Below are positions 1 through 58,623 of a stretch of 58,623 nt of DNA, piece after piece (the first letter of the stretch is position 1; each line of letters opens with the position of its first letter). The notes below the pieces were generated by a model. That model worked only from the letters and a program-made list of their open reading frames with translations, did not search any database and was not told the origin of the DNA. This DNA is from Prevotella sp. (GTDB taxonomy: Bacteria; Bacteroidota; Bacteroidia; Bacteroidales; Bacteroidaceae). Location: positions 1 through 58,623 of the forward strand of contig JAFULM010000044.1 in the NCBI GenBank assembly GCA_017483185.1. Reading direction: 5' to 3'. Position numbers and translations under genes: made by a program.

Positions 1-446
1 CCCTAAGACAGCCCCCTCTGACTCCCCCAAAGGGGGAGCGTGGGTTGCCGGGAGGCCCTTATGGCTTTCAAATTTTGCAAAAGTCGGCGAGTTTTTGATT
101 GCTGTTTTGAGGTCAAAAAGTGGGTTTTGTCGAGTAACGGGGCCCCCGCGAGGTTGCAACGGGCACGCCGTCATGTTGCAACGGGGCCGCCGGTGCAATG
201 CAATAGCAGCCCCGTTGCAACCCCTCGGGGCCCTTACGGGACGCCCAAGCTCCCCCTGTGGGGGAGTCCGAGGGGGCCGCCGGATTGTAAGTGGTTGTGT
301 AATAGTAACTTGCAAAAATAGCGATTTTTTTGACCGTAAAAACCGCGCGATTTTGACCTTCGTGAGATTTGAAAATTCGGGAGCGTGGCCGAAAAATTTT
401 GGAAAGTGGGGCTGGATTTCGGCTTTAAATTCAGAATTAATTTAAC
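1..446 (+). repeat. Long interspersed non-coding element, copy A (~440 bp)
   Basis: This stretch is an almost complete reverse complement of 40837-41279. Both copies carry a palindrome of the CTCCCCCAAAGGGGGAG type at one end, a block of GTTGCAACG and GGGGCC motifs, a second palindrome (near 258-275 here), and an AT-rich tail with TTTTTGACCGTAAAAACCG and GAAAATTCGGGAGCG. Two more diverged relatives lie at 17030-17425 and 26965-27345. No coding potential is convincing: an ORF of about 86 codons is open in copies A and B, but the differences between them are not confined to third positions and the other two copies lack it. There is no gene between here and the methyltransferase at 592. Confidence 0.75.
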
Positions 447-497
447 AAAGACGTGATTGAGAGATATTTTCAAACGCAAAGGGCGCAACATCAACGG

Positions 498-527
498 GTA
501 GGGTCGCGACCCGTCGCGACCGCCTCC
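498..527 (+). repeat. GTCGCGACC-type short repeat
   Basis: A 30-bp unit beginning GTAGGGTCGCGACC and ending GCGACCGCCTCC. Near-identical copies occur at 16792-16820, 19373-19402, 40637-40666 and 58552-58581, with inverted copies at 16913-16941, 19437-19455 and 40778-40806. Inverted pairs could fold into long hairpins. It lies just downstream of the methyltransferase gene's stop codon. Confidence 0.75.
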
Positions 528-591
528 TTGCGGATGTACACACAGAGGCTTAGACACATCCAGCTGTGGGTGTGGATTGTGGGTCAGGTTG

Positions 592-1125
592 TTATGCCTT
601 CGGTCCTTTCGTTGCAAACTCATACATGACGATGCCCGCCGTGACGGAGACGTTCATCGAGTGTTTCGTGCCATACTGCGGGATTTCGATGCAGCCGTCG
701 GCAAGGTCGATGACCTCCTGATGGACACCTTTCACCTCGTTGCCCATGACGATGGCATAGCGGGCCGTCGGGTCGTAACGCATATCGTGGAGCATCGTGC
801 TGCCCTCCGCCTGTTCGATGGCATAGACGGTGTAACCGCGCTGTTGGAGTTCGCGCACTGCCTCCGTGGCCGTGTCGAAGTGGCGCCACTCGACACTGTC
901 CTCCGCTCCGAGCGCTGTCTTGTGAATCTCGGCCGCCGGAGGCATCGGGCTGATGCCACACAGATAGACTGCCTCGATGCGGAAAGCGTCGCCCGTGCGG
1001 AAAACGCTGCCGACGTTGTGCATCGACCGCACGTCGTCGAGCACAACCACAAGAGGCAGTTTGTCGGCCTCACGGAACTCGTCGACCGTGAGACGCTTCA
1101 TCTCTATTGTTCTTAGTTTACGCAT
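592..1125 (-). CDS. TrmH/SpoU-family RNA methyltransferase
   Basis: Predicted S-adenosylmethionine-dependent 2'-O-ribose methyltransferase of the SPOUT (TrmH) class acting on tRNA or rRNA. The protein shows the three family motifs in order: an N-terminal DDVRSMHNVGSVFRT block, a central IVMGNEVKGV block that builds part of the knotted SAM site, and a C-terminal IPQYGTKHSMNVSVTAGI block. At 177 residues it is a short stand-alone catalytic domain without the extra RNA-binding domain of longer relatives. The start at 1125 (MRKLRTIEM) was chosen because the frame upstream of it runs into a palindromic repeat (1136-1180); a start at 1101 is also possible. It is transcribed alone, away from the left edge. 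The family call is firm; the target nucleotide cannot be read from the sequence. Confidence 0.9.
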   Translation of the reverse strand: MRKLRTIEMKRLTVDEFREADKLPLVVVLDDVRSMHNVGSVFRTGDAFRIEAVYLCGISPMPPAAEIHKTALGAEDSVEWRHFDTATEAVRELQQRGYTVYAIEQAEGSTMLHDMRYDPTARYAIVMGNEVKGVHQEVIDLADGCIEIPQYGTKHSMNVSVTAGIVMYEFATKGPKA

Positions 1126-1135
1126 ATAAAAAACC

Positions 1136-1180
1136 GGCCCCACCCCGACCCTCCCCAAGGGGAGGGTGCCTACGAGGTGA
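1136..1180 (+). repeat. CCCTCCCCAAGGGGAGGG palindromic repeat, copy 1
   Basis: The unit runs GGCCCCACCCCG, then a CCCTCCCCAAGGGGAGGG palindrome, then GTGCCTACGAGGTGA. An inverted copy lies at 1333-1382, so the pair brackets the 1181-1332 gap. Other copies of this family: 16608-16650, 33720-33770, 40578-40622, 40690-40735, 45362-45410 and 58497-58540. Confidence 0.8.
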
Positions 1181-1270
1181 TATTATCCCTCCGACACCCA
1201 TAAAGGAGGAAGAAGTCGGTGGAGCCATATTTACTTATGACTTGTATTGTTTGATAAATCTATTCTCTCT

Positions 1271-1330
1271 TTTTTATTCATCGGATAAACTTTTTATTCA
1301 TCGGATAAACTCTTCATTCATCGGATAACC
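1271..1330 (+). repeat. Three tandem 20-bp direct repeats
   Basis: Units at 1271-1290, 1291-1310 and 1311-1330. The first two are identical (TTTTTATTCATCGGATAAAC) and the third differs at a few positions. The period is exactly 20 bp. On the minus strand the third unit contains the last codons and stop of the amidase gene at 1314. Function unknown; it could be slippage-derived. Confidence 0.85.
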
Positions 1331-2006
1331 GCCCTTCACCTCGTAGGCACCCTCCCCTTGGGGAGGGCCGGGGTGGGGCCCCCACCCTCCTCGACAGCTC
1401 CCCCGGATTGCTCCCCGGCCATCCCTCCGGAACGGACATGCCGTGGCGGGCGTAGAACTCCGTCCAGTAGTCGGGGATGCGGCCGTCGGCATCACGGAAA
1501 GTCATGGGAATGGGTTTGAAGATATGGTTGCCGGTGCTGTCCACGAAACTCAGCAGTACCAGTTCGCTGCAATATATCTCGTCGTTGTCCGGCAGATAGA
1601 GGCTGTCATAACGACAACCGACATAGCTCAGAGCCGCGGCAATGGTCTTCGCGCAGTCCAGCCGCTCCCCCACCCGACCCGCAACGACTGCGGGACGACC
1701 GTCGGCAAAACGGCGGCGACCGAGGAACGAGTCGACTGGAGTGACGCACACACCGCGTTCGGGCAGCGCTTCTATCACCGACGGACGACCGTCGAGGCGG
1801 ACGAAGATGGCCACATGGTCGATGGCGAGCCCGTCGACACCGGACGTGACGTCCGTGATGGCGTTGCCCCCGGGGTTGACCTGAAAGAGCAGGTCGCAGT
1901 CACGCAGGGCCGACGACAGCGTGTCGGATTGGCCGAAGGCGCTCACGGCAACGGCGAGACACGACGGCAGCAAGAGCAGAAGTCTGCGGATTATATTGAC
2001 TTTCAT
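1314..2006 (-). CDS. Secreted YiiX/YebB-like papain-fold amidase (NlpC/P60 superfamily)
   Basis: Predicted exported hydrolase of the permuted papain-like YiiX/YebB group (formerly DUF830). A signal peptide spans roughly residues 1-25 and ends SAFGQ. Visible family features are the LLFQV start of the fold, a catalytic-type His in GLAIDHVAIFV, and a catalytic-type Cys in DNDEIYCSELV. The start at 2006 is the first Met that gives a proper signal peptide; the open frame continues upstream to 2429 only as a shadow of the neighbouring gene. The last ~20 residues (APPRPSPRGG and onward) are translated from a palindromic repeat (1333-1382) and a tandem repeat, so the native C-terminus was probably replaced. 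The substrate is unknown; cell-wall peptide or lipid amide bonds are typical for the superfamily. Confidence 0.8.
   Translation of the reverse strand: MKVNIIRRLLLLLPSCLAVAVSAFGQSDTLSSALRDCDLLFQVNPGGNAITDVTSGVDGLAIDHVAIFVRLDGRPSVIEALPERGVCVTPVDSFLGRRRFADGRPAVVAGRVGERLDCAKTIAAALSYVGCRYDSLYLPDNDEIYCSELVLLSFVDSTGNHIFKPIPMTFRDADGRIPDYWTEFYARHGMSVPEGWPGSNPGELSRRVGAPPRPSPRGGCLRGEGRLSDE
1333..1382 (-). repeat. CCCTCCCC palindromic repeat, inverted copy 2
   Basis: Reverse complement of the family unit, reading CACCTCGTAGGCACCCTCCC on the plus strand. It is inside the 3' end of the amidase coding region and supplies its Pro/Gly/Arg-rich tail. Confidence 0.8.
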
Positions 2007-2081
2007 ATCATCATGCCTGTTATTTCGCGGCAAAGTTAGCACTTTTTGTGCTACTAAAGGCCGATAATCTGACAAAAAGCG

Positions 2082-2089
2082 TAACTTTG
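2082..2089 (+). promoter_or_regulatory. Bacteroidetes -7 box (TAACTTTG) for the beta-helix gene
   Basis: TAACTTTG fits the Bacteroidetes TAnnTTTG consensus and lies 41 bp before the ATG at 2131, in the divergent gap between the amidase and beta-helix genes. Confidence 0.6.
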
Positions 2090-2130
2090 CAGGGTCAATC
2101 AGCAATCGACAATATAACACATATAAGCGT

Positions 2131-3543
2131 ATGAGAAAGATTTTACTTACCATCATTACCGTCATGACGACACTCGCCGCCGTGGCTGACAACTTCACAA
2201 CGGCCGGCGACGGCACCACATGGACCATGACACGCCTCGCCCAGACCGACGGGACGGGAGTCACCGTCGACGAAAAGACATTCACGATGACCTCCAACGT
2301 GGTGATAGCAGCCGGTGACGCCTTCAAGATCGAAGAGGGAATAACCGTCAGAATGGGCGACCGGGTGACGCTGCGCATCGAAGGCGAGGCCGACTTTGCG
2401 GCCGACGATCGCGTCCTGTTCACCGCCATCGACGAGACTGTCCAGCCCTACGGCATCTATATGCAGAACGACACGAAGCGCGCGACGTTCAGAGACATCG
2501 ACTTCGAATACGCCGGACTGCGCAACTTCGGTACCGCCGGAGCCGACTTCACCAACTGCTCGTTCACCCGCCACAACGGCATTTCGGGCACTTCGGCCCT
2601 CAGCATGGGCACCAACGGAGCGTCGTTCTTCATCAGCGGATGCACATTCACGGAATGTGCCAAGAGCGCCATCGGCGGAGCCGCCAACTACTGCAACCCA
2701 GTGACCATCACCGGATGCACCTTCATGGCCAACGGCACGGCCAACGCCAACACGCCGCAGATAAATCTGACCACGGCCGAGAACGTCACGATAAAGGACT
2801 GCGTCATCGTCGGAGCACCTGAGCACACTAAGGTCGGAGGCATCGTCGTCTCCAATCTCGTCAACCTCACCGGCGAACTCAACACGCTGATAGAGAACTG
2901 CGAGATACGCAACAACCGCTTCGGCGTGGCCACATACTGCGAGCAGACGGCAACGATACGCAACAATGTCATCGTCAGCAACAAGTATGAGACGAACGCC
3001 ATGAACGGCGGCAGCGGCATAAACATCTATGACCCCTACATGACGCAGACCACAATCGTCACCGGCAACTACATCGAGGACAACCTCTGGGGCATCACCG
3101 TCATCGGAGGACGCAACGTCAACATCGGCAAGACCGAAGACCCGACGGCCGACGACTACAATCCCGGGCTCAACGTGTTCCTCAACAACGGCAACGGCGG
3201 CGTCACCTACGACCTCTACAACAACTCCGCCAACACGGTCTACGCTCAGGGCAACTACTGGAAGAGCGTCGCTTCACAGGACCAGGAGAGCATCGAGACG
3301 GTCGTATTCCACAAAAACGACGACCCGAAACTGGGCGAAGTGATATTCATGCCGGCCCTCGACAAGGAGCCCTCTGCCATCAACCACACACCCTCCGCTC
3401 TGTCCGAAAACGCCCGCACGGAGGTCTACACGCTCGACGGCGTGCGCCTCGGCAGCCTCAATGAAGCCCGACGCGGCACAATCTGCATCGTCAAAGTCAC
3501 TGACGGACGTCACACCACGGTGCGCAAGGTGGTGGTGAGATGA
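2131..3543 (+). CDS. Secreted right-handed beta-helix protein with type IX-like C-terminal tail
   Basis: A signal peptide (MRKILLTIITVMTTLAAVA) is followed by a long run of beta-helix coils, roughly residues 50-390, with recurring patterns such as NCSFTRHNGISG, GCTFTECAKSAIGG, DCVIVG, NCEIRNNRFGV and NNVIVSNKY. These are typical of parallel beta-helix folds of the pectate-lyase/NosD type. The final ~35 residues (TEVYTLDGVRL, then GTICIVKVTDGRHTTVRKVVVR-like strands) match the style of type IX secretion sorting domains in Bacteroidetes, so export to the cell surface is likely. No catalytic residues can be assigned; it could be a polysaccharide lyase-like enzyme or an adhesin. It has its own promoter and no obvious functional partner beside it. 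Confidence 0.75.
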   Translation: MRKILLTIITVMTTLAAVADNFTTAGDGTTWTMTRLAQTDGTGVTVDEKTFTMTSNVVIAAGDAFKIEEGITVRMGDRVTLRIEGEADFAADDRVLFTAIDETVQPYGIYMQNDTKRATFRDIDFEYAGLRNFGTAGADFTNCSFTRHNGISGTSALSMGTNGASFFISGCTFTECAKSAIGGAANYCNPVTITGCTFMANGTANANTPQINLTTAENVTIKDCVIVGAPEHTKVGGIVVSNLVNLTGELNTLIENCEIRNNRFGVATYCEQTATIRNNVIVSNKYETNAMNGGSGINIYDPYMTQTTIVTGNYIEDNLWGITVIGGRNVNIGKTEDPTADDYNPGLNVFLNNGNGGVTYDLYNNSANTVYAQGNYWKSVASQDQESIETVVFHKNDDPKLGEVIFMPALDKEPSAINHTPSALSENARTEVYTLDGVRLGSLNEARRGTICIVKVTDGRHTTVRKVVVR

Positions 3544-3591
3544 GAACATAGCAGTCGTTACATATATTAATAATGACACGACAAGAGACAA

Positions 3592-4884
3592 ATGACACAA
3601 CAGAAGATAAGCGATTTTGAGATAATGGCCCCCGTGGGGTCGCGCGACAGTCTTGCCGCGGCCATCAAGGCGGGCGCCGGCTCGGTCTATTTCGGCATTG
3701 AGAAGCTCAACATGAGGGCCCACTCGGCCAGCACGTTCACCATCAGTGACCTGCGCGAGATAGCCGCCACGTGCGCCGAACACGGCATAAAGACCTATCT
3801 GACGGTCAACACCATCATCTACGGCGAGGACCTCGGTCAGATGCGCGAGATCATCGACGCCGCCCGCGAGGCCGGCATATCGGCCGTGATAGCCAGCGAC
3901 GTGGCCGTGATGATGTACTGCCGCAAGGTCGGTCAGGAGGTCCACCTCTCCACGCAGCTCAACATCTCCAACATCGAGGCGCTCAAATTCTACGCCCAGT
4001 TCGCCGATGTCGTCGTCTTAGCGCGTGAGCTCAACATGGATCAGGTGGCCGAGATCTACCGCGGAATCTGCGAGGAGAACATCTGCGGACCCTCGGGAGA
4101 GCGGGTGCGCATAGAGATGTTCTGCCACGGCGCGCTCTGCATGGCCATCAGCGGCAAGTGCTACATGAGCCTCCACGAGGCCAACCGCAGCGCCAACCGC
4201 GGCTCCTGCGTCCAGATTTGCCGCCGCTCCTACACCGTCACGGACAATGAGACGGGCGCCGAGCTGGCCATCGACAATAAATATATAATGAGCCCGAAGG
4301 ACCTGAAGACCGTGCGCTTCATCGACCGCATGATGGAGGCGGGCGTGCGCGTGTTCAAGATTGAGGGCCGTGCCCGCGGTCCGGAATATGTCAAGACTGT
4401 CGTGGAGTGCTACCGCGAGGCCATCGCCGCCGTGCTCGACGGCACGTTCACCGAGGAGCGCAAGGACGGATGGGACGAACGTTTGGCCACCGTCTTCAAC
4501 CGCGGCTTCTGGGACGGCTACTATCAGGGCCAGACCCTTGGCGAATGGAACCGCCACTACGGCTCCTGCGCGACCGAGCGCAAGGTCTATGTGGGCAAGG
4601 GCGTGAAGTATTTCAGCAAGCTCGGCGTGGCCGAATTTACCGTCGAAGCCACCGAGTTCGCCCCCGGCGACAAGCTCCTCATCACCGGTCCGACCACCGG
4701 CGCGCTCTATGTCACGCCCGATGTCATACACGGCGACCACGGCCCCGTGGACATCGCCCGCAAGGGGACGCGCATCAGCATCGCCGTGCCGGAGAAGGTG
4801 CGGCCCAGCGACAAGCTGTTCAGGATAGAGGAGGCCCCCTGTAAAGCCCCCTGTAGTCCCCCGAAGGGGGACACCTGCGGATAG
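3592..4884 (+). CDS. Peptidase U32-family protein (TrhP/RlhA-like)
   Basis: Members of this family carry out prephenate-dependent hydroxylation of tRNA or rRNA rather than proteolysis. The N-terminal half is a TIM-barrel-like region (MAPVGSRDSLAAAIKAGA). The centre has the U32 signature with conserved cysteines: CHGALC, SGKCYMS, NRGSCVQICRR. These are thought to bind an Fe-S cluster or substrate. A beta-barrel C-terminal domain follows (FTVEATEFAPGDKLLITGP). The true protein probably ended near FRIEE: the last ~16 residues (APCKAPCSPPKGDTCG) come from a palindromic repeat at 4837-4882. The next gene is sufE, an Fe-S assembly partner, which may be relevant if the cluster idea holds. Confidence 0.88.
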   Translation: MTQQKISDFEIMAPVGSRDSLAAAIKAGAGSVYFGIEKLNMRAHSASTFTISDLREIAATCAEHGIKTYLTVNTIIYGEDLGQMREIIDAAREAGISAVIASDVAVMMYCRKVGQEVHLSTQLNISNIEALKFYAQFADVVVLARELNMDQVAEIYRGICEENICGPSGERVRIEMFCHGALCMAISGKCYMSLHEANRSANRGSCVQICRRSYTVTDNETGAELAIDNKYIMSPKDLKTVRFIDRMMEAGVRVFKIEGRARGPEYVKTVVECYREAIAAVLDGTFTEERKDGWDERLATVFNRGFWDGYYQGQTLGEWNRHYGSCATERKVYVGKGVKYFSKLGVAEFTVEATEFAPGDKLLITGPTTGALYVTPDVIHGDHGPVDIARKGTRISIAVPEKVRPSDKLFRIEEAPCKAPCSPPKGDTCG

Positions 4885-4983
4885 AACAAAGGACATGCAG
4901 TAACGACAATACTAAATAAAAGAATAAAAATAGTAAATAACTCAGCCCGCAGGCGTCCCCTCTTGGGGGACTACAGGGGGCCG
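4837..4983. repeat. Head-to-head pair of GTAGTCCCCC palindromic repeats between the U32 gene and sufE
   Basis: The left unit (about 4837-4882) reads CCCCCTGTAGTCCCCCGAAG then GGGGACACCTGCGG. The right unit (about 4939-4983) is its reverse complement (CCGCAGGCGTCCCC, GGGGGACTACAGGGGG). About 55 AT-rich bases separate them. The pair can fold into a long hairpin followed by a T run at 4985-4990, so it may act as a terminator or transcript-processing site. The left unit is translated as the tail of the U32 protein. Confidence 0.8.
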
Positions 4984-4996
4984 GTTTTTTAGAATT

Positions 4997-5422
4997 ATGA
5001 CAATAAACGAACTGCAAGACGAAATCATCGAGGAGTTTTCCGACTTCTCCGACTGGATGGACAAGTATCAGTTGCTCATCGACCTGGGCAACGAGCAAGC
5101 GCCGCTCGACGAGCGCTACAAGACCGAGAGCAATCTCATCGACGGTTGTCAGAGCCGCGTGTGGCTGCAGGCCGACTATGAAGAGGGCAATATCCGCTTC
5201 ACGGCCGAGAGCGACGCGCTCATCGTCAAGGGCATCATCGCCCTGCTCATCCGCGTGCTCAGCGGACATACGCCCGACGAAATCCTCGCCGCCGAACTGT
5301 ATTTCATCGACCGCATCGGCCTGAAAGACCACCTCAGCCCCACCCGCAGCAACGGACTGCTGGCTATGGTGAAGCAGATGCGCATGTATGCACTGGCCTT
5401 CAAGGCCAAGGAGGGCGCATGA
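4997..5422 (+). CDS. sufE: SufE-family Fe-S assembly sulfur acceptor
   Basis: SufE accepts persulfide sulfur from the cysteine desulfurase SufS and passes it to the SUF scaffold. The 141-residue protein has the expected size and shows the family core: EIIEEFSDFSDWMDKYQLLIDLG at the N-terminus, then the conserved active Cys51 in LIDGCQSRVW, then IVKGIIALLIRVLSG and the IGLKDHLSPTRSNGLLAM block. Its stop codon overlaps the start of the hybrid regulator by four bases (ATGA), but the two have no obvious shared role. No other suf genes are present in the window. Confidence 0.92.
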   Translation: MTINELQDEIIEEFSDFSDWMDKYQLLIDLGNEQAPLDERYKTESNLIDGCQSRVWLQADYEEGNIRFTAESDALIVKGIIALLIRVLSGHTPDEILAAELYFIDRIGLKDHLSPTRSNGLLAMVKQMRMYALAFKAKEGA

Positions 5423-8388
5423 AACCACGACCGGAAGGAGGGCGGCGGCGCCACGGAATGACAGTCGCAGGACAGCTGTTCGGGCATATAATGCGCCGGA
5501 TATTTATATCGACGATGCGCCGGACAGCAGCCGCAGGGCTTTGGACGATATTCACGATGTGTCTCATTGTGTCATCGTGCGGTTCGCCGCGCCGCTACAC
5601 CATCGGCGTGGCACAGTGCAGCGAGGACTCGTGGCGGGCCAAACTCAACGAGGAACTGCGCACGGCCACTTATCTATATGACAACGTTGACATCCGCGTG
5701 GTGTCGGCCGACGACAACGATACGGTGCAGCGGGCGCAGATCGACAGCTTTATCGACGAGGGCGTGGACCTCCTTATCGTCTCGCCAAACTCGATGACCA
5801 GCATCTCCGAGGCCGTCGACCGGGCTTACGACAGCGGCATACCCGTGATATTGCTCGACCGCAAGACCGGTTCGGGGAAATATACGGCGTTCATCGGAGC
5901 CGACAATGTGGAGATAGGCCGCAGCATCGGAGAGTTCGTTGCCACACAACTCGATGGCCGCGGCACGGTGGTCGAGATTCAGGGACTTGACGGTTCGTCG
6001 CCGGCCGTGGAGCGCCACCGCGGCTTCACCGACGCGCTGGGGCGCTATCCCGACATCCACATCATCGCCTCGCCCTCGGGCAACTGGCTTCAGGAGAGCG
6101 GCAACGAGGCTATGGACGCGGTGATGCGCAAGGACACGGACCGACAGATAGACTGCGTCTTCGGCCATAACGACCGCATGGCCGTGGGAGCATACGAGAC
6201 GATGAAAGGCTATGGAGCCAATGTCGACGGCATGCTGTTTGCCGGTGTGGACGCCCTGCCGGGTGCCGACGGCGGCATAGCCCGCGTTCATGACGGCACG
6301 CTGACCGTCTCGTGCATCTATCCCACGGGCGGTGACAAGGTGATGGAGCTGGCCATGAACATCCTCGAAGGCCGGCCGTACAACAAAGAAAACACGCTGC
6401 GGGCGGCGCTCGTCACCCGCGACAATGCCGGTGTCATGCTGATGCAAGCCGAAGAGATGGCCCGGCAGAACGAATATCTCGACACTCTTCACGGCAAGAT
6501 AGACACTTATCTGGCACAGTATAATCATCAGAAGGTATATCTTCTGTTGTTCGTAATAATCGTAATCCTGCTCATCATATTCTTCATCATGGTCTACCGT
6601 GCCATGCTCATGCGGCGGCGTATGACCGAAGAGGCTGCCAACGCAAAGCTCGTGTTCTTCACCAACATGAGCCACGAGTTCCGCACGCCGCTCACGCTCA
6701 TAGCCGACCCGGTGGAACAGATGCTCGGTGACGACAATCTCACCCCGCGTCAGCGCGACCGGCTGGAGATTGTGAGCCGCAACGCCCGCGTTCTGCTCAG
6801 GCTGATAGGCGAGATTCTCGACTTCCGCAAGCTGCAGAACGGCAAGATGGAGCTCATGGTCACACGCTTCCGGTTGTCCGAACAGGCCCGCGTGTGGACC
6901 GACAGTTTCCGTCCCGTGGCCGAGAGCAAGGGCATAGAACTGTGCTGCCGCACGGCCGACGGCATCGAAGTGGTGACGGACATGTATAAGGTGGAACGCA
7001 TCTGCTACAACCTCCTGAGCAACGCCATCAAGCACACCCGCCGCGGCGGCACGGTGACGCTGACCGTAACGTCGGACGACAGCCTCGGTATGGTGGCCCT
7101 GAGCGTCAGCGACACGGGCGAGGGCATACCGCGCGACAAGCAGCAGAACATTTTCGACCGTTTCTTCATGGTCAGCGGCAGTGCCGCCGACGGAACGGGC
7201 ATAGGGCTCGCTCTGGTCAAGGCGTTTGCCGAAATGATGGGCGGCCGCGTCACGGTGGAGAGCGAGCCGGGCCACGGCGCGACGTTCACGGTACTGCTGC
7301 CGGCCGAGATTGAGGAGAAAAAGGGAGAGAAAGACCGGAGTGGGAAGAGGAATGAGAATAATGAGAGTGATGGGAAGAATGGGAATGATGAGAGCGATAG
7401 TGGTGCCACCACACCGCCATCCGGTTCAGATTCGGATTCGGAGTCAGATTCAGATTCAGATTCAGATTCGGCCACCACGGCCGACCCGCAGTCTCTGACT
7501 TCCGCTCCGGCCGAGTCATCCGACAACCGGCCGCAGATACTCATCGTGGACGACAGCGACGACATACGCACATACATATCGTCGCTGCTCTCGGACAGAT
7601 ATGTCATAATATCGGCCGCCGACGGCAGCGAAGGACTCCGCATGGCCGTGGAGCGCGTTCCCGACCTGATTGTCAGCGACGTCATGATGCCAGTCATGGA
7701 CGGTCTGGAGATGTGCCGGCGCGTAAAGGGCGAGACGGCCACGAGCCACATTCCCGTCCTCATGCTCACGGCCCGCACGCTCGAAGAGCAGCGCGCCGAG
7801 GGCTACGACTGCGGTGCCGATGCCTACATAACCAAGCCTTTCAGCGGCAAGGTGCTCATCTCGCGGGTGGAGAACCTGCTCGAAAGCCGCCGACGGCTGC
7901 GGGAACTCTTCGCAGGGGTTTATGGAAGGAAAGGAAAGGACGGGAAGAACGGGAGTGATAGGAATGATGAGAATGATGAGAGCAATGGGAATATCGGGAC
8001 TGCCGACAGTAACGACATCTTCGACAATCCCCCGGCCGACGGATGCTGCAGCAGTGCGGCCCCTGCGCTCAATGCTGCCGACAGCCGTTTCATGACCCGT
8101 CTGCGCGACTTCATTGCCGCAAACATTTCCGACTCAGACCTCAACGTCGAGACCATCAGCGCCGAAATGAACCTCAGTCGAGTCCAGCTCTACCGCAAGG
8201 TGAAGGCCATGACCGGAGCGACGCCCGTAGAGCTGATCCGCCTGAGCCGTCTCAGCCGTGCCGAGGAACTGCTGTCCGAAGGCGGAAAGACGGTATCGGA
8301 AGTGGCCTACGAGGTGGGCTTCTCATCGCCGTCGTATTTCATCAAATGCTATAAGGACCATTTCGGACACACTCCTAATGACAGATAG
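5419..8388 (+). CDS. Hybrid two-component regulator of the fructan locus (periplasmic-binding-protein sensor)
   Basis: A single protein combines sensor kinase and response regulator and should control the adjacent fructan genes. Order: a lipoprotein-like signal (CLIVSSCGS, best starts 5491 or 5515); a LacI/RbsB-type sugar-binding domain from about residue 55 to 350; a membrane segment near 373-397; HisKA with His419 in NMSHEFRTP; HATPase with NLLSNAIKHT and GTGIGLALVK; a receiver with Asp754 in LIVSDVMMP; and an AraC-type HTH at about 885-989. It matches the architecture of the known Bacteroides fructose-sensing regulator BT1754, so fructose is the likely ligand. Two hydrophilic linkers (about 633-692 and 835-873) are unusually long and rich in Asn/Ser/Asp/Gly; they are encoded by degenerate GGGAATGATGAG-like repeats and by a GATTCA run. 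Confidence 0.92.
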   Translation: MKPRPEGGRRRHGMTVAGQLFGHIMRRIFISTMRRTAAAGLWTIFTMCLIVSSCGSPRRYTIGVAQCSEDSWRAKLNEELRTATYLYDNVDIRVVSADDNDTVQRAQIDSFIDEGVDLLIVSPNSMTSISEAVDRAYDSGIPVILLDRKTGSGKYTAFIGADNVEIGRSIGEFVATQLDGRGTVVEIQGLDGSSPAVERHRGFTDALGRYPDIHIIASPSGNWLQESGNEAMDAVMRKDTDRQIDCVFGHNDRMAVGAYETMKGYGANVDGMLFAGVDALPGADGGIARVHDGTLTVSCIYPTGGDKVMELAMNILEGRPYNKENTLRAALVTRDNAGVMLMQAEEMARQNEYLDTLHGKIDTYLAQYNHQKVYLLLFVIIVILLIIFFIMVYRAMLMRRRMTEEAANAKLVFFTNMSHEFRTPLTLIADPVEQMLGDDNLTPRQRDRLEIVSRNARVLLRLIGEILDFRKLQNGKMELMVTRFRLSEQARVWTDSFRPVAESKGIELCCRTADGIEVVTDMYKVERICYNLLSNAIKHTRRGGTVTLTVTSDDSLGMVALSVSDTGEGIPRDKQQNIFDRFFMVSGSAADGTGIGLALVKAFAEMMGGRVTVESEPGHGATFTVLLPAEIEEKKGEKDRSGKRNENNESDGKNGNDESDSGATTPPSGSDSDSESDSDSDSDSATTADPQSLTSAPAESSDNRPQILIVDDSDDIRTYISSLLSDRYVIISAADGSEGLRMAVERVPDLIVSDVMMPVMDGLEMCRRVKGETATSHIPVLMLTARTLEEQRAEGYDCGADAYITKPFSGKVLISRVENLLESRRRLRELFAGVYGRKGKDGKNGSDRNDENDESNGNIGTADSNDIFDNPPADGCCSSAAPALNAADSRFMTRLRDFIAANISDSDLNVETISAEMNLSRVQLYRKVKAMTGATPVELIRLSRLSRAEELLSEGGKTVSEVAYEVGFSSPSYFIKCYKDHFGHTPNDR
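7318..7480 (+). repeat. Minisatellite-like insert in the regulator's first linker
   Basis: From 7318 to about 7400 the sequence is a degenerate purine-rich repeat of units like GGGAATGAT, GAGAGTGATGGGAAGAAT. It is followed by a GATTCAGATTCA run (about 7426-7468) coding for Ser-Asp dipeptides. The purine part resembles the complement of the CCCATTACTCCC arrays at 28905-28994 and 29680-29740. Confidence 0.7.
7921..8000 (+). repeat. Minisatellite-like insert in the regulator's second linker
   Basis: Degenerate units such as GGGAAGAACGGGAGTGAT and GGAATGATGAGAATGATGAG code for a hydrophilic linker between the receiver and the AraC domain. Same repeat style as 7318-7400. Confidence 0.65.
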
Positions 8389-8467
8389 GTGTTGCCGAAG
8401 CACCTTCACTTTTCCGCCGCCTCACATGTCCCGACATAACGGCAGGGGGCAACGGATTTATTACGCG

Positions 8468-8549
8468 GCCCGTGTAACGTTATTACATGGGCCGTGTAAC
8501 ATCATTACAAAAGCCGTGTAACAACGTTACATGGGCCTTGTAACATATC
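8468..8549 (+). promoter_or_regulatory. Tandem 22-bp dyad array upstream of susC
   Basis: Three full units and a partial fourth with an exact 22-bp period; GTGTAAC begins at 8472, 8494 and 8516 and TTGTAAC at 8538. Each full unit holds the dyad TGTAA-N5-TTACA. The spacing of about two helical turns would place bound proteins on one DNA face. It lies in the 349-bp gap before susC, about 125 bp upstream of the -7 box. Likely an operator array; the binding protein is not known. Confidence 0.7.
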
Positions 8550-8600
8550 CCAGCCATGCGCGGCATTCCGCCGGAGTATCCCAATAATCGTTCAAAAGAC

Positions 8601-8688
8601 ATCAAAAATGTTACATGAACGATTTTTTTTATCATCTGAAATATATTTTTTATCTTTGCGAGCCGGTTCACGATAACTTTGCGGCAGA
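8601..8688 (+). promoter_or_regulatory. Fructan-locus promoter box, susC copy
   Basis: The 54 bp at 8601-8654 are identical at 52 positions to 17513-17566. In both places a TAACTTTGCGGCAGA -7 region follows at the same distance (73 bp from box start to the T of TAACTTTG, at 8674 here), whereas the 18 bp between are unrelated. This selective conservation points to a shared activator site, most likely for the hybrid regulator encoded just upstream. The box contains TGTTACATGAAC, resembling half of the 22-bp dyads. Confidence 0.85.
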
Positions 8689-8737
8689 TTTTTTTATTAC
8701 TATTAACAAAAACAACTAACCCCAAAAACAGCAAACA

Positions 8738-11700
8738 ATGGAAAAGATCAAGAGAATCCTGTTTTGCACGATTGTCCTGCTCGCGGGCTCAATGACGGCC
8801 CTTGCGCAGCAAATCGACGTGACCGGAACGGTGAAGACCGCCGACGGTGAGGGTGTCATCGGAGCCACCGTGCGCAACGAGAGCGACGGAGGAACGGGCA
8901 CGGTGACCGACTACGACGGCAATTTCCACATGAAAGCCAGAAGCGGCGCCACGCTCGTCATATCTTATATAGGTATGAAGACGATGACGGTCAAGGCCGC
9001 TCCGAGGCTTGACATCACGATGGAAGACGACAGCCGCATGATGAACGAGGTCGTCGTGACGGGTTATATGACCCAGCGCAAGGCCGACCTGACCGGCGCC
9101 GTCTCCGTGGTCTCGGTCGACGAGATGATGAAGGAGGGCGAAAACAACCCCGTGAAAGCCCTTCAGGGCCGCGTGCCGGGAATGTATGTCACGGCTGACG
9201 GCAATCCGAGCGGTGCGGCCACCGTGCGCATCCGCGGTATCGGCACGATGAACAACAACGACCCGCTCTACATCATCGACGGCGTGCCGTCGCAGTCGGG
9301 CATGCACGAGCTAAACGGCAGCGACATCGAGTCCATCCAGGTGCTCAAAGACGCATCCTCGGCCAGCATCTACGGTTCGCGCGCAGCCAACGGTGTCATC
9401 ATCATCACGACGAAGCGCGGCAAGGCCGGACGACTGGCCGTCAACTTCGATGCCTCCGTGTCCGTCTCGCTCTTCCAGACAAAGCTCGACATGATGAACA
9501 CCGAGCAGTATGGCCGCACGCTCTGGACGGCATACACCAACTCGGGCACGAACCCCAACTCCAATCCCATCGGCTACCGCTACGACTGGGGATACGACGC
9601 CTCGGGCTATCCCATGCTTCACTCCATGTCGCTGCCGAAATATCTCGACAAGGACAACACCATCGCCACGTCGGCCGGCACGGACTGGTTTGACGAGGTC
9701 ACGCGGACGGGTGTCATACAGCAGTATAACCTCTCCATGACCAACGGCACGGACCGCGGCAGCTATTTCTTCTCTCTCGGTTACTACAAGAACGACGGTC
9801 TGATAAAGCACAGCTCGTTCGACCGCATCTCGGCCCGCATGAACTCCGAGTACAAGCTCATCGGCGACATCGTCACCGTCGGCGAGAACTTCACCGTCAA
9901 CCGCACAAGCGAAGTGCAGGCCCCGGGCGGCATAATCAACGACGCGATGATCTCGCTGCCGATGATTCCTGTCCACACCGTCGACGGCAAGGGATGGGGC
10001 GGCCCGAGCACGACCATGCCCGACCGTCAGAACGTCGTGCGCGTCAACGAATACAACAAGGACAACAGATATACCTACTGGCGGCTCTTCGGCGACGCCC
10101 ACGTCAACATCAACCCGCTGAAGGGCCTCAACCTCCGCAGCACCTTCGGTCTCGACTACGCCCAAAAGCTGGCAATGAGCTACACGCTGCCCTACACCAA
10201 CGGTTTCCTCAACGACGACCTCAGTGCCGTCTATATGGGACAGGAGCACTGGACAAAGTGGATGTGGAACGCCATCGCCACCTACAACGTGACGCTCGGC
10301 CGCCACAAGCTCGACGTCATGGCCGGAACGGAGCTGAACCGTGAGGATGACATCAACCTGTCGGCCTACCGCGAGGATTTCGCCATCATCTCCACCGACT
10401 ATATGTATCCCGGCGCCGGCACGGGACAGTCCATCGCCGGCGGCGGTGCCGGCACATACTCGCTGGCCTCGTTCTTCGGAAAGGTCAACTACTCCTACGC
10501 CGACCGCTATCTGGCTTCGTTCACCATACGCCGCGACGGTTCGTCACGCTTCGGCCAGAACAACCGCTGGGGAACGTTCCCGGCATTCTCGCTCGGCTGG
10601 CGTCTCAGCGAGGAGGGCTTCATGAAGGGCATCAGCAGCGTGGTCAGCGACCTGAAACTGCGCGCCGCATGGGGACAGACCGGTAATCAGTCTATCGACA
10701 ACACGGCCCGCTACTCCATCTACGACGCAAACTACGGAACGGGCGACGCCCCGACCTACGGCACATCATACGACATCACCGGCTCCAACGGCGGCTCACA
10801 GCTCCCCTCGGGCTTCCGCCGCACGCAGCTCAGGAACGACGACCTGAAGTGGGAGACGACGACGCAGACCAACGTGGGCGTCGACTTCCAGCTCTTCGGC
10901 GGCGACCTCTACGGCAGTTTCGAGTACTACGACAAGCGCACTAAGGACATCCTCATCAAGCCGTCCTATATCGCCGTCATCGGCGAGGGTGGCGGCCAGT
11001 GGCGCAACGTGGGCCGCATGAGCAACAAGGGATTTGAGTTCAACCTCGGCTACCGTCACACGACCGCCTACGGACTGTCCTACGACATCAACGGCAACCT
11101 CTCGCTCAACCGCAACAAGGTGCTCTTCGTGCCCGACGACGTGGCCTCGACGGGCGACTTCGGAGGCAACGGCGCGATGAACATCATCGGCAACTCCATC
11201 AACCGCTATGCCGGCTACGTGGCCGACGGACTCTTCCGCACACAGGAAGAAGTCGACAACTACATGGCCCTCTATGACGTGCGCATCGGCCAGCCAGGCC
11301 TCGGACGCATACGCTACCGCGACGTCAACGGCGACGGCGTCATCGACACCGACGACCGCACGTGGATAGGCGACCCAAATCCCGACTTCACCTACGGACT
11401 TAACGTCACCCTGCGCTTCCGCGGATTCGACTTCACCATGTTCTGGCAGGGCGTCCAGGGGGCCGACGTGGACGTGAGCGCCATCAAGAAGAACTCCGAC
11501 TTCTGGTCGCTCGGCGACATGAACGCCAACCGCACGACCCGACTGCTCGGTGCCTGGTCGCCTCAGAATCCCGGTTCCGACATCCCCGCCGTGAGCATGT
11601 CGGACCTGAACAACGAAGCCCGCTTCTCTACCTACTTCATCGAGAACGGCTCCTATCTCAAGCTGCGCATGCTCCAGCTGGGCTACACCTTCCCTGAGAA

Positions 11701-11863
11701 GATTGCGAAGGCGGCCGCCATGCAGAACCTGCGCGTCTATCTCAGCGCCCAGAACCTGCTGACCATCAAGAGCAGCAAGTTCACGGGTATGGACCCGGAG
11801 AACCCCACGACGGGCTATCCCATACCGCTCAACATCACGTTCGGCATCAACGTGGGCTTCTGA
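8738..11863 (+). CDS. susC: SusC-like TonB-dependent transporter for fructan oligosaccharides
   Basis: Outer-membrane importer that works with SusD and TonB/ExbBD. A signal peptide (ending MTALAQ) is followed by a carboxypeptidase-like domain typical of SusC (VTGTVKTADGEGVIGATV, residues about 25-110), a TonB-box-like NEVVVTGY, a plug domain with VRIRGIGTMNNNDPLYIIDG, and a large beta-barrel ending in LNITFGINVGF with the usual C-terminal aromatic. The 1041-residue length is normal. It is the first gene after the tandem dyads and promoter box, and the susD gene follows after 35 bp. The fructan substrate is inferred from the surrounding GH32, fructokinase and regulator genes. Confidence 0.93.
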   Translation: MEKIKRILFCTIVLLAGSMTALAQQIDVTGTVKTADGEGVIGATVRNESDGGTGTVTDYDGNFHMKARSGATLVISYIGMKTMTVKAAPRLDITMEDDSRMMNEVVVTGYMTQRKADLTGAVSVVSVDEMMKEGENNPVKALQGRVPGMYVTADGNPSGAATVRIRGIGTMNNNDPLYIIDGVPSQSGMHELNGSDIESIQVLKDASSASIYGSRAANGVIIITTKRGKAGRLAVNFDASVSVSLFQTKLDMMNTEQYGRTLWTAYTNSGTNPNSNPIGYRYDWGYDASGYPMLHSMSLPKYLDKDNTIATSAGTDWFDEVTRTGVIQQYNLSMTNGTDRGSYFFSLGYYKNDGLIKHSSFDRISARMNSEYKLIGDIVTVGENFTVNRTSEVQAPGGIINDAMISLPMIPVHTVDGKGWGGPSTTMPDRQNVVRVNEYNKDNRYTYWRLFGDAHVNINPLKGLNLRSTFGLDYAQKLAMSYTLPYTNGFLNDDLSAVYMGQEHWTKWMWNAIATYNVTLGRHKLDVMAGTELNREDDINLSAYREDFAIISTDYMYPGAGTGQSIAGGGAGTYSLASFFGKVNYSYADRYLASFTIRRDGSSRFGQNNRWGTFPAFSLGWRLSEEGFMKGISSVVSDLKLRAAWGQTGNQSIDNTARYSIYDANYGTGDAPTYGTSYDITGSNGGSQLPSGFRRTQLRNDDLKWETTTQTNVGVDFQLFGGDLYGSFEYYDKRTKDILIKPSYIAVIGEGGGQWRNVGRMSNKGFEFNLGYRHTTAYGLSYDINGNLSLNRNKVLFVPDDVASTGDFGGNGAMNIIGNSINRYAGYVADGLFRTQEEVDNYMALYDVRIGQPGLGRIRYRDVNGDGVIDTDDRTWIGDPNPDFTYGLNVTLRFRGFDFTMFWQGVQGADVDVSAIKKNSDFWSLGDMNANRTTRLLGAWSPQNPGSDIPAVSMSDLNNEARFSTYFIENGSYLKLRMLQLGYTFPEKIAKAAAMQNLRVYLSAQNLLTIKSSKFTGMDPENPTTGYPIPLNITFGINVGF

Positions 11864-11898
11864 ACCTCAGTCATAACCAATCAACAGACATTCATCAT

Positions 11899-13632
11899 AT
11901 GAAAGCAAGATATATCATAGCATCGCTGATGCTTGGCTCAATGGCCCTGTCGCTGACGGGGTGCGACGACTTCCTCGACTCCTCGAAGCCGAAAGGAATA
12001 CTCGACAACGAGCAGGTCTACACTCCGGAGAACATCGAGAGCATGGTCGTCTCGGCCTATGCCTACATGGTCACGGGCGAGGACATGAACAGTTCGTTCC
12101 AGCTGTGGCAGCTGGGCAACGTCCGTTCGGACGACGCCTACAAGGGCGGAGCAAACACCGAGGACGGCTCACACATGTATTACGCCGAGATTGCCCGCGG
12201 ACTGACGACCGACCTGTGGGTCTTCGACGACCTCTGGTACCGCCTCTACTGCGGCGTCAACCGCGCCAACGACGCCCTGCGGAGCCTCGCCGGCGTGACC
12301 GAAGAGGAGTTCCCTAAGAAGAAGGAGCGCACGGCCGAGATGCGGTTCATCCGCGGCCACTTCATGTTCAAGCTCAAAGAACTGTATAAATATGTCCCCG
12401 TCATCGACGAGAACATCGAGGAGAACACCGAGGCCTACCGCCGGATTTCAAACCGTGTCTACACCAACGACGAGCTGTGGCAGAAGGTTGCCGACGACTT
12501 CCAGTACGCCTACGACAATCTTCCCGAGACGCAGCCGACCGACAAGGGCCGTCCCACGCGCGCCGCAGCGGCCGCCTATCTGGCCAAGACCTATCTCTTC
12601 AAGGCTTACCGGCAGGACGACGTGCAGACGAATGAGATAACGTCGATGAACGCCGCCGACCTGAAGAAGGTCATCGAACTTACCGCGGCGGACATCTACG
12701 CCGCCAACGGCAACACACTGGAGGACGACATTGCCTTCAACTTCCTCCCCGGAACGTATGAGAACGGCCGCGAGTCGGTCTGGGCAATACAGTATTCGCA
12801 GGACGACGGCACCAAATACGGCAATCTCAACTTCGCCTACGAGCTGACCGCACCGCAGGGCATCGGCTGCTGCGACTTCAACAAGCCGAGCCAGAACCTC
12901 GTCAACGCCTTCAAGACGGACATCGACGGACTGCCCGCCGCCAACGCCAATGCGGAGAACTATGACGCCGCAAGCGACAACGTCGACCCGCGTCTGTTCC
13001 ACACCGTGGCCATGCCGGGATTCCCCTATAAGTATAATGTCAACGTCGACTACACCGAGGCGTGGGCCCGCGCGCCGCAGATCTACGGCTATTACGCCTC
13101 GATGAAGGAGAACGTGGACAAGGAGTGCGACTGTCTGAAGAAGAACGGCCCGTTCTACGCCAACTCCAAAAACTGGATTGTGCTGCGCTACGCCGACGTG
13201 CTCCTGATGCGCGCCGAGGCCGAAGTGGAGCTGGCCGCGCTCGGCGAGACCGGCGGCAATCTGGAGGATGCCCGCAGCATCGTCAACTCTCTGCGCCGGC
13301 GTGCCGCACAGAGCACCACGCTCATCTTCGACTATCCGGCGAAGTATAAGATAGGGACGTACAACACGGCATGGAATGTGGACGAAGCGCGCCGGGCCGT
13401 ACGCACGGAACGCCGTCTGGAGCTGGCTATGGAGTGCGGCCGCTTCTTCGACCTTGTGCGCTGGGGCGTGGCCGACGAGGTCATGAACACCTACTACGGC
13501 AGCGAGAAGAACCGCCGCTCATATCTCAACGACGCTTATTTCACAAAGAACAAGAACGAATATTGCCCCGTACCGCAGAAGCAGATCAACTACAGCAACG
13601 GTATCTATGTGCAGAACTGCGGGTGGGAGTAG
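11899..13632 (+). CDS. susD: SusD-like surface glycan-binding lipoprotein
   Basis: Lipoprotein partner that caps the SusC channel and binds oligosaccharide. The signal ends LSLTGCDDFLDSSKP, giving a lipidated Cys. The RagB/SusD helices are visible, including WQLGNVRSDDAYKGGAN, the TPR-like ETQPTDKGRPTRAAAAAYLAKTYLF region and the C-terminal VLLMRAEAEVELA...ARRAVRTERRLELAMECGRFFDLVRWG block that is highly conserved in the family. Length 577 is typical. It lies between susC and the surface-binding protein gene in one operon. Confidence 0.93.
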   Translation: MKARYIIASLMLGSMALSLTGCDDFLDSSKPKGILDNEQVYTPENIESMVVSAYAYMVTGEDMNSSFQLWQLGNVRSDDAYKGGANTEDGSHMYYAEIARGLTTDLWVFDDLWYRLYCGVNRANDALRSLAGVTEEEFPKKKERTAEMRFIRGHFMFKLKELYKYVPVIDENIEENTEAYRRISNRVYTNDELWQKVADDFQYAYDNLPETQPTDKGRPTRAAAAAYLAKTYLFKAYRQDDVQTNEITSMNAADLKKVIELTAADIYAANGNTLEDDIAFNFLPGTYENGRESVWAIQYSQDDGTKYGNLNFAYELTAPQGIGCCDFNKPSQNLVNAFKTDIDGLPAANANAENYDAASDNVDPRLFHTVAMPGFPYKYNVNVDYTEAWARAPQIYGYYASMKENVDKECDCLKKNGPFYANSKNWIVLRYADVLLMRAEAEVELAALGETGGNLEDARSIVNSLRRRAAQSTTLIFDYPAKYKIGTYNTAWNVDEARRAVRTERRLELAMECGRFFDLVRWGVADEVMNTYYGSEKNRRSYLNDAYFTKNKNEYCPVPQKQINYSNGIYVQNCGWE

Positions 13633-13663
13633 GTTCATCTAACTCCTAAAAAAGAATCATCCA

Positions 13664-15034
13664 ATGAGAAAGAATAAATCATTATCGGCCCTCGTGCTCT
13701 GTCTCTTCGCCCTCCTCATGGGCGCATGCACCGACGGGCTGGACGGCAGCGACCTCCGTATGGACGGCGACTGCTACATAACCCGCTTCGTCATCGACGG
13801 AGAGGAAGGAGAGATTGACAACATCGGCAAGACCGTCACGGTGCGCCTCGCGCCCGGGACCGACCTCACCGCGCTCCGCCCGGAGCTGACCCTGTCGGCC
13901 GGTGCCGTGTCGGACATACCGTCGGGGAGCACGGTTGACTTCACATCTCCCGTGGTCTATAAGATCACTAACGGCAATACGTACATCGACTATACCGTCA
14001 CGGCACGCTGCTATGAGGCTGCCTTCGGGTCGTTCACGCTGTCGGATGCCTCCGGAGCGCGCTACGAGGGAACCATCGACAACGCCGCCCGCACCATCAC
14101 GGTATATCTGCCGTATGGCACGGACGTCACCCGCCTGACCGTCTCATACGTCCTCAGCGAGGGTGCCACGGCCGATCCGGCTGCGGGCAGCACGGTCGAC
14201 TTTACCTCGCCGGTGACCTTCACCGTGACAAACCACGGCCTCAGCGTGGCCTATACCGTCTCTGCCGTGGCCTCCGACATGCCCGTGACGGCCTTCATCG
14301 GCACTGCCGCCACCGTCAGCGGACTGAAGGACGAAGAGCGCGCCGCCGCAGAGTGGATGCTGGCCAACGTGGCCCGCTCACGCTACATATCCATGCAGGA
14401 CATCATCAGCGGTGCCGTCCAGCTCGACCCGTCGGAGATCAAGGCCCTCTGGTGGCACTGTGACGACGACACCTGGCCGTCGCAAGGATGGGATTCGCGC
14501 GACGCGATAAAGGAATACTACGCCCGTGGCGGCAGTCTGCTGCTCTCGCGATACGCCTGCAAGTATATCAACGACGTCTATCAGATAGCCATCGACCAGC
14601 GCGAACCGAACGCCCAGAACAAGAGTGACGTGGCCTCCATCATCGACGCGCCGCTCGGATTTGCGGTCGACACGCCCGACCACCCCATCTTCAGCAGCAT
14701 GGAGACCGAGACGGACGCTCCCGTCTGGCTCGTCGACGCGGGTTTCGCGACGAAGAACACGCAGGTCGACTGGAACATCTGGGACTATCCCGACCATTCG
14801 CTCGAAGGCTGGGAGCGCACGACCGGAGGCCGACGTCTGGCCCACGAGACCGACGACTCCAACAAGACGGCCATCGTCGAGTTCCCCGCACGCACGGCAA
14901 CGGCCGGCCGCGTGGTGCTCATCGGTACGGGCGGATATGAGTGGAACATAGCCAACGGCGACGCAAACACATACCGGCAGAACCGCATCACGCTGACCGT
15001 GAACGCGCTGAAGTATCTGGCGGGAACAGAATAG
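13664..15034 (+). CDS. Surface glycan-binding lipoprotein (DUF5018-like repeats plus DUF4960-like domain)
   Basis: Probably the third surface component of the fructan system, at the position of BT1761 in the Bacteroides thetaiotaomicron levan locus. A lipoprotein signal ends LLMGACTDG. Two similar Ig-like repeats follow, about residues 38-122 and 123-205, sharing the motif GSTVDFTSPV and a TVTVRL/TITVYLPYGTD strand. The C-terminal domain (about 208-456) begins FIGTAATVSGL and contains ALWWHCDDDTWPSQGW, with many Trp and Asp residues suited to sugar binding, as in DUF4960 proteins. No hydrolase signature is seen. It is co-directional with susCD and the endo-acting GH32. Confidence 0.82.
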   Translation: MRKNKSLSALVLCLFALLMGACTDGLDGSDLRMDGDCYITRFVIDGEEGEIDNIGKTVTVRLAPGTDLTALRPELTLSAGAVSDIPSGSTVDFTSPVVYKITNGNTYIDYTVTARCYEAAFGSFTLSDASGARYEGTIDNAARTITVYLPYGTDVTRLTVSYVLSEGATADPAAGSTVDFTSPVTFTVTNHGLSVAYTVSAVASDMPVTAFIGTAATVSGLKDEERAAAEWMLANVARSRYISMQDIISGAVQLDPSEIKALWWHCDDDTWPSQGWDSRDAIKEYYARGGSLLLSRYACKYINDVYQIAIDQREPNAQNKSDVASIIDAPLGFAVDTPDHPIFSSMETETDAPVWLVDAGFATKNTQVDWNIWDYPDHSLEGWERTTGGRRLAHETDDSNKTAIVEFPARTATAGRVVLIGTGGYEWNIANGDANTYRQNRITLTVNALKYLAGTE

Positions 15035-15056
15035 AGAACATCAAAAAGGAACCATT

Positions 15057-16607
15057 ATGAAACAGTTCATCAATATCATACTGGCAGCCGGCATGACGCT
15101 GGCAGCCGCAGCATGCAACGACGACGACACAATGGGCGTTCCCGACGCCGGCATGCAAGCCACAACAGGCTATTTCTCGTCGGGCGAGAGCTACAAGGCC
15201 GACATCTACTATAAGCCGTTCGTCGGCTACGTGGGCGACCCCATGCCCTTCTTCGACCCGCAGTCACGGACGTTCCGCATACTCTATCTTCAGGACATGC
15301 GCGACGGCAACTCCACGGTCTATCATCCGATACACCAGCTTGAGACCGCCGATGCCGCCTCATATACGGGCGGCGAGGAGGCCATTGCATGCGGCGGCGC
15401 GACGGAAGACGACCCGGCGATAGGTACGGGAAGCACGGTCTTCGCCGGCGGCAGATACTATACGTTCTACACCGGCCACAAGGCCGCCTCTCCCCGCGAG
15501 GTCATCCTGCGCGCCACGAGCGACGACTGCCGCCACTGGACGAAAGACCGCGCCTTCCGCATGGAGGCTCCCGAGGGATACAACCGCGACGAGTTCCGCG
15601 ACCCGTATGTCTTCTTCGACGACGAGGCGGGCTTGTTCCGCATGATTGTGGCGACGCTGCGCAACGGCCGTTCGGTGCTGGCACAGTTCACGTCCACCGA
15701 CCTCGCCCGCTGGACCGAGGCCGAACCGTTCTTCCTCAACAAGTGGGGCCGATTCTACGAGTGTCCCGACGTCTTCCGGATGGGCGACTGGTGGTATCTG
15801 GTCTATTCGGACAAGGACATCACCCGTCAGGTTCAGTACTTCTATGCCCGCACGCTCGGCGAGCTTATGACGATGGGCGACGACCCGCAGTTCCCGTGGC
15901 GCGACGAGGGCAAGCTCGAAGGTACGTCGTTCTATGCCGGCAAGACGGCCTCCGACGGAACCGACCGCTACATCTGGGGATGGTGCGCCACACGTCAGGG
16001 CAGTCTTCCTGAGGGCACGGCCGACTGGGCCGGCTCGCTCGTGGCCCACAAGCTCGTCCAGAACGCCGACGGTACGCTCGGACTGACCTGTCCCGACGCC
16101 ATTGCGGCCGGCATCTCCCGACCGGCGGACCTTGCCGAAACGGGACGCACGGGTGGACCCGAGGGCGCGGCCGAAAGTGGCTACAACCTCTCGACCGGCG
16201 ACGAAGTGCGCTTCGCACGCTTGGGCTATCAGAGCCGCATTGAGTTCGACGCCGAGGTGGCCGACCCGCACACGGCTGTGTTCGGCATCGCCCTTGCCGA
16301 CTGCTCCGACCGCGACCACAACTACCGCATATACATCGAGGACCGCTGGAACAACCTGAAGTTCGACCGCCGCTCCGTCGGCAGCGACGGCAGCGAGCAG
16401 CGTCAGAACATCAATGCCCTCAGTTTCATCTCGCCCGACGACGGCCGCTACCATGTCACGATGACCGCCGACCAGAGCGTCTGCGTCGTCTACATCAACG
16501 GTCAGTATGCCTTCACCAACCGCGTCTACGGCATGCAGCGCAACCCCTGGTCGCTGTTCTGCTCCGACGGCAGCGTGAAGATCAGCAATGTGAAGCTGTT
16601 TGAGTAA
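15057..16607 (+). CDS. Lipoprotein GH32 glycoside hydrolase, endo-levanase type
   Basis: Predicted surface enzyme that cuts fructan chains. The lipoprotein signal ends AAAACNDDD. The five-bladed propeller residues are present: nucleophile-type Asp61 in YVGDPMPFF, transition-state Asp182 in FRDPY, and acid/base Glu235 in YECPD. The first motif differs from the usual WMNDPNG of exo-acting relatives and resembles the version in the BT1760 endo-levanase. A C-terminal beta-sandwich (about 385-516) contains VRFARLGYQSRIEFDAEV and ends KISNVKLFE. A palindromic repeat begins within a few bases of the stop. Endo action on levan rather than inulin is inferred from similarity of layout only. Confidence 0.87.
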   Translation: MKQFINIILAAGMTLAAAACNDDDTMGVPDAGMQATTGYFSSGESYKADIYYKPFVGYVGDPMPFFDPQSRTFRILYLQDMRDGNSTVYHPIHQLETADAASYTGGEEAIACGGATEDDPAIGTGSTVFAGGRYYTFYTGHKAASPREVILRATSDDCRHWTKDRAFRMEAPEGYNRDEFRDPYVFFDDEAGLFRMIVATLRNGRSVLAQFTSTDLARWTEAEPFFLNKWGRFYECPDVFRMGDWWYLVYSDKDITRQVQYFYARTLGELMTMGDDPQFPWRDEGKLEGTSFYAGKTASDGTDRYIWGWCATRQGSLPEGTADWAGSLVAHKLVQNADGTLGLTCPDAIAAGISRPADLAETGRTGGPEGAAESGYNLSTGDEVRFARLGYQSRIEFDAEVADPHTAVFGIALADCSDRDHNYRIYIEDRWNNLKFDRRSVGSDGSEQRQNINALSFISPDDGRYHVTMTADQSVCVVYINGQYAFTNRVYGMQRNPWSLFCSDGSVKISNVKLFE

Positions 16608-16650
16608 GGGCCCCACCCCGGCCCTCCCCCCCCCATTGGGGGAGGGTTTT
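16608..16650 (+). repeat. CCCTCCCC palindromic repeat, diverged copy
   Basis: Starts GGGCCCCACCCCGGCCC directly after the endo-GH32 stop codon. The central palindrome is altered to CCCCCCCCCATTGGGGGAGGG. Possible transcript 3'-end hairpin. Confidence 0.7.
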
Positions 16651-17512
16651 GCAGAACGCACACGTAGCGAAAAATATGTCCCTTCGTGCGCGTTCTGCGA
16701 TTATACCACACTTAAAGGCGTCCCAAAGGGCATGTTGTGTTGGTATATAAGCTCCACACATCCCTGTCGCAGTTCATACATATTATGTGTAGTAGGGTCG
16801 CGACCCGTCGCGACCGCCTCGTGGGCACATAATCAATCGCCTGACGGAACGCGCATACAAGCTGACGGAACGCGCATACAAGCCAGACGGAACGTGTTGT
16901 ATCAGTTGGCAAGGAGGCGGTCGCGACAGGTCGCGACCCTACTTGTGGATGTACGAACTGCGACAAAGATGTGTGCTGAGAGTAGCCTGCGAAGGACGGG
17001 AGGCGGGACGGCAGGGACGCGGAAGCGTCAGAATAATATCAATTTTTTAACATTTCGCTTTTCTTCAAAATCGAGACAAAAACGCCGCGATTTTAACATC
17101 ACCACGTCTTTTTCCGACCGAAAAATTTTGGCGGCCGAGCCGTAAGGGCCTTATTGCATCGCAACGGCATGGTTGTTGGCTCGCAACGAGCACGCCGTTG
17201 CAATGCAACGAGGGCCCCGCCAGGATGCAATAAGGCCCTTACGGCAAGACGCGGAATATGTAAAAATCTTTCAGTTCGACATATTCGACTGACCGTCAAC
17301 AGGTTATGAAAATCGCCGAAAAATCGCGATTTTTGACCCGAGAGCAGGATTTTTCCGAATGACGCGCATTTTGCGAGCGTTTTGTCATGATAATTCCGAG
17401 TTTTTAACACTTTGCTCTTACGCCCGATTTTTTTCAGAGTGCGACACGCTTATGCTGTCGCAACACTTATGTACGTGTGCGAATACCACATACCAATGAT
17501 GTTTCATTCTGC
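16651..17512. other. Long non-coding gap inside the fructan locus
   Basis: No gene is supported here. The gap holds an inverted pair of GTCGCGACC-type repeats (16792-16820 and 16913-16941), and between them two direct 21-bp units of CTGACGGAACGCGCATACAAG (16841-16861 and 16862-16882) with a third partial unit. It also contains a member of the long interspersed element family (17030-17425). It separates the susCD/endo-GH32 operon from the second promoter box at 17513. Confidence 0.7.
17030..17425 (+). repeat. Long interspersed non-coding element, copy C
   Basis: Shares with 26965-27345 the left end TTTTTAACATTTCGCTTTTC, a central cluster of GCAACGG/GGCCCCG motifs, and the right end TTTTTAACAC. 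It is a more distant relative of copies A and B. In this copy left and right ends look like direct repeats (TTTTTAACAtTTcGCTTTTC against TTTTTAACAcTTtGCTCTTA). Confidence 0.65.
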
Positions 17513-17600
17513 ATCAAAAATGTTACATGAACGATTTTTGGTATCATCTGAAATATATTTTTTATCCCGCAACCTCGCCTGAATATAACTTTGCGGCAGA
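17513..17600 (+). promoter_or_regulatory. Fructan-locus promoter box, second copy
   Basis: The 17513-17566 block matches 8601-8654 at 52 of 54 positions, and TAACTTTGCGGCAGA recurs at 17586-17600 with identical spacing. It drives the secreted protein gene at 17655 and so places that gene in the regulon of the hybrid regulator. Confidence 0.85.
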
Positions 17601-17654
17601 AACCTGAAACAAACCGGAAATCGGAACCTAACGAATAATAACCATAAAACAATT

Positions 17655-19127
17655 ATGACAATGAAGAAGAATTTGCTTTTATCAGCAGCCATGATGTTCT
17701 CGGCATCGTGTTTTGCCCAGACGACACTTTGGGACGGAGAAAACTTTGAACTCGGTTCGCAGGGCGGATGCTGGGACGACGGCAGTCCCGTGGTTGTGGA
17801 AAATCCCGACCGAGGCGGCATCAACACATCGGAGAGATGTCTGAAGTTCACGATGACGAACGACCGTAAAGTGATCAAGATTCCTTTCCGCGACTGGGTG
17901 ACGCCGGCGATGGACGGCAGCCGCCGCATCTCGATGATGGTCAGGAAGGCGCAAAGCGAGAACCTGATGATCGAAGTTTCCGACCCGACCGACGGCAGCA
18001 ACGGCTATTGGGAGAAAGTGGCCGTATGGTACGGCGGCAGCGGCGAGTGGCAGAAGGTGGTCTTCGACTTCTCAGCCAACCCGGTTTTCGACCATCCCGG
18101 CGTCATCTCCATCACGGCACAGACCGGAGGGGTCGACGGTGAGCAGGATGTATATATAGACAATGTGACGATAGAACCGGCCACACGCGCCAACGGACAG
18201 CTGCTGACGGACATCGTGGACGGCTCGCTGACGGGCAACGTAACCCTGACGGGAGCATGGATGAAGGGCGACTGTCAGAACGCCGACAACGATTGGGTGG
18301 CCAATATCTATGACGACTTCGCCCTGCTGGCAACGAAGATGAACGCCGGCAGCGTGACCGTCGACATGCGCGGAGCCGTCATGAAAGACGCCTACAACGC
18401 TTTCGGCGGTGTCAATCCGAACATCCTCGTCTACACCGACGGCGGCGTTGACGGCGACAACGTGGTGGTATGCACGGGCGAAGGCAACCGTGCCGGCCGC
18501 ATCGTTCTCGACGAGCGATATACCTTCGGCGCGCTGACAGGATTTGATGCTGCCGAAGTCGTGATGAACAGACCTCTCTATGCGGGTTACAACACGGTCT
18601 ATCTGCCCTTCTTCGTCTCCAAGGCGGACCTCGGCGCAACCGCTCTTGCCACATTCAACGGCATCAACGGCGGCGAACAGACCGTTGTCTCTTTCCTCGA
18701 AGCTGAATATGCCGAGGCCAACACACCGCTGCTCGTCAGCATGGCCGACGGCCGTGAGACACTCACTTTCACCGACAAATACGTCACCGAGCTTTCCGAC
18801 GGACAGTCGCATACGGCTTTCTGCGGCGTCTATGTTCCACAGAGCGGCGACGGACTGTGGGGCGTGGCCGACAACAATACATTCATGAAAGGCGGCGACG
18901 AGTCCACCATCAAAGCCTTCCATGCCTATCTGGAGGCTCCGGCCGAGGCCAAGAGCGTCACGTTCGGCACGACGACAGGCATCAGCAACATCAACTCCGA
19001 CCCCCGGACGGCCGCAACGGAGGTCTACACTCTCAGCGGAATGAGGCTCGCCGGAGGCATCAACGCACTGGACAAGGCTGCGAAAGGTATATATATCGTC
19101 AACGGCAAAAAGATATTCATGAAATGA
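17655..19127 (+). CDS. Unrecognised secreted protein co-regulated with susC, type IX-like tail
   Basis: Not recognised as a known enzyme. A signal peptide (ending SASCFAQ) is followed by a beta-rich N-terminal domain, about residues 23-180, opening LWDGENFELGSQGGCWDDG and closing with YIDNVTIEP. That layout is typical of galactose-binding-like or carbohydrate-binding modules. A middle region (about 185-430) has no clear family, and the last ~50 residues (TEVYTLSGMRLAGG, then GIYIVNGKKIFMK) are a type IX-style sorting tail. Its promoter box is nearly identical to that of susC, so it is probably a fructan-induced surface protein that binds or helps attack the polymer. It overlaps the next small gene by four bases. 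A start six bases later is equally good. Confidence 0.8.
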   Translation: MTMKKNLLLSAAMMFSASCFAQTTLWDGENFELGSQGGCWDDGSPVVVENPDRGGINTSERCLKFTMTNDRKVIKIPFRDWVTPAMDGSRRISMMVRKAQSENLMIEVSDPTDGSNGYWEKVAVWYGGSGEWQKVVFDFSANPVFDHPGVISITAQTGGVDGEQDVYIDNVTIEPATRANGQLLTDIVDGSLTGNVTLTGAWMKGDCQNADNDWVANIYDDFALLATKMNAGSVTVDMRGAVMKDAYNAFGGVNPNILVYTDGGVDGDNVVVCTGEGNRAGRIVLDERYTFGALTGFDAAEVVMNRPLYAGYNTVYLPFFVSKADLGATALATFNGINGGEQTVVSFLEAEYAEANTPLLVSMADGRETLTFTDKYVTELSDGQSHTAFCGVYVPQSGDGLWGVADNNTFMKGGDESTIKAFHAYLEAPAEAKSVTFGTTTGISNINSDPRTAATEVYTLSGMRLAGGINALDKAAKGIYIVNGKKIFMK

Positions 19128-19312
19128 AAAAGAAATATATATCACCTGCCATCGTCGTCATGAAGATAGAGGCAGAGACCATCATGGCGGCATCCGACGG
19201 TCTGAACACCATAGACGTGGCTTTCGACGACAGCGGCAACACCTTCAACGGCTCGTTCCGCGCCAAGGGTCACAGCTCTGTCTGGGACTTTGACGACGAG
19301 GAAGAAGACTGA
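19124..19312 (+). CDS. Small 62-residue protein, translationally coupled
   Basis: The ATG overlaps the upstream stop (ATGA), suggesting coupled translation with the secreted protein. The sequence begins MKKKYISPAIVVMKIEAE, has IMAAS in the middle and ends in a very acidic WDFDDEEED. Short proteins of the form MKKKYI.P...V..I..E...AAS are common next to secreted-protein genes in Prevotella-like genomes and are usually annotated as hypothetical. The fold and function are unknown; it has no signal peptide or membrane segment. A small exported factor, precursor peptide or chaperone-like partner are possible but unsupported. Confidence 0.7.
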   Translation: MKKKYISPAIVVMKIEAETIMAASDGLNTIDVAFDDSGNTFNGSFRAKGHSSVWDFDDEEED

Positions 19313-19362
19313 CGGAATGAAGAAAACGAAGGGTTTGTCTTTGCCGGACAACAGTGATTGAC

Positions 19363-19455
19363 TATCTTTGCAGTAGGGTTGCGACCTGTCGCGACCGCCT
19401 CCGTGCCAACTGACACGATTGGCCTGACGGCCTCTCAGGCGGGTCGCGGCCCTAC
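19363..19455 (+). promoter_or_regulatory. -7 box TATCTTTG followed by a repeat hairpin in the leader of the second GH32 gene
   Basis: TATCTTTG at 19363-19370 fits the TAnnTTTG consensus. Directly after it an inverted pair of GTCGCGACC-type repeats (19373-19402 and about 19437-19455) would form a stem-loop in the 5' leader before the ATG at 19479. Confidence 0.6.
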
Positions 19456-19478
19456 TCTAACTTAAAACAACTGACGAC

Positions 19479-21257
19479 ATGATACGATCAATAAGAAACA
19501 TCATCATCACCGCCGCTCTCCTCGCCTCCGCCATGACGGCGCCGGCACAGGCCCCGGGAGAGACAATGTTCCTCAGCGGCTCCCACGCTATGGTGAGGAC
19601 AAACAACGCCGCCCGCTACATGCTGCTGCCCGTAGAGGAAAAGGCCGAGATGTGCAACCTCCGCGTATTGGCCGACGGCGAGGTTGTCAAGACGCTGAAC
19701 GTGCGGATGGCCGTAGACCATATCGACTATTACGTACCGCTCGACCTGTCACTGTATAAGGACAAGCATGTGATGCTCGACATCCACAGCAACGGCAACA
19801 ACCGCAATGAGGGCGCGCTGCGCGAATTTGCGTGCTGGAAGGCGATAACATATTCCGATACGTTCGACACCGCCAACCGCGAACACTACCGTCCGGCGTT
19901 CCACCACACGCCGCCCTACGGCTGGATGAACGACCCCAACGGCATGTTCTATAAGGACGGCGAGTGGCATCTCTTCTATCAGTACAACCCCTACGGCTCA
20001 CAGTGGGATAACATGCACTGGCGTCACTCCGTCAGCCGTGACCTCGTGACGTGGCAGGACCGCGGCGTGGCTCTCTCGCCCGACGGACTGGGCACCGTCT
20101 TCAGCGGCTCCTGCGTTGTCGATCATGACAATACGGCGGGCTTCGGCCGCGGCGCCATCGTGGCCTTCTACACCTCGGCCGGCGAGAGCCAGACGCAGAG
20201 TCTGGCATACAGCACCGACGGCGGACAGACATTCACGAAGTATGCCGGCAATCCGATCGTCACGGCCTCCGTGCCCGACTTCCGCGACCCTCACGTGTTC
20301 CGCCACGAAGAGACAGGCCGCTGGATAATGATACTGGCCGCCGGTCAGGAGATGAACATCTATTCGTCGGCCAATCTCAAGGACTGGACATACGAAAGCT
20401 CGTTCGGCCACGGCTACGGCTGTCACGACGGCGTGTGGGAATGTCCCGACCTGATGGAGCTGCCCGTAAGCGGAACGGGAGAGAAGAAGTGGGTGCTGCT
20501 GTGCAACATCAACCCCGGCGGACCCTTCGGCGGTTCGGCCACGCAGTATTTCACCGGAACGTTCGACGGCCACCGCTTCACCTGCGAGTCGGCGCCGGAA
20601 GTGACCAAATGGATGGACTACGGCAAGGACCACTACGCCACCGTGACCTTTGACAACGCGCCCGACGGCCGCCGCGTGGCCATCGGCTGGATGAGCAACT
20701 GGCAGTATGCAAACCAACTGCCGACGATGCAGTACCGCAGCGCCAACACCATCGCCCGCGACCTCGGTCTCTTCACCGACGGCGGCGAGACTTATCTCAG
20801 CTCCACACCATCGACGGAGATGACGGCGGCCCGCGGCAAGGTGCTCGCCCGGCGGTCATCGTCACGCCACAGGACATTCGCAGCCGGCGACGGAGCATAC
20901 GAAATCAATGTCGACTTCATATCTTCAATACGCAAACCTTTGACAATAACACTAAGCAACGCACGTGGCGAGAAGGTCGTGATGACCTACGACCCCGCCG
21001 CCCGCACGTTCTCGATGGACCGCACCGCGAGCGGACTGACCGGCTTCAGCGACGCTTTCCCCGTTGTAACGACAGCCCCGGTCCGTGGCGGACAGATGCG
21101 CTCGCTGCGCCTCTTCGTCGACCGCTGCAGCATCGAAGCGTTCGACGGCGAGGGCCGCATGGCCATGACGAACCTCGTCTTCCCGTCGGAGCCTTACAAC
21201 ACGGTGACGGTGAGCGGAGGCAAGGCCGCCACGACGGTGTATAGTGAGCTAAAATAG
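19479..21257 (+). CDS. GH32 fructosidase, exo-levanase/inulinase type
   Basis: Releases terminal fructose from fructans or fructo-oligosaccharides. A cleaved signal (ending MTAPAQA) without a lipobox suggests a periplasmic enzyme. An N-terminal beta domain (about 25-130) precedes the GH32 propeller, which has all three catalytic motifs: Asp152 in WMNDPNG, Asp270 in FRDPH and Glu321 in WECPD. The C-terminal sandwich ends with FVDRCSIEAFDGEGRMAMTNLVFP, the usual GH32 ending. It lies just before the transporter and kinase genes, which fits release of fructose for uptake. It resembles BT1759/BT1765 in architecture. Confidence 0.92.
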   Translation: MIRSIRNIIITAALLASAMTAPAQAPGETMFLSGSHAMVRTNNAARYMLLPVEEKAEMCNLRVLADGEVVKTLNVRMAVDHIDYYVPLDLSLYKDKHVMLDIHSNGNNRNEGALREFACWKAITYSDTFDTANREHYRPAFHHTPPYGWMNDPNGMFYKDGEWHLFYQYNPYGSQWDNMHWRHSVSRDLVTWQDRGVALSPDGLGTVFSGSCVVDHDNTAGFGRGAIVAFYTSAGESQTQSLAYSTDGGQTFTKYAGNPIVTASVPDFRDPHVFRHEETGRWIMILAAGQEMNIYSSANLKDWTYESSFGHGYGCHDGVWECPDLMELPVSGTGEKKWVLLCNINPGGPFGGSATQYFTGTFDGHRFTCESAPEVTKWMDYGKDHYATVTFDNAPDGRRVAIGWMSNWQYANQLPTMQYRSANTIARDLGLFTDGGETYLSSTPSTEMTAARGKVLARRSSSRHRTFAAGDGAYEINVDFISSIRKPLTITLSNARGEKVVMTYDPAARTFSMDRTASGLTGFSDAFPVVTTAPVRGGQMRSLRLFVDRCSIEAFDGEGRMAMTNLVFPSEPYNTVTVSGGKAATTVYSELK

Positions 21258-21324
21258 CTACAATAGCTATCTTAGCTAAAATAGCTATCATAGCTACAAT
21301 AACCTAAAAACCAAAACAACCCCA

Positions 21325-22512
21325 ATGACAACCAATTCCAACAAATATCTGACCTTAATCCCGCTGATGCTCTGCTTCTTCGCAATGGGATTTGTCGACC
21401 TGGTAGGCATCGCCTCCAACTACGTCAAGGCCGACCTCGGCCTGAGCGACACTGTGGCCAACGTGCTTCCGTCGCTCGTCTTCTTCTGGTTCCTCATCTT
21501 CTCCGTGCCGACGGGCATGCTCATGAACCGCATCGGCCGCAAGCGCACGGTGCTGCTCTCGCTCGCCGTGACGGTCGTATCGCTCATGGTACCGCTCTTC
21601 AGCGCCAGCTTCGTGGCCATGCTTCTGTCGTTCTCGCTGCTCGGCATCGGCAACGCCCTGATGCAGACGTCGCTCAATCCGCTCATCTCGACGGTGGTGC
21701 GCGGCGGCAATCTGGCCTCTACACTCACCTTCGGACAGTTCGTCAAGGCCATCGCCTCGTTCCTCGCCCCCTACATAGCCGTATGGGGAGCCACGGCGGC
21801 CATTCCGTCGTTCGGGCTTAACTGGCGCGTGCTCTTCGCTATCTACCTCATCGTGGGACTGCTGGCCACGCTGCTGCTCGTGGCCACACCGATAGAAGAG
21901 GAACCCGCCGTGGGCCGCGCCTCGTCGATGGCCGACTGTCTGCGTCTGCTTGGACGTCCGGTGGTGCTGCTGTCGTTCGTCGGCATCATGTGCCACGTGG
22001 GCATAGACGTCGGTACGAACACCACGGCGCCGAAGATTCTGATGGAGCGCCTGGGCATGTCGCTCAACGACGCCGCCTTCGCCACGAGCCTCTACTTCAT
22101 CTTCCGCACCGTCGGCTGCCTGACCGGTTCGCTGCTGCTGCGCCTCATGCCCAACCGTACGTTCTTCATCGTCAGCGTGGCGATGATGGCGCTTAGCATG
22201 TCCGGACTGGCGTTCGGCACCGACCGCCTCGTGCTCTACACGGCGATTGCCCTCGTAGGCTACGGCAATTCCAACGTCTTCTCGCTCGTCTACTCCAACG
22301 CCCTGCTCTCTGTCAGCGACAAGCAGAACGAAGTTTCGGGCCTGATGATCATGGGCCTCTTCGGCGGCACGGTGTTCCCGTTGCTCATGGGCTTCGCCGC
22401 CGACGCCGTGGGACAGGTGGGCGCCGTAGCCGTGATGGCCATAGGAGTGGTGTATTTAGGTATGGCGACAAGGGGCCTCACCCCCGACCCCTCTCCAAGG
22501 AGAGGGGAGTAG
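21325..22512 (+). CDS. MFS sugar transporter (fructose uptake)
   Basis: Twelve-helix major-facilitator carrier of the FucP/GlcP-like sugar:cation group. The first helix starts LIPLMLCFFAMGFVDLVG; the conserved MNRIGRKRTVLLS loop follows TM2; symmetric second-half features include RTVGCLTGSLLLRLMPNRT. Placed between the exo-GH32 and fructokinase genes, it corresponds to the inner-membrane fructose importer of the Bacteroides levan locus (BT1758). The last residues (RGLTPDPSPRRGE) are encoded by a palindromic repeat (22475-22512), so the native end was probably extended or replaced. A 67-bp gap before it contains repeated TAGCTA motifs. Confidence 0.87.
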   Translation: MTTNSNKYLTLIPLMLCFFAMGFVDLVGIASNYVKADLGLSDTVANVLPSLVFFWFLIFSVPTGMLMNRIGRKRTVLLSLAVTVVSLMVPLFSASFVAMLLSFSLLGIGNALMQTSLNPLISTVVRGGNLASTLTFGQFVKAIASFLAPYIAVWGATAAIPSFGLNWRVLFAIYLIVGLLATLLLVATPIEEEPAVGRASSMADCLRLLGRPVVLLSFVGIMCHVGIDVGTNTTAPKILMERLGMSLNDAAFATSLYFIFRTVGCLTGSLLLRLMPNRTFFIVSVAMMALSMSGLAFGTDRLVLYTAIALVGYGNSNVFSLVYSNALLSVSDKQNEVSGLMIMGLFGGTVFPLLMGFAADAVGQVGAVAVMAIGVVYLGMATRGLTPDPSPRRGE

Positions 22513-22746
22513 ATAGCCTCGTGTAATGGACTTATGAAAGAAACAATAAATATAACAATAGTATTACTATAACAATCCATAAAGACAACGATTATGAATA
22601 ACAAGGATTTGAACAATAACGCAGAACAGAACGCAACAGACCCGGCAAACAATAGTAATAGCAGTAATAATAGTAGTAATGATAATATGAGTCAGCAGAA
22701 GCACTCCACTCCCCTCTCCCCTTGGAGAGGGGAGAGGGGTGAGGCT
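22475..22746. repeat. Inverted pair of CCCCTCTCC palindromic repeats bridging transporter and fructokinase genes
   Basis: The left unit (22475-22512) is CCTCACCCCCGACCCCTCTC then CAAGGAGAGGGGAG and codes for the transporter tail. The right unit (22704-22746) is the inverse, CTCCCCTTGGAGAGGGGAGA then GGGGTGAGGCTC, and codes for part of the fructokinase N-terminus. A related unit is at 28852-28888. Confidence 0.8.
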
Positions 22747-23625
22747 CTTGGAGATGAAGCCGTCGTCGTCGGCCTCGGCGAGACCCTTTGGGACGTGCTT
22801 CCCGACGGCAAGAAGCTCGGCGGAGCACCCGCAAACTTCGCCTATCACGTCGGACAGTTCGGCATGAAGTCGGTGGCGATAAGCGCCCTCGGCGAGGACC
22901 GGCTGGCCGAAGAGACCGTCGCCGCACTGGAGGAGAAGAAGCTCAGCTACGTCATGCCGCGCGTCCCCTACCCGACGGGCACGGTTCAGATAGAGCTTGA
23001 CGACGACGGCGTGCCAACGTACGACATACGCGAGAACGTGGCGTGGGACAACATTCCGTTCACGTCGGAGATTGAAGATGTCGCCCGCCATTGCCGGGCC
23101 GTGTGCTTCGGCTCACTGGCACAGCGCAACGTCGTGTCGCGCAACACAATCAACCACTTCCTTGACGCCACGCCGGACGACTGCCTGAAGATATTCGACA
23201 TCAATCTGCGCCAGAATTTCTACACCAAGGAGGTCATCCAGGAGTCTGTCCGCCGCTGCAACGTACTGAAGATAAACGACGAGGAGCTCGTGCTCATCGG
23301 CCGATTGTTCGGATATCCGGGCCTCGACATCAGCAACAAGTGCTGGCTGATACTGGGCAAATACAATCTCGACATGCTCGTGCTGACCTGCGGTGTCAAC
23401 GGAAGTTATGTCTTCACGCCGGGCGAGATGTACTATCAGGAGACACCACACGTCGAAGTGGCCGATACCGTCGGTGCCGGCGACTCATTTACCGGTACGT
23501 TCTGCGCCGCCATCCTGCGCGGGCTGCCCGTCAAGGAAGCCCACCGGCTGGCCGTACAGGTGTCGGCGTATGTCTGCACGCAAAACGGTGCGATGCCCGA
23601 ACTGCCGGAGGAATTAAGAATTTAA
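22594..23625 (+). CDS. PfkB-family fructokinase
   Basis: Phosphorylates fructose at the end of the fructan pathway. The ribokinase-type signatures are clear: substrate motif GGAPANFAYHVGQFG near the N-terminus and the ATP/anion-hole motif DTVGAGDSFTGTF with the catalytic Asp near the C-terminus. The conserved core begins at VVVGLGETLWDVLP. In front of it is an odd extension of ~50 residues: an Asn/Ser-rich run and then HSTPLSPWRGERGE, which is translated from a palindromic repeat. No ATG lies between the repeat and the core, so the repeat is part of the protein whether translation starts at 22594 or 22687. The stop codon is provided by the edge of the hairpin at 23619. Confidence 0.9.
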   Translation: MNNKDLNNNAEQNATDPANNSNSSNNSSNDNMSQQKHSTPLSPWRGERGEALGDEAVVVGLGETLWDVLPDGKKLGGAPANFAYHVGQFGMKSVAISALGEDRLAEETVAALEEKKLSYVMPRVPYPTGTVQIELDDDGVPTYDIRENVAWDNIPFTSEIEDVARHCRAVCFGSLAQRNVVSRNTINHFLDATPDDCLKIFDINLRQNFYTKEVIQESVRRCNVLKINDEELVLIGRLFGYPGLDISNKCWLILGKYNLDMLVLTCGVNGSYVFTPGEMYYQETPHVEVADTVGAGDSFTGTFCAAILRGLPVKEAHRLAVQVSAYVCTQNGAMPELPEELRI

Positions 23626-23790
23626 GTGAAGAACGAAGAGTGAAGAGTGAAGACGTGTTGATGAGCGTAGCGAGTAATTTGCTGCCGCCGTTTCCAAGTC
23701 GCTTCATAGTGATGCCCTGTGGTAACGGCGGCAGCAAATTACTCGCTACGCTCATCAACACGTCTTCACTCTTCGTTCTTCACTTAAATT
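23619..23790. repeat. Long hairpin element with ~65-70-bp arms between convergent genes
   Basis: The left arm begins AATTTAAGTGAAGAACGAAG and includes GATGAGCGTAGCGAGTAATT; the right arm is its reverse complement apart from one extra AGTGAAG unit on the left. The TAA within AATTTAAG stops the fructokinase on the plus strand and pdxB on the minus strand. A second member is at 27347-27499 and a fragment at 33295-33325. It would work as a bidirectional terminator and looks like a miniature inverted-repeat element. Confidence 0.85.
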
Positions 23791-24778
23791 CCCTCCTCAC
23801 CGGATAGTGTCCCCGCAACCATTCAAACTGCTCCGGCGAGGCTTTCAGCCGGCGGCTGTCATCCATAGGATCGTAGAGCTGGAGCGGGTCGCCGGTATAG
23901 ACAAAATCCTCGGGGAGTGGTGGCGGAAGGATTGGCGGCGGCGGTGTGAGGCCGAAGTGGCGGCAGATGGCAGCGATGGACATATTGTCCGCGTTGACCT
24001 TACCGTCGGCCGAGTAGCCCGCTATGTGCGGCGTACCGATGAAGACGGCGTCGAGCAATTCCCTGTTGATGGCCGGTTCGCCCTCCCACGTGTCCACCAC
24101 GGCCTGACGGATGCGGCCGTCGCGCAGCGCCGCGAGCAGGGCGGTGTTGTCCACAACGGCCCCGCGGCTGCTGTTGATGACAAACGGACGGCGCGTGAGA
24201 CGACTGAAAAAGGCATCGTCAGCCATGTGCCACGTGGCGTAAGGACCGCCTTTTGTGAGCGGGACATGAAAGGTGATGATGTCGGCCCGCCGCTCTATCT
24301 CGCTGAGCGGAACATATCCCTCGGCTCCCACGGGCGGGTCGCAGACGAGCAGACGGAACCCCATCTCCTCCCCTACCCTGACAACACGGCTCCCGACATG
24401 GCCGCAACCGACCACACCGAGTGTCGTCTCCTGTGGCACGAGACCATATCGGCGACACAAGAGGATGAGCGTCGAACGGACATATTGGGCCACGGAGGCA
24501 GCGTTGCAGCCGGGGCAGTTGGTCCATCCGATGCCCGCCCGGTCGAGCCACGCCGTGTCCAGATGATCATAACCGATTGTGGCCGTTGCCACGAAGCGGA
24601 CACTGCTGCCCGCGAGCAGACGTTCGTCACAGCGTGTCCGCGTCCGCACGAGCAGAGCGTCGGCACGTTTCACGTCGGCGGCAGTGATGGACGCACCGTC
24701 CATATAGACCGCATCATCCGTCAACGAAGCTATCGCCTCGCGGATGTAAGGTATCTTATCGTCAATAACTATTCTCAT
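23780..24778 (-). CDS. pdxB: Erythronate-4-phosphate dehydrogenase
   Basis: NAD-dependent 2-hydroxyacid dehydrogenase of the pyridoxal 5'-phosphate pathway. It starts MRIVIDDKIPYI, which is diagnostic for PdxB, and has the dinucleotide motif LGVVGCGHVGSRVV (about residues 120-133), the NSSRGAVVDNTALL block, catalytic Arg/Glu/His in that region and GTPHIAGYS, and a PdxB-type C-terminal region. Length 332 is slightly short for the family. The final EFK and stop come from the hairpin element at 23619-23790. A TACTTTTG box lies only about 10 bases before the start, so the transcript leader would be very short. Confidence 0.93.
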   Translation of the reverse strand: MRIVIDDKIPYIREAIASLTDDAVYMDGASITAADVKRADALLVRTRTRCDERLLAGSSVRFVATATIGYDHLDTAWLDRAGIGWTNCPGCNAASVAQYVRSTLILLCRRYGLVPQETTLGVVGCGHVGSRVVRVGEEMGFRLLVCDPPVGAEGYVPLSEIERRADIITFHVPLTKGGPYATWHMADDAFFSRLTRRPFVINSSRGAVVDNTALLAALRDGRIRQAVVDTWEGEPAINRELLDAVFIGTPHIAGYSADGKVNADNMSIAAICRHFGLTPPPPILPPPLPEDFVYTGDPLQLYDPMDDSRRLKASPEQFEWLRGHYPVRREFK

Positions 24779-24788
24779 AAATTAAAAA

Positions 24789-24796
24789 CAAAAGTA
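24789..24796 (-). promoter_or_regulatory. -7 box (TACTTTTG) for pdxB
   Basis: On the minus strand TACTTTTG fits TAnnTTTG. Its closeness to the start at 24778 implies a nearly leaderless transcript, so the assignment is tentative. Confidence 0.4.
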
Positions 24797-24871
24797 CATA
24801 AAAAACCATATAAAACGGGCCTCGGAGGGCTAAAATGTAGTGTTTTCGTTGGATAATTGAAAAAGTTTGGT

Positions 24872-24879
24872 TAGATTTG
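24872..24879 (+). promoter_or_regulatory. -7 box (TAGATTTG) for the DUF4254-GT9 operon
   Basis: TAGATTTG fits TAnnTTTG, with TTGG about 20 bp upstream, and lies 29 bp before the ATG at 24909. Confidence 0.5.
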
Positions 24880-24908
24880 CACATCAAAATACTATAATCA
24901 GACCAAAT

Positions 24909-25514
24909 ATGTCATTTACAGAACATTGCAACACTATATTCAGTCAGGCCATCAGGGACTATCATCTCACTGACAACGTGGACACCGCCATAAACAACCC
25001 GTACGACCGCGAATCCATCGACTTCCACCTGTACACCAAGTGCTGGATAGACACCGTGCAGTGGCATCTGGAAGACATCATCCGCGATCCGCACATCGAC
25101 CCCAACGACGCCCTCGCGCTGAAACGCCGCATCGACCGCAGCAACCAGGACCGCACGGATCTGGTAGAGGAAATCGACTCCTGGTTCCGCATGCAATACA
25201 ACGACGTTGTGCCCATGCCCGACGCACGATTGAACACCGAGAGCCCCGCATGGGCCGTCGACCGGCTGTCCATTCTGGCACTGAAGATATATCACATGAA
25301 GGAGCAGGTCGGACGCACTGACGCTTCGGAAGAACACCGCGCCAAGTGTACAGCCAAACTCAACGTGCTCTCAGAGCAGCAGACGGACCTTTCGACGGCC
25401 ATCGACCAGTTGCTCGAGGACATCGCCGAGGGACGGAAATACATGAAGGTCTACCGTCAGATGAAGATGTACAACGACCCGGCGACAAACCCGGTGTTGT
25501 ATAAGAACGCCTGA
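24909..25514 (+). CDS. DUF4254 protein
   Basis: A 201-residue soluble, largely helical protein with no signal peptide. It begins MSFTEHCNTIFSQAIRDYH and has the DUF4254-like core LYTKCWIDTVQWHLEDIIRD, IDRSNQDRTDLVEEID and LSILALKIYHMKEQ. The biochemical role of the family is unknown to me. The start at 24909 follows the -7 box; an upstream in-frame Met at 24867 would precede the promoter. The gene ends four bases before a GT9 glycosyltransferase gene, so they are probably one operon. DUF4254 genes are often found beside such glycosyltransferases, suggesting a role in surface glycan assembly. Confidence 0.8.
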   Translation: MSFTEHCNTIFSQAIRDYHLTDNVDTAINNPYDRESIDFHLYTKCWIDTVQWHLEDIIRDPHIDPNDALALKRRIDRSNQDRTDLVEEIDSWFRMQYNDVVPMPDARLNTESPAWAVDRLSILALKIYHMKEQVGRTDASEEHRAKCTAKLNVLSEQQTDLSTAIDQLLEDIAEGRKYMKVYRQMKMYNDPATNPVLYKNA

Positions 25515-25518
25515 AACG

Positions 25519-26583
25519 ATGAAGGAACACATTCTCATAATAAGGTTTTCGGCCATCGGAGACGTGGCTATGGCTGTGCCGGTGGTCTACTCGCTGGCCA
25601 AGACATATCCCAAGGTGCGCATCACGGTGCTCAGCCGGGAGTATGCCCGCCCGTTCTTTGACAATCTCGCGCCCAACGTGAGTTTCATGGAGGCCGACCT
25701 GAAAGGAGAATACCACGGCGTCAAGGGACTCAACAGACTCTACCGCCGGCTGACGGCAAAGAACTTCACGGCCGTCGCCGACTTCCACAACGTCCTGCGC
25801 TCGGACTATCTGCGTCTCAGGTTCAATCTCGGACGCTATCCCGTGGAGCACATCGACAAGCACCGCAAGGGCCGCAAGCTCCTCACGATGATAGAGGGCA
25901 AGAAGCTCGTCCAGCAGCCGACATCATTCCAAAACTATGCCGACACACTGGCACGCTTGGGCTATCCGGTCACGCTGCAGTTCCGGTCGATATTCCCGGA
26001 GGGTGGGGGAGACCTCAGTCTGCTGCCCGAGCCGATGTCGTCAAAGCCCGACGACGAGCTTTGGATAGGCATAGCGCCATTCGCCGCCCACCGGAGCAAG
26101 ACCTATCCGCCGGAGCGGATGCACGAGGTCATCAGCCTGCTGGCCGCACGCCACAGCCGGATAAGGATATTCCTCTTCGGCCGCGGAAATCAGGAAGAGG
26201 CCACTTTCTCCAGATGGACAGCCGAGTCGGACCGCTGCGTCTACGTCGGACGCCATCTCGAGACCATGCGGCAGGAACTGATACTCATCAGCCGGCTGAA
26301 CCTGATGGTCTCTATGGACAGCGCCAACATGCACCTCGCCGCAATCTGCGGCATACCGGTGGTGAGCGTCTGGGGCGCGACCCATCCCTTCGCGGGATTC
26401 CTCGGGTGGAACCAAAGCCCCGAGACGGTCGTCCAGACGGACCTGCCATGCCGCCCTTGCAGCATCTACGGCAACAAGCCGTGCGTGCGGGGAGACTTCG
26501 CCTGCATGATGTCCATCACACCGGAGCAGATCGCCGACAAGGTGGACGCCGTGCTCTCGATGGCCGGAAAGACGGCCGAATGA
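25519..26583 (+). CDS. GT9-family (heptosyltransferase-like) glycosyltransferase
   Basis: Predicted cytoplasmic transferase of the ADP-heptose:LPS heptosyltransferase fold, used for lipid A core or other surface glycans. The N-terminal domain begins ILIIRFSAIGDVAMAVPVVY, the family hallmark. The C-terminal nucleotide-sugar domain has IGIAPFAAHRSKTYP, VSMDSANMHLAAICGIPVVS and WGATHP. The cysteine-rich segment LPCRPCSIYGNKPC, near residue 310, is commonly seen in this family in Bacteroidetes. Length 354 is normal. Coupled to the DUF4254 gene upstream. The acceptor and donor sugar are not known. Confidence 0.88.
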   Translation: MKEHILIIRFSAIGDVAMAVPVVYSLAKTYPKVRITVLSREYARPFFDNLAPNVSFMEADLKGEYHGVKGLNRLYRRLTAKNFTAVADFHNVLRSDYLRLRFNLGRYPVEHIDKHRKGRKLLTMIEGKKLVQQPTSFQNYADTLARLGYPVTLQFRSIFPEGGGDLSLLPEPMSSKPDDELWIGIAPFAAHRSKTYPPERMHEVISLLAARHSRIRIFLFGRGNQEEATFSRWTAESDRCVYVGRHLETMRQELILISRLNLMVSMDSANMHLAAICGIPVVSVWGATHPFAGFLGWNQSPETVVQTDLPCRPCSIYGNKPCVRGDFACMMSITPEQIADKVDAVLSMAGKTAE

Positions 26584-26672
26584 GCAAAGAGGCATTTTTG
26601 AAACAGTAAAGAAAGCCCCAAACGGGGCGATTTGGGATAACAAACATTATTAATCATTTAAATCTTTGACAC

Positions 26673-26834
26673 ATGAAAAAGTACATTTGTGACGTTTGCG
26701 GATACGTTTACGATCCGGCAAAAGGAGACCCCGACAACGGTATCAACCCCGGAACAGCATTTGAAGACCTGCCCGAAGATTGGGTATGCCCACTGTGTGG
26801 AGTAGGGAAGGACGAGTTTTCGGTAGAAGAATAA
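26673..26834 (+). CDS. rd: Rubredoxin
   Basis: A 53-residue one-iron electron carrier. The two knuckles that hold Fe(Cys)4 are visible: [12 protein letters not shown] (Cys6 and Cys9) and [13 protein letters not shown] (Cys39 and Cys42). The [20 protein letters not shown] linker is classical for the family. It is transcribed alone in an anaerobe-type genome and probably supplies electrons to oxidative-stress enzymes. A strong hairpin lies downstream. Confidence 0.97.
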
Positions 26835-26862
26835 GGTCCGACAATATTTTAAGAGAATCATC

Positions 26863-26911
26863 ACGAATGGGGTGGGGCACGCTTCGGAAGAAGCTGTCTC
26901 ACCCCTTTCGT
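26863..26911 (+). terminator. Probable terminator after rubredoxin
   Basis: ACGAATGGGGTG at 26863-26874 pairs with CACCCCTTTCGT at 26900-26911, with an inner loop able to pair further, followed by ATTTTC. Confidence 0.65.
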
Positions 26912-26964
26912 ATTTTCACACGACGGCCGTCACGCCACGCCGGCAGCCGGATTGGTGTCATGAA

Positions 26965-27345
26965 AATATCAAATTTTTAACATTTCGCTTTTCTCCAAAA
27001 AAGACGCGAGGCAGCAAAAATCCTGACATTTCACCCTCGTTTTCCGACGCCGAAATTGCGACGGTCGAGCCGCGGCGGCCCCGCGGGGTCGCAACGGGCA
27101 CGCCGTCATGTCACAACGGCGGCCCCGTCATGATGCAACGAGCGCCCCGTTGCAGAGCCGGGAGGCCCTTACGGCTCGACCCCAAATCGGCCGCGAAAAT
27201 CACTCTTTACGCAACTCGCAGTGTTTCAGCGACTTAACAAAAATGTCAAAAATCGACGATTTTCGGCCTTTCGGACGATTTTTTCCGAACGACGGGATTT
27301 TTTCAAATCATTTGTAAAAATAGTTCTAAATTTTTAACACTGGGG
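26965..27345 (+). repeat. Long interspersed non-coding element, copy D
   Basis: Closest to copy C (17030-17425): the same TTTTTAACATTTCGCTTTTC left end, GGCCCCG/GCAACG core and TTTTTAACAC right end. It fills most of the 696-bp gap between rubredoxin and the MATE gene; the rest is the hairpin element at 27347. No gene seen. Confidence 0.65.
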
Positions 27346-27346
27346 G

Positions 27347-27499
27347 AAATTAAGTGAAGAATGAAGAATTTAAATGAAGAATGTGATGAGCGTAGCGAGT
27401 AATTTGCTGCCGCCGTTCAATCCCCTTCATCCTATATCTATCCCAAGTACATGGTGGCAGCAAATTCTTCACTCTTCGTTCTTCGTTCTTCACTTAAAA
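27347..27499. repeat. Second, degenerate copy of the GATGAGCGTAGCGAG hairpin element
   Basis: The left arm contains GTGATGAGCGTAGCGAGTAA then TTTGCTGCCGCC; the right arm has lost much of its pairing (GGCAGCAAATTCTTCACTCT onward). Compared with 23619-23790 it shows one intact and one decayed arm. It directly precedes the MATE promoter. Confidence 0.75.
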
Positions 27500-27503
27500 T
27501 TGT

Positions 27504-27511
27504 TACCTTTG
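27504..27511 (+). promoter_or_regulatory. -7 box (TACCTTTG) for the MATE gene
   Basis: TACCTTTG matches TAnnTTTG and lies 19 bp before the ATG at 27531. Confidence 0.6.
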
Positions 27512-27530
27512 CACATTATTAATATCCATA

Positions 27531-28889
27531 ATGGACAACAACAAAGCAACACTCGAACTTGGAACCAAACCGATCGGTCGGCTGCTCATGCAATACGCCA
27601 TGCCGGCCATCATCGCCATGACCGCCTCGTCGCTGTACAACATGGTCGACAGCATCTTCATCGGTCAGGGCGTCGGACCGATGGCCATATCCGGACTGGC
27701 CCTGACATTTCCATTCATGAACCTCGGCGCTGCTTTCGGAGCGGCCGTGGGTGTGGGAGCGTCCACGTGCATATCCGTCAAACTCGGACAGAAGGACTAC
27801 GGCACCGCGCAACGCATACTCGGCAACACGGTCACACTCAACGTCATCGTCGGACTGCTCTTCAGCATCGTCTCGCTGCTCTTTCTCGACGACATACTCT
27901 ACTTCTTCGGAGCAAGCCCGCGCACCATTCCGTACGCCCGCGACTATATGGTCATCATCCTCTTGGGCAACGTCTTCTCACACATGTACTTCGGTATGAA
28001 CGCCGTGCTGCGCGCCGCGGGCAAACCCCGACAGGCGATGTACGCCACGATGTTCACCGTCGTGATGAACACACTGCTCGACCCGCTCTTCATCTACGTC
28101 TTCGACATGGGCATACAGGGCGCCGCCTTCGCCACCATACTCTCACAGATGATGGCCCTGACGTGGCAGATGAAACTCTTCACCGACCGGCGGGAACTGC
28201 TACATCTGCAACGGGGCACGTTCGGCCTCGATGGCCGGCTCGTCCGCAACATCATCGCCATCGGCATGTCACCATTCCTGATGAACGTCTGCGCCTGCAT
28301 CGTGGTCATCTTCATCAACAAGGGACTGCTCGCCTACGGCGGAGACCTCGCCGTGGGTGCCTACGGTATCGTCAACCGCGTGGCTTTCGTCTTCGTGATG
28401 ATCGTCATGGGCATCAACCAGGGCATGCAACCGATTGCCGGCTACAACTACGGCGCACAGCGGAACGACCGCCTCATGCGCGTTCTGAAACTGTCGATGA
28501 TGGCCGCCACAGCCGTGACGACGACGGGATTTCTCATCGCCGAAATCTTCCCGAGAGAGTGCGCACGGCTCTTCACGTCCGACGACCAGCTGCTGGACAT
28601 GTCAGCCCACGGCATGCGCATCGTCATGTTCACCTTCCCCATCATCGGCTATCAGATGGTGGTGACCAACTTCTTCCAAAGCATCGGACGTGCCAGCGTG
28701 AGCATATTCCTCTCGCTCTCACGCCAGATGCTCTTCCTCCTGCCCATGCTCATCATCCTCCCGCCAATCATGGGCGCCGACGGCGTGTGGCTCTCCATGC
28801 CCGTGTCGGACACGGTGGCATCGGTCGTGACAGCGATAGTTATGGTAAAAGCCTCACCCCCAACCCCTCCCCGAAAGGGAGGGGAGTGA
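27531..28889 (+). CDS. MATE-family multidrug/toxin efflux transporter
   Basis: Twelve-helix cation-coupled exporter. The N-terminal motif IGRLLMQYAMPAIIAMTASSLY and the first-repeat features NMVDSIFIGQGVG and LGAAFGAAVGVGAST are typical, as is the second-repeat MGINQGMQPIAGYNYGAQ. Length is normal at about 440 residues up to VTAIVMVK. The remaining tail, ASPPTPPRKGGE, is translated from a palindromic repeat (28852-28888) and is unlikely to be functional. The substrate cannot be told from sequence. Confidence 0.9.
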   Translation: MDNNKATLELGTKPIGRLLMQYAMPAIIAMTASSLYNMVDSIFIGQGVGPMAISGLALTFPFMNLGAAFGAAVGVGASTCISVKLGQKDYGTAQRILGNTVTLNVIVGLLFSIVSLLFLDDILYFFGASPRTIPYARDYMVIILLGNVFSHMYFGMNAVLRAAGKPRQAMYATMFTVVMNTLLDPLFIYVFDMGIQGAAFATILSQMMALTWQMKLFTDRRELLHLQRGTFGLDGRLVRNIIAIGMSPFLMNVCACIVVIFINKGLLAYGGDLAVGAYGIVNRVAFVFVMIVMGINQGMQPIAGYNYGAQRNDRLMRVLKLSMMAATAVTTTGFLIAEIFPRECARLFTSDDQLLDMSAHGMRIVMFTFPIIGYQMVVTNFFQSIGRASVSIFLSLSRQMLFLLPMLIILPPIMGADGVWLSMPVSDTVASVVTAIVMVKASPPTPPRKGGE

Positions 28890-28904
28890 TATGCTTTTAG
28901 CAGT

Positions 28905-28994
28905 TCCCCATTATTCCCATTACCCCCATCACTCCCATTACTCCCATCACTCCCATTACTCCCATAACTCCCATTACCCCCATAACTCCCATAA
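28905..28994 (+). repeat. CCCATTACTCC tandem minisatellite
   Basis: About eight or nine degenerate 9- to 10-bp units (CCCATTACC, CCCATCACT, CCCATAACT) between the MATE and kinase-like genes. A shorter array of the same type is at 29680-29740. The complement resembles the coding repeats in the linkers of the hybrid regulator. Confidence 0.85.
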
Positions 28995-29002
28995 AGAAAA
29001 GA

Positions 29003-29662
29003 ATGACCAAAATTATCATCAACATCGGCCGCCAACTCGGCAGCGGCGGCAGAGAGATAGCCGCAAAGCTGGCCGAAAACCTCGGGTGCAAGTTCTACGA
29101 CCGCGAACTGCTCAATCTGGCGGCAAAGGAAAGCGGATTCTGCGAGAAGTTCTTTGAACAGAACGACGAGAACAGGGGCTTCCTGCGCTCACTGTTCCAC
29201 ATGCACGTCCCACACATAAGCGACGTCAACTTCTACAACAACAATCTCTCGCAAGAAAACCTCTTCAAGTTCCAGAGCGACGCCATACGCCACGCCGCCG
29301 AAGAAGACTCCTGCGTCTTTGTGGGACGCTGCGCCGACTACATCCTGCGCGACCGCGACAACGTGGTCAACGTCTTCATCACGGCCGACACGGACTGCCG
29401 CATCCGACGAATCTGCGAGCGCAACGGTTGTGACGCCGACACCGCCCGCAAGATAATAGAAAAGGGGGACCGCGACCGCGCAACCTACTACAACTACTAC
29501 ACGGGCAAGACATGGGGACACAGTGAGAGCTACGACCTCTGCATCAACTCCAGCAGACTCGGACCCGAACGGACGGAAGAATACATCAGGGAGTTTGTGA
29601 AGCAAAGCCTCAAAAACCCACCCCAAAACCCACCCCAACCCTCCCAAAGGGAGGGAGCATGA
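29003..29662 (+). CDS. Cytidylate-kinase-like protein
   Basis: P-loop protein of the cytidylate kinase-like family (Cytidylate_kin2), distinct from the essential Cmk. It shows IIINIGRQLGSGGREIAAKLA with a variant P-loop (residues about 5-20), the CKFYDRELL block after it, a VFVGRCADYILRDR motif, and TYYNYYTGKTWGHSESYDLC near the C-terminus. Nucleotide phosphorylation is likely but the substrate is not known. The last ~16 residues (KNPPQNPPQPSQREGA) come from a CCCACCCCAACCCTCCC palindromic repeat (29617-29660), so the genuine end is near FVKQSL. Confidence 0.82.
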   Translation: MTKIIINIGRQLGSGGREIAAKLAENLGCKFYDRELLNLAAKESGFCEKFFEQNDENRGFLRSLFHMHVPHISDVNFYNNNLSQENLFKFQSDAIRHAAEEDSCVFVGRCADYILRDRDNVVNVFITADTDCRIRRICERNGCDADTARKIIEKGDRDRATYYNYYTGKTWGHSESYDLCINSSRLGPERTEEYIREFVKQSLKNPPQNPPQPSQREGA

Positions 29663-29679
29663 TATGTCTCAGGGCTTCC

Positions 29680-29785
29680 CATCTCTCCCATAAATCCCAT
29701 CCCTCCCATAACTCCCATAACTCCCACAACTCCCATATAACATCCCCACTCAGTGTCCCCCTTTGGGGGACCACAGGGGGCCCCC
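29680..29785 (+). repeat. CTCCCAT minisatellite and GGGGGACCACAGGGGG palindrome before the phosphoesterase gene
   Basis: CTCCCATAACTCCCATAACT units run to about 29740. They are followed by TGTCCCCCTTTGGGGGACCA and CAGGGGGCCCCC, a short palindromic repeat that touches the start codon at 29789. Confidence 0.75.
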
Positions 29786-29788
29786 ATT

Positions 29789-30280
29789 ATGAAAAAGATC
29801 GGCATCATCAGCGACACCCACGCCCATTGGGACGACAAATATCTCCACTACTTCGAACCGTGCGACGAGATATGGCACGCCGGAGACATCGGCTCCACCG
29901 AAGTAGCCGAACGGCTGGCCGCTTTCCGCCCGCTGCGCGCCGTCTGCGGCAATTGCGACGGCGGCGACCTGCGGCTGATGTATCCCGAACGTCTGAGGTG
30001 GCGGTGTGAAGACGTGGACGTGCTCATGAAGCACATCGGAGGCTATCCGGGCAACTACGACGCCTCCGTGCGCAGCCAGATATACGCCTCGCCGCCACAA
30101 CTGTTCATCAGCGGCCACTCACACATACTCAAAGTGAAATACGACCGCACGCTCAATCTGCTACACATCAACCCCGGTGCCGCCGGACTGCAGGGCTGGC
30201 ACAAGGAGCGCACACTGATAAGACTGACCGTCGAAGGCAATAAATTCAGTGATTGTGAAGTTATTACATTAGGAAGATGA
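29789..30280 (+). CDS. YfcE-type metallophosphoesterase
   Basis: Small calcineurin-like phosphodiesterase of 163 residues. Metal-binding motifs are in order: IISDTHAHWD, WHAGDIGS, VCGNCDGGDLR, and SGHSHILKVKYD with a following INPGAAGLQG. This matches the YfcE/MJ0936 group that hydrolyses model phosphodiesters; the natural substrate is unknown. The start at 29789 was chosen because the upstream in-frame codons (from 29753) are translated repeat sequence. Confidence 0.9.
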   Translation: MKKIGIISDTHAHWDDKYLHYFEPCDEIWHAGDIGSTEVAERLAAFRPLRAVCGNCDGGDLRLMYPERLRWRCEDVDVLMKHIGGYPGNYDASVRSQIYASPPQLFISGHSHILKVKYDRTLNLLHINPGAAGLQGWHKERTLIRLTVEGNKFSDCEVITLGR

Positions 30281-30361
30281 CTCTCCAAGGGGACAAAATC
30301 AACCCGACAGCGATACGGTCACACAACCATCAACGGAAAACAATAACAAAAATATAGCATT

Positions 30362-31495
30362 ATGAAGACTATCATCATCACCGGCGGAGCCGGTTTCATC
30401 GGAAGCCACGTCGTACGGCTCTTTGTCAACAAATATCCGGACTACCGCATCATCAATGTCGACAAACTGACATACGCCGGCAATCTGGCCAACCTGAAGG
30501 ACATCGAGGACCGTCCCAACTACTCGTTTGTCAAGGCGGACATCTGCGACTTCGACACCATGCTCGCGCTGATTCGTGACAACGGCGTCACGGGCATCAT
30601 ACACCTCGCCGCCGAAAGCCACGTCGACCGCTCGATAAAGGACCCCTTCACCTTTGCCCGGACCAACGTCATGGGCACGCTATCACTCCTTCAGGCAGCC
30701 AAGACATACTGGGAAAGCCTGCCGGAGAAGTATGAGGGAAAACGCTTCTACCACATCTCCACCGACGAAGTCTACGGCGCACTGGCCCTCACACACCCCG
30801 AGGGAGTCGAGCCACCGTTCACGACGACAGCCTCGTCGTCAGAGCATCACCTTGCCTACGGCGAGGAGTTCTTTCTCGAGACGACAAAATACAACCCCCA
30901 TTCGCCCTATTCGGCATCAAAGGCGTCCAGCGACCACTTTGTCCGCGCCTTTCATGACACCTACGGCATGCCCGTCATCGTGACCAACTGCTCCAACAAC
31001 TACGGACCGTATCAGTTTCCGGAAAAACTCATCCCGCTCTTCATCAACAACATCCGCCACCGCAAACCGCTGCCCGTCTACGGCAAGGGGGAAAACGTGC
31101 GCGACTGGCTCTACGTCGAAGACCATGCGAGAGCCATCGACACTATCTTCCACCGCGGCAAGATAGCGGAGACATACAACATCGGCGGCTTCAACGAATG
31201 GAAGAACATCGACATCATCAAGGTCGTCATCAAGACCGTCGACCGGCTGCTCGGACGCAAGGAGGGTGAGGACCTCGACCTCATCACCTATGTCACCGAC
31301 CGCGCCGGACACGACCTCCGCTACGCCATCGACTCCTCCAAGCTGCAACGCGAACTGGGATGGGAGCCGTCACTGCAGTTTGAAGAGGGCATAGAGAAGA
31401 CCGTACGGTGGTATCTCGACCATCAGGAATGGCTCGACAACATCACCAGCGGAGAATACGAGAAGTACTACGAGAGCATGTACAGCAAGAGATAA
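30362..31495 (+). CDS. rfbB: dTDP-glucose 4,6-dehydratase
   Basis: Converts dTDP-glucose to dTDP-4-keto-6-deoxyglucose, the branch point for dTDP-deoxysugars. The NAD motif GGAGFIGSHVVRLF is at the start, followed by AAESHVDRSI, the STDEVYG catalytic block (Asp and Glu), YSASKASSDHFVRAFHDTYG with the catalytic Tyr-x-x-x-Lys, and NNYGPYQFPEKLIPL. Length 377 is normal. It is the first gene of a cassette that also includes an FdtA-like ketoisomerase and an aminotransferase. The nucleotidyltransferase RmlA is not in the window. Confidence 0.95.
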   Translation: MKTIIITGGAGFIGSHVVRLFVNKYPDYRIINVDKLTYAGNLANLKDIEDRPNYSFVKADICDFDTMLALIRDNGVTGIIHLAAESHVDRSIKDPFTFARTNVMGTLSLLQAAKTYWESLPEKYEGKRFYHISTDEVYGALALTHPEGVEPPFTTTASSSEHHLAYGEEFFLETTKYNPHSPYSASKASSDHFVRAFHDTYGMPVIVTNCSNNYGPYQFPEKLIPLFINNIRHRKPLPVYGKGENVRDWLYVEDHARAIDTIFHRGKIAETYNIGGFNEWKNIDIIKVVIKTVDRLLGRKEGEDLDLITYVTDRAGHDLRYAIDSSKLQRELGWEPSLQFEEGIEKTVRWYLDHQEWLDNITSGEYEKYYESMYSKR

Positions 31496-31499
31496 GACT

Positions 31500-31808
31500 A
31501 TGGACAACATCTCCAACGGACTCCATCAAGTCCTCGTCAGCATGGGATATACGCCCGACGACATCCCCCAAAAGGTCTCCCACGGCATGGAACACCTGCT
31601 CCATCTGCTCGAGACGGAAGACGAGGAGACCGTCATCAGCTACTACGGACTCTTCGGAGCGGAACGGTTGTCACTCGACGAGATTGCCGCCGGATGCGGA
31701 CAAAGCCCGGAAGACATGATGGCACGCATCGACCGGTGTATCCGCAAGATTGCCGTCACACCGGAGTGGGGGATTCTGAAAGGAGAACTGAAGCAGCCGG
31801 CACGATGA
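31500..31808 (+). CDS. Small protein with sigma-70 region-4-like helix-turn-helix
   Basis: A 102-residue protein starting four bases after rfbB ends. The C-terminal half ([20 protein letters not shown], then [23 protein letters not shown]) has the pattern of sigma factor region 4: a helix, the RYGL-like turn, an E-I-A-x-x-x-G-x-S recognition motif and an A-x-R-K-L-like helix. Region 2 is absent, so it is not a complete sigma factor. A DNA-binding or sigma-modulating role is possible. It is probably co-transcribed with rfbB. Recognition rests on pattern only. Confidence 0.65.
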
Positions 31809-31855
31809 GACTGGATTGTCCGGCGACTGAAACAAGACAGAAAACAAAGCGTGAT

Positions 31856-33037
31856 ATGAAGAAAATACTATTGTTAGGCTCAGGCGAATTGGGCAAGGAA
31901 TTCGTCATCGCCGCCAAGCGTGCGGGCCAGTATGTTATTGCTTGCGACCGTTACGACAACGCTCCGGCCATGCAGGTGGCTGACGAGCGCGAAGTGTTCA
32001 ACATGCTCGACGGCGACGCTCTGGAGGCTGTTGTGAAGAAACACCGCCCCGACATCATCGTTCCAGAAATCGAAGCCATCCGCACGGAGAAGTTGTTTGC
32101 GTTCGAGGAGCAGGGCGTCCAGGTCGTTCCGAGCGCCCGTGCGGTCAACTACACTATGAACCGCCGCGCCATCCGCGACCTCGCTTCACGTGAACTGGGT
32201 CTGCGCACGGCCAAATATTTCTATGCCAAGACCTTCGATGAGTTCAAGGCTGCAGCCGACGAAATCGGTTTCCCCTGCGTGGTGAAGCCCCTGATGTCGT
32301 CCTCGGGACACGGCCAGAGCTACGTCCACAACGACAGCGAGCTGGAACAGGCGTTCCGTGAGGCAATGGAAGGCAGCCGCGGCGACGTCCGTGAGGTCAT
32401 CATCGAAGAGTTTATCGATTTCGAATCGGAGTTCACCCTGCTCACCGTGACACAGAAGAACGGCCCGACACTGTTCTGCCCGCCCATCGGTCACGTCCAG
32501 AAGGGCGGCGACTACCGCGAAAGCTGGCAGCCGTATAAGATTTCCGACGAAGCTCTGCGTCAGGCGCAACACATGGCCGACGAGGTGACACGCGCCTTGA
32601 CAGGTGCCGGCATCTGGGGCGTGGAGTTCTTCCTGACACGTCAGGGCGAGGTCATATTCTCCGAACTGTCACCCCGCCCGCACGACACGGGCATGGTCAC
32701 GCTCGGCCACACGACCAATCTGAGCGAGTTTGAGCTCCACTTCCGCGCCGTCATGGGGCTGCCGATTGCCGGCATCCATCTCGAGCACGCCGGAGTGAGC
32801 GCCGTCATCCTGTCGCCCACAGAGTCGACAGAACCGCTCGACTACAACTTCATCGACGCTCTGAAGGAGGACCGCACCCGCATCCGCATCTTCGGAAAAC
32901 CCGAAGCCCACGTCGGACGACGCATGGGAGTGGTGCTCTGCTATGGCGACACGGACGCCGACACGGACGCTCTGCGCGACAAGGCGAAGCGCCTGGCAAA
33001 GACCGTGCTCGGCACCGACCCGTACATGAAGAAGTAA
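31856..33037 (+). CDS. purT: Formate-dependent phosphoribosylglycinamide formyltransferase
   Basis: ATP-grasp enzyme that formylates GAR with formate and ATP in purine synthesis. It begins [19 protein letters not shown] and shows [30 protein letters not shown], the metal/ATP block [32 protein letters not shown], and [14 protein letters not shown] near the end. Length 393 is typical. The start at 31856 follows GCGTGAT; an open frame extends upstream but overlaps the preceding gene. It lies within a sugar-nucleotide cassette with which it has no obvious link. Confidence 0.96.
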
Positions 33038-33073
33038 AGCGGTCTTCCCACGGAAGACACATATCGTATATAG

Positions 33074-33325
33074 ATGATAGAGACACTGCAGTCACTGCGG
33101 TTCATATTCTTTGTGATGATATTCATGTCTCACTTCGGATATGACGGACGACCGACATTCGATGCCGGCGGCGACTGCGGTGTCTCATTCTTTTTTATCC
33201 TCAGCGGGTTCGTCGGAGAACCGTCGTACACCGGCATGCTGACGCTCTGTGCGGCAACAACGCTGCTGGCCGCGACGCTGGCACTAAAGATAGGGGCAGA
33301 GCAAAGAGCGAAGAGTGAAGAATAA
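33074..33325 (+). pseudogene. Remnant of an acyltransferase-3 membrane protein
   Basis: The first 47 residues (MIETLQSLRFIFFVMIFMSH onward, then GVSFFFILSGFV) are the beginning of an OafA-like O-acyltransferase, including the FxxxxxSHF and FFxLSGF motifs. They run directly into a ~25-residue hydrophobic C-terminal-type helix (TGMLTLCAATTLLAATLAL). About 250 residues that a working enzyme needs are missing. The end (GAEQRAKSEE) is encoded by a fragment of the GAAGAGTGAAGA repeat. An internal deletion in a former sugar O-acetyltransferase of the amino-sugar cassette is the simplest reading. Confidence 0.75.
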
Positions 33326-33335
33326 AGAATAAAAT

Positions 33336-33788
33336 ATGACAGGAAAAATAATCGACTTGCCCAAAATATTTGACCCGCGCGGCAATCTGACCGTAGCCGA
33401 AGGCAACCGCAACATACCGTTTGACATCGCCCGCGCCTATTGGGTCTATGACGTGCCGGGCGGAGAGAGCCGCGGCGGACACGCACACAAGCACTGCCGC
33501 GAGTTCATCATCGCCGTGAGCGGCAGCTTTCAGGTGACGCTCGACAACGGTCACGAGCGCACCACCTATCACCTCAACCATCCTTATCAAGGCCTGCTCG
33601 TCGAGACGGGAGTATGGCGCACACTCGACGACTTCTCCTCAGGAGCGGTCTGCCTCGTACTGGCGTCCGACCCGTTTGAGGAGGAGGACTACATAAGGGA
33701 CTACGGAGAATATATGAAATGGCCCCACCCCGGCCCTCCCCAAAGAGAGGGTGCCTACGATGTGAAGGAAGAAGGCCATGACATCTGA
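33336..33788 (+). CDS. fdtA: dTDP-4-keto-6-deoxyglucose 3,4-ketoisomerase (FdtA/QdtA-like)
   Basis: Cupin enzyme that turns the RfbB product into the 3-keto sugar that is then aminated. Features: DPRGNLTVAEGNRNIPFDIARAYWVYDVPGG at the start, the catalytic/metal-type His pair in SRGGHAHKHCREFI, and VTLDNG, GLLVETGVWRTLDDFSSG and ASDPFEEEDYIRDY in the second half. These are characteristic of FdtA, QdtA and the WxcM-like group; Fuc3N and Qui3N versions cannot be separated by eye. The last ~20 residues (WPHPGPPQREGAYDVK onward) are translated from a CCCTCCCC palindromic repeat. Confidence 0.87.
   Translation: MTGKIIDLPKIFDPRGNLTVAEGNRNIPFDIARAYWVYDVPGGESRGGHAHKHCREFIIAVSGSFQVTLDNGHERTTYHLNHPYQGLLVETGVWRTLDDFSSGAVCLVLASDPFEEEDYIRDYGEYMKWPHPGPPQREGAYDVKEEGHDI
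33720..33772 (+). repeat. CCCTCCCC palindromic repeat inside the 3' end of fdtA
   Basis: GGCCCCACCCCGGCCCTCCC, then CAAAGAGAGGGTGCCTACGA and TGTGAAGGA. The palindrome has mutated to CTCCCCAAAGAGAGGG. It encodes the protein tail. Confidence 0.8.
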
Positions 33789-33812
33789 CATTTAACATCT
33801 GACATTTAACAT
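33783..33812 (+). repeat. Two 14-bp direct repeats at the start of the acyltransferase gene
   Basis: ATCTGACATTTAAC is repeated exactly twice, ending at the ATG of 33811. It spans the stop of the upstream gene and the ribosome-binding region of the next. Confidence 0.8.
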
Positions 33813-34752
33813 GTTTGAGATAAAACGATACACCCCCGCCGACGCCGCTGCCTGGGACCGATACGTCTCTCAGGCAAGGAACGCCACGTTCCTGTTCTAC
33901 CGCGCCTATATGGACTACCACGCAGACCGCTTCACCGACCACTCGCTGATGTTCTACAAGGACGGCCGGCTGCACTCGCTTTTGCCCGCCCACATCGTCG
34001 ACACGACGCTCTATTCGCACTACGGACTGACCTACGGCGGGCTCGTGATGAACATCGACGTGACCATCGGCGATGTCGTGGAATTGTTTTCAGAGCTCAA
34101 CGGTTATCTCCGCGAATGTGGAATAACGCGCGTCATCTATCGCCCCATACCGTGGATATACCATCAGCACCCGTCGGAAGAAGATCTCTACGCCATCTTC
34201 TGGAAGTGCAACGCACGACTGCATCTGCGCAACATCGGTACAACCATAGCCATGCAGCAGCACCTCAGATGGCGCAAAGACCACCGGCGGCGCCTCAAGC
34301 AAGCCCACGAGAGTGGCGTATGGGTCAAACGTGACGCCGACATCGCCGAGTTCTGGCCGGTGCTGGAAAGCAATCTGGCGAAGCGTTTCAACGCCAAACC
34401 CGTCCACTCTTTGGCGGAAATGCAACTGCTGAAGTCACGCTTTCCGGACAATATTATCCAATACAACGCATACATCGGCGACGAAATCATCGGCGGTATC
34501 ACGTTCTACGTCACCCCTCAGGTGCTCCACGGACAATATAGCGGCACCACCGACCTCGGCAAACAGGCCGGCGCGATGGAGGCTATCTATGAGCAAGTCA
34601 TGTATCACGACTACCCCGACATCCCGTATCTCGATTTCGGCAGCTCCACGGAGGAGCAGGGCAGCGTCATCAATGCCGGTCTCATAGCCCACAAGGAGGG
34701 CTACGGTGGCCGCGGAGTGTGCTATGACACGTACGAATGGGATATTGTTTAG
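33811..34752 (+). CDS. FemAB/GNAT-type acyltransferase of the amino-sugar cassette
   Basis: A 313-residue two-lobed GNAT-like protein without signal peptide. It shows the FemAB-style features FLFYRAYMDYHADRF at the start, LPAHIVDTTLYSHYGLTYGGL, WRKDHRRRLKQA, and a C-terminal lobe with NAYIGDEIIGGITFYVTPQVLHGQYSGTTDLGK and YLDFGSSTEEQG. Located between the ketoisomerase and the aminotransferase, it most likely acylates the 3-amino sugar, a role usually filled by other acyltransferase folds. A role in an unrelated acylation cannot be excluded. Similar proteins are found in Bacteroidetes surface-sugar clusters. Confidence 0.72.
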   Translation: MFEIKRYTPADAAAWDRYVSQARNATFLFYRAYMDYHADRFTDHSLMFYKDGRLHSLLPAHIVDTTLYSHYGLTYGGLVMNIDVTIGDVVELFSELNGYLRECGITRVIYRPIPWIYHQHPSEEDLYAIFWKCNARLHLRNIGTTIAMQQHLRWRKDHRRRLKQAHESGVWVKRDADIAEFWPVLESNLAKRFNAKPVHSLAEMQLLKSRFPDNIIQYNAYIGDEIIGGITFYVTPQVLHGQYSGTTDLGKQAGAMEAIYEQVMYHDYPDIPYLDFGSSTEEQGSVINAGLIAHKEGYGGRGVCYDTYEWDIV

Positions 34753-34837
34753 GAGTTAAAGGAATTAAAGGGAGTTATCGCGGGCAGAGCCCGCTCAGGA
34801 GTTAAAGACAATAGCAGACATAAAGAATAATTATCAA

Positions 34838-34885
34838 ACCGCAGGTTTCTCCCTCTTTTTTTTGGGGTGAGCCGGAGAGGGCTTT
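34838..34885 (-). repeat. Decayed CCGGCTCCCCC-type palindromic repeat upstream of the aminotransferase
   Basis: Reads ACCGCAGGTTTCTCCCTC, a T-rich centre, then GGGGTGAGCCGGAGAGGGCT. It is the inverse of the family unit seen in leuS, with a degenerate loop, and ends close to the start codon at 34899. The preceding gap also contains a small GCGGGCAGAGCCCGC hairpin at 34779-34796. Confidence 0.65.
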
Positions 34886-34898
34886 ATATTAAGACATT

Positions 34899-36218
34899 AT
34901 GACAATCAAATATCTCGACTTAAAGAAGGTCACCGAACGTCACGCAGAGGAAATCCACGAGGCCGTGGCGCGTGTGATAGACAGCGGATGGTATCTGCAA
35001 GGCGAAGCCGTGGCACGCTTTGAGGAAGAATATGCGCGCTACTGCGGTGTCCGCCACTGCATAGCCTGCGGCAACGGACTCGACGCCCTTACGCTCATTC
35101 TGCGGGCTTACATTGAGATGGGTGTGATGGCAGAGGGCGACGAGGTCATCGTGCCGGCCAACACCTACATCGCAACCATCCTGTCCATAACGGAAAACGG
35201 ACTCGTTCCCGTGCTCGTCGAACCGCGTCTCGATACGTTCCAGATCGATGACGCGCTCATCGAACAAGCCATCACCGAGCGCACCCGTGCCGTCATGATT
35301 GTCCATCTCTACGGCCGCATGGCCTACACGGACCGCATCGGCGACATCTGCAACCGCCACGGACTGAAGCTCATCGAGGACTGCGCGCAGTCGCACGGGT
35401 TGGCCCCCCTCTTATCCCCCCAAGGGGGGATGAATGATTACTCTCATTCACAGATTAATCTTCAAAGTATCAGCAACAACTCACAGATTAATCTTCAAGG
35501 TATCAGCAACAACTCACAAATTAATCCCCAATGCGTCAGCAACAACTCACGGATTAATCAAAAGGACGCTATCACCGTTTCAAATACAAACTCCCCCAAA
35601 GCCTCCATCCTTTCACACACTTCATCCCCCCTTGGGGGGACCGAGGGGGGCTCCGCCGCCCACAGCTTCTACCCCGGCAAAAATCTTGGAGCTCTGGGGG
35701 ATGCCGGTGCCGTGACGACCGACGACGACGAACTGGCCGCCACAGTGAGGGCACTGGCCAACTACGGTTCCGCCCGTAAATATGTCTTCCGCTACCGTGG
35801 CCGCAACAGTCGCATGGACGAGATACAGGCCGCTGTGCTCAGCGTCCGTCTGCGCTATCTTGACGAGGATAACGCCGAGCGCCGCCGCATCGCCCTGCGG
35901 TATATAGAGGAAGTCCGCAACCCGCTTCTGACGCTCCCGTCCCGCGACTACTGGCGTCACAGCGTCTTCCATATCTTCCCCGTGCTCACTCCCCGCCGCG
36001 ACGAACTGCAGCGTTATCTTGCCGACAACGGCGTCCAGACCGTCATCCACTATCCCATACCGCCGCACAAACAGGAGTGCTACGCCTCGTGGAACGACCT
36101 TTCGCTGCCCGTCACCGAGCGCATCCACCGCGAGGAGTTGAGCATACCGTGCAATCAGGTGTTGACCGACGAGGAATTGTTCAGCATTATAAAACTGCTG
36201 AACAATTATGAATTATAA
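34899..36218 (+). CDS. DegT/DnrJ/EryC1-type sugar aminotransferase with a repeat insertion
   Basis: PLP enzyme expected to aminate the 3-keto sugar made by the FdtA-like enzyme (FdtB/QdtB role). Landmarks: YLDLKKVTERHAEEIHEAVA, DSGWYLQGEAVARFEEEYA, ACGNGLDALTLILRA, GDEVIVPANTYIATILSI, LIEDCAQSHG, Lys261 in SFYPGKNLGALGDAG, and VFHIFPVL near the end. Between EDCAQSHG and SFYPGKN relatives have about 10-15 residues; here there are about 84 extra (residues 168-252), rich in Asn, Ser, Gln and Ile. The insert is bounded by inverted CCCCCCAAGGGGGG palindromes and contains tandem copies of ISNNSQINLQ. The frame is kept and the Lys is intact, so the enzyme may still work. Confidence 0.88.
   Translation: MTIKYLDLKKVTERHAEEIHEAVARVIDSGWYLQGEAVARFEEEYARYCGVRHCIACGNGLDALTLILRAYIEMGVMAEGDEVIVPANTYIATILSITENGLVPVLVEPRLDTFQIDDALIEQAITERTRAVMIVHLYGRMAYTDRIGDICNRHGLKLIEDCAQSHGLAPLLSPQGGMNDYSHSQINLQSISNNSQINLQGISNNSQINPQCVSNNSRINQKDAITVSNTNSPKASILSHTSSPLGGTEGGSAAHSFYPGKNLGALGDAGAVTTDDDELAATVRALANYGSARKYVFRYRGRNSRMDEIQAAVLSVRLRYLDEDNAERRRIALRYIEEVRNPLLTLPSRDYWRHSVFHIFPVLTPRRDELQRYLADNGVQTVIHYPIPPHKQECYASWNDLSLPVTERIHREELSIPCNQVLTDEELFSIIKLLNNYEL
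35400..35654 (+). repeat. In-frame composite repeat insertion in the aminotransferase gene
   Basis: The left edge is CCCCCCTCTTATCCCCCCAA then GGGGGGATGAATG; the right edge is CTTCATCCCCCCTTGGGGGG then ACCGAGGGGGGCT. The middle contains four degenerate ~33-bp tandem units with TCAGCAACAACTCACAGATT. The boundaries share the CACTTCATCCCCCCTTGGGG sequence of the leuS inserts. Exact limits are uncertain by a few codons. Confidence 0.85.
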
Positions 36219-36242
36219 ATTATGAATTATGAGTTGGAAGAT

Positions 36243-36573
36243 GTTGCAGAACTCGTATTGAAGTCTTTAAGTGGGGTAATTGCAGTCCCCTCCTTTCGAA
36301 GGAGGGGTTAGGGGTGGTTAGACAACAATTCACTGATAATTATTGTTTTAGACGGAACGAATGACTAACCACCCCTAAGAGGGTGTATCAAAAGACCACA
36401 TGGTGCTTGGTAGGGACATATTCTTGTATTTGTCCGCAAAACAAACGTTGAATATCAATATGTTACGAGCGGACAAATACAAGAATATGTCCCTACCAAG
36501 TTGCTTCCGTTGCATTTTGACACACTTTCACTGCAATTACCCCACTTAAAGGCTTTCAAGCGAGTTCTGCAAT
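36243..36573. repeat. Nested inverted-repeat element (ACTTAAAG-GGGG family), copy 1
   Basis: The outer arms pair GTTGCAGAACTCGTATTGAA at 36243 with the reverse complement ending at 36573, and both carry CTTTAAGTGGGGTAATTGCA. Inside are a CCCCTCCTTTCGAAGGAGGG palindrome, a GGTTAGGGGTGGTTAG/CTAACCACCCCTAA pair, and an inserted second hairpin element (36410-36496). A related copy is at 41413-41728. Confidence 0.8.
36410..36496. repeat. GTAGGGACATATTC hairpin element, copy 1 (nested)
   Basis: Perfect ends GTAGGGACATATTCTTGTAT and its reverse complement, with TTTGTCCGC/GCGGACAAA continuing the stem. It sits inside the larger element at 36243-36573. Other copies: 36616-36731 and 51765-51841. Confidence 0.88.
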
Positions 36574-36615
36574 ACCCTCTGACGATTTATTCAGTTATGA
36601 ATTCGTTGATACAAA

Positions 36616-36731
36616 GTAGGAACATATTTTTCGCTATGCTCAACAACTCGTCTTGTATTTGTCCGCCAAACAAATGGAGGACGGACAAATACAAGACGAG
36701 TTGTTGAGCATAGCGAAAAATATGTCCCTAC
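36616..36731. repeat. GTAGGGACATATTC hairpin element, copy 2 (enlarged)
   Basis: Same termini (GTAGGAACATATTTTT and AAAAATATGTCCCTAC), with the stem extended by TCGCTATGCTCAACAACTCG on each side. It lies near the 3' end of the minus-strand gene at 36827, and is followed by three copies of an ATCCGATTATTTCA-like unit at 36753-36831. No gene is seen in 36219-36826. Confidence 0.85.
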
Positions 36732-36826
36732 CGGAAATTCATCATTCAATCCGATTATTTCAACAATTGAATAATAATCGTTTTATCCGATTATTTCAGC
36801 GATTGAACTATAATCGCTTTATCCGA

Positions 36827-38428
36827 TTACTTCAGCGTAACCTTCGCTGTCTTTCCGTTGGTGTACTTCACTACATAGACATTGCCCTTGAGCGGAGTCT
36901 CGACCATCTGGCCGTTCATGTTGTAGACCGCCTTCACCTCGGCACGACCGCCGGCGTTGACAGAAGCGTTGTTGATGCCGGCATACTTGGCATTGCGTGT
37001 ACTGATGACGTATGTGTTGCTGTGCTTCAGGTCTTCCGACATGACGGTGATTGTCACGTCGCTTCCGCCGCCAATCAGATCAACATCAACTGTCTCGATT
37101 AGCACGCGCGCGCCCTTACCGTCGGTCTCAACCACGATGTCGTCGGCGCTGACATCAGCGCTTTCTCCGTTGATGAGAACCTCGTAGGTGTTGTCTTCTG
37201 CCTTACCAAAGCCTTCGATGGGCGTACCCTTGACGCTGATGGCCGTAGCAGAGTAGTTATAAATCATCTCCATGTCGTCGACATAGAGTTCGTCCGTACT
37301 GCCCTTGCCCGGTGTTGCATTGGTGGACATAGTAACGAGAATGGCCTTGCCTTCCACATTGTTTGCCTTATATGTATCATAATCAAACGGTATGGCCAGT
37401 CTCTGCCAAGCTCCATCGTTGCTCTCTATCTGCGCATTGGCAGCCTTGGCCAGCACGTTGGTGTACTCCTTGTCTTCCGGATCCTGATAGTAAGTACCGT
37501 CATTTATCACTGCACTTACCGTGGCGTAAGGGAATTCGGCGCTGGGCGTGCCCTGAGTAAACTTCACCCATACCACCAATGAGTCCGGACAGCCATGCAT
37601 GGCAGCAAAGAAGGGGTCACCGTTGGCATCGACATCCGTCTGGCTCATATCGTTCCACGCATGATTGGCAAGGTCCGCCGCCGTCACACTACCCGTATTT
37701 ATACGTCCCGTAGTAAGGGTCCCGTTGGCCACACCGAAAAAGCCCATGTCAGAAGAAGTCAGCAAAACACTGCTGCTACCTTTGCTTCCGGGACATGTGA
37801 CATCGCTCTTGAATGTGTGCGGGGTGTATCCTGCGAGATAAACGAACGCCGGATTACCGGATGCGCTCATGAACGAGTGCCAGTTGTTCGGCTCGTCACT
37901 GGTGGCACTGTTCTCTCCATCGGGACTATAAACCGTTGCCGTGTGGAAATACTCAAAGCCTGAGTTACAGATTTGATAGACATCGCCGAACGTCACCTCG
38001 ATGTTCATTCCCATGAAGCCAATGGTTATCAGGGCATAGAGATGACCGTCCTTCATGTCGGCGTTGACGTTCACGGGCACTGGACCGAGTTCTTTACCGG
38101 CCCAATAGGGGATTCCGGGAAGGTCTCCGTCAACGATAAGAATGTCCTGGTTTGAGATCAGCAGAGTTGACGCGCCGTTCTTCGTTCCCTTGACGTTGGG
38201 CACGTTGATGGTTCCCACTGGCATCACGTTTTCCTCACTGAACTTGAGTATGAAGTTCTTCAGCTGAAGATTGTATGTGCCGTCGGCCTGTTCCTCAACG
38301 CTGATGACGTTGTCAGTAGCCGGGGTGTAGGTGCCGTCGATTGTCACGACCAGCTTGTCGGTGTAGTCTGTTGCCATGACTGCCGCTGTTCCGGCGAGCA
38401 TGGCGATAAGCGTAAAAAGTTTCTTCAT
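36827..38428 (-). CDS. Secreted calycin-like/PCMD-like protein with type IX tail
   Basis: A signal peptide (ending AAVMA) is followed by a calycin-like lipid- or sugar-binding domain (about residues 20-155; YTDKLVVTIDGTYTP start). A larger second domain (about 155-390) resembles the putative carbohydrate metabolism domain, with NSGFEYFHTATVYSPDGENS and VDDMEMIYNYS. A small Ig-like strand region follows, and the C-terminus (AEVKAVYNMNGQMVETPLKG to TAKVTLK) is a type IX-style sorting tail. It is the last gene of a three-gene minus-strand group with an outer-membrane barrel and a PCMD-like lipoprotein. A surface glycan-binding role is inferred; no enzyme motif is visible. Confidence 0.72.
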   Translation of the reverse strand: MKKLFTLIAMLAGTAAVMATDYTDKLVVTIDGTYTPATDNVISVEEQADGTYNLQLKNFILKFSEENVMPVGTINVPNVKGTKNGASTLLISNQDILIVDGDLPGIPYWAGKELGPVPVNVNADMKDGHLYALITIGFMGMNIEVTFGDVYQICNSGFEYFHTATVYSPDGENSATSDEPNNWHSFMSASGNPAFVYLAGYTPHTFKSDVTCPGSKGSSSVLLTSSDMGFFGVANGTLTTGRINTGSVTAADLANHAWNDMSQTDVDANGDPFFAAMHGCPDSLVVWVKFTQGTPSAEFPYATVSAVINDGTYYQDPEDKEYTNVLAKAANAQIESNDGAWQRLAIPFDYDTYKANNVEGKAILVTMSTNATPGKGSTDELYVDDMEMIYNYSATAISVKGTPIEGFGKAEDNTYEVLINGESADVSADDIVVETDGKGARVLIETVDVDLIGGGSDVTITVMSEDLKHSNTYVISTRNAKYAGINNASVNAGGRAEVKAVYNMNGQMVETPLKGNVYVVKYTNGKTAKVTLK

Positions 38429-38542
38429 AAGCTTCCTTTCTTTTTTATGAGTGATTATAAATTGGTTTATATGTCTACGCCGTGCCGTCTTCCCGCACGT
38501 ATGCCACTGCCATACATGCGTGTCGGATGCCGCGGTTCACGG

Positions 38543-39313
38543 TCATTTCAGCTTGTATGTCACGCCGAGCGTGCCGTAGATAGGGTAGAGGGTCTGCTCG
38601 ATGGTCTTGAAGCTGCTCTTGTGTATTCCCGTCAGGCCCCATGTGATGTCGGCGTAGACACCCCATCGGCGGCTGAAATACCAGTCGGCACCGAAGTCGA
38701 TGCCAAACTGCCAACGACGCATGTCGTCGGAGAAGTCGAACGTGCCGCGCTCGTTGTCGCCTGTGCCGAACTCTATCTTCGGTCCGGTGGGCGTGTTGTG
38801 GCGCAGATAGCCGTCGTAGACGTTGCCTTCAAACTTGCGTGTCAGCACGTAGGAGAGATAGGGGCCGAGCTTGAGCATCACATTGCTGCCCACGCGGCAG
38901 GTCGCCATGACAGGCACGGTGATGAGCCATTCCTCCACCTTGGTGACATTGTGGCCGGTGAAATATCCCTCCATGAAGTCGCCGCCCTGCTCGATGGTGA
39001 TGTGATAGTTCTTAACGCTGGCGTCGGTCTCCATGCCTTTGTTCTCGAGATGGATTCCGCTCATGACGCCCCAGCGGTCGCGGAGGTCCTTCTGCACGTC
39101 AAAACAGAAAGAGACGTTGGGCTGAAACTCGTAGTTGTTCAGCTTGCGTATCGTCGCCGGCATCCCCACGGGGGCTGTTCCGCCGATGTTGTAGCCCAAA
39201 CGGACGTTGTAGTTGAGACCGTCGGGGAGTTCCAGTGCCGAGGCTGTCATGACGGTAGCGGTGAGCGCCGTCGCGGCGAATAGTCTGCTTATCGTGTTCA
39301 TTGCTGTTCTCAT
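38543..39313 (-). CDS. Outer-membrane beta-barrel protein (PorT/OMP_b-brl_2-like)
   Basis: A 256-residue protein with a signal peptide (ending MTASALE) and alternating amphipathic strands: YNVRLGYNIGG, FQPNVSFCFDVQKDL, RWGVMSGIHLENKG, LITVPVMATCRVGSN, VMLKLGPYLSYVLTRKFEG, DFGADWYFSRRWGVYADITWGLTGI, and a C-terminal GVTYKLK. This matches the small outer-membrane barrel family (PF13568 type). The start at 39313 overlaps the upstream stop by four bases (ATGA), so it is coupled to the PCMD-like lipoprotein; 39301 is an alternative start. The substrate is unknown. Confidence 0.85.
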   Translation of the reverse strand: MRTAMNTISRLFAATALTATVMTASALELPDGLNYNVRLGYNIGGTAPVGMPATIRKLNNYEFQPNVSFCFDVQKDLRDRWGVMSGIHLENKGMETDASVKNYHITIEQGGDFMEGYFTGHNVTKVEEWLITVPVMATCRVGSNVMLKLGPYLSYVLTRKFEGNVYDGYLRHNTPTGPKIEFGTGDNERGTFDFSDDMRRWQFGIDFGADWYFSRRWGVYADITWGLTGIHKSSFKTIEQTLYPIYGTLGVTYKLK

Positions 39314-40455
39314 TCTATACATACTATACTGATTTTGTCCACACAGAGCGTGCTGCCGACAGCCCCTTGGAAGATGTCTCCGTTGTGACTGGACGAGAAG
39401 ACCACGGCGATGTTGTATCCGAAATTCTCCATCAGCTTCTTGTCCATTTCCTTGCGATAGACAAAATTGACCTCAAACGGTGTCCATTCGTCCGTATATC
39501 TGACGTTCCACAATCGTGCCACGGCCACAATGTTGGGGTTGGTCATGACGTCGTCGCCGTGGAGCACGACGGAATTGCCGTCGGCGTCATGGTTCAGATA
39601 GAGCACCGAGTAGATGGCGGCGCTGTCGCGGACGCCCTCCATAGGCTTGTTCTCGTTGTTGGTGACCACGTCGCCGGGGCGATACTTATAGTATCCCATG
39701 AACGTCCGCGGCTCTTTGTTGAACCTTATTCCGAATTCCGTAGCTTTGAGTGTCTGTGTGAGTGCAAACTCGTCAACGAAGCGTCCCAGAAACAGATTGC
39801 CGGCGGCGATGGGCATCTTGCGTCCGCCCAACATTCCGAACGGTCCGGTGCTGCGCGTCACGAGCATGACGCCTTTGCCGTCGTATCCGTTTTCCATCGG
39901 AATGGTAGGATATTCGTTTGGCTTGGCCGTCGCAGACTTTGCCTTGAAATAGCCCGGATTGCCGGTTGCCCAAATGTCATTGATGACGTTTCCGTTGTTG
40001 TCCACCTCGTTCCAGACATAATATTTTCCGTATTGTTCGTCCAGGCGGTAGTTTTCAAAATCATATTTGAGCATGACCTTCGGCGGTGCGAACATGACGC
40101 GGTAGGTACGCGTCCAGGAGCCGTCCTCGGACGTGACGGTGTAGGTCACGGCCTGTTCGTTGCTGAAGTCATGGACGGACCCGTTCTCCGGCGTTATCCT
40201 TGCTCCCGGCGTGAGCCGGAACCGTGGCGCCATAGCCGTCACGTCGGCATCGGGTTTCTTCGTAAATACGATTGTGTTTTCGGCCGACATGACGTCGACG
40301 AGCGTGTCCGTGATGTTGAAGAAGACGTCTTGAGGGTTGTCGACATGCACCCACGCCGTCTCGATGTCACACTCGGCGTTGAGCGGTTCTTCCTTGAAAC
40401 ACGAAGAAAGGGAGAGACAGGCCATGCCAACCAGCAGATATCTTGATAATCTCAT
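39310..40455 (-). CDS. PCMD-like surface lipoprotein
   Basis: The lipoprotein signal ends LSLSSCFKEEP. An Ig-like N-terminal domain (about residues 28-125) carries the AVTYTVTSEDGSWTRTY pattern common in Bacteroidetes surface proteins. The remainder (about 130-381), starting YDFENYRLDEQYGKYYVWNE and including GVMLVTRSTGPFG and GAVGSTLCVDKISIV, resembles the putative carbohydrate metabolism domain. The start at 40455 was chosen over 40497 because it gives the shorter, normal signal. It is first in a three-gene operon and is probably surface-exposed; the ligand is unknown. Confidence 0.78.
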   Translation of the reverse strand: MRLSRYLLVGMACLSLSSCFKEEPLNAECDIETAWVHVDNPQDVFFNITDTLVDVMSAENTIVFTKKPDADVTAMAPRFRLTPGARITPENGSVHDFSNEQAVTYTVTSEDGSWTRTYRVMFAPPKVMLKYDFENYRLDEQYGKYYVWNEVDNNGNVINDIWATGNPGYFKAKSATAKPNEYPTIPMENGYDGKGVMLVTRSTGPFGMLGGRKMPIAAGNLFLGRFVDEFALTQTLKATEFGIRFNKEPRTFMGYYKYRPGDVVTNNENKPMEGVRDSAAIYSVLYLNHDADGNSVVLHGDDVMTNPNIVAVARLWNVRYTDEWTPFEVNFVYRKEMDKKLMENFGYNIAVVFSSSHNGDIFQGAVGSTLCVDKISIVCIE

Positions 40456-40494
40456 TAGCGTATAAATTATAACACACTGTATAAAAAACTTCTG

Positions 40495-40502
40495 CAAAAA
40501 TA
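40495..40502 (-). promoter_or_regulatory. -7 box (TATTTTTG) for the PCMD/barrel operon
   Basis: Minus-strand TATTTTTG fits TAnnTTTG and lies about 40 bp before the ATG at 40455. Confidence 0.45.
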
Positions 40503-40577
40503 CCTAAAAAACTCGATGGGTAACCTTAGTTTTCCATATTAATAAGTTGTTTTTTGTTAGTTTAACACACTCAGGGG

Positions 40578-40806
40578 CCAGGGCCCCACCCCGGCCCTCC
40601 CCAAGGGGAGGGTGCCGGATATGTACACATCCCGCCGTAGGGTCGCGACCCGTCGCGACCGCCTCCTTTTCGCGTGGGATGCCCATCCCGGCATCCCGGC
40701 TCCCACAAGGGGAGGGTGCCTACAAGATGAAAGACGAAAGCCCTGAAATCTGATATATATAATTGACCCCGTGACACGGAGGCGGTCGCGACAGGTCGCG
40801 ACCCTA
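40578..40806 (+). repeat. Cluster of CCCTCCCC and GTCGCGACC-type repeats
   Basis: Contains a CCCTCCCCAAGGGGAGGG unit (40578-40622) joined to a GTCGCGACC unit (40637-40666), then a partial CCCTCCCC-type unit (40690-40735) and an inverted GTCGCGACC unit (40778-40806). The first two form an ~85-bp composite that is repeated almost exactly at 58497-58581. Confidence 0.8.
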
Positions 40807-40836
40807 CTTATGTGTAGCATCGGCTGTGCGGCCTTT

Positions 40837-41279
40837 GTCAAATTAATTCTGAATTTAAGGCCGAAAATTCGAGGCACTTTTGAAAATTTTTCGGCCTCGC
40901 TCCCAAATTTTCAAATCCTGCGAAGGTCAAAATCTCACGGTTTTTACGGTCAAAAAATCGTCATTTTTGCAAAATGTTGTTACATAACCACTTACAATCA
41001 GGCAGCCCCCTCTGACTCCCCCAAAGGGGGAGCTTGGGCTTCCCGTAAGGCCCTTATTGCTCTGCAACGGGGCCGCTATTGCATTGCAACGGCGGCCCCG
41101 TTGCAACATGACGGCGTGCTCGTTGCAACCCCGCGGAGGCCCCGTTGCTCGACGAAACCCACTTTTCGGCCTCAAAATAGCAATCAAAAACTCGCGAACT
41201 TTTGTGTTTTTGAAAAGCCGTAAGGGCCTCTCGGTAGCCCAGGCTCCCCCTTTGGGGGAGTTAGAGGGGGCTTTTTAGG
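40837..41279 (-). repeat. Long interspersed non-coding element, copy B
   Basis: Reverse complement of copy A (1-446) along its whole length, including both CTCCCCCAAAGGGGGAG palindromes, the ATGACGGCGTGCTCGTTGCA block and the GTGGTTATGTAA tail motif. It lies in the 1476-bp gap between 40455 and 41932, which has no supported gene. Confidence 0.78.
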
Positions 41280-41412
41280 TCCTTTTCGGCCCTTATTGCC
41301 CCCGAAAACGCAAATCTTTGAGCATTTTTCCGAACACGATTTTGTAAACATATATCATGCATAACATCTCCTACAACACAACTATTCTGCAACACAACCA
41401 TTCTACAACACA

Positions 41413-41728
41413 ACGAGGGTGTTGCAAAACTCACATGGAAGTCTTTAAGTGGGGTAATCTCAGTCCCCTCCTTCCGAAGGAGGGGTTAGGGGTGGTTAAA
41501 CAATAACATTCTATAAATCATCACTTTAGATAACAGAATATGACTAACCACCCCTAACCCCTCCTTCAGAAGGAGGGGACTGAGAATACCCCACTTAAAG
41601 GCTTCCGAAGAGCATGCTATGTTGGTGTATAAACTGAGCTAAAGATGTGTGCAGAGAGTAACTTGCAAAGGAGGGGACTGAGAATACCCCACTTAAAGGC
41701 GTCCATGCAAGTTCTGCAACACCCTCGT
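41413..41728. repeat. Nested inverted-repeat element (ACTTAAAG-GGGG family), copy 2
   Basis: The outer arms ACGAGGGTGTTGCAAAACTC and the reverse complement at 41728 are close to perfect. Inside, CCCCTCCTTCCGAAGGAGGG then GTTAGGGGTGGTT pairs with its inverse. The right arm has been duplicated: GGACTGAGAATACCCCACTT occurs at about 41577 and again at about 41676, separated by a ~70-bp segment related to 16732-16990. Confidence 0.78.
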
Positions 41729-41749
41729 CTGATATACTTTAAGGTATTC

Positions 41750-41795
41750 AAGCTCCCTCCCTTCGGGAGGGTTGGGGTGGGTTTTAGGTGGTTTG
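41750..41795 (+). repeat. CTCCCTCCCTTCGGGAGGG palindromic repeat
   Basis: Unit CTCCCTCCCTTCGGGAGGGT then TGGGGTGGGTTTTAGGTGG. The family also occurs at 29617-29660 (inverted), 44364-44399 and 46616-46710. Confidence 0.78.
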
Positions 41796-41896
41796 TAGGT
41801 GGGTTGTAGTAGAACTGTTTTTGCTTTTTGTAACCATTTTGCACTGTTTTCACATTTTTTCGGTGACAATATGTTGCAAGCTTCAATAAAAATACG

Positions 41897-41904
41897 TACT
41901 TTTG
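41897..41904 (+). promoter_or_regulatory. -7 box (TACTTTTG) for the Lrp-type regulator
   Basis: TACTTTTG fits TAnnTTTG and lies 27 bp before the ATG at 41932. Confidence 0.6.
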
Positions 41905-41931
41905 CTAACTATTTGAATACAATCACACATC

Positions 41932-42399
41932 ATGGCAACAGAAAAGATAGACAATCTGGACAAGAAAATCTTGAGCATCCTGTCCAAGAACGCACGCATC
42001 CCGTTCAAGGATGTTGCGGCTGAGTGCAACGTGTCACGCGCAGCCATCCACCAGCGCGTGCAGCACCTCATCGACGGCAACGTCATCATGGGTAGCGGAT
42101 TTGACGTCAATCCGAAGAGTCTCGGATATACCACATGCACATACGTCGGCATCACACTCGAGCGCGGCAGCATGTACAAAGAGGTCGTCGAACGACTCGC
42201 ACACATTCCCGAAATCGTCGAATGTCACTTCACCACAGGCCCTTACACCATGCTCGTCAAACTCTTCGCACGCGACAACGAGCAACTCATGCACTTGCTC
42301 AACGGACAGCTTCAGGACATCCCCGGCGTCGTGGCAACAGAGACACTCATCTCGCTCGAACAGAGCATCAAGCGCGAAATACCGGTCAAGGTCGACTGA
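41932..42399 (+). CDS. Lrp/AsnC-family transcriptional regulator
   Basis: DNA-binding regulator, usually amino-acid responsive. The N-terminal HTH (IDNLDKKILSILSKNARIPFKDVA, then ECNVSRAAIHQRVQHLIDGNVI) and the C-terminal RAM domain (TCTYVGITLERGSMYKEVVERLAHIPEIVE, FTTGPYTMLVKLFARD, GVVATETLISLEQ) are both intact. The 155-residue length is typical. The fusion hydrolase gene follows after 43 bp and could be part of its operon. Confidence 0.93.
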   Translation: MATEKIDNLDKKILSILSKNARIPFKDVAAECNVSRAAIHQRVQHLIDGNVIMGSGFDVNPKSLGYTTCTYVGITLERGSMYKEVVERLAHIPEIVECHFTTGPYTMLVKLFARDNEQLMHLLNGQLQDIPGVVATETLISLEQSIKREIPVKVD

Positions 42400-42442
42400 C
42401 AACAGACCGTCACGACAGCCTGAACTATATTTATACACCATC

Positions 42443-44215
42443 ATGAATCGTTTTGACTGGCAGTCGCGCCTGAATGACATCTACGCGACATTCCCGGAAG
42501 CTAAGCGCAAGCCCGTAATCGGCATCACGGCCAACTATGACGAGGCTACAAGCCGCATCGCCGAAGGCTACTACGAGTCGGTGGTGGCAGCCGGAGGCAC
42601 ACCCGTCATCATACCGCCGGTGGCCGACAAGGATGTCATCATCAACACACTGGAACACATCGACGGACTGCTGCTCAGCGGCGGGGCCGACTACAACCCG
42701 CTCTACTGCGGCGAAGAACCGTCGCCACGTCTCGGCGGCATCTGCAGCAAGCGCGACCTGCCGGAACTGCTCATCACGCGACTGGCATACAACCGCCAGA
42801 TACCGATGCTCGGCATCTGCCGCGGCATACAGACACTGGCTATGGCGCTGGACGGCAAGGTGGCACAGGATATAGGTGGGCCTTCCGGGATGGGGTCTCT
42901 CAAACACTCCCAAACAGCCGACCGCAGCGAACCGACACACACGGTCATCATCGAAAGCGACAGCACGCTATATAAACTGTATGGCAGCGGACGCATCGCC
43001 GTCAACTCGTTTCACCATCAGGCGGTGAGCGACCCGGGCCGGCGTTTCCGCGTCACGGCTGTGGCGCCGGACGGTGTGATCGAGGCCATCGAGAGCAGCG
43101 AATATAAGTCCATAATGGGCGTACAGTGGCATCCGGAATGTCTCGGCGACGACGGACAGCCGCTCTTCCGGTGGCTCGTCAGACAGGCGGCGGCTTTCCG
43201 CGAGGCCTGCGACGTGCACGAACGCGTGCTCACGCTCGACACCCACTGCGACACCCCGATGTTCTTCCCAAAAGGGGTGAGATTTGACCATCGCGACCCG
43301 CAGCTGCTCGTCGACCTCCACAAGATGACCGAAGGACGGCAGGACGCGACAATCATGGTGGCCTATCTGCCGCAACCGAAGATCGGCGAAACGTTTTCGG
43401 AGAAGGTAGCTTTTGATGTCAGCGGCCCGACGGAATATGCCGACCTCATCTTCGACAAGATAGAAGACATCGTCCGCAACAACAAGGACTACCTCAGCAT
43501 AGCCCGCACGCCGGCAGACCTCTATGAGGACAAGCGGCGCGGACGCCGCTCCATCATGCTCGGCATCGAAAACGGACTGGCTCTCGAGGGCAACGCGGCG
43601 ACGATAAAGCATTTCGCACAGCGCGGCGTGGTCTACATCACACTCTGCCACAACGGCGACAACGACATCTGCGACAGTGCCCGCGGATGCAACACACACA
43701 ACGGAGTGAGCCGCCTCGGCGAGCAGGTCATACGCGAAATGAACCGTCAGGGCATCATGGTCGACCTCAGCCACGCCTCGGAAAAGAGCTTCTATGACGC
43801 CATCGAGATGAGCGCCACACCGATAGTGTGCAGCCACAGCAGCGCCCGCGCTCTGTGCGACCATCCACGCAACCTCACCGACGACCAGATGCGCGCCCTC
43901 GCCAAGAGCGGCGGAGTGGCCCAGACGACGCTCTATCACGGATTCCTGCGCACAGCGGGAGAGGCCGACATCACCGACGCCATCGACCATCTGGAGCACG
44001 CCATCGACGTGATGGGCATCGACCACGTGGGCATCGGCACCGACTTCGACGGCGACGGAGGCATCCGCGGCATGGCCGACTCGTCGGAAATCATCAACTT
44101 CACGCGACAGCTTTTAGCCCGCCGTTACAGCGAACGCGACATCCGGAAGATATGGGGAGGAAACTTCCTGCGCGTCATGACCATCGTACAGCGGTCCCGC
44201 GAAGGCGGAAAGTGA
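42443..44215 (+). CDS. Fusion of class I glutamine amidotransferase-like (C26) and membrane dipeptidase (M19) domains
   Basis: A 590-residue cytoplasmic protein with two enzyme domains. Residues about 1-250 are a gamma-glutamyl-GABA-hydrolase-like domain: KPVIGITANYDEATSRIAEG, IDGLLLSGGADYNPL, nucleophile Cys in MLGICRGIQTLA, and His-Glu in GVQWHPECLG. Residues about 262-590 are an M19 zinc dipeptidase: TLDTHCDTP, IENGLALEG, DLSHASEKSFYD, CSHSSARALCDHPRNLTDDQM, GIGTDFDGDGG. Both sets of catalytic residues appear intact. Coupled cleavage of gamma-glutamyl peptides and then dipeptides is a plausible inference. The start at 42443 is used because the open frame upstream overlaps the Lrp gene. Confidence 0.9.
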   Translation: MNRFDWQSRLNDIYATFPEAKRKPVIGITANYDEATSRIAEGYYESVVAAGGTPVIIPPVADKDVIINTLEHIDGLLLSGGADYNPLYCGEEPSPRLGGICSKRDLPELLITRLAYNRQIPMLGICRGIQTLAMALDGKVAQDIGGPSGMGSLKHSQTADRSEPTHTVIIESDSTLYKLYGSGRIAVNSFHHQAVSDPGRRFRVTAVAPDGVIEAIESSEYKSIMGVQWHPECLGDDGQPLFRWLVRQAAAFREACDVHERVLTLDTHCDTPMFFPKGVRFDHRDPQLLVDLHKMTEGRQDATIMVAYLPQPKIGETFSEKVAFDVSGPTEYADLIFDKIEDIVRNNKDYLSIARTPADLYEDKRRGRRSIMLGIENGLALEGNAATIKHFAQRGVVYITLCHNGDNDICDSARGCNTHNGVSRLGEQVIREMNRQGIMVDLSHASEKSFYDAIEMSATPIVCSHSSARALCDHPRNLTDDQMRALAKSGGVAQTTLYHGFLRTAGEADITDAIDHLEHAIDVMGIDHVGIGTDFDGDGGIRGMADSSEIINFTRQLLARRYSERDIRKIWGGNFLRVMTIVQRSREGGK

Positions 44216-44275
44216 CCGGAAACGGGACATCAAACGTAATCTGATACATTATTAATATAAAGCGAAGACAATCAA

Positions 44276-45361
44276 ATGAGCAATATATTTTCGTTTTCAG
44301 AACACAGAGACACGGAGACACGGAGACCCAAATCCGCTTTGAGAAGCCTCAAAGACATATCAGGCTCCCTCCTTTCGGGAGGGTTGGGGTGGGTCTTAGT
44401 TCTGCTATGTCTCATCGGTTGCAGCAATAAGAAATCCTCTTCAGTAGGCTCGGAGAGTGTCCAGCCAGTCGGACCGACGTTCTGTGCCGACAGCGCCTAC
44501 GCCTTCTGCGAAGCCCAATGTGCCTTCGGCCCGCGCACGATGAACAGTGCGGCACACGACAGTTGCGGACAGTGGATAGCCGGGAAGTTCCGCGGCTACG
44601 GCCTCGAAGTCGTCGAACAGAACTTCACCGTCAAAGGATATGACGGCACACCGTTGCGCTGCAAGAACATCATAGCAAGTTATCGCCCCGAGCAGACCAC
44701 ACGCATACTCGTCTGCGCCCATTGGGACAGCCGTCCGTGGGCTGACAACGACCCCGACGAGGCCAACTGGCGGAAACCTGTCATGGCGGCAAACGACGGG
44801 GCGAGCGGCATCGCGGTGATGCTCGAACTGGCCCGGCTCATAGCCGGAGGCGACTCGCTCGCCCTCGGAGTGGACTTCATCTGCTTCGACGCGGAGGACT
44901 GGGGCACACCCCAGTGGGTCGAATCGACAGGCGACGACAGTGACACATGGGCCTTGGGGTCACAGCACTGGGCGGCAAATCCGCATCGCCAAGGCTATGA
45001 GGCACGCTACGGCATACTGCTCGACATGGTCGGCGGCAGTGACGCACGGTTCCACAAGGAACTCGTCTCGAAGCATTTCGCACCGGCAATAGTCGACAAG
45101 GTGTGGGCGGCAGCGGCAGCGATAGGCTACGGCAACATCTTCCCGGCAACCGACGGCGGCGGCGTCAACGATGACCATGTCCCCGTGAACCGCATCGCCG
45201 GAATCCCTACCATCGACATAATCCCCCACTATCCCGACTGCGAGGCAAGCTCGTTCGGCCCGACATGGCACACCGTCAGCGACGACATGGACCATATCGA
45301 CCGCGGAACGCTCCAGGCCGTGGGACAGACGGTGATACAGGTGCTGTTCAGCGAGAAGTGA
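44276..45361 (+). CDS. M28-fold glutaminyl-peptide cyclotransferase-like lipoprotein
   Basis: Predicted to form pyroglutamate at the N-terminus of exported proteins, or to act as an aminopeptidase. The zinc-site blocks are visible: RILVCAHWDSRPWADNDPD, MAANDGASGIAVMLELAR, VDFICFDAEDWG, and a C-terminal IDIIPHYPDC with WHTVSDDMDHID. A lipobox LIGCSN gives Cys49. The N-terminus is odd: it is long, residues 8-15 (EHRDTETR) come from an ACACGGAGACACGGAG repeat, and about residues 30-43 (GSLLSGGLGWVLVL), half of the hydrophobic core, come from a CTCCCTCCTTTCGGGAGGG palindromic repeat. No other in-frame ATG is available before the lipobox. Confidence 0.85.
   Translation: MSNIFSFSEHRDTETRRPKSALRSLKDISGSLLSGGLGWVLVLLCLIGCSNKKSSSVGSESVQPVGPTFCADSAYAFCEAQCAFGPRTMNSAAHDSCGQWIAGKFRGYGLEVVEQNFTVKGYDGTPLRCKNIIASYRPEQTTRILVCAHWDSRPWADNDPDEANWRKPVMAANDGASGIAVMLELARLIAGGDSLALGVDFICFDAEDWGTPQWVESTGDDSDTWALGSQHWAANPHRQGYEARYGILLDMVGGSDARFHKELVSKHFAPAIVDKVWAAAAAIGYGNIFPATDGGGVNDDHVPVNRIAGIPTIDIIPHYPDCEASSFGPTWHTVSDDMDHIDRGTLQAVGQTVIQVLFSEK
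44364..44399 (+). repeat. CTCCCTCC palindromic repeat encoding part of a signal peptide
   Basis: GCTCCCTCCTTTCGGGAGGG then TTGGGGTGGGTCTTAG matches the family at 41750 and 46616. It is in frame within the lipoprotein signal of the M28-type gene. Confidence 0.82.
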
Positions 45362-45410
45362 GGGGCCCCACCCCGGCCCTCCCCAAGGGGAGGGTGCCTA
45401 CGAGGTGAAG
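45362..45410 (+). repeat. CCCTCCCC palindromic repeat after the M28-type gene
   Basis: GGGGCCCCACCCCGGCCCTC then CCCAAGGGGAGGGTGCCTAC and GAGGTGAAG; starts right after the stop at 45361. Possible terminator. Confidence 0.82.
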
Positions 45411-45480
45411 GGCGCTGATTTATGAAAAGAAAAAATGAGAATAGTTTTATTTAATAATAACCAATTATAAAAAATAGAAC

Positions 45481-45520
45481 CCCGTAGGCTTCTCTCCCCT
45501 TTGGGGGAGCCGGAGGGGAC
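45481..45520 (-). repeat. CCGGCTCCCCC-type palindromic repeat in the leader of the carbamoyltransferase gene
   Basis: Plus strand CCCGTAGGCTTCTCTCCCCT then TTGGGGGAGCCGGAGGGG; it is the inverse of the unit found in leuS. It ends 8 bp before the start codon at 45528, so it supplies the ribosome-binding region (GGAGGGG). Confidence 0.8.
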
Positions 45521-45527
45521 CGTCAAT

Positions 45528-46496
45528 ATGAAAACATTCATCAACGTAGAAGACCTCGGTGACCTCCGCACAGCGCTGGCCGAGGCACAGGAAATAAAGA
45601 AAGACAGGTTCAAATATGAGCATCTCGGCAAGCACAAGACGCTGCTGATGATATTCTTCAACAACTCTCTGCGCACCCGGTTGAGCACGCAGAAGGCTGC
45701 GATGAACCTCGGCATGAACGTCATCGTGCTCGATGTCAACGCCGGAGCGTGGAAGCTGGAGACGGAGCGCGGTGTCATCATGGACGGCGACAAGAGCGAA
45801 CATCTGCTCGAGGCCATCCCCGTGATGGCGTCCTACTGCGACATGATCGGTGTCCGCTCGTTTGCCGGACTGACCGACAGGGAATATGACTACGCCGAGA
45901 CCGTGCTCCATCAGTTCATCCGGTACAGCGGCAAGCCTGTCTTCGCGATGGAGACAGCCACGGTCCACCCGCTTCAGGCATTCGCCGACCTCATCACCAT
46001 CAGCGAGAATTACGTCCCCGAGACCCCGGGGCGCCGTCCGAAAGTGGTCCTGACGTGGGCTCCTCACTGCCGCGCACTGCCGCAGGCCGTGCCCAACTCA
46101 TTTGCTCAGTGGATGAACGCGGCCGACGTCGACTTCGTCGTAACCCATCCGGAAGGCTACGAGCTTGACCCGCGCTTTGTGGGCAACGCGCGCGTAGAAT
46201 ATGATCAGATGAAAGCATTGGAGGGTGCGGACTTCGTCTATGCGAAAAACTGGAGTTGTCCGGGCGTCACCAATCCGGCCGACTACGGCAAAATCCTTTC
46301 CCGCGACATGAGCTGGACAATAGACGACAAGCACATGGCCGTGACCAACAATGGCAAGTTCATGCACTGTCTGCCCGTGCGCCGCGGTCTCATCGTCACC
46401 GACGATGTCATCGAAAGCGCCAACTCGCTCGTCATTCCCGAAGCCGCCAACCGCGAAATTTCGGCACAGGTGGTGATAAAAAGAATGTTGCAATAA
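45528..46496 (+). CDS. argF': N-succinyl/acetyl-ornithine carbamoyltransferase
   Basis: Carbamoylates an N-acylated ornithine in the Bacteroidetes variant of arginine synthesis. The carbamoyl-phosphate site appears as FFNNSLRTRLSTQKAA rather than the STRTR of ordinary OTCase, and the METATVHPLQAFADLITI, LTWAPHCRALPQAVPNSF and FMHCLPVRRGLIVTDDV blocks match the Bacteroides fragilis-type enzyme, which uses N-succinylornithine. The 322-residue length fits. The start at 45528 was preferred to 45501 because the extra codons would be repeat sequence. Choice between succinyl and acetyl substrate is inference from lineage. Confidence 0.92.
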   Translation: MKTFINVEDLGDLRTALAEAQEIKKDRFKYEHLGKHKTLLMIFFNNSLRTRLSTQKAAMNLGMNVIVLDVNAGAWKLETERGVIMDGDKSEHLLEAIPVMASYCDMIGVRSFAGLTDREYDYAETVLHQFIRYSGKPVFAMETATVHPLQAFADLITISENYVPETPGRRPKVVLTWAPHCRALPQAVPNSFAQWMNAADVDFVVTHPEGYELDPRFVGNARVEYDQMKALEGADFVYAKNWSCPGVTNPADYGKILSRDMSWTIDDKHMAVTNNGKFMHCLPVRRGLIVTDDVIESANSLVIPEAANREISAQVVIKRMLQ

Positions 46497-46615
46497 GCTA
46501 AAAAACAACTAAGAACCTACCAAAAAACCACCTAAGACCCACCCCAACGAGGATGTTACAGAACCCTCGAGCTTGATTACTCTTTGAGCTACGGAATGGA
46601 CTCAATGACATATTA

Positions 46616-46710
46616 AGCTCCCTCCCTTTGGGAGGGTTGGGGTGGGTTTTAGGTGGTTTTTTAGGTGGGTCTTAGGTGTTTTTTTAGGTGGGTCTTAGGT
46701 GGGTTCTTAG
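46616..46710 (+). repeat. CTCCCTCC palindromic repeat with TTAGGTGGG tandem units
   Basis: CTCCCTCCCTTTGGGAGGGT then TGGGGTGGGTTTTAGGTGG, followed by at least four TTAGGTGGGT-like units up to the stop of the minus-strand SGNH gene. Inverse traces (CACCTAAGACCCACCCCAA) are at 46529-46547. Confidence 0.75.
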
Positions 46711-46715
46711 TTTTC

Positions 46716-47516
46716 TTACGGCAGCATCATCAGCTGATACATCAACGTCTGGGCAATACGCTCATGACCGCGGTCGTTAGGATGGAGACGATCGGTATCG
46801 GCGCGATTGAAGTATTGCGCATGTTCGTCGAGCATGGGCATCAGGCCGCAGAGCGAATAGAGGTCTATGACGGGCACGGCCCACACGCCGCCGGCCTCAC
46901 ATGTAGCCTTGACGTAAGCATCGAGATATTTGCCGCAGCGGTTGGCGTAGTCCTCAGTGCACTGCCAATTCTTTTCGTTGGCATAGAAACCGGCACGGTG
47001 GATGGGTGTGAGGAGCACAATCTGCTTGGTCGGATAGATGCGCTTAAGGCTGTCAAGAGCGATATTGATGCGTCCGCGATAGGTATCCTTGTTCATCACG
47101 GGTATGCGACGCATACGGTCTTCCTTGCGCTTGACATAGCCATGACCGTATTCGACGCTCTCCATACGCTCGTCCCACCATCGCCCAAGCGGCACGGCGT
47201 TGTTGTAGTCGTTGGTTCCGACGAAGACAAGGATGGCATCGACATCATCCCCGTGCTCTTGCTTGAGCTGCGTGGCCTGCCGCGGTATGTCGTTCCACTG
47301 GCGTCCGCTGACGGCATATACGTAGGGCGTTATGCCGAGCCAGTCCTGCAACCAGTTCCAATACTTCTTCTTTGCAGCCTTGTTGCGCGGATCGGTGATT
47401 GAGTCGCCGAGATATGCGACACGCTTACCTTGCCACGGATGGGTGAGTGCCTGCTGTGCAGCCGCGGGCATGATGATGATCAGAGAGAGGATGATGGTAA
47501 TGATGTTCTTCTTCAT
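46716..47516 (-). CDS. Secreted SGNH/GDSL-type esterase
   Basis: A signal peptide (ending MPAAAQQ) is followed by the SGNH blocks: block I VAYLGDSITDP with the nucleophile Ser, a Gly in VYAVSGRQWNDIP, block III LVFVGTNDYNN with Asn, and block V DRLHPNDRGHERIA with the Asp-x-x-His pair. The 266-residue length is normal. These enzymes deacylate carbohydrates or lipids; with its signal it should be periplasmic or surface-located. No neighbouring sugar gene indicates the substrate. Confidence 0.9.
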   Translation of the reverse strand: MKKNIITIILSLIIIMPAAAQQALTHPWQGKRVAYLGDSITDPRNKAAKKKYWNWLQDWLGITPYVYAVSGRQWNDIPRQATQLKQEHGDDVDAILVFVGTNDYNNAVPLGRWWDERMESVEYGHGYVKRKEDRMRRIPVMNKDTYRGRINIALDSLKRIYPTKQIVLLTPIHRAGFYANEKNWQCTEDYANRCGKYLDAYVKATCEAGGVWAVPVIDLYSLCGLMPMLDEHAQYFNRADTDRLHPNDRGHERIAQTLMYQLMMLP

Positions 47517-47606
47517 ATTGCTTGTTTTTTTAGAGGGCTTCTTTAGTCTTTAAGGCCTTTAAGGTCATTAAGGTCATTAAAGACAACGCCCGGATGACTA
47601 TTTCTT

Positions 47607-48284
47607 TTAATTTTTAATTTTCCTGTAGTATTCTCCCAGCTCCTTTGCAAATGTCGCCAGTTCTTCCGGATTGCCATTGCCAAAACGCTGCCAGATGGTA
47701 CGGCATGCGACGTCGAGCGGAGTTCCGTCGGTTTCGGAGGCGGGACGCCCGACATAGCGACTGTAGTAAGGGTCATGATTGCGGAAGCAAGCCATCACCT
47801 TGACAATCGTTTCGACAGGTGTCGACGTGAGATGAGCCAAAGCGACAACCTCGGGAGTGGCGGCAACCATCGTATCGGGCACGAGCCGGAAGTATAGGTC
47901 GAGCGTGAGGATGAGCACGACCGGTGTCAGCCCGTCACATCCGTCGATGGGACGGAAGTCAAGCTCAAATGTCTCACAGGTATCCACGCCGTCGTAGAAA
48001 TCGCCGGCATTGTTGAATCCGTTCATGCTCCTGATCAACTTCACCGCACGCGCCAACCGCCGCGGGCTGTTGCCGTAGGTCCGCCAGATGTGCTCCACAC
48101 GCGGCGTATCGAGCCGGGCGATGGCACCCATGCGTTCGTGAAGCACTTGCGGATGGACATGGAGTTCGAGACTCAAGTCCACCATTGGGCGGCTATAAAC
48201 GGGTTTTACGCCAACGGGGCGGCTCAGGTAGAGCTGAAGCAGCAACAGCCAGTATTCGTCTGACCAATTTGTCGGTTTTGGCAT
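47607..48284 (-). CDS. Conserved-looking protein of unknown function
   Basis: Not recognised. The 225-residue protein has no signal peptide or membrane helices. The N-terminus (WSDEYWLLLLQLYLSRPVG) resembles the opening of some restriction-endonuclease-associated N-terminal domains, and the first 100 residues could be a helical DNA-binding domain (LHERMGAIARLDTPRVEHIWRTYG). The second half (DLYFRLVPDTMVAATPEVVALAHLTST, VETIVKVMACF) is helical and ends with AFAKELGEYYRKIKN-like residues. The gene stands alone between the SGNH gene and leuS. A Bacteroidales-restricted regulator or nuclease-related protein are possible readings, both weak. Confidence 0.6.
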   Translation of the reverse strand: MPKPTNWSDEYWLLLLQLYLSRPVGVKPVYSRPMVDLSLELHVHPQVLHERMGAIARLDTPRVEHIWRTYGNSPRRLARAVKLIRSMNGFNNAGDFYDGVDTCETFELDFRPIDGCDGLTPVVLILTLDLYFRLVPDTMVAATPEVVALAHLTSTPVETIVKVMACFRNHDPYYSRYVGRPASETDGTPLDVACRTIWQRFGNGNPEELATFAKELGEYYRKIKN

Positions 48285-48651
48285 TTCGTCGAAAGGTTAG
48301 GTCGGTTATAATTTGTCTGCCCGCAAATATACGAAAAAAACACAAAGACGCCAAAGCACAAAGACGCTAAAACGCAAAGTTTCTGCTTGTTATATCCATT
48401 CTGTCGCAATAATACTTTGCATTTTGGCATCTTTGCGTTTACATTGGTCAGTACAAGCGTGCTGTATTTTTGGTAACAAGGCCATTGTACTGCTGGTACA
48501 AGGATCTTGTACTGAAAGTACATTAATGCACGTATCACCACGGTCCCACTCCTTCATCCTCGAAAATCTCCAAAACTATCCCCTTTTCTCGTTTTTTTGT
48601 ATTACATTTGCACATTATTTATATATAGAAGGATAAACAAGTATATTGACG
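48285..48651. other. leuS upstream region with GTAC palindromes
   Basis: Contains an ACAAAGACGCTAAAACGCAAAG / CTTTGCGTTTAC-like inverted pair (about 48340-48442) resembling other hairpin elements. It also contains several GTACAAG motifs, among them a perfect 17-bp palindrome GTACAAGGATCTTGTAC (48496-48512). A TACATTTG -7 box is at 48603-48610, 41 bp before the leuS ATG. Confidence 0.6.
48603..48610 (+). promoter_or_regulatory. -7 box (TACATTTG) for leuS
   Basis: TACATTTG fits TAnnTTTG and is 41 bp before the ATG at 48652. Confidence 0.6.
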
Positions 48652-51600
48652 ATGGAATATAACTTTAGAGAAATCGAGAAGAAGTGGCAGCAGCGGTGGG
48701 TTGAACAACATACCTATCGCGTTGAGGAAAACGCCGAAAAGGATAAGTTCTACGTGCTCAACATGTTCCCCTATCCCTCAGGAGCGGGACTGCATGTGGG
48801 CCACCCGCTGGGATACATCGCCAGCGACATATACGCCCGTTACAAGCGTCAGCATGGCTACAATGTCCTTAACCCGATGGGATATGACGCCTACGGACTG
48901 CCCGCAGAGCAGTATGCCATCCAGACGGGACAGCATCCGGCCGTGACGACCGATGCCAACATCAAGCGCTATCGCGAGCAGCTGGACAAGATAGGATTCT
49001 CGTTCGACTGGAGCCGCGAGATACGCACCTGCGACCCGGAGTACTATCACTGGACACAGTGGGCCTTTCAGAAGATGTTCAACAGTTACTACTGCAACGA
49101 CACCAAGCGTGCCCGCCCCATCGAAGAGCTCATCGAGGCTTTCCCGAAACACGGCTCCAAGGGACTCAACGCAGCATGCTCCGAAGAGCTGACGTTCACC
49201 GCCGACGAGTGGAATTCATGGGACGAGAAGCGCCAACAGGAGGTTCTGATGAACTACCGCATAGCCTATCTCGGCGAGACGATGGTCAACTGGTGTCCGC
49301 AGCTGGGCACGGTGCTGGCCAACGACGAGGTTGTCGACGGCGTATCCGAGCGCGGCGGCTATCCCGTCGTACAGAAGAAGATGCGCCAGTGGTGCCTCCG
49401 CGTGTCGGCATACGCACAGCGTCTGCTCGACGGACTGGAGACAATCGACTGGACAGACTCGCTGAAGGAGACGCAGAAGAACTGGATAGGACGCAGCGAG
49501 GGAACGGAGATGCAGTTCAAGGTGGCCGACAGCGACATCGAATTCACCATCTTCACAACCCGCGCCGACACCATCTTCGGCGTCACGTTCATGGTGCTCG
49601 CACCCGAGAGCGAACTCGTCGACCAGCTGACCACAGCCGACCAGCGCGCCGCCGTCGACGAATATATAGCCTACGTGAAGAAGCGCACCGAGCGCGACCG
49701 CATCAGCGACCACCGCGTGACGGGCGTGTTCTCCGGCTCCTACGCCATCAATCCCTTCACAGGCGACAAGATACCGGTGTGGATTTCGGAGTATGTACTC
49801 GCCGGCTACGGCACTGGCGCCATCATGGCCGTTCCTGCCCACGACTCCCGCGACTATGCCTTCGCCCGTCATTTCGGTCTGCCCATCATCCCGCTCATCG
49901 AGGGCGCCGACGTCAGCGAACAGAGCTTTGACGCAAAGGAGGGCATCGTGATGAACAGCCCGAAAGCCCCCTCCGGCTCCCCCAAGGGGGAGAGACCTGT
50001 GGGTTCGGACAACAGTTCAGGCACTTCATCCCCCTTTGGGGGGACTGAGGGGGGCTTCTCCCTCAACGGTCTGACCGTCAAGGAGGCCATCGCCGCCACG
50101 AAGAAATATGTAGAGGAGAACCATCTCGGCCGCGTGAAGGTCAACTTCCGCCTCCGCGACGCCATCTTCTCACGTCAGAGATATTGGGGCGAGCCGTTCC
50201 CGGTCTACTACAAGGAGAATATGCCATACATGATTCCCGAAGAGTGTCTGCCGCTGGAGCTGCCCGAAGTGGCCAAGTTCCTGCCGACGGAGACGGGCGA
50301 GCCGCCACTCGGTCACGCCACACGGTGGGCATGGGACACGAAGGAGAACAAGGTCGTGGACAACACGCTCATCGACAACGTCACCGTCTTCCCGCTTGAA
50401 CTTAACACCATGCCCGGTTTCGCCGGTTCCTCAGCCTACTATCTGCGCTATATGGACCCGCGCAACCACACGGCGCTCGTAGATAAAAAGGTGGATGAAT
50501 ACTGGCAGAACGTCGACCTCTACGTCGGCGGCACAGAACACGCCACCGGTCACCTCATCTACTCCCGCTTCTGGAACAAGTTCCTCTTCGACTACGGCTA
50601 CTCCTGCAAGGAAGAACCGTTCGGAAAGCTGGTCAACCAGGGTATGATACAGGGCCGCAGTAACTTCGTATATAGAATAAACATGACGGCCCCCTCCAAC
50701 TCCCCCAAGGGGGAGAGACCTGCGGGTTCAGAAACAAATAATATAAGCCTGTCATCAAATAACGGAAGCACTTCATCCCCCCTTGGGGGGACTGAAGGGG
50801 ACCACGGCCCGGTCTTTGTCTCTCTCGGCCTGAAAGACCAGTATGACACAACCCCGATACACGTCGACGTCAACATCGTCAGCGGCGACGTGCTCGACGT
50901 GGAGGCCTTCAAGGCATGGCGTCCGGAGTACAACAACGCCGAGTTCATCCTCGAAGATGGCAAGTACGTCTGCGGATGGGCAGTCGAGAAGATGTCGAAA
51001 TCGATGTACAACGTGGTTAATCCCGACATGATCGTCGAGCGCTACGGTGCCGACACGCTGCGTCTGTACGAGATGTTCCTCGGTCCGGTGGAGCAGAGCA
51101 AGCCTTGGGACACCAACGGCATCGACGGTTGCCACCGCTTCCTGAAGAAGTTCTGGGGTCTGTTCTATCCCAAAGGCGCAGAAACAATCAGCTGCAGCGA
51201 TAATACAGCCACGCCAGAACAGCTCAAGTCCGTCCATAAACTGATAAAGAAGGTGACGCAGGACATCGAGAACTTCAGCTACAACACGAGCATATCGGCA
51301 TTTATGATCTGCGTCAACGAACTGTCGCAGCTGAAGTGCACCGACCGCGATCTGCTCCGCACGCTCGTCGTCCTCATCGCGCCTTTTGCTCCGCACATCG
51401 CCGAAGAACTCTGGGAGGCTCTCGAAGGAGAAGGCAGCGTATGCGACGCACAATGGCCGAAATGTGAAGAGAAGTATCTCGTCGAAAGCTCCGTGCAGCT
51501 CGGTGTGGCCTTCAACGGCAAACGCCGTTTCGAAATGCAGTTTGCCGCAGACGCCGACAACAAGACCATAGAAGACACAGTGCTGGCCGACGAGCGCTCA

Positions 51601-51678
51601 AAGAAGTACACGGAAGGCAAACAGGTGGTCAAGGTCATCGTCGTGCCGAAGCGCATGGTGAACGTTGTAATCAAATAG
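48652..51678 (+). CDS. leuS: Leucyl-tRNA synthetase with two in-frame repeat insertions
   Basis: Charges tRNA-Leu. The class I signatures are HVGH at residues 48-51 and KMSKS at 780-784; the CP1 editing domain lies between. The start is the ATG at 48652; the TTG at 48646 is not needed. Two segments look foreign: about residues 438-469 ([19 protein letters not shown] and beyond), at the junction back to the catalytic core, and about 679-717 ([18 protein letters not shown] and beyond), before the conserved [18 protein letters not shown]. Both are translated palindromic repeats; typical Bacteroidetes LeuRS has only short loops there (around 940-950 residues total against 1008 here). The flanking sequence is well conserved and the frame intact, so the enzyme must tolerate both. 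Confidence 0.95.
49964..50057 (+). repeat. In-frame palindromic element 1 in leuS
   Basis: Left half AAGCCCCCTCCGGCTCCCCC then AAGGGGGAGAGACCTGTGGG; right half CACTTCATCCCCCTTTGGGG then GGACTGAGGGGGGCTT. The outer ends AAGCCCCC/GGGGGGCTT are inverted repeats. It adds about 30 codons. Confidence 0.88.
50688..50800 (+). repeat. In-frame palindromic element 2 in leuS
   Basis: Left half GGCCCCCTCCAACTCCCCCA then AGGGGGAGAGACCTGCGGGT; right half CACTTCATCCCCCCTTGGGG then GGACTGAAGGGG. The halves are the same as in element 1 but the spacer between them differs in length and sequence, so these are two separate events or one copied and then diverged. Confidence 0.88.
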
Positions 51679-51764
51679 AAAACCTTTCAAAAACATTCCG
51701 AAACAGGAGTATATATAAGGATGCACACAGATAATGGTGTGTCAATATACAGATGAAACAATTC

Positions 51765-51841
51765 GTAGGGACATATTCTTGTATTTGTCCGCAATGATTA
51801 TCAATCATTATTTGCGGACAAATACAAGAATATGTCCCTAC
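51765..51841. repeat. GTAGGGACATATTC hairpin element, copy 3
   Basis: Perfect 32-bp-plus arms beginning GTAGGGACATATTCTTGTAT and a short loop; fills the gap between leuS and rdgB. It could terminate leuS transcripts or form part of the rdgB leader. Confidence 0.9.
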
Positions 51842-51858
51842 TTTTATTCTACCAATAC

Positions 51859-52470
51859 ATGAAGATCGTATTCGCAACAAACAACAGAAACAAGCTCGCC
51901 GAGATACGCAGCATACTCGGTGACAGATTTGAGATAGTATCACTGAAGGACATCGGATGCGATGTCGACATCCCCGAGACCGGCACGACGCTCGAAGAAA
52001 ACGCCATGCAGAAGGCGCGCTACATCTATGACAACTACGGACTGAGCGTCTTCGCCGACGACACCGGTCTCGAAGTGGATGCCCTCGGTGGTGCGCCGGG
52101 CATATACAGCGCACGCTATGCAGGCGGCGCAGGCCACGACAGCGAGGCTAATATGACCAAACTTTTGGCCGAATTAGGAGAAAATAACAACCGTAAGGCA
52201 AGATTTCGCACCGTTATCGCGTTATTATTGAAAGACGACTCTGCCGCCGACAACAACCGGACGAAACCCGACGAACAACTATTTGAAGGCATCGCCGAAG
52301 GGGAGATAATCCGTGAAAGAAGGGGAGGGGAGGGCTTCGGCTACGACCCGATATTCATGCCGCAAGGCTATGACAAGACTTTCGCCGAACTGGGACTCGA
52401 CATCAAGAACAAGATCAGCCACAGGGCAAAAGCCGTGGAGAGACTGGCGGAATATCTGAAGACTTTATAA
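51859..52470 (+). CDS. rdgB: RdgB/HAM1-family non-canonical purine NTP pyrophosphatase
   Basis: Removes dITP, dXTP and related nucleotides from the pool. Shows [18 protein letters not shown] at the start, the [25 protein letters not shown] core with catalytic Asp, the [18 protein letters not shown] block and [12 protein letters not shown] at the end. The 203-residue length is normal. The start at 51859 was chosen because codons from 51832 overlap the hairpin element. Confidence 0.95.
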
Positions 52471-52509
52471 TCAGAGACAGTCACATAATAACAATTATAC
52501 ACGAAAGAC

Positions 52510-54666
52510 ATGAAGAGAATCATCATTGCATCCATTCTGAACCTCATTCTATCCCTGTGCCTGCCACAGGGCAGAGCGCTCGCCGCAGAAATAGGTTCAT
52601 GGAACGCTTACATGGCGTATCACGACATTACGGATATCCACCCTGCCGGAAACATGGTGTACGTGCTCAGCTCGGGCGGTCTTTTCGCGTATAATGCCGA
52701 CGACGGAGAAGTCAGCGCATATAATAAGGTGAACAGCCTGAGTGACTGCACCATAAACCACATCGCGTGGAACACGGCCGCCGGCAGACTGATCATCGTC
52801 TACGACAACTACAACATCGACCTGCTCGACAACAGCGGCAACGTAACCAACATCTCCGACTATTATACCAAGCCCGTCAATCTGGACAAGACAGTCAACG
52901 GTATATATATCAACGGCAAATTCGCATACTTATACACCAATTTCGGCATACTGAAGATAAACATGGGCAGTGCCGAAATCAGCGATACGTACATTCTCAA
53001 CCTGAAGACAACGGCATGCGCCATCGCCAACGGCAGGATATATGCACAGACACAAGTAGGTATCTACAGCGCCGACATGTCCGCCAACCTGCTTGACCGC
53101 AACAACTGGCAGCGTGACGGCAGCGTGACGGCCGATATATTCCGCTCCGACGACGGCATCGAGACCACCACGAAACACGGTTATACCGAACGCCGCATTT
53201 ACGACCGGAAGAACAGATGCTGGTGGAGCAATCAGGAAGACGGCCGGCTGCAAAGCTATACGGAGACGGAAGAAGACGGGACTCAAACAATCACACGCAG
53301 GGATATAACCCCCGGAGGGCCGAAATACAACTACTTCTACTCACTGAAATACGCCAATGAAACACTGTATTCTTGTGGCGGTGTCTTTGAAGGCATAGTC
53401 GACATGGACTACCCCGGAACGATACAGACGCTTGACAACAACGGCTCATGGACTATCTATCAGGACGATATCGACAAAATCACCGGCTACACTTACAAGG
53501 ATATCGACTGTATCGACTATGACCCGACCGACCCGAGACATGTCTTTGCCGGAGGACGCACGGGACTCTACGAATTTTATGACGGTAAACTCAAAAACTA
53601 TTTCAACAAGGACAACAGCCCGTTGAAGCCGGCCATATCGGATGAAGGAGAAGAACTGAGCAACAACCATGTCATCATAAATGGCATCAAATTCGACACT
53701 GACGGTAATCTTTGGGTCACCAACAGCCAATGTCGTGGCCATGCTCTTCTGGTATATAAGAAAGACGGAACGTGGGAGCCTAAAGACCATACGGAACTCT
53801 TATACAAAAACAACAGTTTGAAAAACATGTGCCGACTCATGTTCGACAGCCGCAATCTGCTGTGGTTTGTTGCCAATAACTGGGAATATCCGGCACTCAT
53901 CTGCTATGATAAGGCTAACGACGCAATAAAGGTTTATGACAAATTCGTAAATCAGGATGGACAAGAAATCAAAATATATACCATCCCGTGCATTGCCGAG
54001 GACCACGAAAACAACATCTGGATCGGAACCGAAAAAGGCCCTTTATATCTGACCAATGATGATATAATGAGCGGTAACGACGGCTTCACACAGTTTAAAG
54101 TACCAAGAAACGACGGCACTGACAAAGCCGACTACCTGCTCGCCGGCATCCCCATCAAGTCCATCTGTATCGACGGAGGCAACCGTAAATGGTTCGGAAC
54201 CGACCAAAACGGCGTCTACCTCATCAGCAGTGACAACCTCACCCAGGAGCAACATTTCACCACCGTCAACAGCGATATTCTCTCGGACAATGTCCTCGAC
54301 ATCGCCTATAACGGCTCAAACGGCGAGATTTTCATCGGAACGGACAAGGGACTGTGCTCTTATATGAGCGACGCCACAACCCCCAATGACAACATGACGA
54401 AGGACAACGTCTACGCTTATCCCAATCCCGTGAAACCGGAGCACACCGGATATATAACCATCGTCGGCCTGTCGCGCAATGCCGACGTCAAGATTCTCAC
54501 CTCTTCAGGCCAGATTGTCGCCCAGGGAACGTCTGTCGGAGGAACGTTCAAATGGGACGGAAAAGACCTCAACGGCCGCCGCGTAGCCTCAGGAGTCTAT
54601 ATGGTGGCCACAGCGACAAGCGAAGGAAAGAAAGGAACGGTCTGCAAGATTGCCGTCATAAGATAA
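52510..54666 (+). CDS. porZ: PorZ-like two-propeller protein of the type IX secretion system
   Basis: In Porphyromonas gingivalis PorZ is a surface protein that delivers A-LPS to the type IX attachment complex. The protein here has a signal peptide (ending RALA), then EIGSWNAYMAYHDITDIHPAGNMVYVLSSGGLFAYNADDGEV, which is typical of PorZ, two seven-bladed propeller regions (about 30-330 and 330-620) with blade motifs such as GNLWVTNSQCRG, ENNIWIGTEKGPLYL and NRKWFGTDQNGVYLI, and a sorting-type C-terminal domain (NVYAYPNPVKPEHTGYITIVGL to GTVCKIAVI). The 718-residue length is close to the ~770 of PorZ. Several other genes here carry type IX tails, which agrees with this role. Confidence 0.87.
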   Translation: MKRIIIASILNLILSLCLPQGRALAAEIGSWNAYMAYHDITDIHPAGNMVYVLSSGGLFAYNADDGEVSAYNKVNSLSDCTINHIAWNTAAGRLIIVYDNYNIDLLDNSGNVTNISDYYTKPVNLDKTVNGIYINGKFAYLYTNFGILKINMGSAEISDTYILNLKTTACAIANGRIYAQTQVGIYSADMSANLLDRNNWQRDGSVTADIFRSDDGIETTTKHGYTERRIYDRKNRCWWSNQEDGRLQSYTETEEDGTQTITRRDITPGGPKYNYFYSLKYANETLYSCGGVFEGIVDMDYPGTIQTLDNNGSWTIYQDDIDKITGYTYKDIDCIDYDPTDPRHVFAGGRTGLYEFYDGKLKNYFNKDNSPLKPAISDEGEELSNNHVIINGIKFDTDGNLWVTNSQCRGHALLVYKKDGTWEPKDHTELLYKNNSLKNMCRLMFDSRNLLWFVANNWEYPALICYDKANDAIKVYDKFVNQDGQEIKIYTIPCIAEDHENNIWIGTEKGPLYLTNDDIMSGNDGFTQFKVPRNDGTDKADYLLAGIPIKSICIDGGNRKWFGTDQNGVYLISSDNLTQEQHFTTVNSDILSDNVLDIAYNGSNGEIFIGTDKGLCSYMSDATTPNDNMTKDNVYAYPNPVKPEHTGYITIVGLSRNADVKILTSSGQIVAQGTSVGGTFKWDGKDLNGRRVASGVYMVATATSEGKKGTVCKIAVIR

Positions 54667-54681
54667 TCCAAGACCACAATT

Positions 54682-55695
54682 ATGGGAAAAAGAATAGGCT
54701 GGATAGACACCGCGAGAGGCATATCGATGGTTCTTATACTCTATTTCCACACGGAAATGTATTACATCGGCTATGACTTCATCCCCTACGGACTCTATGT
54801 ATCCAATGTACTCATGGCGTTCTTCTTCATCTCCGGCTATCTTTTCTACAAGGAAGACAATGGTAGCAGTTTCTCTTTAAGCACAAAACTGCGCTCCATT
54901 GCCCGCGGCATCATCATGCCATACTTCATTTTCACCACCGCAATGGCACTGCCGAAAGCCGTCGCCCACAACAATTTCACGTCACTGAGCGAACTCGCCG
55001 CCAACATCATCATGGGCCGCGCTTCGTGGTTCGTGACGGCGTTGGCAGTGGCTGAAATCCTGTTTGCCATTGCCGTCGCAGCCTCCGAAAGATATAAAGC
55101 CCGATGGATTTTGCCATTGTCGGCCGTTATCACCGCCGTCGCAGCGTTCCATATCCACTGTGAGGCAATATTCGTATGGAACACAAATATCGCCCTCATG
55201 GCCGTTCTTTACCTCTATTGCGGCTATGTCTACCACCAGAACGAAACGAAAATAGCGTCTTATATATATGGTATAAGACTGCTCCCGATACTCATTGCCG
55301 TCATATTGATAAAATGGTATGAGTGTTCCGACAATATGAGCATGTTGGTTTTTCCTCTCGACATCACTTCTTTTCCCGTCTTCTTCATTGACACCATGCT
55401 GTCGGTAGTGTTCATCATTGGCATCTCAAAGATTGCACCTGCTACTCGGCTGCTAACCTTCATCGGCCGCAACAGCATCGTCTACTACTTCCTTTGCGGA
55501 GGCATACCGCTAACGGTGTCATACGGCATGGGACGAATAGGACTGCCATACGGAGGCAACCACCTCACGGTCGTCATAACATTCATTATCGTCTGTGCCG
55601 TCGCTACAATCGCTACATGGGCTATCTGCCGCTATATCCCATTCGTCACAGGGCGGCGAAAAAGCAACATCCAGCAATCTTCACAAAACAAGTGA
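54682..55695 (+). CDS. Acyltransferase-3 family membrane protein
   Basis: Ten-helix O-acyltransferase that adds acyl groups to extracytoplasmic sugars. It begins RIGWIDTARGISMVLILYFHTEM, where the His of the FHT motif matches the catalytic His of the family, and has FFFISGYLFYKED in helix 3. Later helices (ILFAIAVAAS, IALMAVLYLYCGYV, FIGRNSIVYYFLCG) fit. The 337-residue length is complete, in contrast to the remnant at 33074. It starts 15 bp after porZ ends. The accepted sugar is unknown. Confidence 0.88.
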   Translation: MGKRIGWIDTARGISMVLILYFHTEMYYIGYDFIPYGLYVSNVLMAFFFISGYLFYKEDNGSSFSLSTKLRSIARGIIMPYFIFTTAMALPKAVAHNNFTSLSELAANIIMGRASWFVTALAVAEILFAIAVAASERYKARWILPLSAVITAVAAFHIHCEAIFVWNTNIALMAVLYLYCGYVYHQNETKIASYIYGIRLLPILIAVILIKWYECSDNMSMLVFPLDITSFPVFFIDTMLSVVFIIGISKIAPATRLLTFIGRNSIVYYFLCGGIPLTVSYGMGRIGLPYGGNHLTVVITFIIVCAVATIATWAICRYIPFVTGRRKSNIQQSSQNK

Positions 55696-55745
55696 CACCT
55701 GTTGTAAGACCGTCACAAACAAAAAAAAGATGGTATAACCGCATA

Positions 55746-56963
55746 TCATTCACGGCACATCATCCACATTTTACTTATATAATAAGAAGATGCCATGATG
55801 ACAAAAGGCATAAACGGAATATGAAACCTGCTCTCACCATGTCCGACAAAAGCTATGAACAATGTGCCGAGAATGATAACAAGCCATTGCAGTCGCAGTT
55901 CCTTTATGTACTTTATGCTCAACACGAACACTATCATAACGGCATAATAGAACAACAGATTGACAACCGTCAGCCACTGCACAGCCGAATAATGTGGAAA
56001 ATCCCTTATCAATGCGTGTAGAGACAAAGACTGATACATATATTGCGATTGCTTCTCTTCCTTACTGAGAAAAGTACACATGCCTATGTTATCCGATACG
56101 TACGTATTGAATATTTTAACGGGTATTTGCCTGATGTATTCCAACTTGTTGTCTTTCAGCCAATCGATAAACATATCTCTCCACAACTCATCCTTTTGCG
56201 TATAAGTGAGCTTATCGTTTCCAGTCACACATTGCGGGTCGGACGTTGTCTTCTCGCTATCATGATCCCAATGATATTGTGACAAAGCCATCCATCCGGT
56301 CTTGGCCTTATATACAAATTCCCCCTTGCTGCAGTAGTTGGAAAGTCCTATCGATACTATGAAAGCCGCATATACCGCCAGCATCTTTAAGTACGCCTTA
56401 TAGTTTCTCATGTCCTGAAGTATCACCGCCATAATGAAAATCAAGGCAAAAGGCCTTATATAATCGGCACATCCAAACAACAGTCCGCTCAGAACGTACC
56501 GTCCTTTCAATGAAGACCAGACGGCCGAAAGGGTAAAGAAGACAAACGGCACCTCACTGTGCAGGCTTGTCCCCTCTCCGTAATTGGCAGGATAAAGCAT
56601 ATACAGGACACATGCTATATACGCCGTCCTTTTTCCGAAACACGTCAGGGCTATTTTATAGGTCAACAGCAGACTGAAGCCTTTCATCAGCGTATATACG
56701 ACCAGAAGCGGTGTTACGGAGTTGAAAAGCCATAGCGACGCAGCCACCGCATTTATAGCTCCTATGTTCCAAAGAAACGGCAGCTCGTACAGTCCTTCTT
56801 TGAAAGGATAAAACTGATTATGCTTCAAAGACTCCTGCGCACAGTATATATATCCTTCACTATCCGGATATGGTGTATATCCGAAGAAGACAAGAACCAA
56901 GAACAAAAGTACGGTATATATTGCGACGGAATACCCTATTATCTTATCATCGCTATTTTGCAT
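55746..56963 (-). CDS. GT39/ArnT-like membrane glycosyltransferase
   Basis: A 405-residue integral protein of about 10-11 helices. It has the acidic first periplasmic loop YTPYPDSEGYIYCAQESLKH typical of the C-type glycosyltransferases that use polyprenyl-phosphate sugars, then RTAYIACVLYMLYPANYGEGTSLHSEVPFVFFTLSA with a conserved position for the lipid-sugar site, and a large periplasmic loop near residues 215-300. It probably transfers a sugar onto lipid A, glycan or protein in the periplasm. The gene is convergent with the acyltransferase gene. Its base composition is more AT-rich than that of most genes here, perhaps indicating transfer. Confidence 0.78.
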   Translation of the reverse strand: MQNSDDKIIGYSVAIYTVLLFLVLVFFGYTPYPDSEGYIYCAQESLKHNQFYPFKEGLYELPFLWNIGAINAVAASLWLFNSVTPLLVVYTLMKGFSLLLTYKIALTCFGKRTAYIACVLYMLYPANYGEGTSLHSEVPFVFFTLSAVWSSLKGRYVLSGLLFGCADYIRPFALIFIMAVILQDMRNYKAYLKMLAVYAAFIVSIGLSNYCSKGEFVYKAKTGWMALSQYHWDHDSEKTTSDPQCVTGNDKLTYTQKDELWRDMFIDWLKDNKLEYIRQIPVKIFNTYVSDNIGMCTFLSKEEKQSQYMYQSLSLHALIRDFPHYSAVQWLTVVNLLFYYAVMIVFVLSIKYIKELRLQWLVIILGTLFIAFVGHGESRFHIPFMPFVIMASSYYISKMWMMCRE

Positions 56964-56990
56964 AAGTATGTTGCAATAATTAGTTTATAT

Positions 56991-57059
56991 TTTGAACACA
57001 GAGACACGGAGACACAGAGTTATATTGTCCTCTGTGTCTCCGTGCCTCTGTGTTCAAAA
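56991..57059. terminator. ACACAGAGACACGGAG hairpin downstream of nadA
   Basis: TTTTGAACACAGAGACACGG pairs with CCGTGCCTCTGTGTTCAAAA around a short loop; the stem is about 26 bp. It lies after the nadA stop and before the next minus-strand gene, so it may be a terminator. The same repeat sequence occurs in the coding region at 44300-44328. Confidence 0.75.
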
Positions 57060-57131
57060 AACTTATTATAAAGTAATAGCACCTCATACTATCACCCAGA
57101 CAAGGAAATACCGTGTGCACTGACTTTCCCA

Positions 57132-58121
57132 TCAGCTCATCTCCAGCATCCGGGTGATGGGTTTGACTGCTTCACGGGCCACGTCCGGATCGACCTCGAC
57201 GGCAGGCCACTCGTGGAGAAGCGTGTTATATATCTTCAGCATCGTGTTCATCTTCATATAGTCACACTCGTTGCAGGAGCAGCCCGTCGTGCCTTCACCG
57301 ATTTCCGGGGGCACGGGGATGAAGGTCTTGTCCGGACACTGACGCTTCATCTCATGGAGTATTCCGGACTCGGTGACAACGATAAATTCCCGGTCGTCGC
57401 TCTCTGTGGCATACTTCAGCAGCACGGCCGTCGAACCGACAACGTCGGCAACCTGCAGCACGGGGCCCTTGCACTCGGGATGGGCCAGCACCTTGGCTCC
57501 GGGATGCTCTGCCTTCAGCTTCAGTATCTCGGCCACGGAAAAACGCTCGTGGACATGACATCCGCCGTTCCAGAGCAACATCTGCCGTCCCGTCACATTA
57601 TTTATATAGAAGCCGAGGTTCTTGTCCGGACCGAAGATGATCTTTTCGTCCTTCGGCAGCGCCTCGACAATCCGGCGTGCGTTTCCGCTCGTGACGACCA
57701 CGTCAGTCAGTGCCTTGACGGCCGCCGTCGTGTTGACATAGCTGACGACGGTGTGGCCGGGATGTTCCTCCTTGAAGCGCTTCAGGTCTTCGGCGCGGCA
57801 GGAGTCGGCCAACGAGCATCCCGCATTGAGGTCGGGACAAAGCACGAGTTTGTCCGGTGAGAGTATCTTGCACGTCTCGGCCATGAAGTGGACACCGCAC
57901 ATGACGATGATCCGTGCGTCCGTCTCGGCCGCCTTGCGCGCCAGCGCCAGCGAGTCACCGACAAAGTCGGCCACGTCCTGGATTTCTCCCTGCGTATAGT
58001 AGTGGGCCATGATCACGGCCTTCTTCTCACGACACATCCGTCTGATTTCGCTCTTCAAGTCCGTGCCTTCGGCGACGGGCTCATCAATGTAGCCCTTTTC
58101 GAGCCATTCGGTTTTCAACAT
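57132..58121 (-). CDS. nadA: Quinolinate synthase
   Basis: Fe-S enzyme that condenses iminoaspartate with dihydroxyacetone phosphate to give quinolinate for NAD synthesis. The family blocks appear in order: KAVIMAHYYTQGEIQDVADFVGDSLALA, IVMCGVHFMAETCKILSP, PDLNAGCSLADSC, VVTSGNA, LWNGGCHVHERF, KVLAHPECKGPV, DREFIVVTESGILHEM and a final GTTGCSCNECDYMKMNT. The cysteines needed for the 4Fe-4S cluster are therefore present. Length 329 is typical of the NadA group found in Bacteroidetes. No nadB or nadC is in the window. Confidence 0.96.
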   Translation of the reverse strand: MLKTEWLEKGYIDEPVAEGTDLKSEIRRMCREKKAVIMAHYYTQGEIQDVADFVGDSLALARKAAETDARIIVMCGVHFMAETCKILSPDKLVLCPDLNAGCSLADSCRAEDLKRFKEEHPGHTVVSYVNTTAAVKALTDVVVTSGNARRIVEALPKDEKIIFGPDKNLGFYINNVTGRQMLLWNGGCHVHERFSVAEILKLKAEHPGAKVLAHPECKGPVLQVADVVGSTAVLLKYATESDDREFIVVTESGILHEMKRQCPDKTFIPVPPEIGEGTTGCSCNECDYMKMNTMLKIYNTLLHEWPAVEVDPDVAREAVKPITRMLEMS

Positions 58122-58183
58122 CTTATAATAATTATAATTTTCTTTTTCTTTATTTTAAAAATAGAATGTTAAGTATGATGTGC

Positions 58184-58477
58184 TGTTGATACGTGAATAA
58201 CTTTTCGTCCTTTTTCTTGGCCGTTACGTTATCAATTTGTGGTCAGCAGTTACCAACATCTGTTGTTGATACTTACTTGCTGATAATGAGACGTATCACG
58301 CAGTTATCAACAATATCCCATTTTGGTGCAAATTTAATAAGTTTATATCTTTTTTCGTCAACAATCTGTTGAAAACTTGATTATAAACATGTAATAACCC
58401 TGTTGATATCCCGTTGTCCACAAGGGTGTGCGGGGAAACTGTGGATAATGAAATAGTTATCAACAGAGTTATCAACA
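58184..58477. other. Cluster of DnaA-box sequences in an AT-rich gap (candidate replication origin)
   Basis: Perfect TTATCCACA lies on the minus strand at 58440-58448. TTATCAACA occurs at 58304-58312, 58457-58465 and 58469-58477, and close variants at 58184-58192, 58264-58272 (GTATCAACA, minus strand), 58250-58258 (TTACCAACA) and 58414-58422 (TTGTCCACA). Eight boxes in under 300 bp with AT-rich stretches between them (for example 58135-58165) suit an origin or another DnaA-controlled site. The nadA promoter may lie within the same region. No gene is supported in 58122-58623. Confidence 0.55.
58329..58336 (-). promoter_or_regulatory. Possible nadA -7 box (TAAATTTG)
   Basis: Minus-strand TAAATTTG fits TAnnTTTG but lies about 208 bp before the nadA start, within the DnaA-box cluster. 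Confidence 0.35.
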
Positions 58478-58496
58478 CAAAAATCTGATAAATTAC

Positions 58497-58581
58497 GGCC
58501 CCACCCCGGTCCTCCCCAAGGGGAGGGTGCCGGATATGAACACATCCCGCCGTAGGGTCGCGACCGGTCGCGACCGCCTCC
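58497..58581 (+). repeat. Composite CCCTCCCC plus GTCGCGACC-type repeat
   Basis: CGGCCCCACCCCGGTCCTCC then CCAAGGGGAGGGTGCCGGAT, followed by ACACATCCCGCCGTAGGGTC and GCGACC units. Nearly the same 85-bp composite occurs at 40578-40666, showing that the two short families can travel as one unit. Confidence 0.8.
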
Positions 58582-58623
58582 GTGCCATGTGGTTTAACAT
58601 GCTCGTTTGGGTTATATATTTCA

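Follow-up and report, generated by a model that had tools for sequence, protein, structure and literature searches.

An in-frame palindromic insert in a Prevotella leucyl-tRNA synthetase suggests a largely overlooked type of mobile DNA that keeps the protein reading frame

Introduction

Repeated palindromes of the REP type have been described inside genes, including those for tRNA synthetases, in the accessible part of one report (PMC3733652), and the available portion of another documents in-frame REPs inside the REP transposase (tnpA) genes of subclass 2.4, a subclass abundant in Bacteroidetes (PMC6006769). A separate line of work concerns DUF559 genes: in the sections open to us, one paper assigns such a gene to the EDxHD homing endonuclease family (PMC9403480) and another connects a Caulobacter DUF559 protein with an SOS response (PMC12907096). 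The literature searched, with most subscription papers outside its scope, yielded nothing on DUF559 and palindromic elements together, though this does not prove the finding new. To our knowledge it is still an open question which agent spreads coding palindromes, for instance the Rickettsia palindromic elements (RPE).

Here we analyse a palindromic insert in the leucyl-tRNA synthetase (LeuRS) gene of a Prevotella sp. (GCA_017483185.1, contig JAFULM010000044.1). “The window” denotes the whole stretch of DNA analysed, 58,623 nucleotides long. A preliminary description of this DNA had read the insert as a mobile or copied palindrome that is tolerated within a coding region, a reading that genome-wide and comparative data now back. 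We consider it probable that the 94 bp derive from a mobile element with palindromic ends which sits in frame without being spliced, and whose full form bears a DUF559 nuclease; the insert would be a short copy that lacks the nuclease. The findings suggest that a type of mobile DNA which keeps the protein reading frame has been largely overlooked. The features concerned are:

48652..51678, + strand: leuS, leucyl-tRNA synthetase, 1008 aa, host of two inserts (TIGR00396, 917 bits)
49964..50057, + strand: insert 1, in frame, 94 nt, 32 residues, between ..GIVMNSP and SLNGL..
49964..49972, + strand: left outer end of insert 1, pairs with 50049-50057 in the fold
49977..49992, + strand: left palindrome of insert 1, CTCCCCCAAGGGGGAG
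50028..50044, + strand: right palindrome of insert 1, ATCCCCCTTTGGGGGGA
50049..50057, + strand: right outer end of insert 1
about 50689..50805 (outer limits approximate), + strand: insert 2, in frame, 38 residues, palindromes at 50700-50715 and 50776-50791
34899..36218, + strand: DegT/DnrJ/EryC1 aminotransferase gene (PF01041), host of a third in-frame element
35403..35653, + strand: element lying in frame within the DegT gene; its palindromes are at 35415-35430 and at 35625-35640, and its spacer holds 33-bp tandem repeats

Material and methods

The assembly to which the window belongs comprises 2.47 Mb and is 75% complete. Copies of the 94-mer were sought in it with BLAST. The check for spanning open reading frames (ORFs) covered 28 of 30 BLAST places, the remaining two being LeuRS site 2, which was known already; the spanning ORFs L003, L011 and L013 were left out of the intragenic count. 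For the LeuRS alignment, 48 proteins were extracted, of which 43 relatives were used and five (L041, L045, L060, L064 and L077) were omitted; L034 gave no full LeuRS protein. In the GuaA comparison the insert region was readable by pattern in 15 of 30 loci (our own and 14 relatives). The genus set consisted of 100 genomes with 104 unique DUF559 domains; two of these were dropped for short flanks, leaving 102. The DUF559 tree was computed from 211 domains, with a few loci present twice.

Results

The reading frame of LeuRS is open throughout its 1008 residues, both inserts included, and the protein has all columns that are invariant across the alignment with the 43 relatives, KMSKS among them. 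The two palindromes and the inverted outer ends noted earlier for insert 1 are both present: the 94 nt fold into one long hairpin of -56 kcal/mol whose outer ends pair over 9 bases (z = -3.5; none of 200 shuffles was equally good). Because four of the six reading frames of insert 1 are open, stop codons alone do not force a common orientation or phase of the inserts. The insert had also been described as a surface loop. In an AlphaFold model both inserts have pLDDT values below 50 and lack secondary structure, but the model is mediocre (mean pLDDT 68) and some conserved stretches also fall below 50, so that a position on the surface is weakly suggested. A structure search turned up solved LeuRS chains, the alignment of which is unreliable across the insert.

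The relatives do not share loops of this length. Between the same anchors, the site 1 loop measures 34 residues in our LeuRS against a median of 12, and at least 24 in four of the 43 relatives; the site 2 loop measures 47 against a median of 12, and at least 24 in one of the 43. A homologous loop of such length was thus not seen among them. At a third position, site 0, our protein has the normal 14 residues, and the loop reaches 26 in 10 of the 43 relatives. By eye, some of the relatives' inserts resemble our family (L033 at site 2, L065 at site 0) and others seem unrelated. In L033, sites 0 and 1 hold a lysine/asparagine-rich insert, apparently of another, unrelated kind. In the comparison of GuaA (GMP synthase), our protein carries the element, 11 of the 14 relatives have a short native turn, identical in two of them, and the other three have a different insert.

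Copies are abundant outside leuS; the preliminary description had already noted the sequence between genes elsewhere in the window. The pattern TCCCCCN{2,4}GGGGGA occurs 12 times in the window (shuffle mean 0.01) and 94 times in the assembly, where the reversed pattern, used as a control, occurs 0 times; no other genome in the genus set of 100 has as many. BLAST with the 94-mer found 61 places at E<=10, and 32 of these pass E<=0.001. A spanning ORF is present at 10 of the 28 places checked. According to Pfam and TIGR00396, the in-frame hosts in this genome are LeuRS (twice), GuaA, a MiaB-type radical SAM protein, DegT, TopA (topoisomerase I) and GcpE/IspG, the last with the left half of the element only. 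By eye, the orientation relative to the coding strand is identical in all seven in-frame insertions, the left end lies in the same phase in six of the seven, and the right end reads SSP[LF]GGTEG in six of six. The spacer of the DegT element contains three 33-bp tandem repeats (35448-35559), and spacers may grow by such repeats. The window also contains a second C-rich palindrome family, GGCCCCACCCCGGCCCTCCCCAAGGGGAGGGTGCC, at 1136-1183, 33721-33768, 40582-40629, 45364-45411 and 58497-58544.

What is new here is that palindromes of the same architecture flank DUF559 (PF04480, Vsr-like) nuclease genes. DUF559 matches were found in 62 of the 100 genomes. GC-rich hairpins lie on both sides of 84/102 DUF559 loci; the corresponding figures are 11/31 for Y1 (REP transposase) loci, 0/26 for LeuRS gene ends, 0/27 for ribosomal protein S10 (a weak flank control because it lies in an operon), 27/400 for random points of the window and 9/416 for other random places in the loci. 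In the same order, an inverted-end score of at least 18 was reached by 76/102 (median 26, against a median of 10 and 9.5% at or above 18 in mismatched flanks), 16/31, 0/26, 0/27, 0/400 and 6/416. A strict C-rich test on both sides was passed by 60/102 DUF559 loci, 5/31 Y1 loci, 0/26 LeuRS ends, 0/27 S10 loci and 10/400 random points of the window.

Across the 100 genomes, and uncorrected for kinship, palindrome number correlates more closely with DUF559 number (rho 0.50, P 1e-7) than with Y1 number (rho 0.19, P 0.05); palindromes are also commoner in genomes with Y1 (P 0.007, 100 genomes). Two observations count against DUF559 as the mobiliser: among the 38 genomes that lack a DUF559 match, five still have at least five C-rich palindromes (one of them, G098, is 99% complete), and in G004 (99% complete, no DUF559 match) LeuRS nonetheless has such an insert. 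Our genome has two DUF559 genes, one of which (contig C19, locus L062) is flanked by palindromes on both sides, as judged by eye; the LeuRS element has a BLAST match (28 bp, 93%) 41 bp from its DUF559 domain. The DUF559 elements of this genome have the architecture and the 28-bp right end in common with the LeuRS inserts, but not the whole left end, and no exact parents were found. In genome G089, the right end of the DUF559 element that sits in LeuRS recurs at 19 other places and the left end at four.

DUF559 itself occurs in frame within host genes. The LeuRS of G089 contains a whole DUF559 domain in frame at site 0, between translated palindromes, and in that of G043 site 1 is occupied by an element with DUF559, whereas site 0 holds a short form whose ends are the same. 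ORFs longer than 190 aa, which need not all be fusions, hold 39 of the 104 unique domains. Among fusion ORFs hand-picked as the longest or clearest (10+10+10), Pfam identified a host domain in 20/20 from the genus and 10/10 from other Bacteroidota, and listed no intein domain in any of the 30; the inserts are open in frame with the host parts. Hosts in the genus are an ABC-F-like ATPase, AAA helicase-like proteins (2), DegT, an epimerase, GAF, HAD, DprA, arginine deiminase, an acetyltransferase (weak), guanylate kinase (2), IspF (3), RNase H (3), SpoU and an amino-acid kinase. In other Bacteroidota they are LeuRS (four times), ValRS, MetRS, RecG, MetH, HsdR and an Eco57I methylase, the last two being restriction-modification genes with DUF559 in frame by Pfam (L422 and L421 among the loci). 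In a group of nine loci (L125, L126, L130, L131, L136, L138, L144, L152 and L156; Pfam for L125 and L130, the rest by eye) DUF559 lies upstream of a fused guanylate kinase, and a translated palindrome marks the joint with DUF559.

In the tree, the DUF559 domains from DegT, epimerase and GAF form a clade of three (support 0.986), and hence one DUF559 lineage is found in three different genes. Three LeuRS site-0 domains of one family also form a clade (0.991), and including that of G089 takes a clade of 101 tips (0.823). Because the G089 domain joins only there, LeuRS site 0 was probably entered at least twice. Ten RecG domains (L259, L269, L272, L293, L298, L301, L305, L307, L311 and L316) constitute one clade (0.992) at one site, mostly from Flavobacteriaceae; the host was identified by Pfam for L269 and by the same flanking sequence for the other nine. 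Their dN ranges from 0.035 to 0.33 and their dS from 0.5 to saturated, rough values since many of the 45 pairs give a saturated or undefined dS. On these sequence comparisons the data suggest purifying selection on the nuclease domain inside RecG, which is possibly domesticated.

Invariant residues among 33 DUF559 domains include E32, E71, D73, D86 and R89. Searched against the PDB, the DUF559 profile matches 3hrl at 4.5e-32 and 3r3p, a 'mobile intron protein', at 2e-6, and a predicted model of the DUF559 protein P0002 (pLDDT 88.6) matches 3hrl at 1.6e-6, I-Bth0305I (again 3r3p) at 4.6e-4 and Vsr at 0.19. Judged by profile and predicted fold, DUF559 is related to the homing endonuclease I-Bth0305I, which we take to be a member of the EDxHD family.

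Beyond the genus, a scan of genome contigs yielded at least 80 DUF559 loci, nearly all titled Bacteroidota (one Limnohabitans) and partly from genomes of the genus set. Among the loci listed, hairpins lie on both sides in 67/78 (two were dropped for short flanks); among the 15 listed loci that carry none of the labels Prevotella, Prevotellaceae, Bacteroidales and Bacteroidaceae, hairpins are present in 14 and an inverted-end score of at least 14 in only five. A wider Bacteroidota sample has DUF559 in 61 of 118 genomes, but of its 26 usable loci (three of 29 were dropped for short flanks) only 13 are flanked by hairpins on both sides; the LeuRS-embedded domains L397, L399 and L420 lack hairpins on one or both sides. 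From outside Bacteroidota, 14 loci of 38 plasmid-collection records, picked non-randomly for taxon spread and with no matched control, have hairpins on both sides in 8/14 and reach an inverted-end score of 14 in 9/14.

Discussion

Our analysis favors a mobile element bounded by a left palindrome and an inverted right one, with a spacer between them that varies and in the full form carries the Vsr-like DUF559 nuclease. Copies would land between genes and also, in frame, within conserved genes at loops that tolerate them; there they would remain in the reading frame and not be spliced out. The nuclease may cut or nick an extruded palindrome or an unoccupied loop, and repair could then copy the element in via its palindromic ends. 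In essential genes in-frame copies alone would survive, and the GC-rich ends are stop-free in most frames. The copies and their frame, the relatives' short loops, the link between DUF559 and palindromes, the in-frame position of DUF559 in host genes and its kinship with a homing endonuclease are observed; that the inserts are translated and stay unspliced in the cell, that the nuclease cuts and that DUF559 mobilises the palindromes we infer. The nuclease-bearing form of the element supplies a likely mobiliser. It counts against this account that we saw neither a jump nor a cut nor an empty-site polymorphism. We give an even chance to the broader proposition of a new class of mobile element, in which a hairpin-ended DUF559 homing-type nuclease colonises housekeeping genes in frame, unspliced, via tolerated loops, and sheds nuclease-less palindromic copies, with one kept in the RecG of Flavobacteriaceae as a conserved domain.

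A REP/RAYT system does coexist with the palindrome element in this genome. An inverted pair of GTAGGGACATATTCTTGTATTTGTCC lies between leuS and the next gene (51767-51842), and a similar GTAG-type repeat flanks the Y1 transposase locus L031. One could regard the palindromes themselves as REPs spread by the REP-associated tyrosine (Y1, HuH) transposase, with DUF559 as a passenger between two REPs. REPs inside genes, tRNA synthetases too, are known from the part of PMC3733652 open to us and in-frame REPs in subclass 2.4 transposase genes from that of PMC6006769; Y1 matches occur in 64 of the 100 genomes, and some Y1 loci show flanking hairpins (11/31) and inverted ends (16/31). We nevertheless hold this to be unlikely. 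A REP-type foot (GT[AG]G or CGTC) was found in only two of 65 hairpin contexts (loci of our own genome plus the window, both strands), and the only Y1 gene found in this 75%-complete genome (another may be missing) has the different, GTAG-type repeat. C-rich repeats on both sides are far rarer at Y1 than at DUF559 (5/31 vs 60/102), and palindrome number follows Y1 more weakly (0.19 vs 0.50).

Passive insertion is a quite unlikely origin in our judgement. Template switching or repair slippage, with no dedicated enzyme, would have produced inserts that were kept in tolerant loops, and DUF559 would be a selfish gene using those loops. Inserts that by eye seem unrelated occupy the loops at sites 0-2 as well, e.g. 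in L033 and L071, and spacers vary between copies and hold tandem repeats, all of which would fit such a process. By contrast, the pairing of DUF559 with palindromes is specific, the inverted ends match, and the pairing extends to other phyla (the 9/14 plasmid-collection loci, for which there is no matched control). That the insert stems from faulty assembly or binning, or that this LeuRS gene is a pseudogene, is highly improbable even for an assembly of this completeness, given the intact frame and conserved columns of LeuRS and similar inserts in many assemblies and in named strains, among them Maribacter luteus RZ05, Flagellimonas marinaquae JCM11811 and Polaribacter sp. Hel1_85 (the last by Pfam).

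If DUF559 is the enzyme here, the spread of coding palindromes becomes testable in cultured Bacteroidota. A nuclease-driven in-frame element would further mean that homing-type nucleases need neither intein nor intron to inhabit essential genes. Many a gene that now bears the annotation 'endonuclease domain-containing protein' might then be the core of such an element, and the unusual loops rich in proline and glycine in LeuRS, GuaA, MiaB, RecG and other proteins would be scars left by it.

Among known systems, MITEs are similar in that a short, two-ended, gene-less element has a longer, enzyme-bearing relative; they differ in that no DDE transposase is known here and the ends of our element are the hairpins themselves. 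With I-Bth0305I the element shares a related nuclease (profile 2e-6, fold 4.6e-4) and residence inside conserved housekeeping genes. Unlike I-Bth0305I, the DUF559 insert lies in the frame of the host ORF, is bounded by translated palindromes and is accompanied by no intein domain in the 30 ORFs. REPs and REPINs with their RAYT are likewise dispersed hairpin repeats that form inverted pairs and flank one enzyme gene, and in-frame REPs occur in subclass 2.4 tnpA (PMC6006769, available portion); here, however, the GT[AG]G/CGTC foot is absent in 63/65 contexts, and the enzyme is a DUF559 nuclease, theirs an HuH tyrosine transposase. The likeness in outcome to RPE, proposed at the outset, stands: RPE and intragenic REPs are repeated palindromes that have entered, in frame, a wide range of unrelated genes, many of them essential (accessible part of PMC3733652), and the palindrome described here is in frame twice in LeuRS and in GuaA, MiaB, DegT, TopA and IspG. 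For RPE the same part of PMC3733652 reports no nuclease gene so bounded, whereas in our case a nuclease gene that enters host genes in frame is likewise bounded by palindromes of this architecture.
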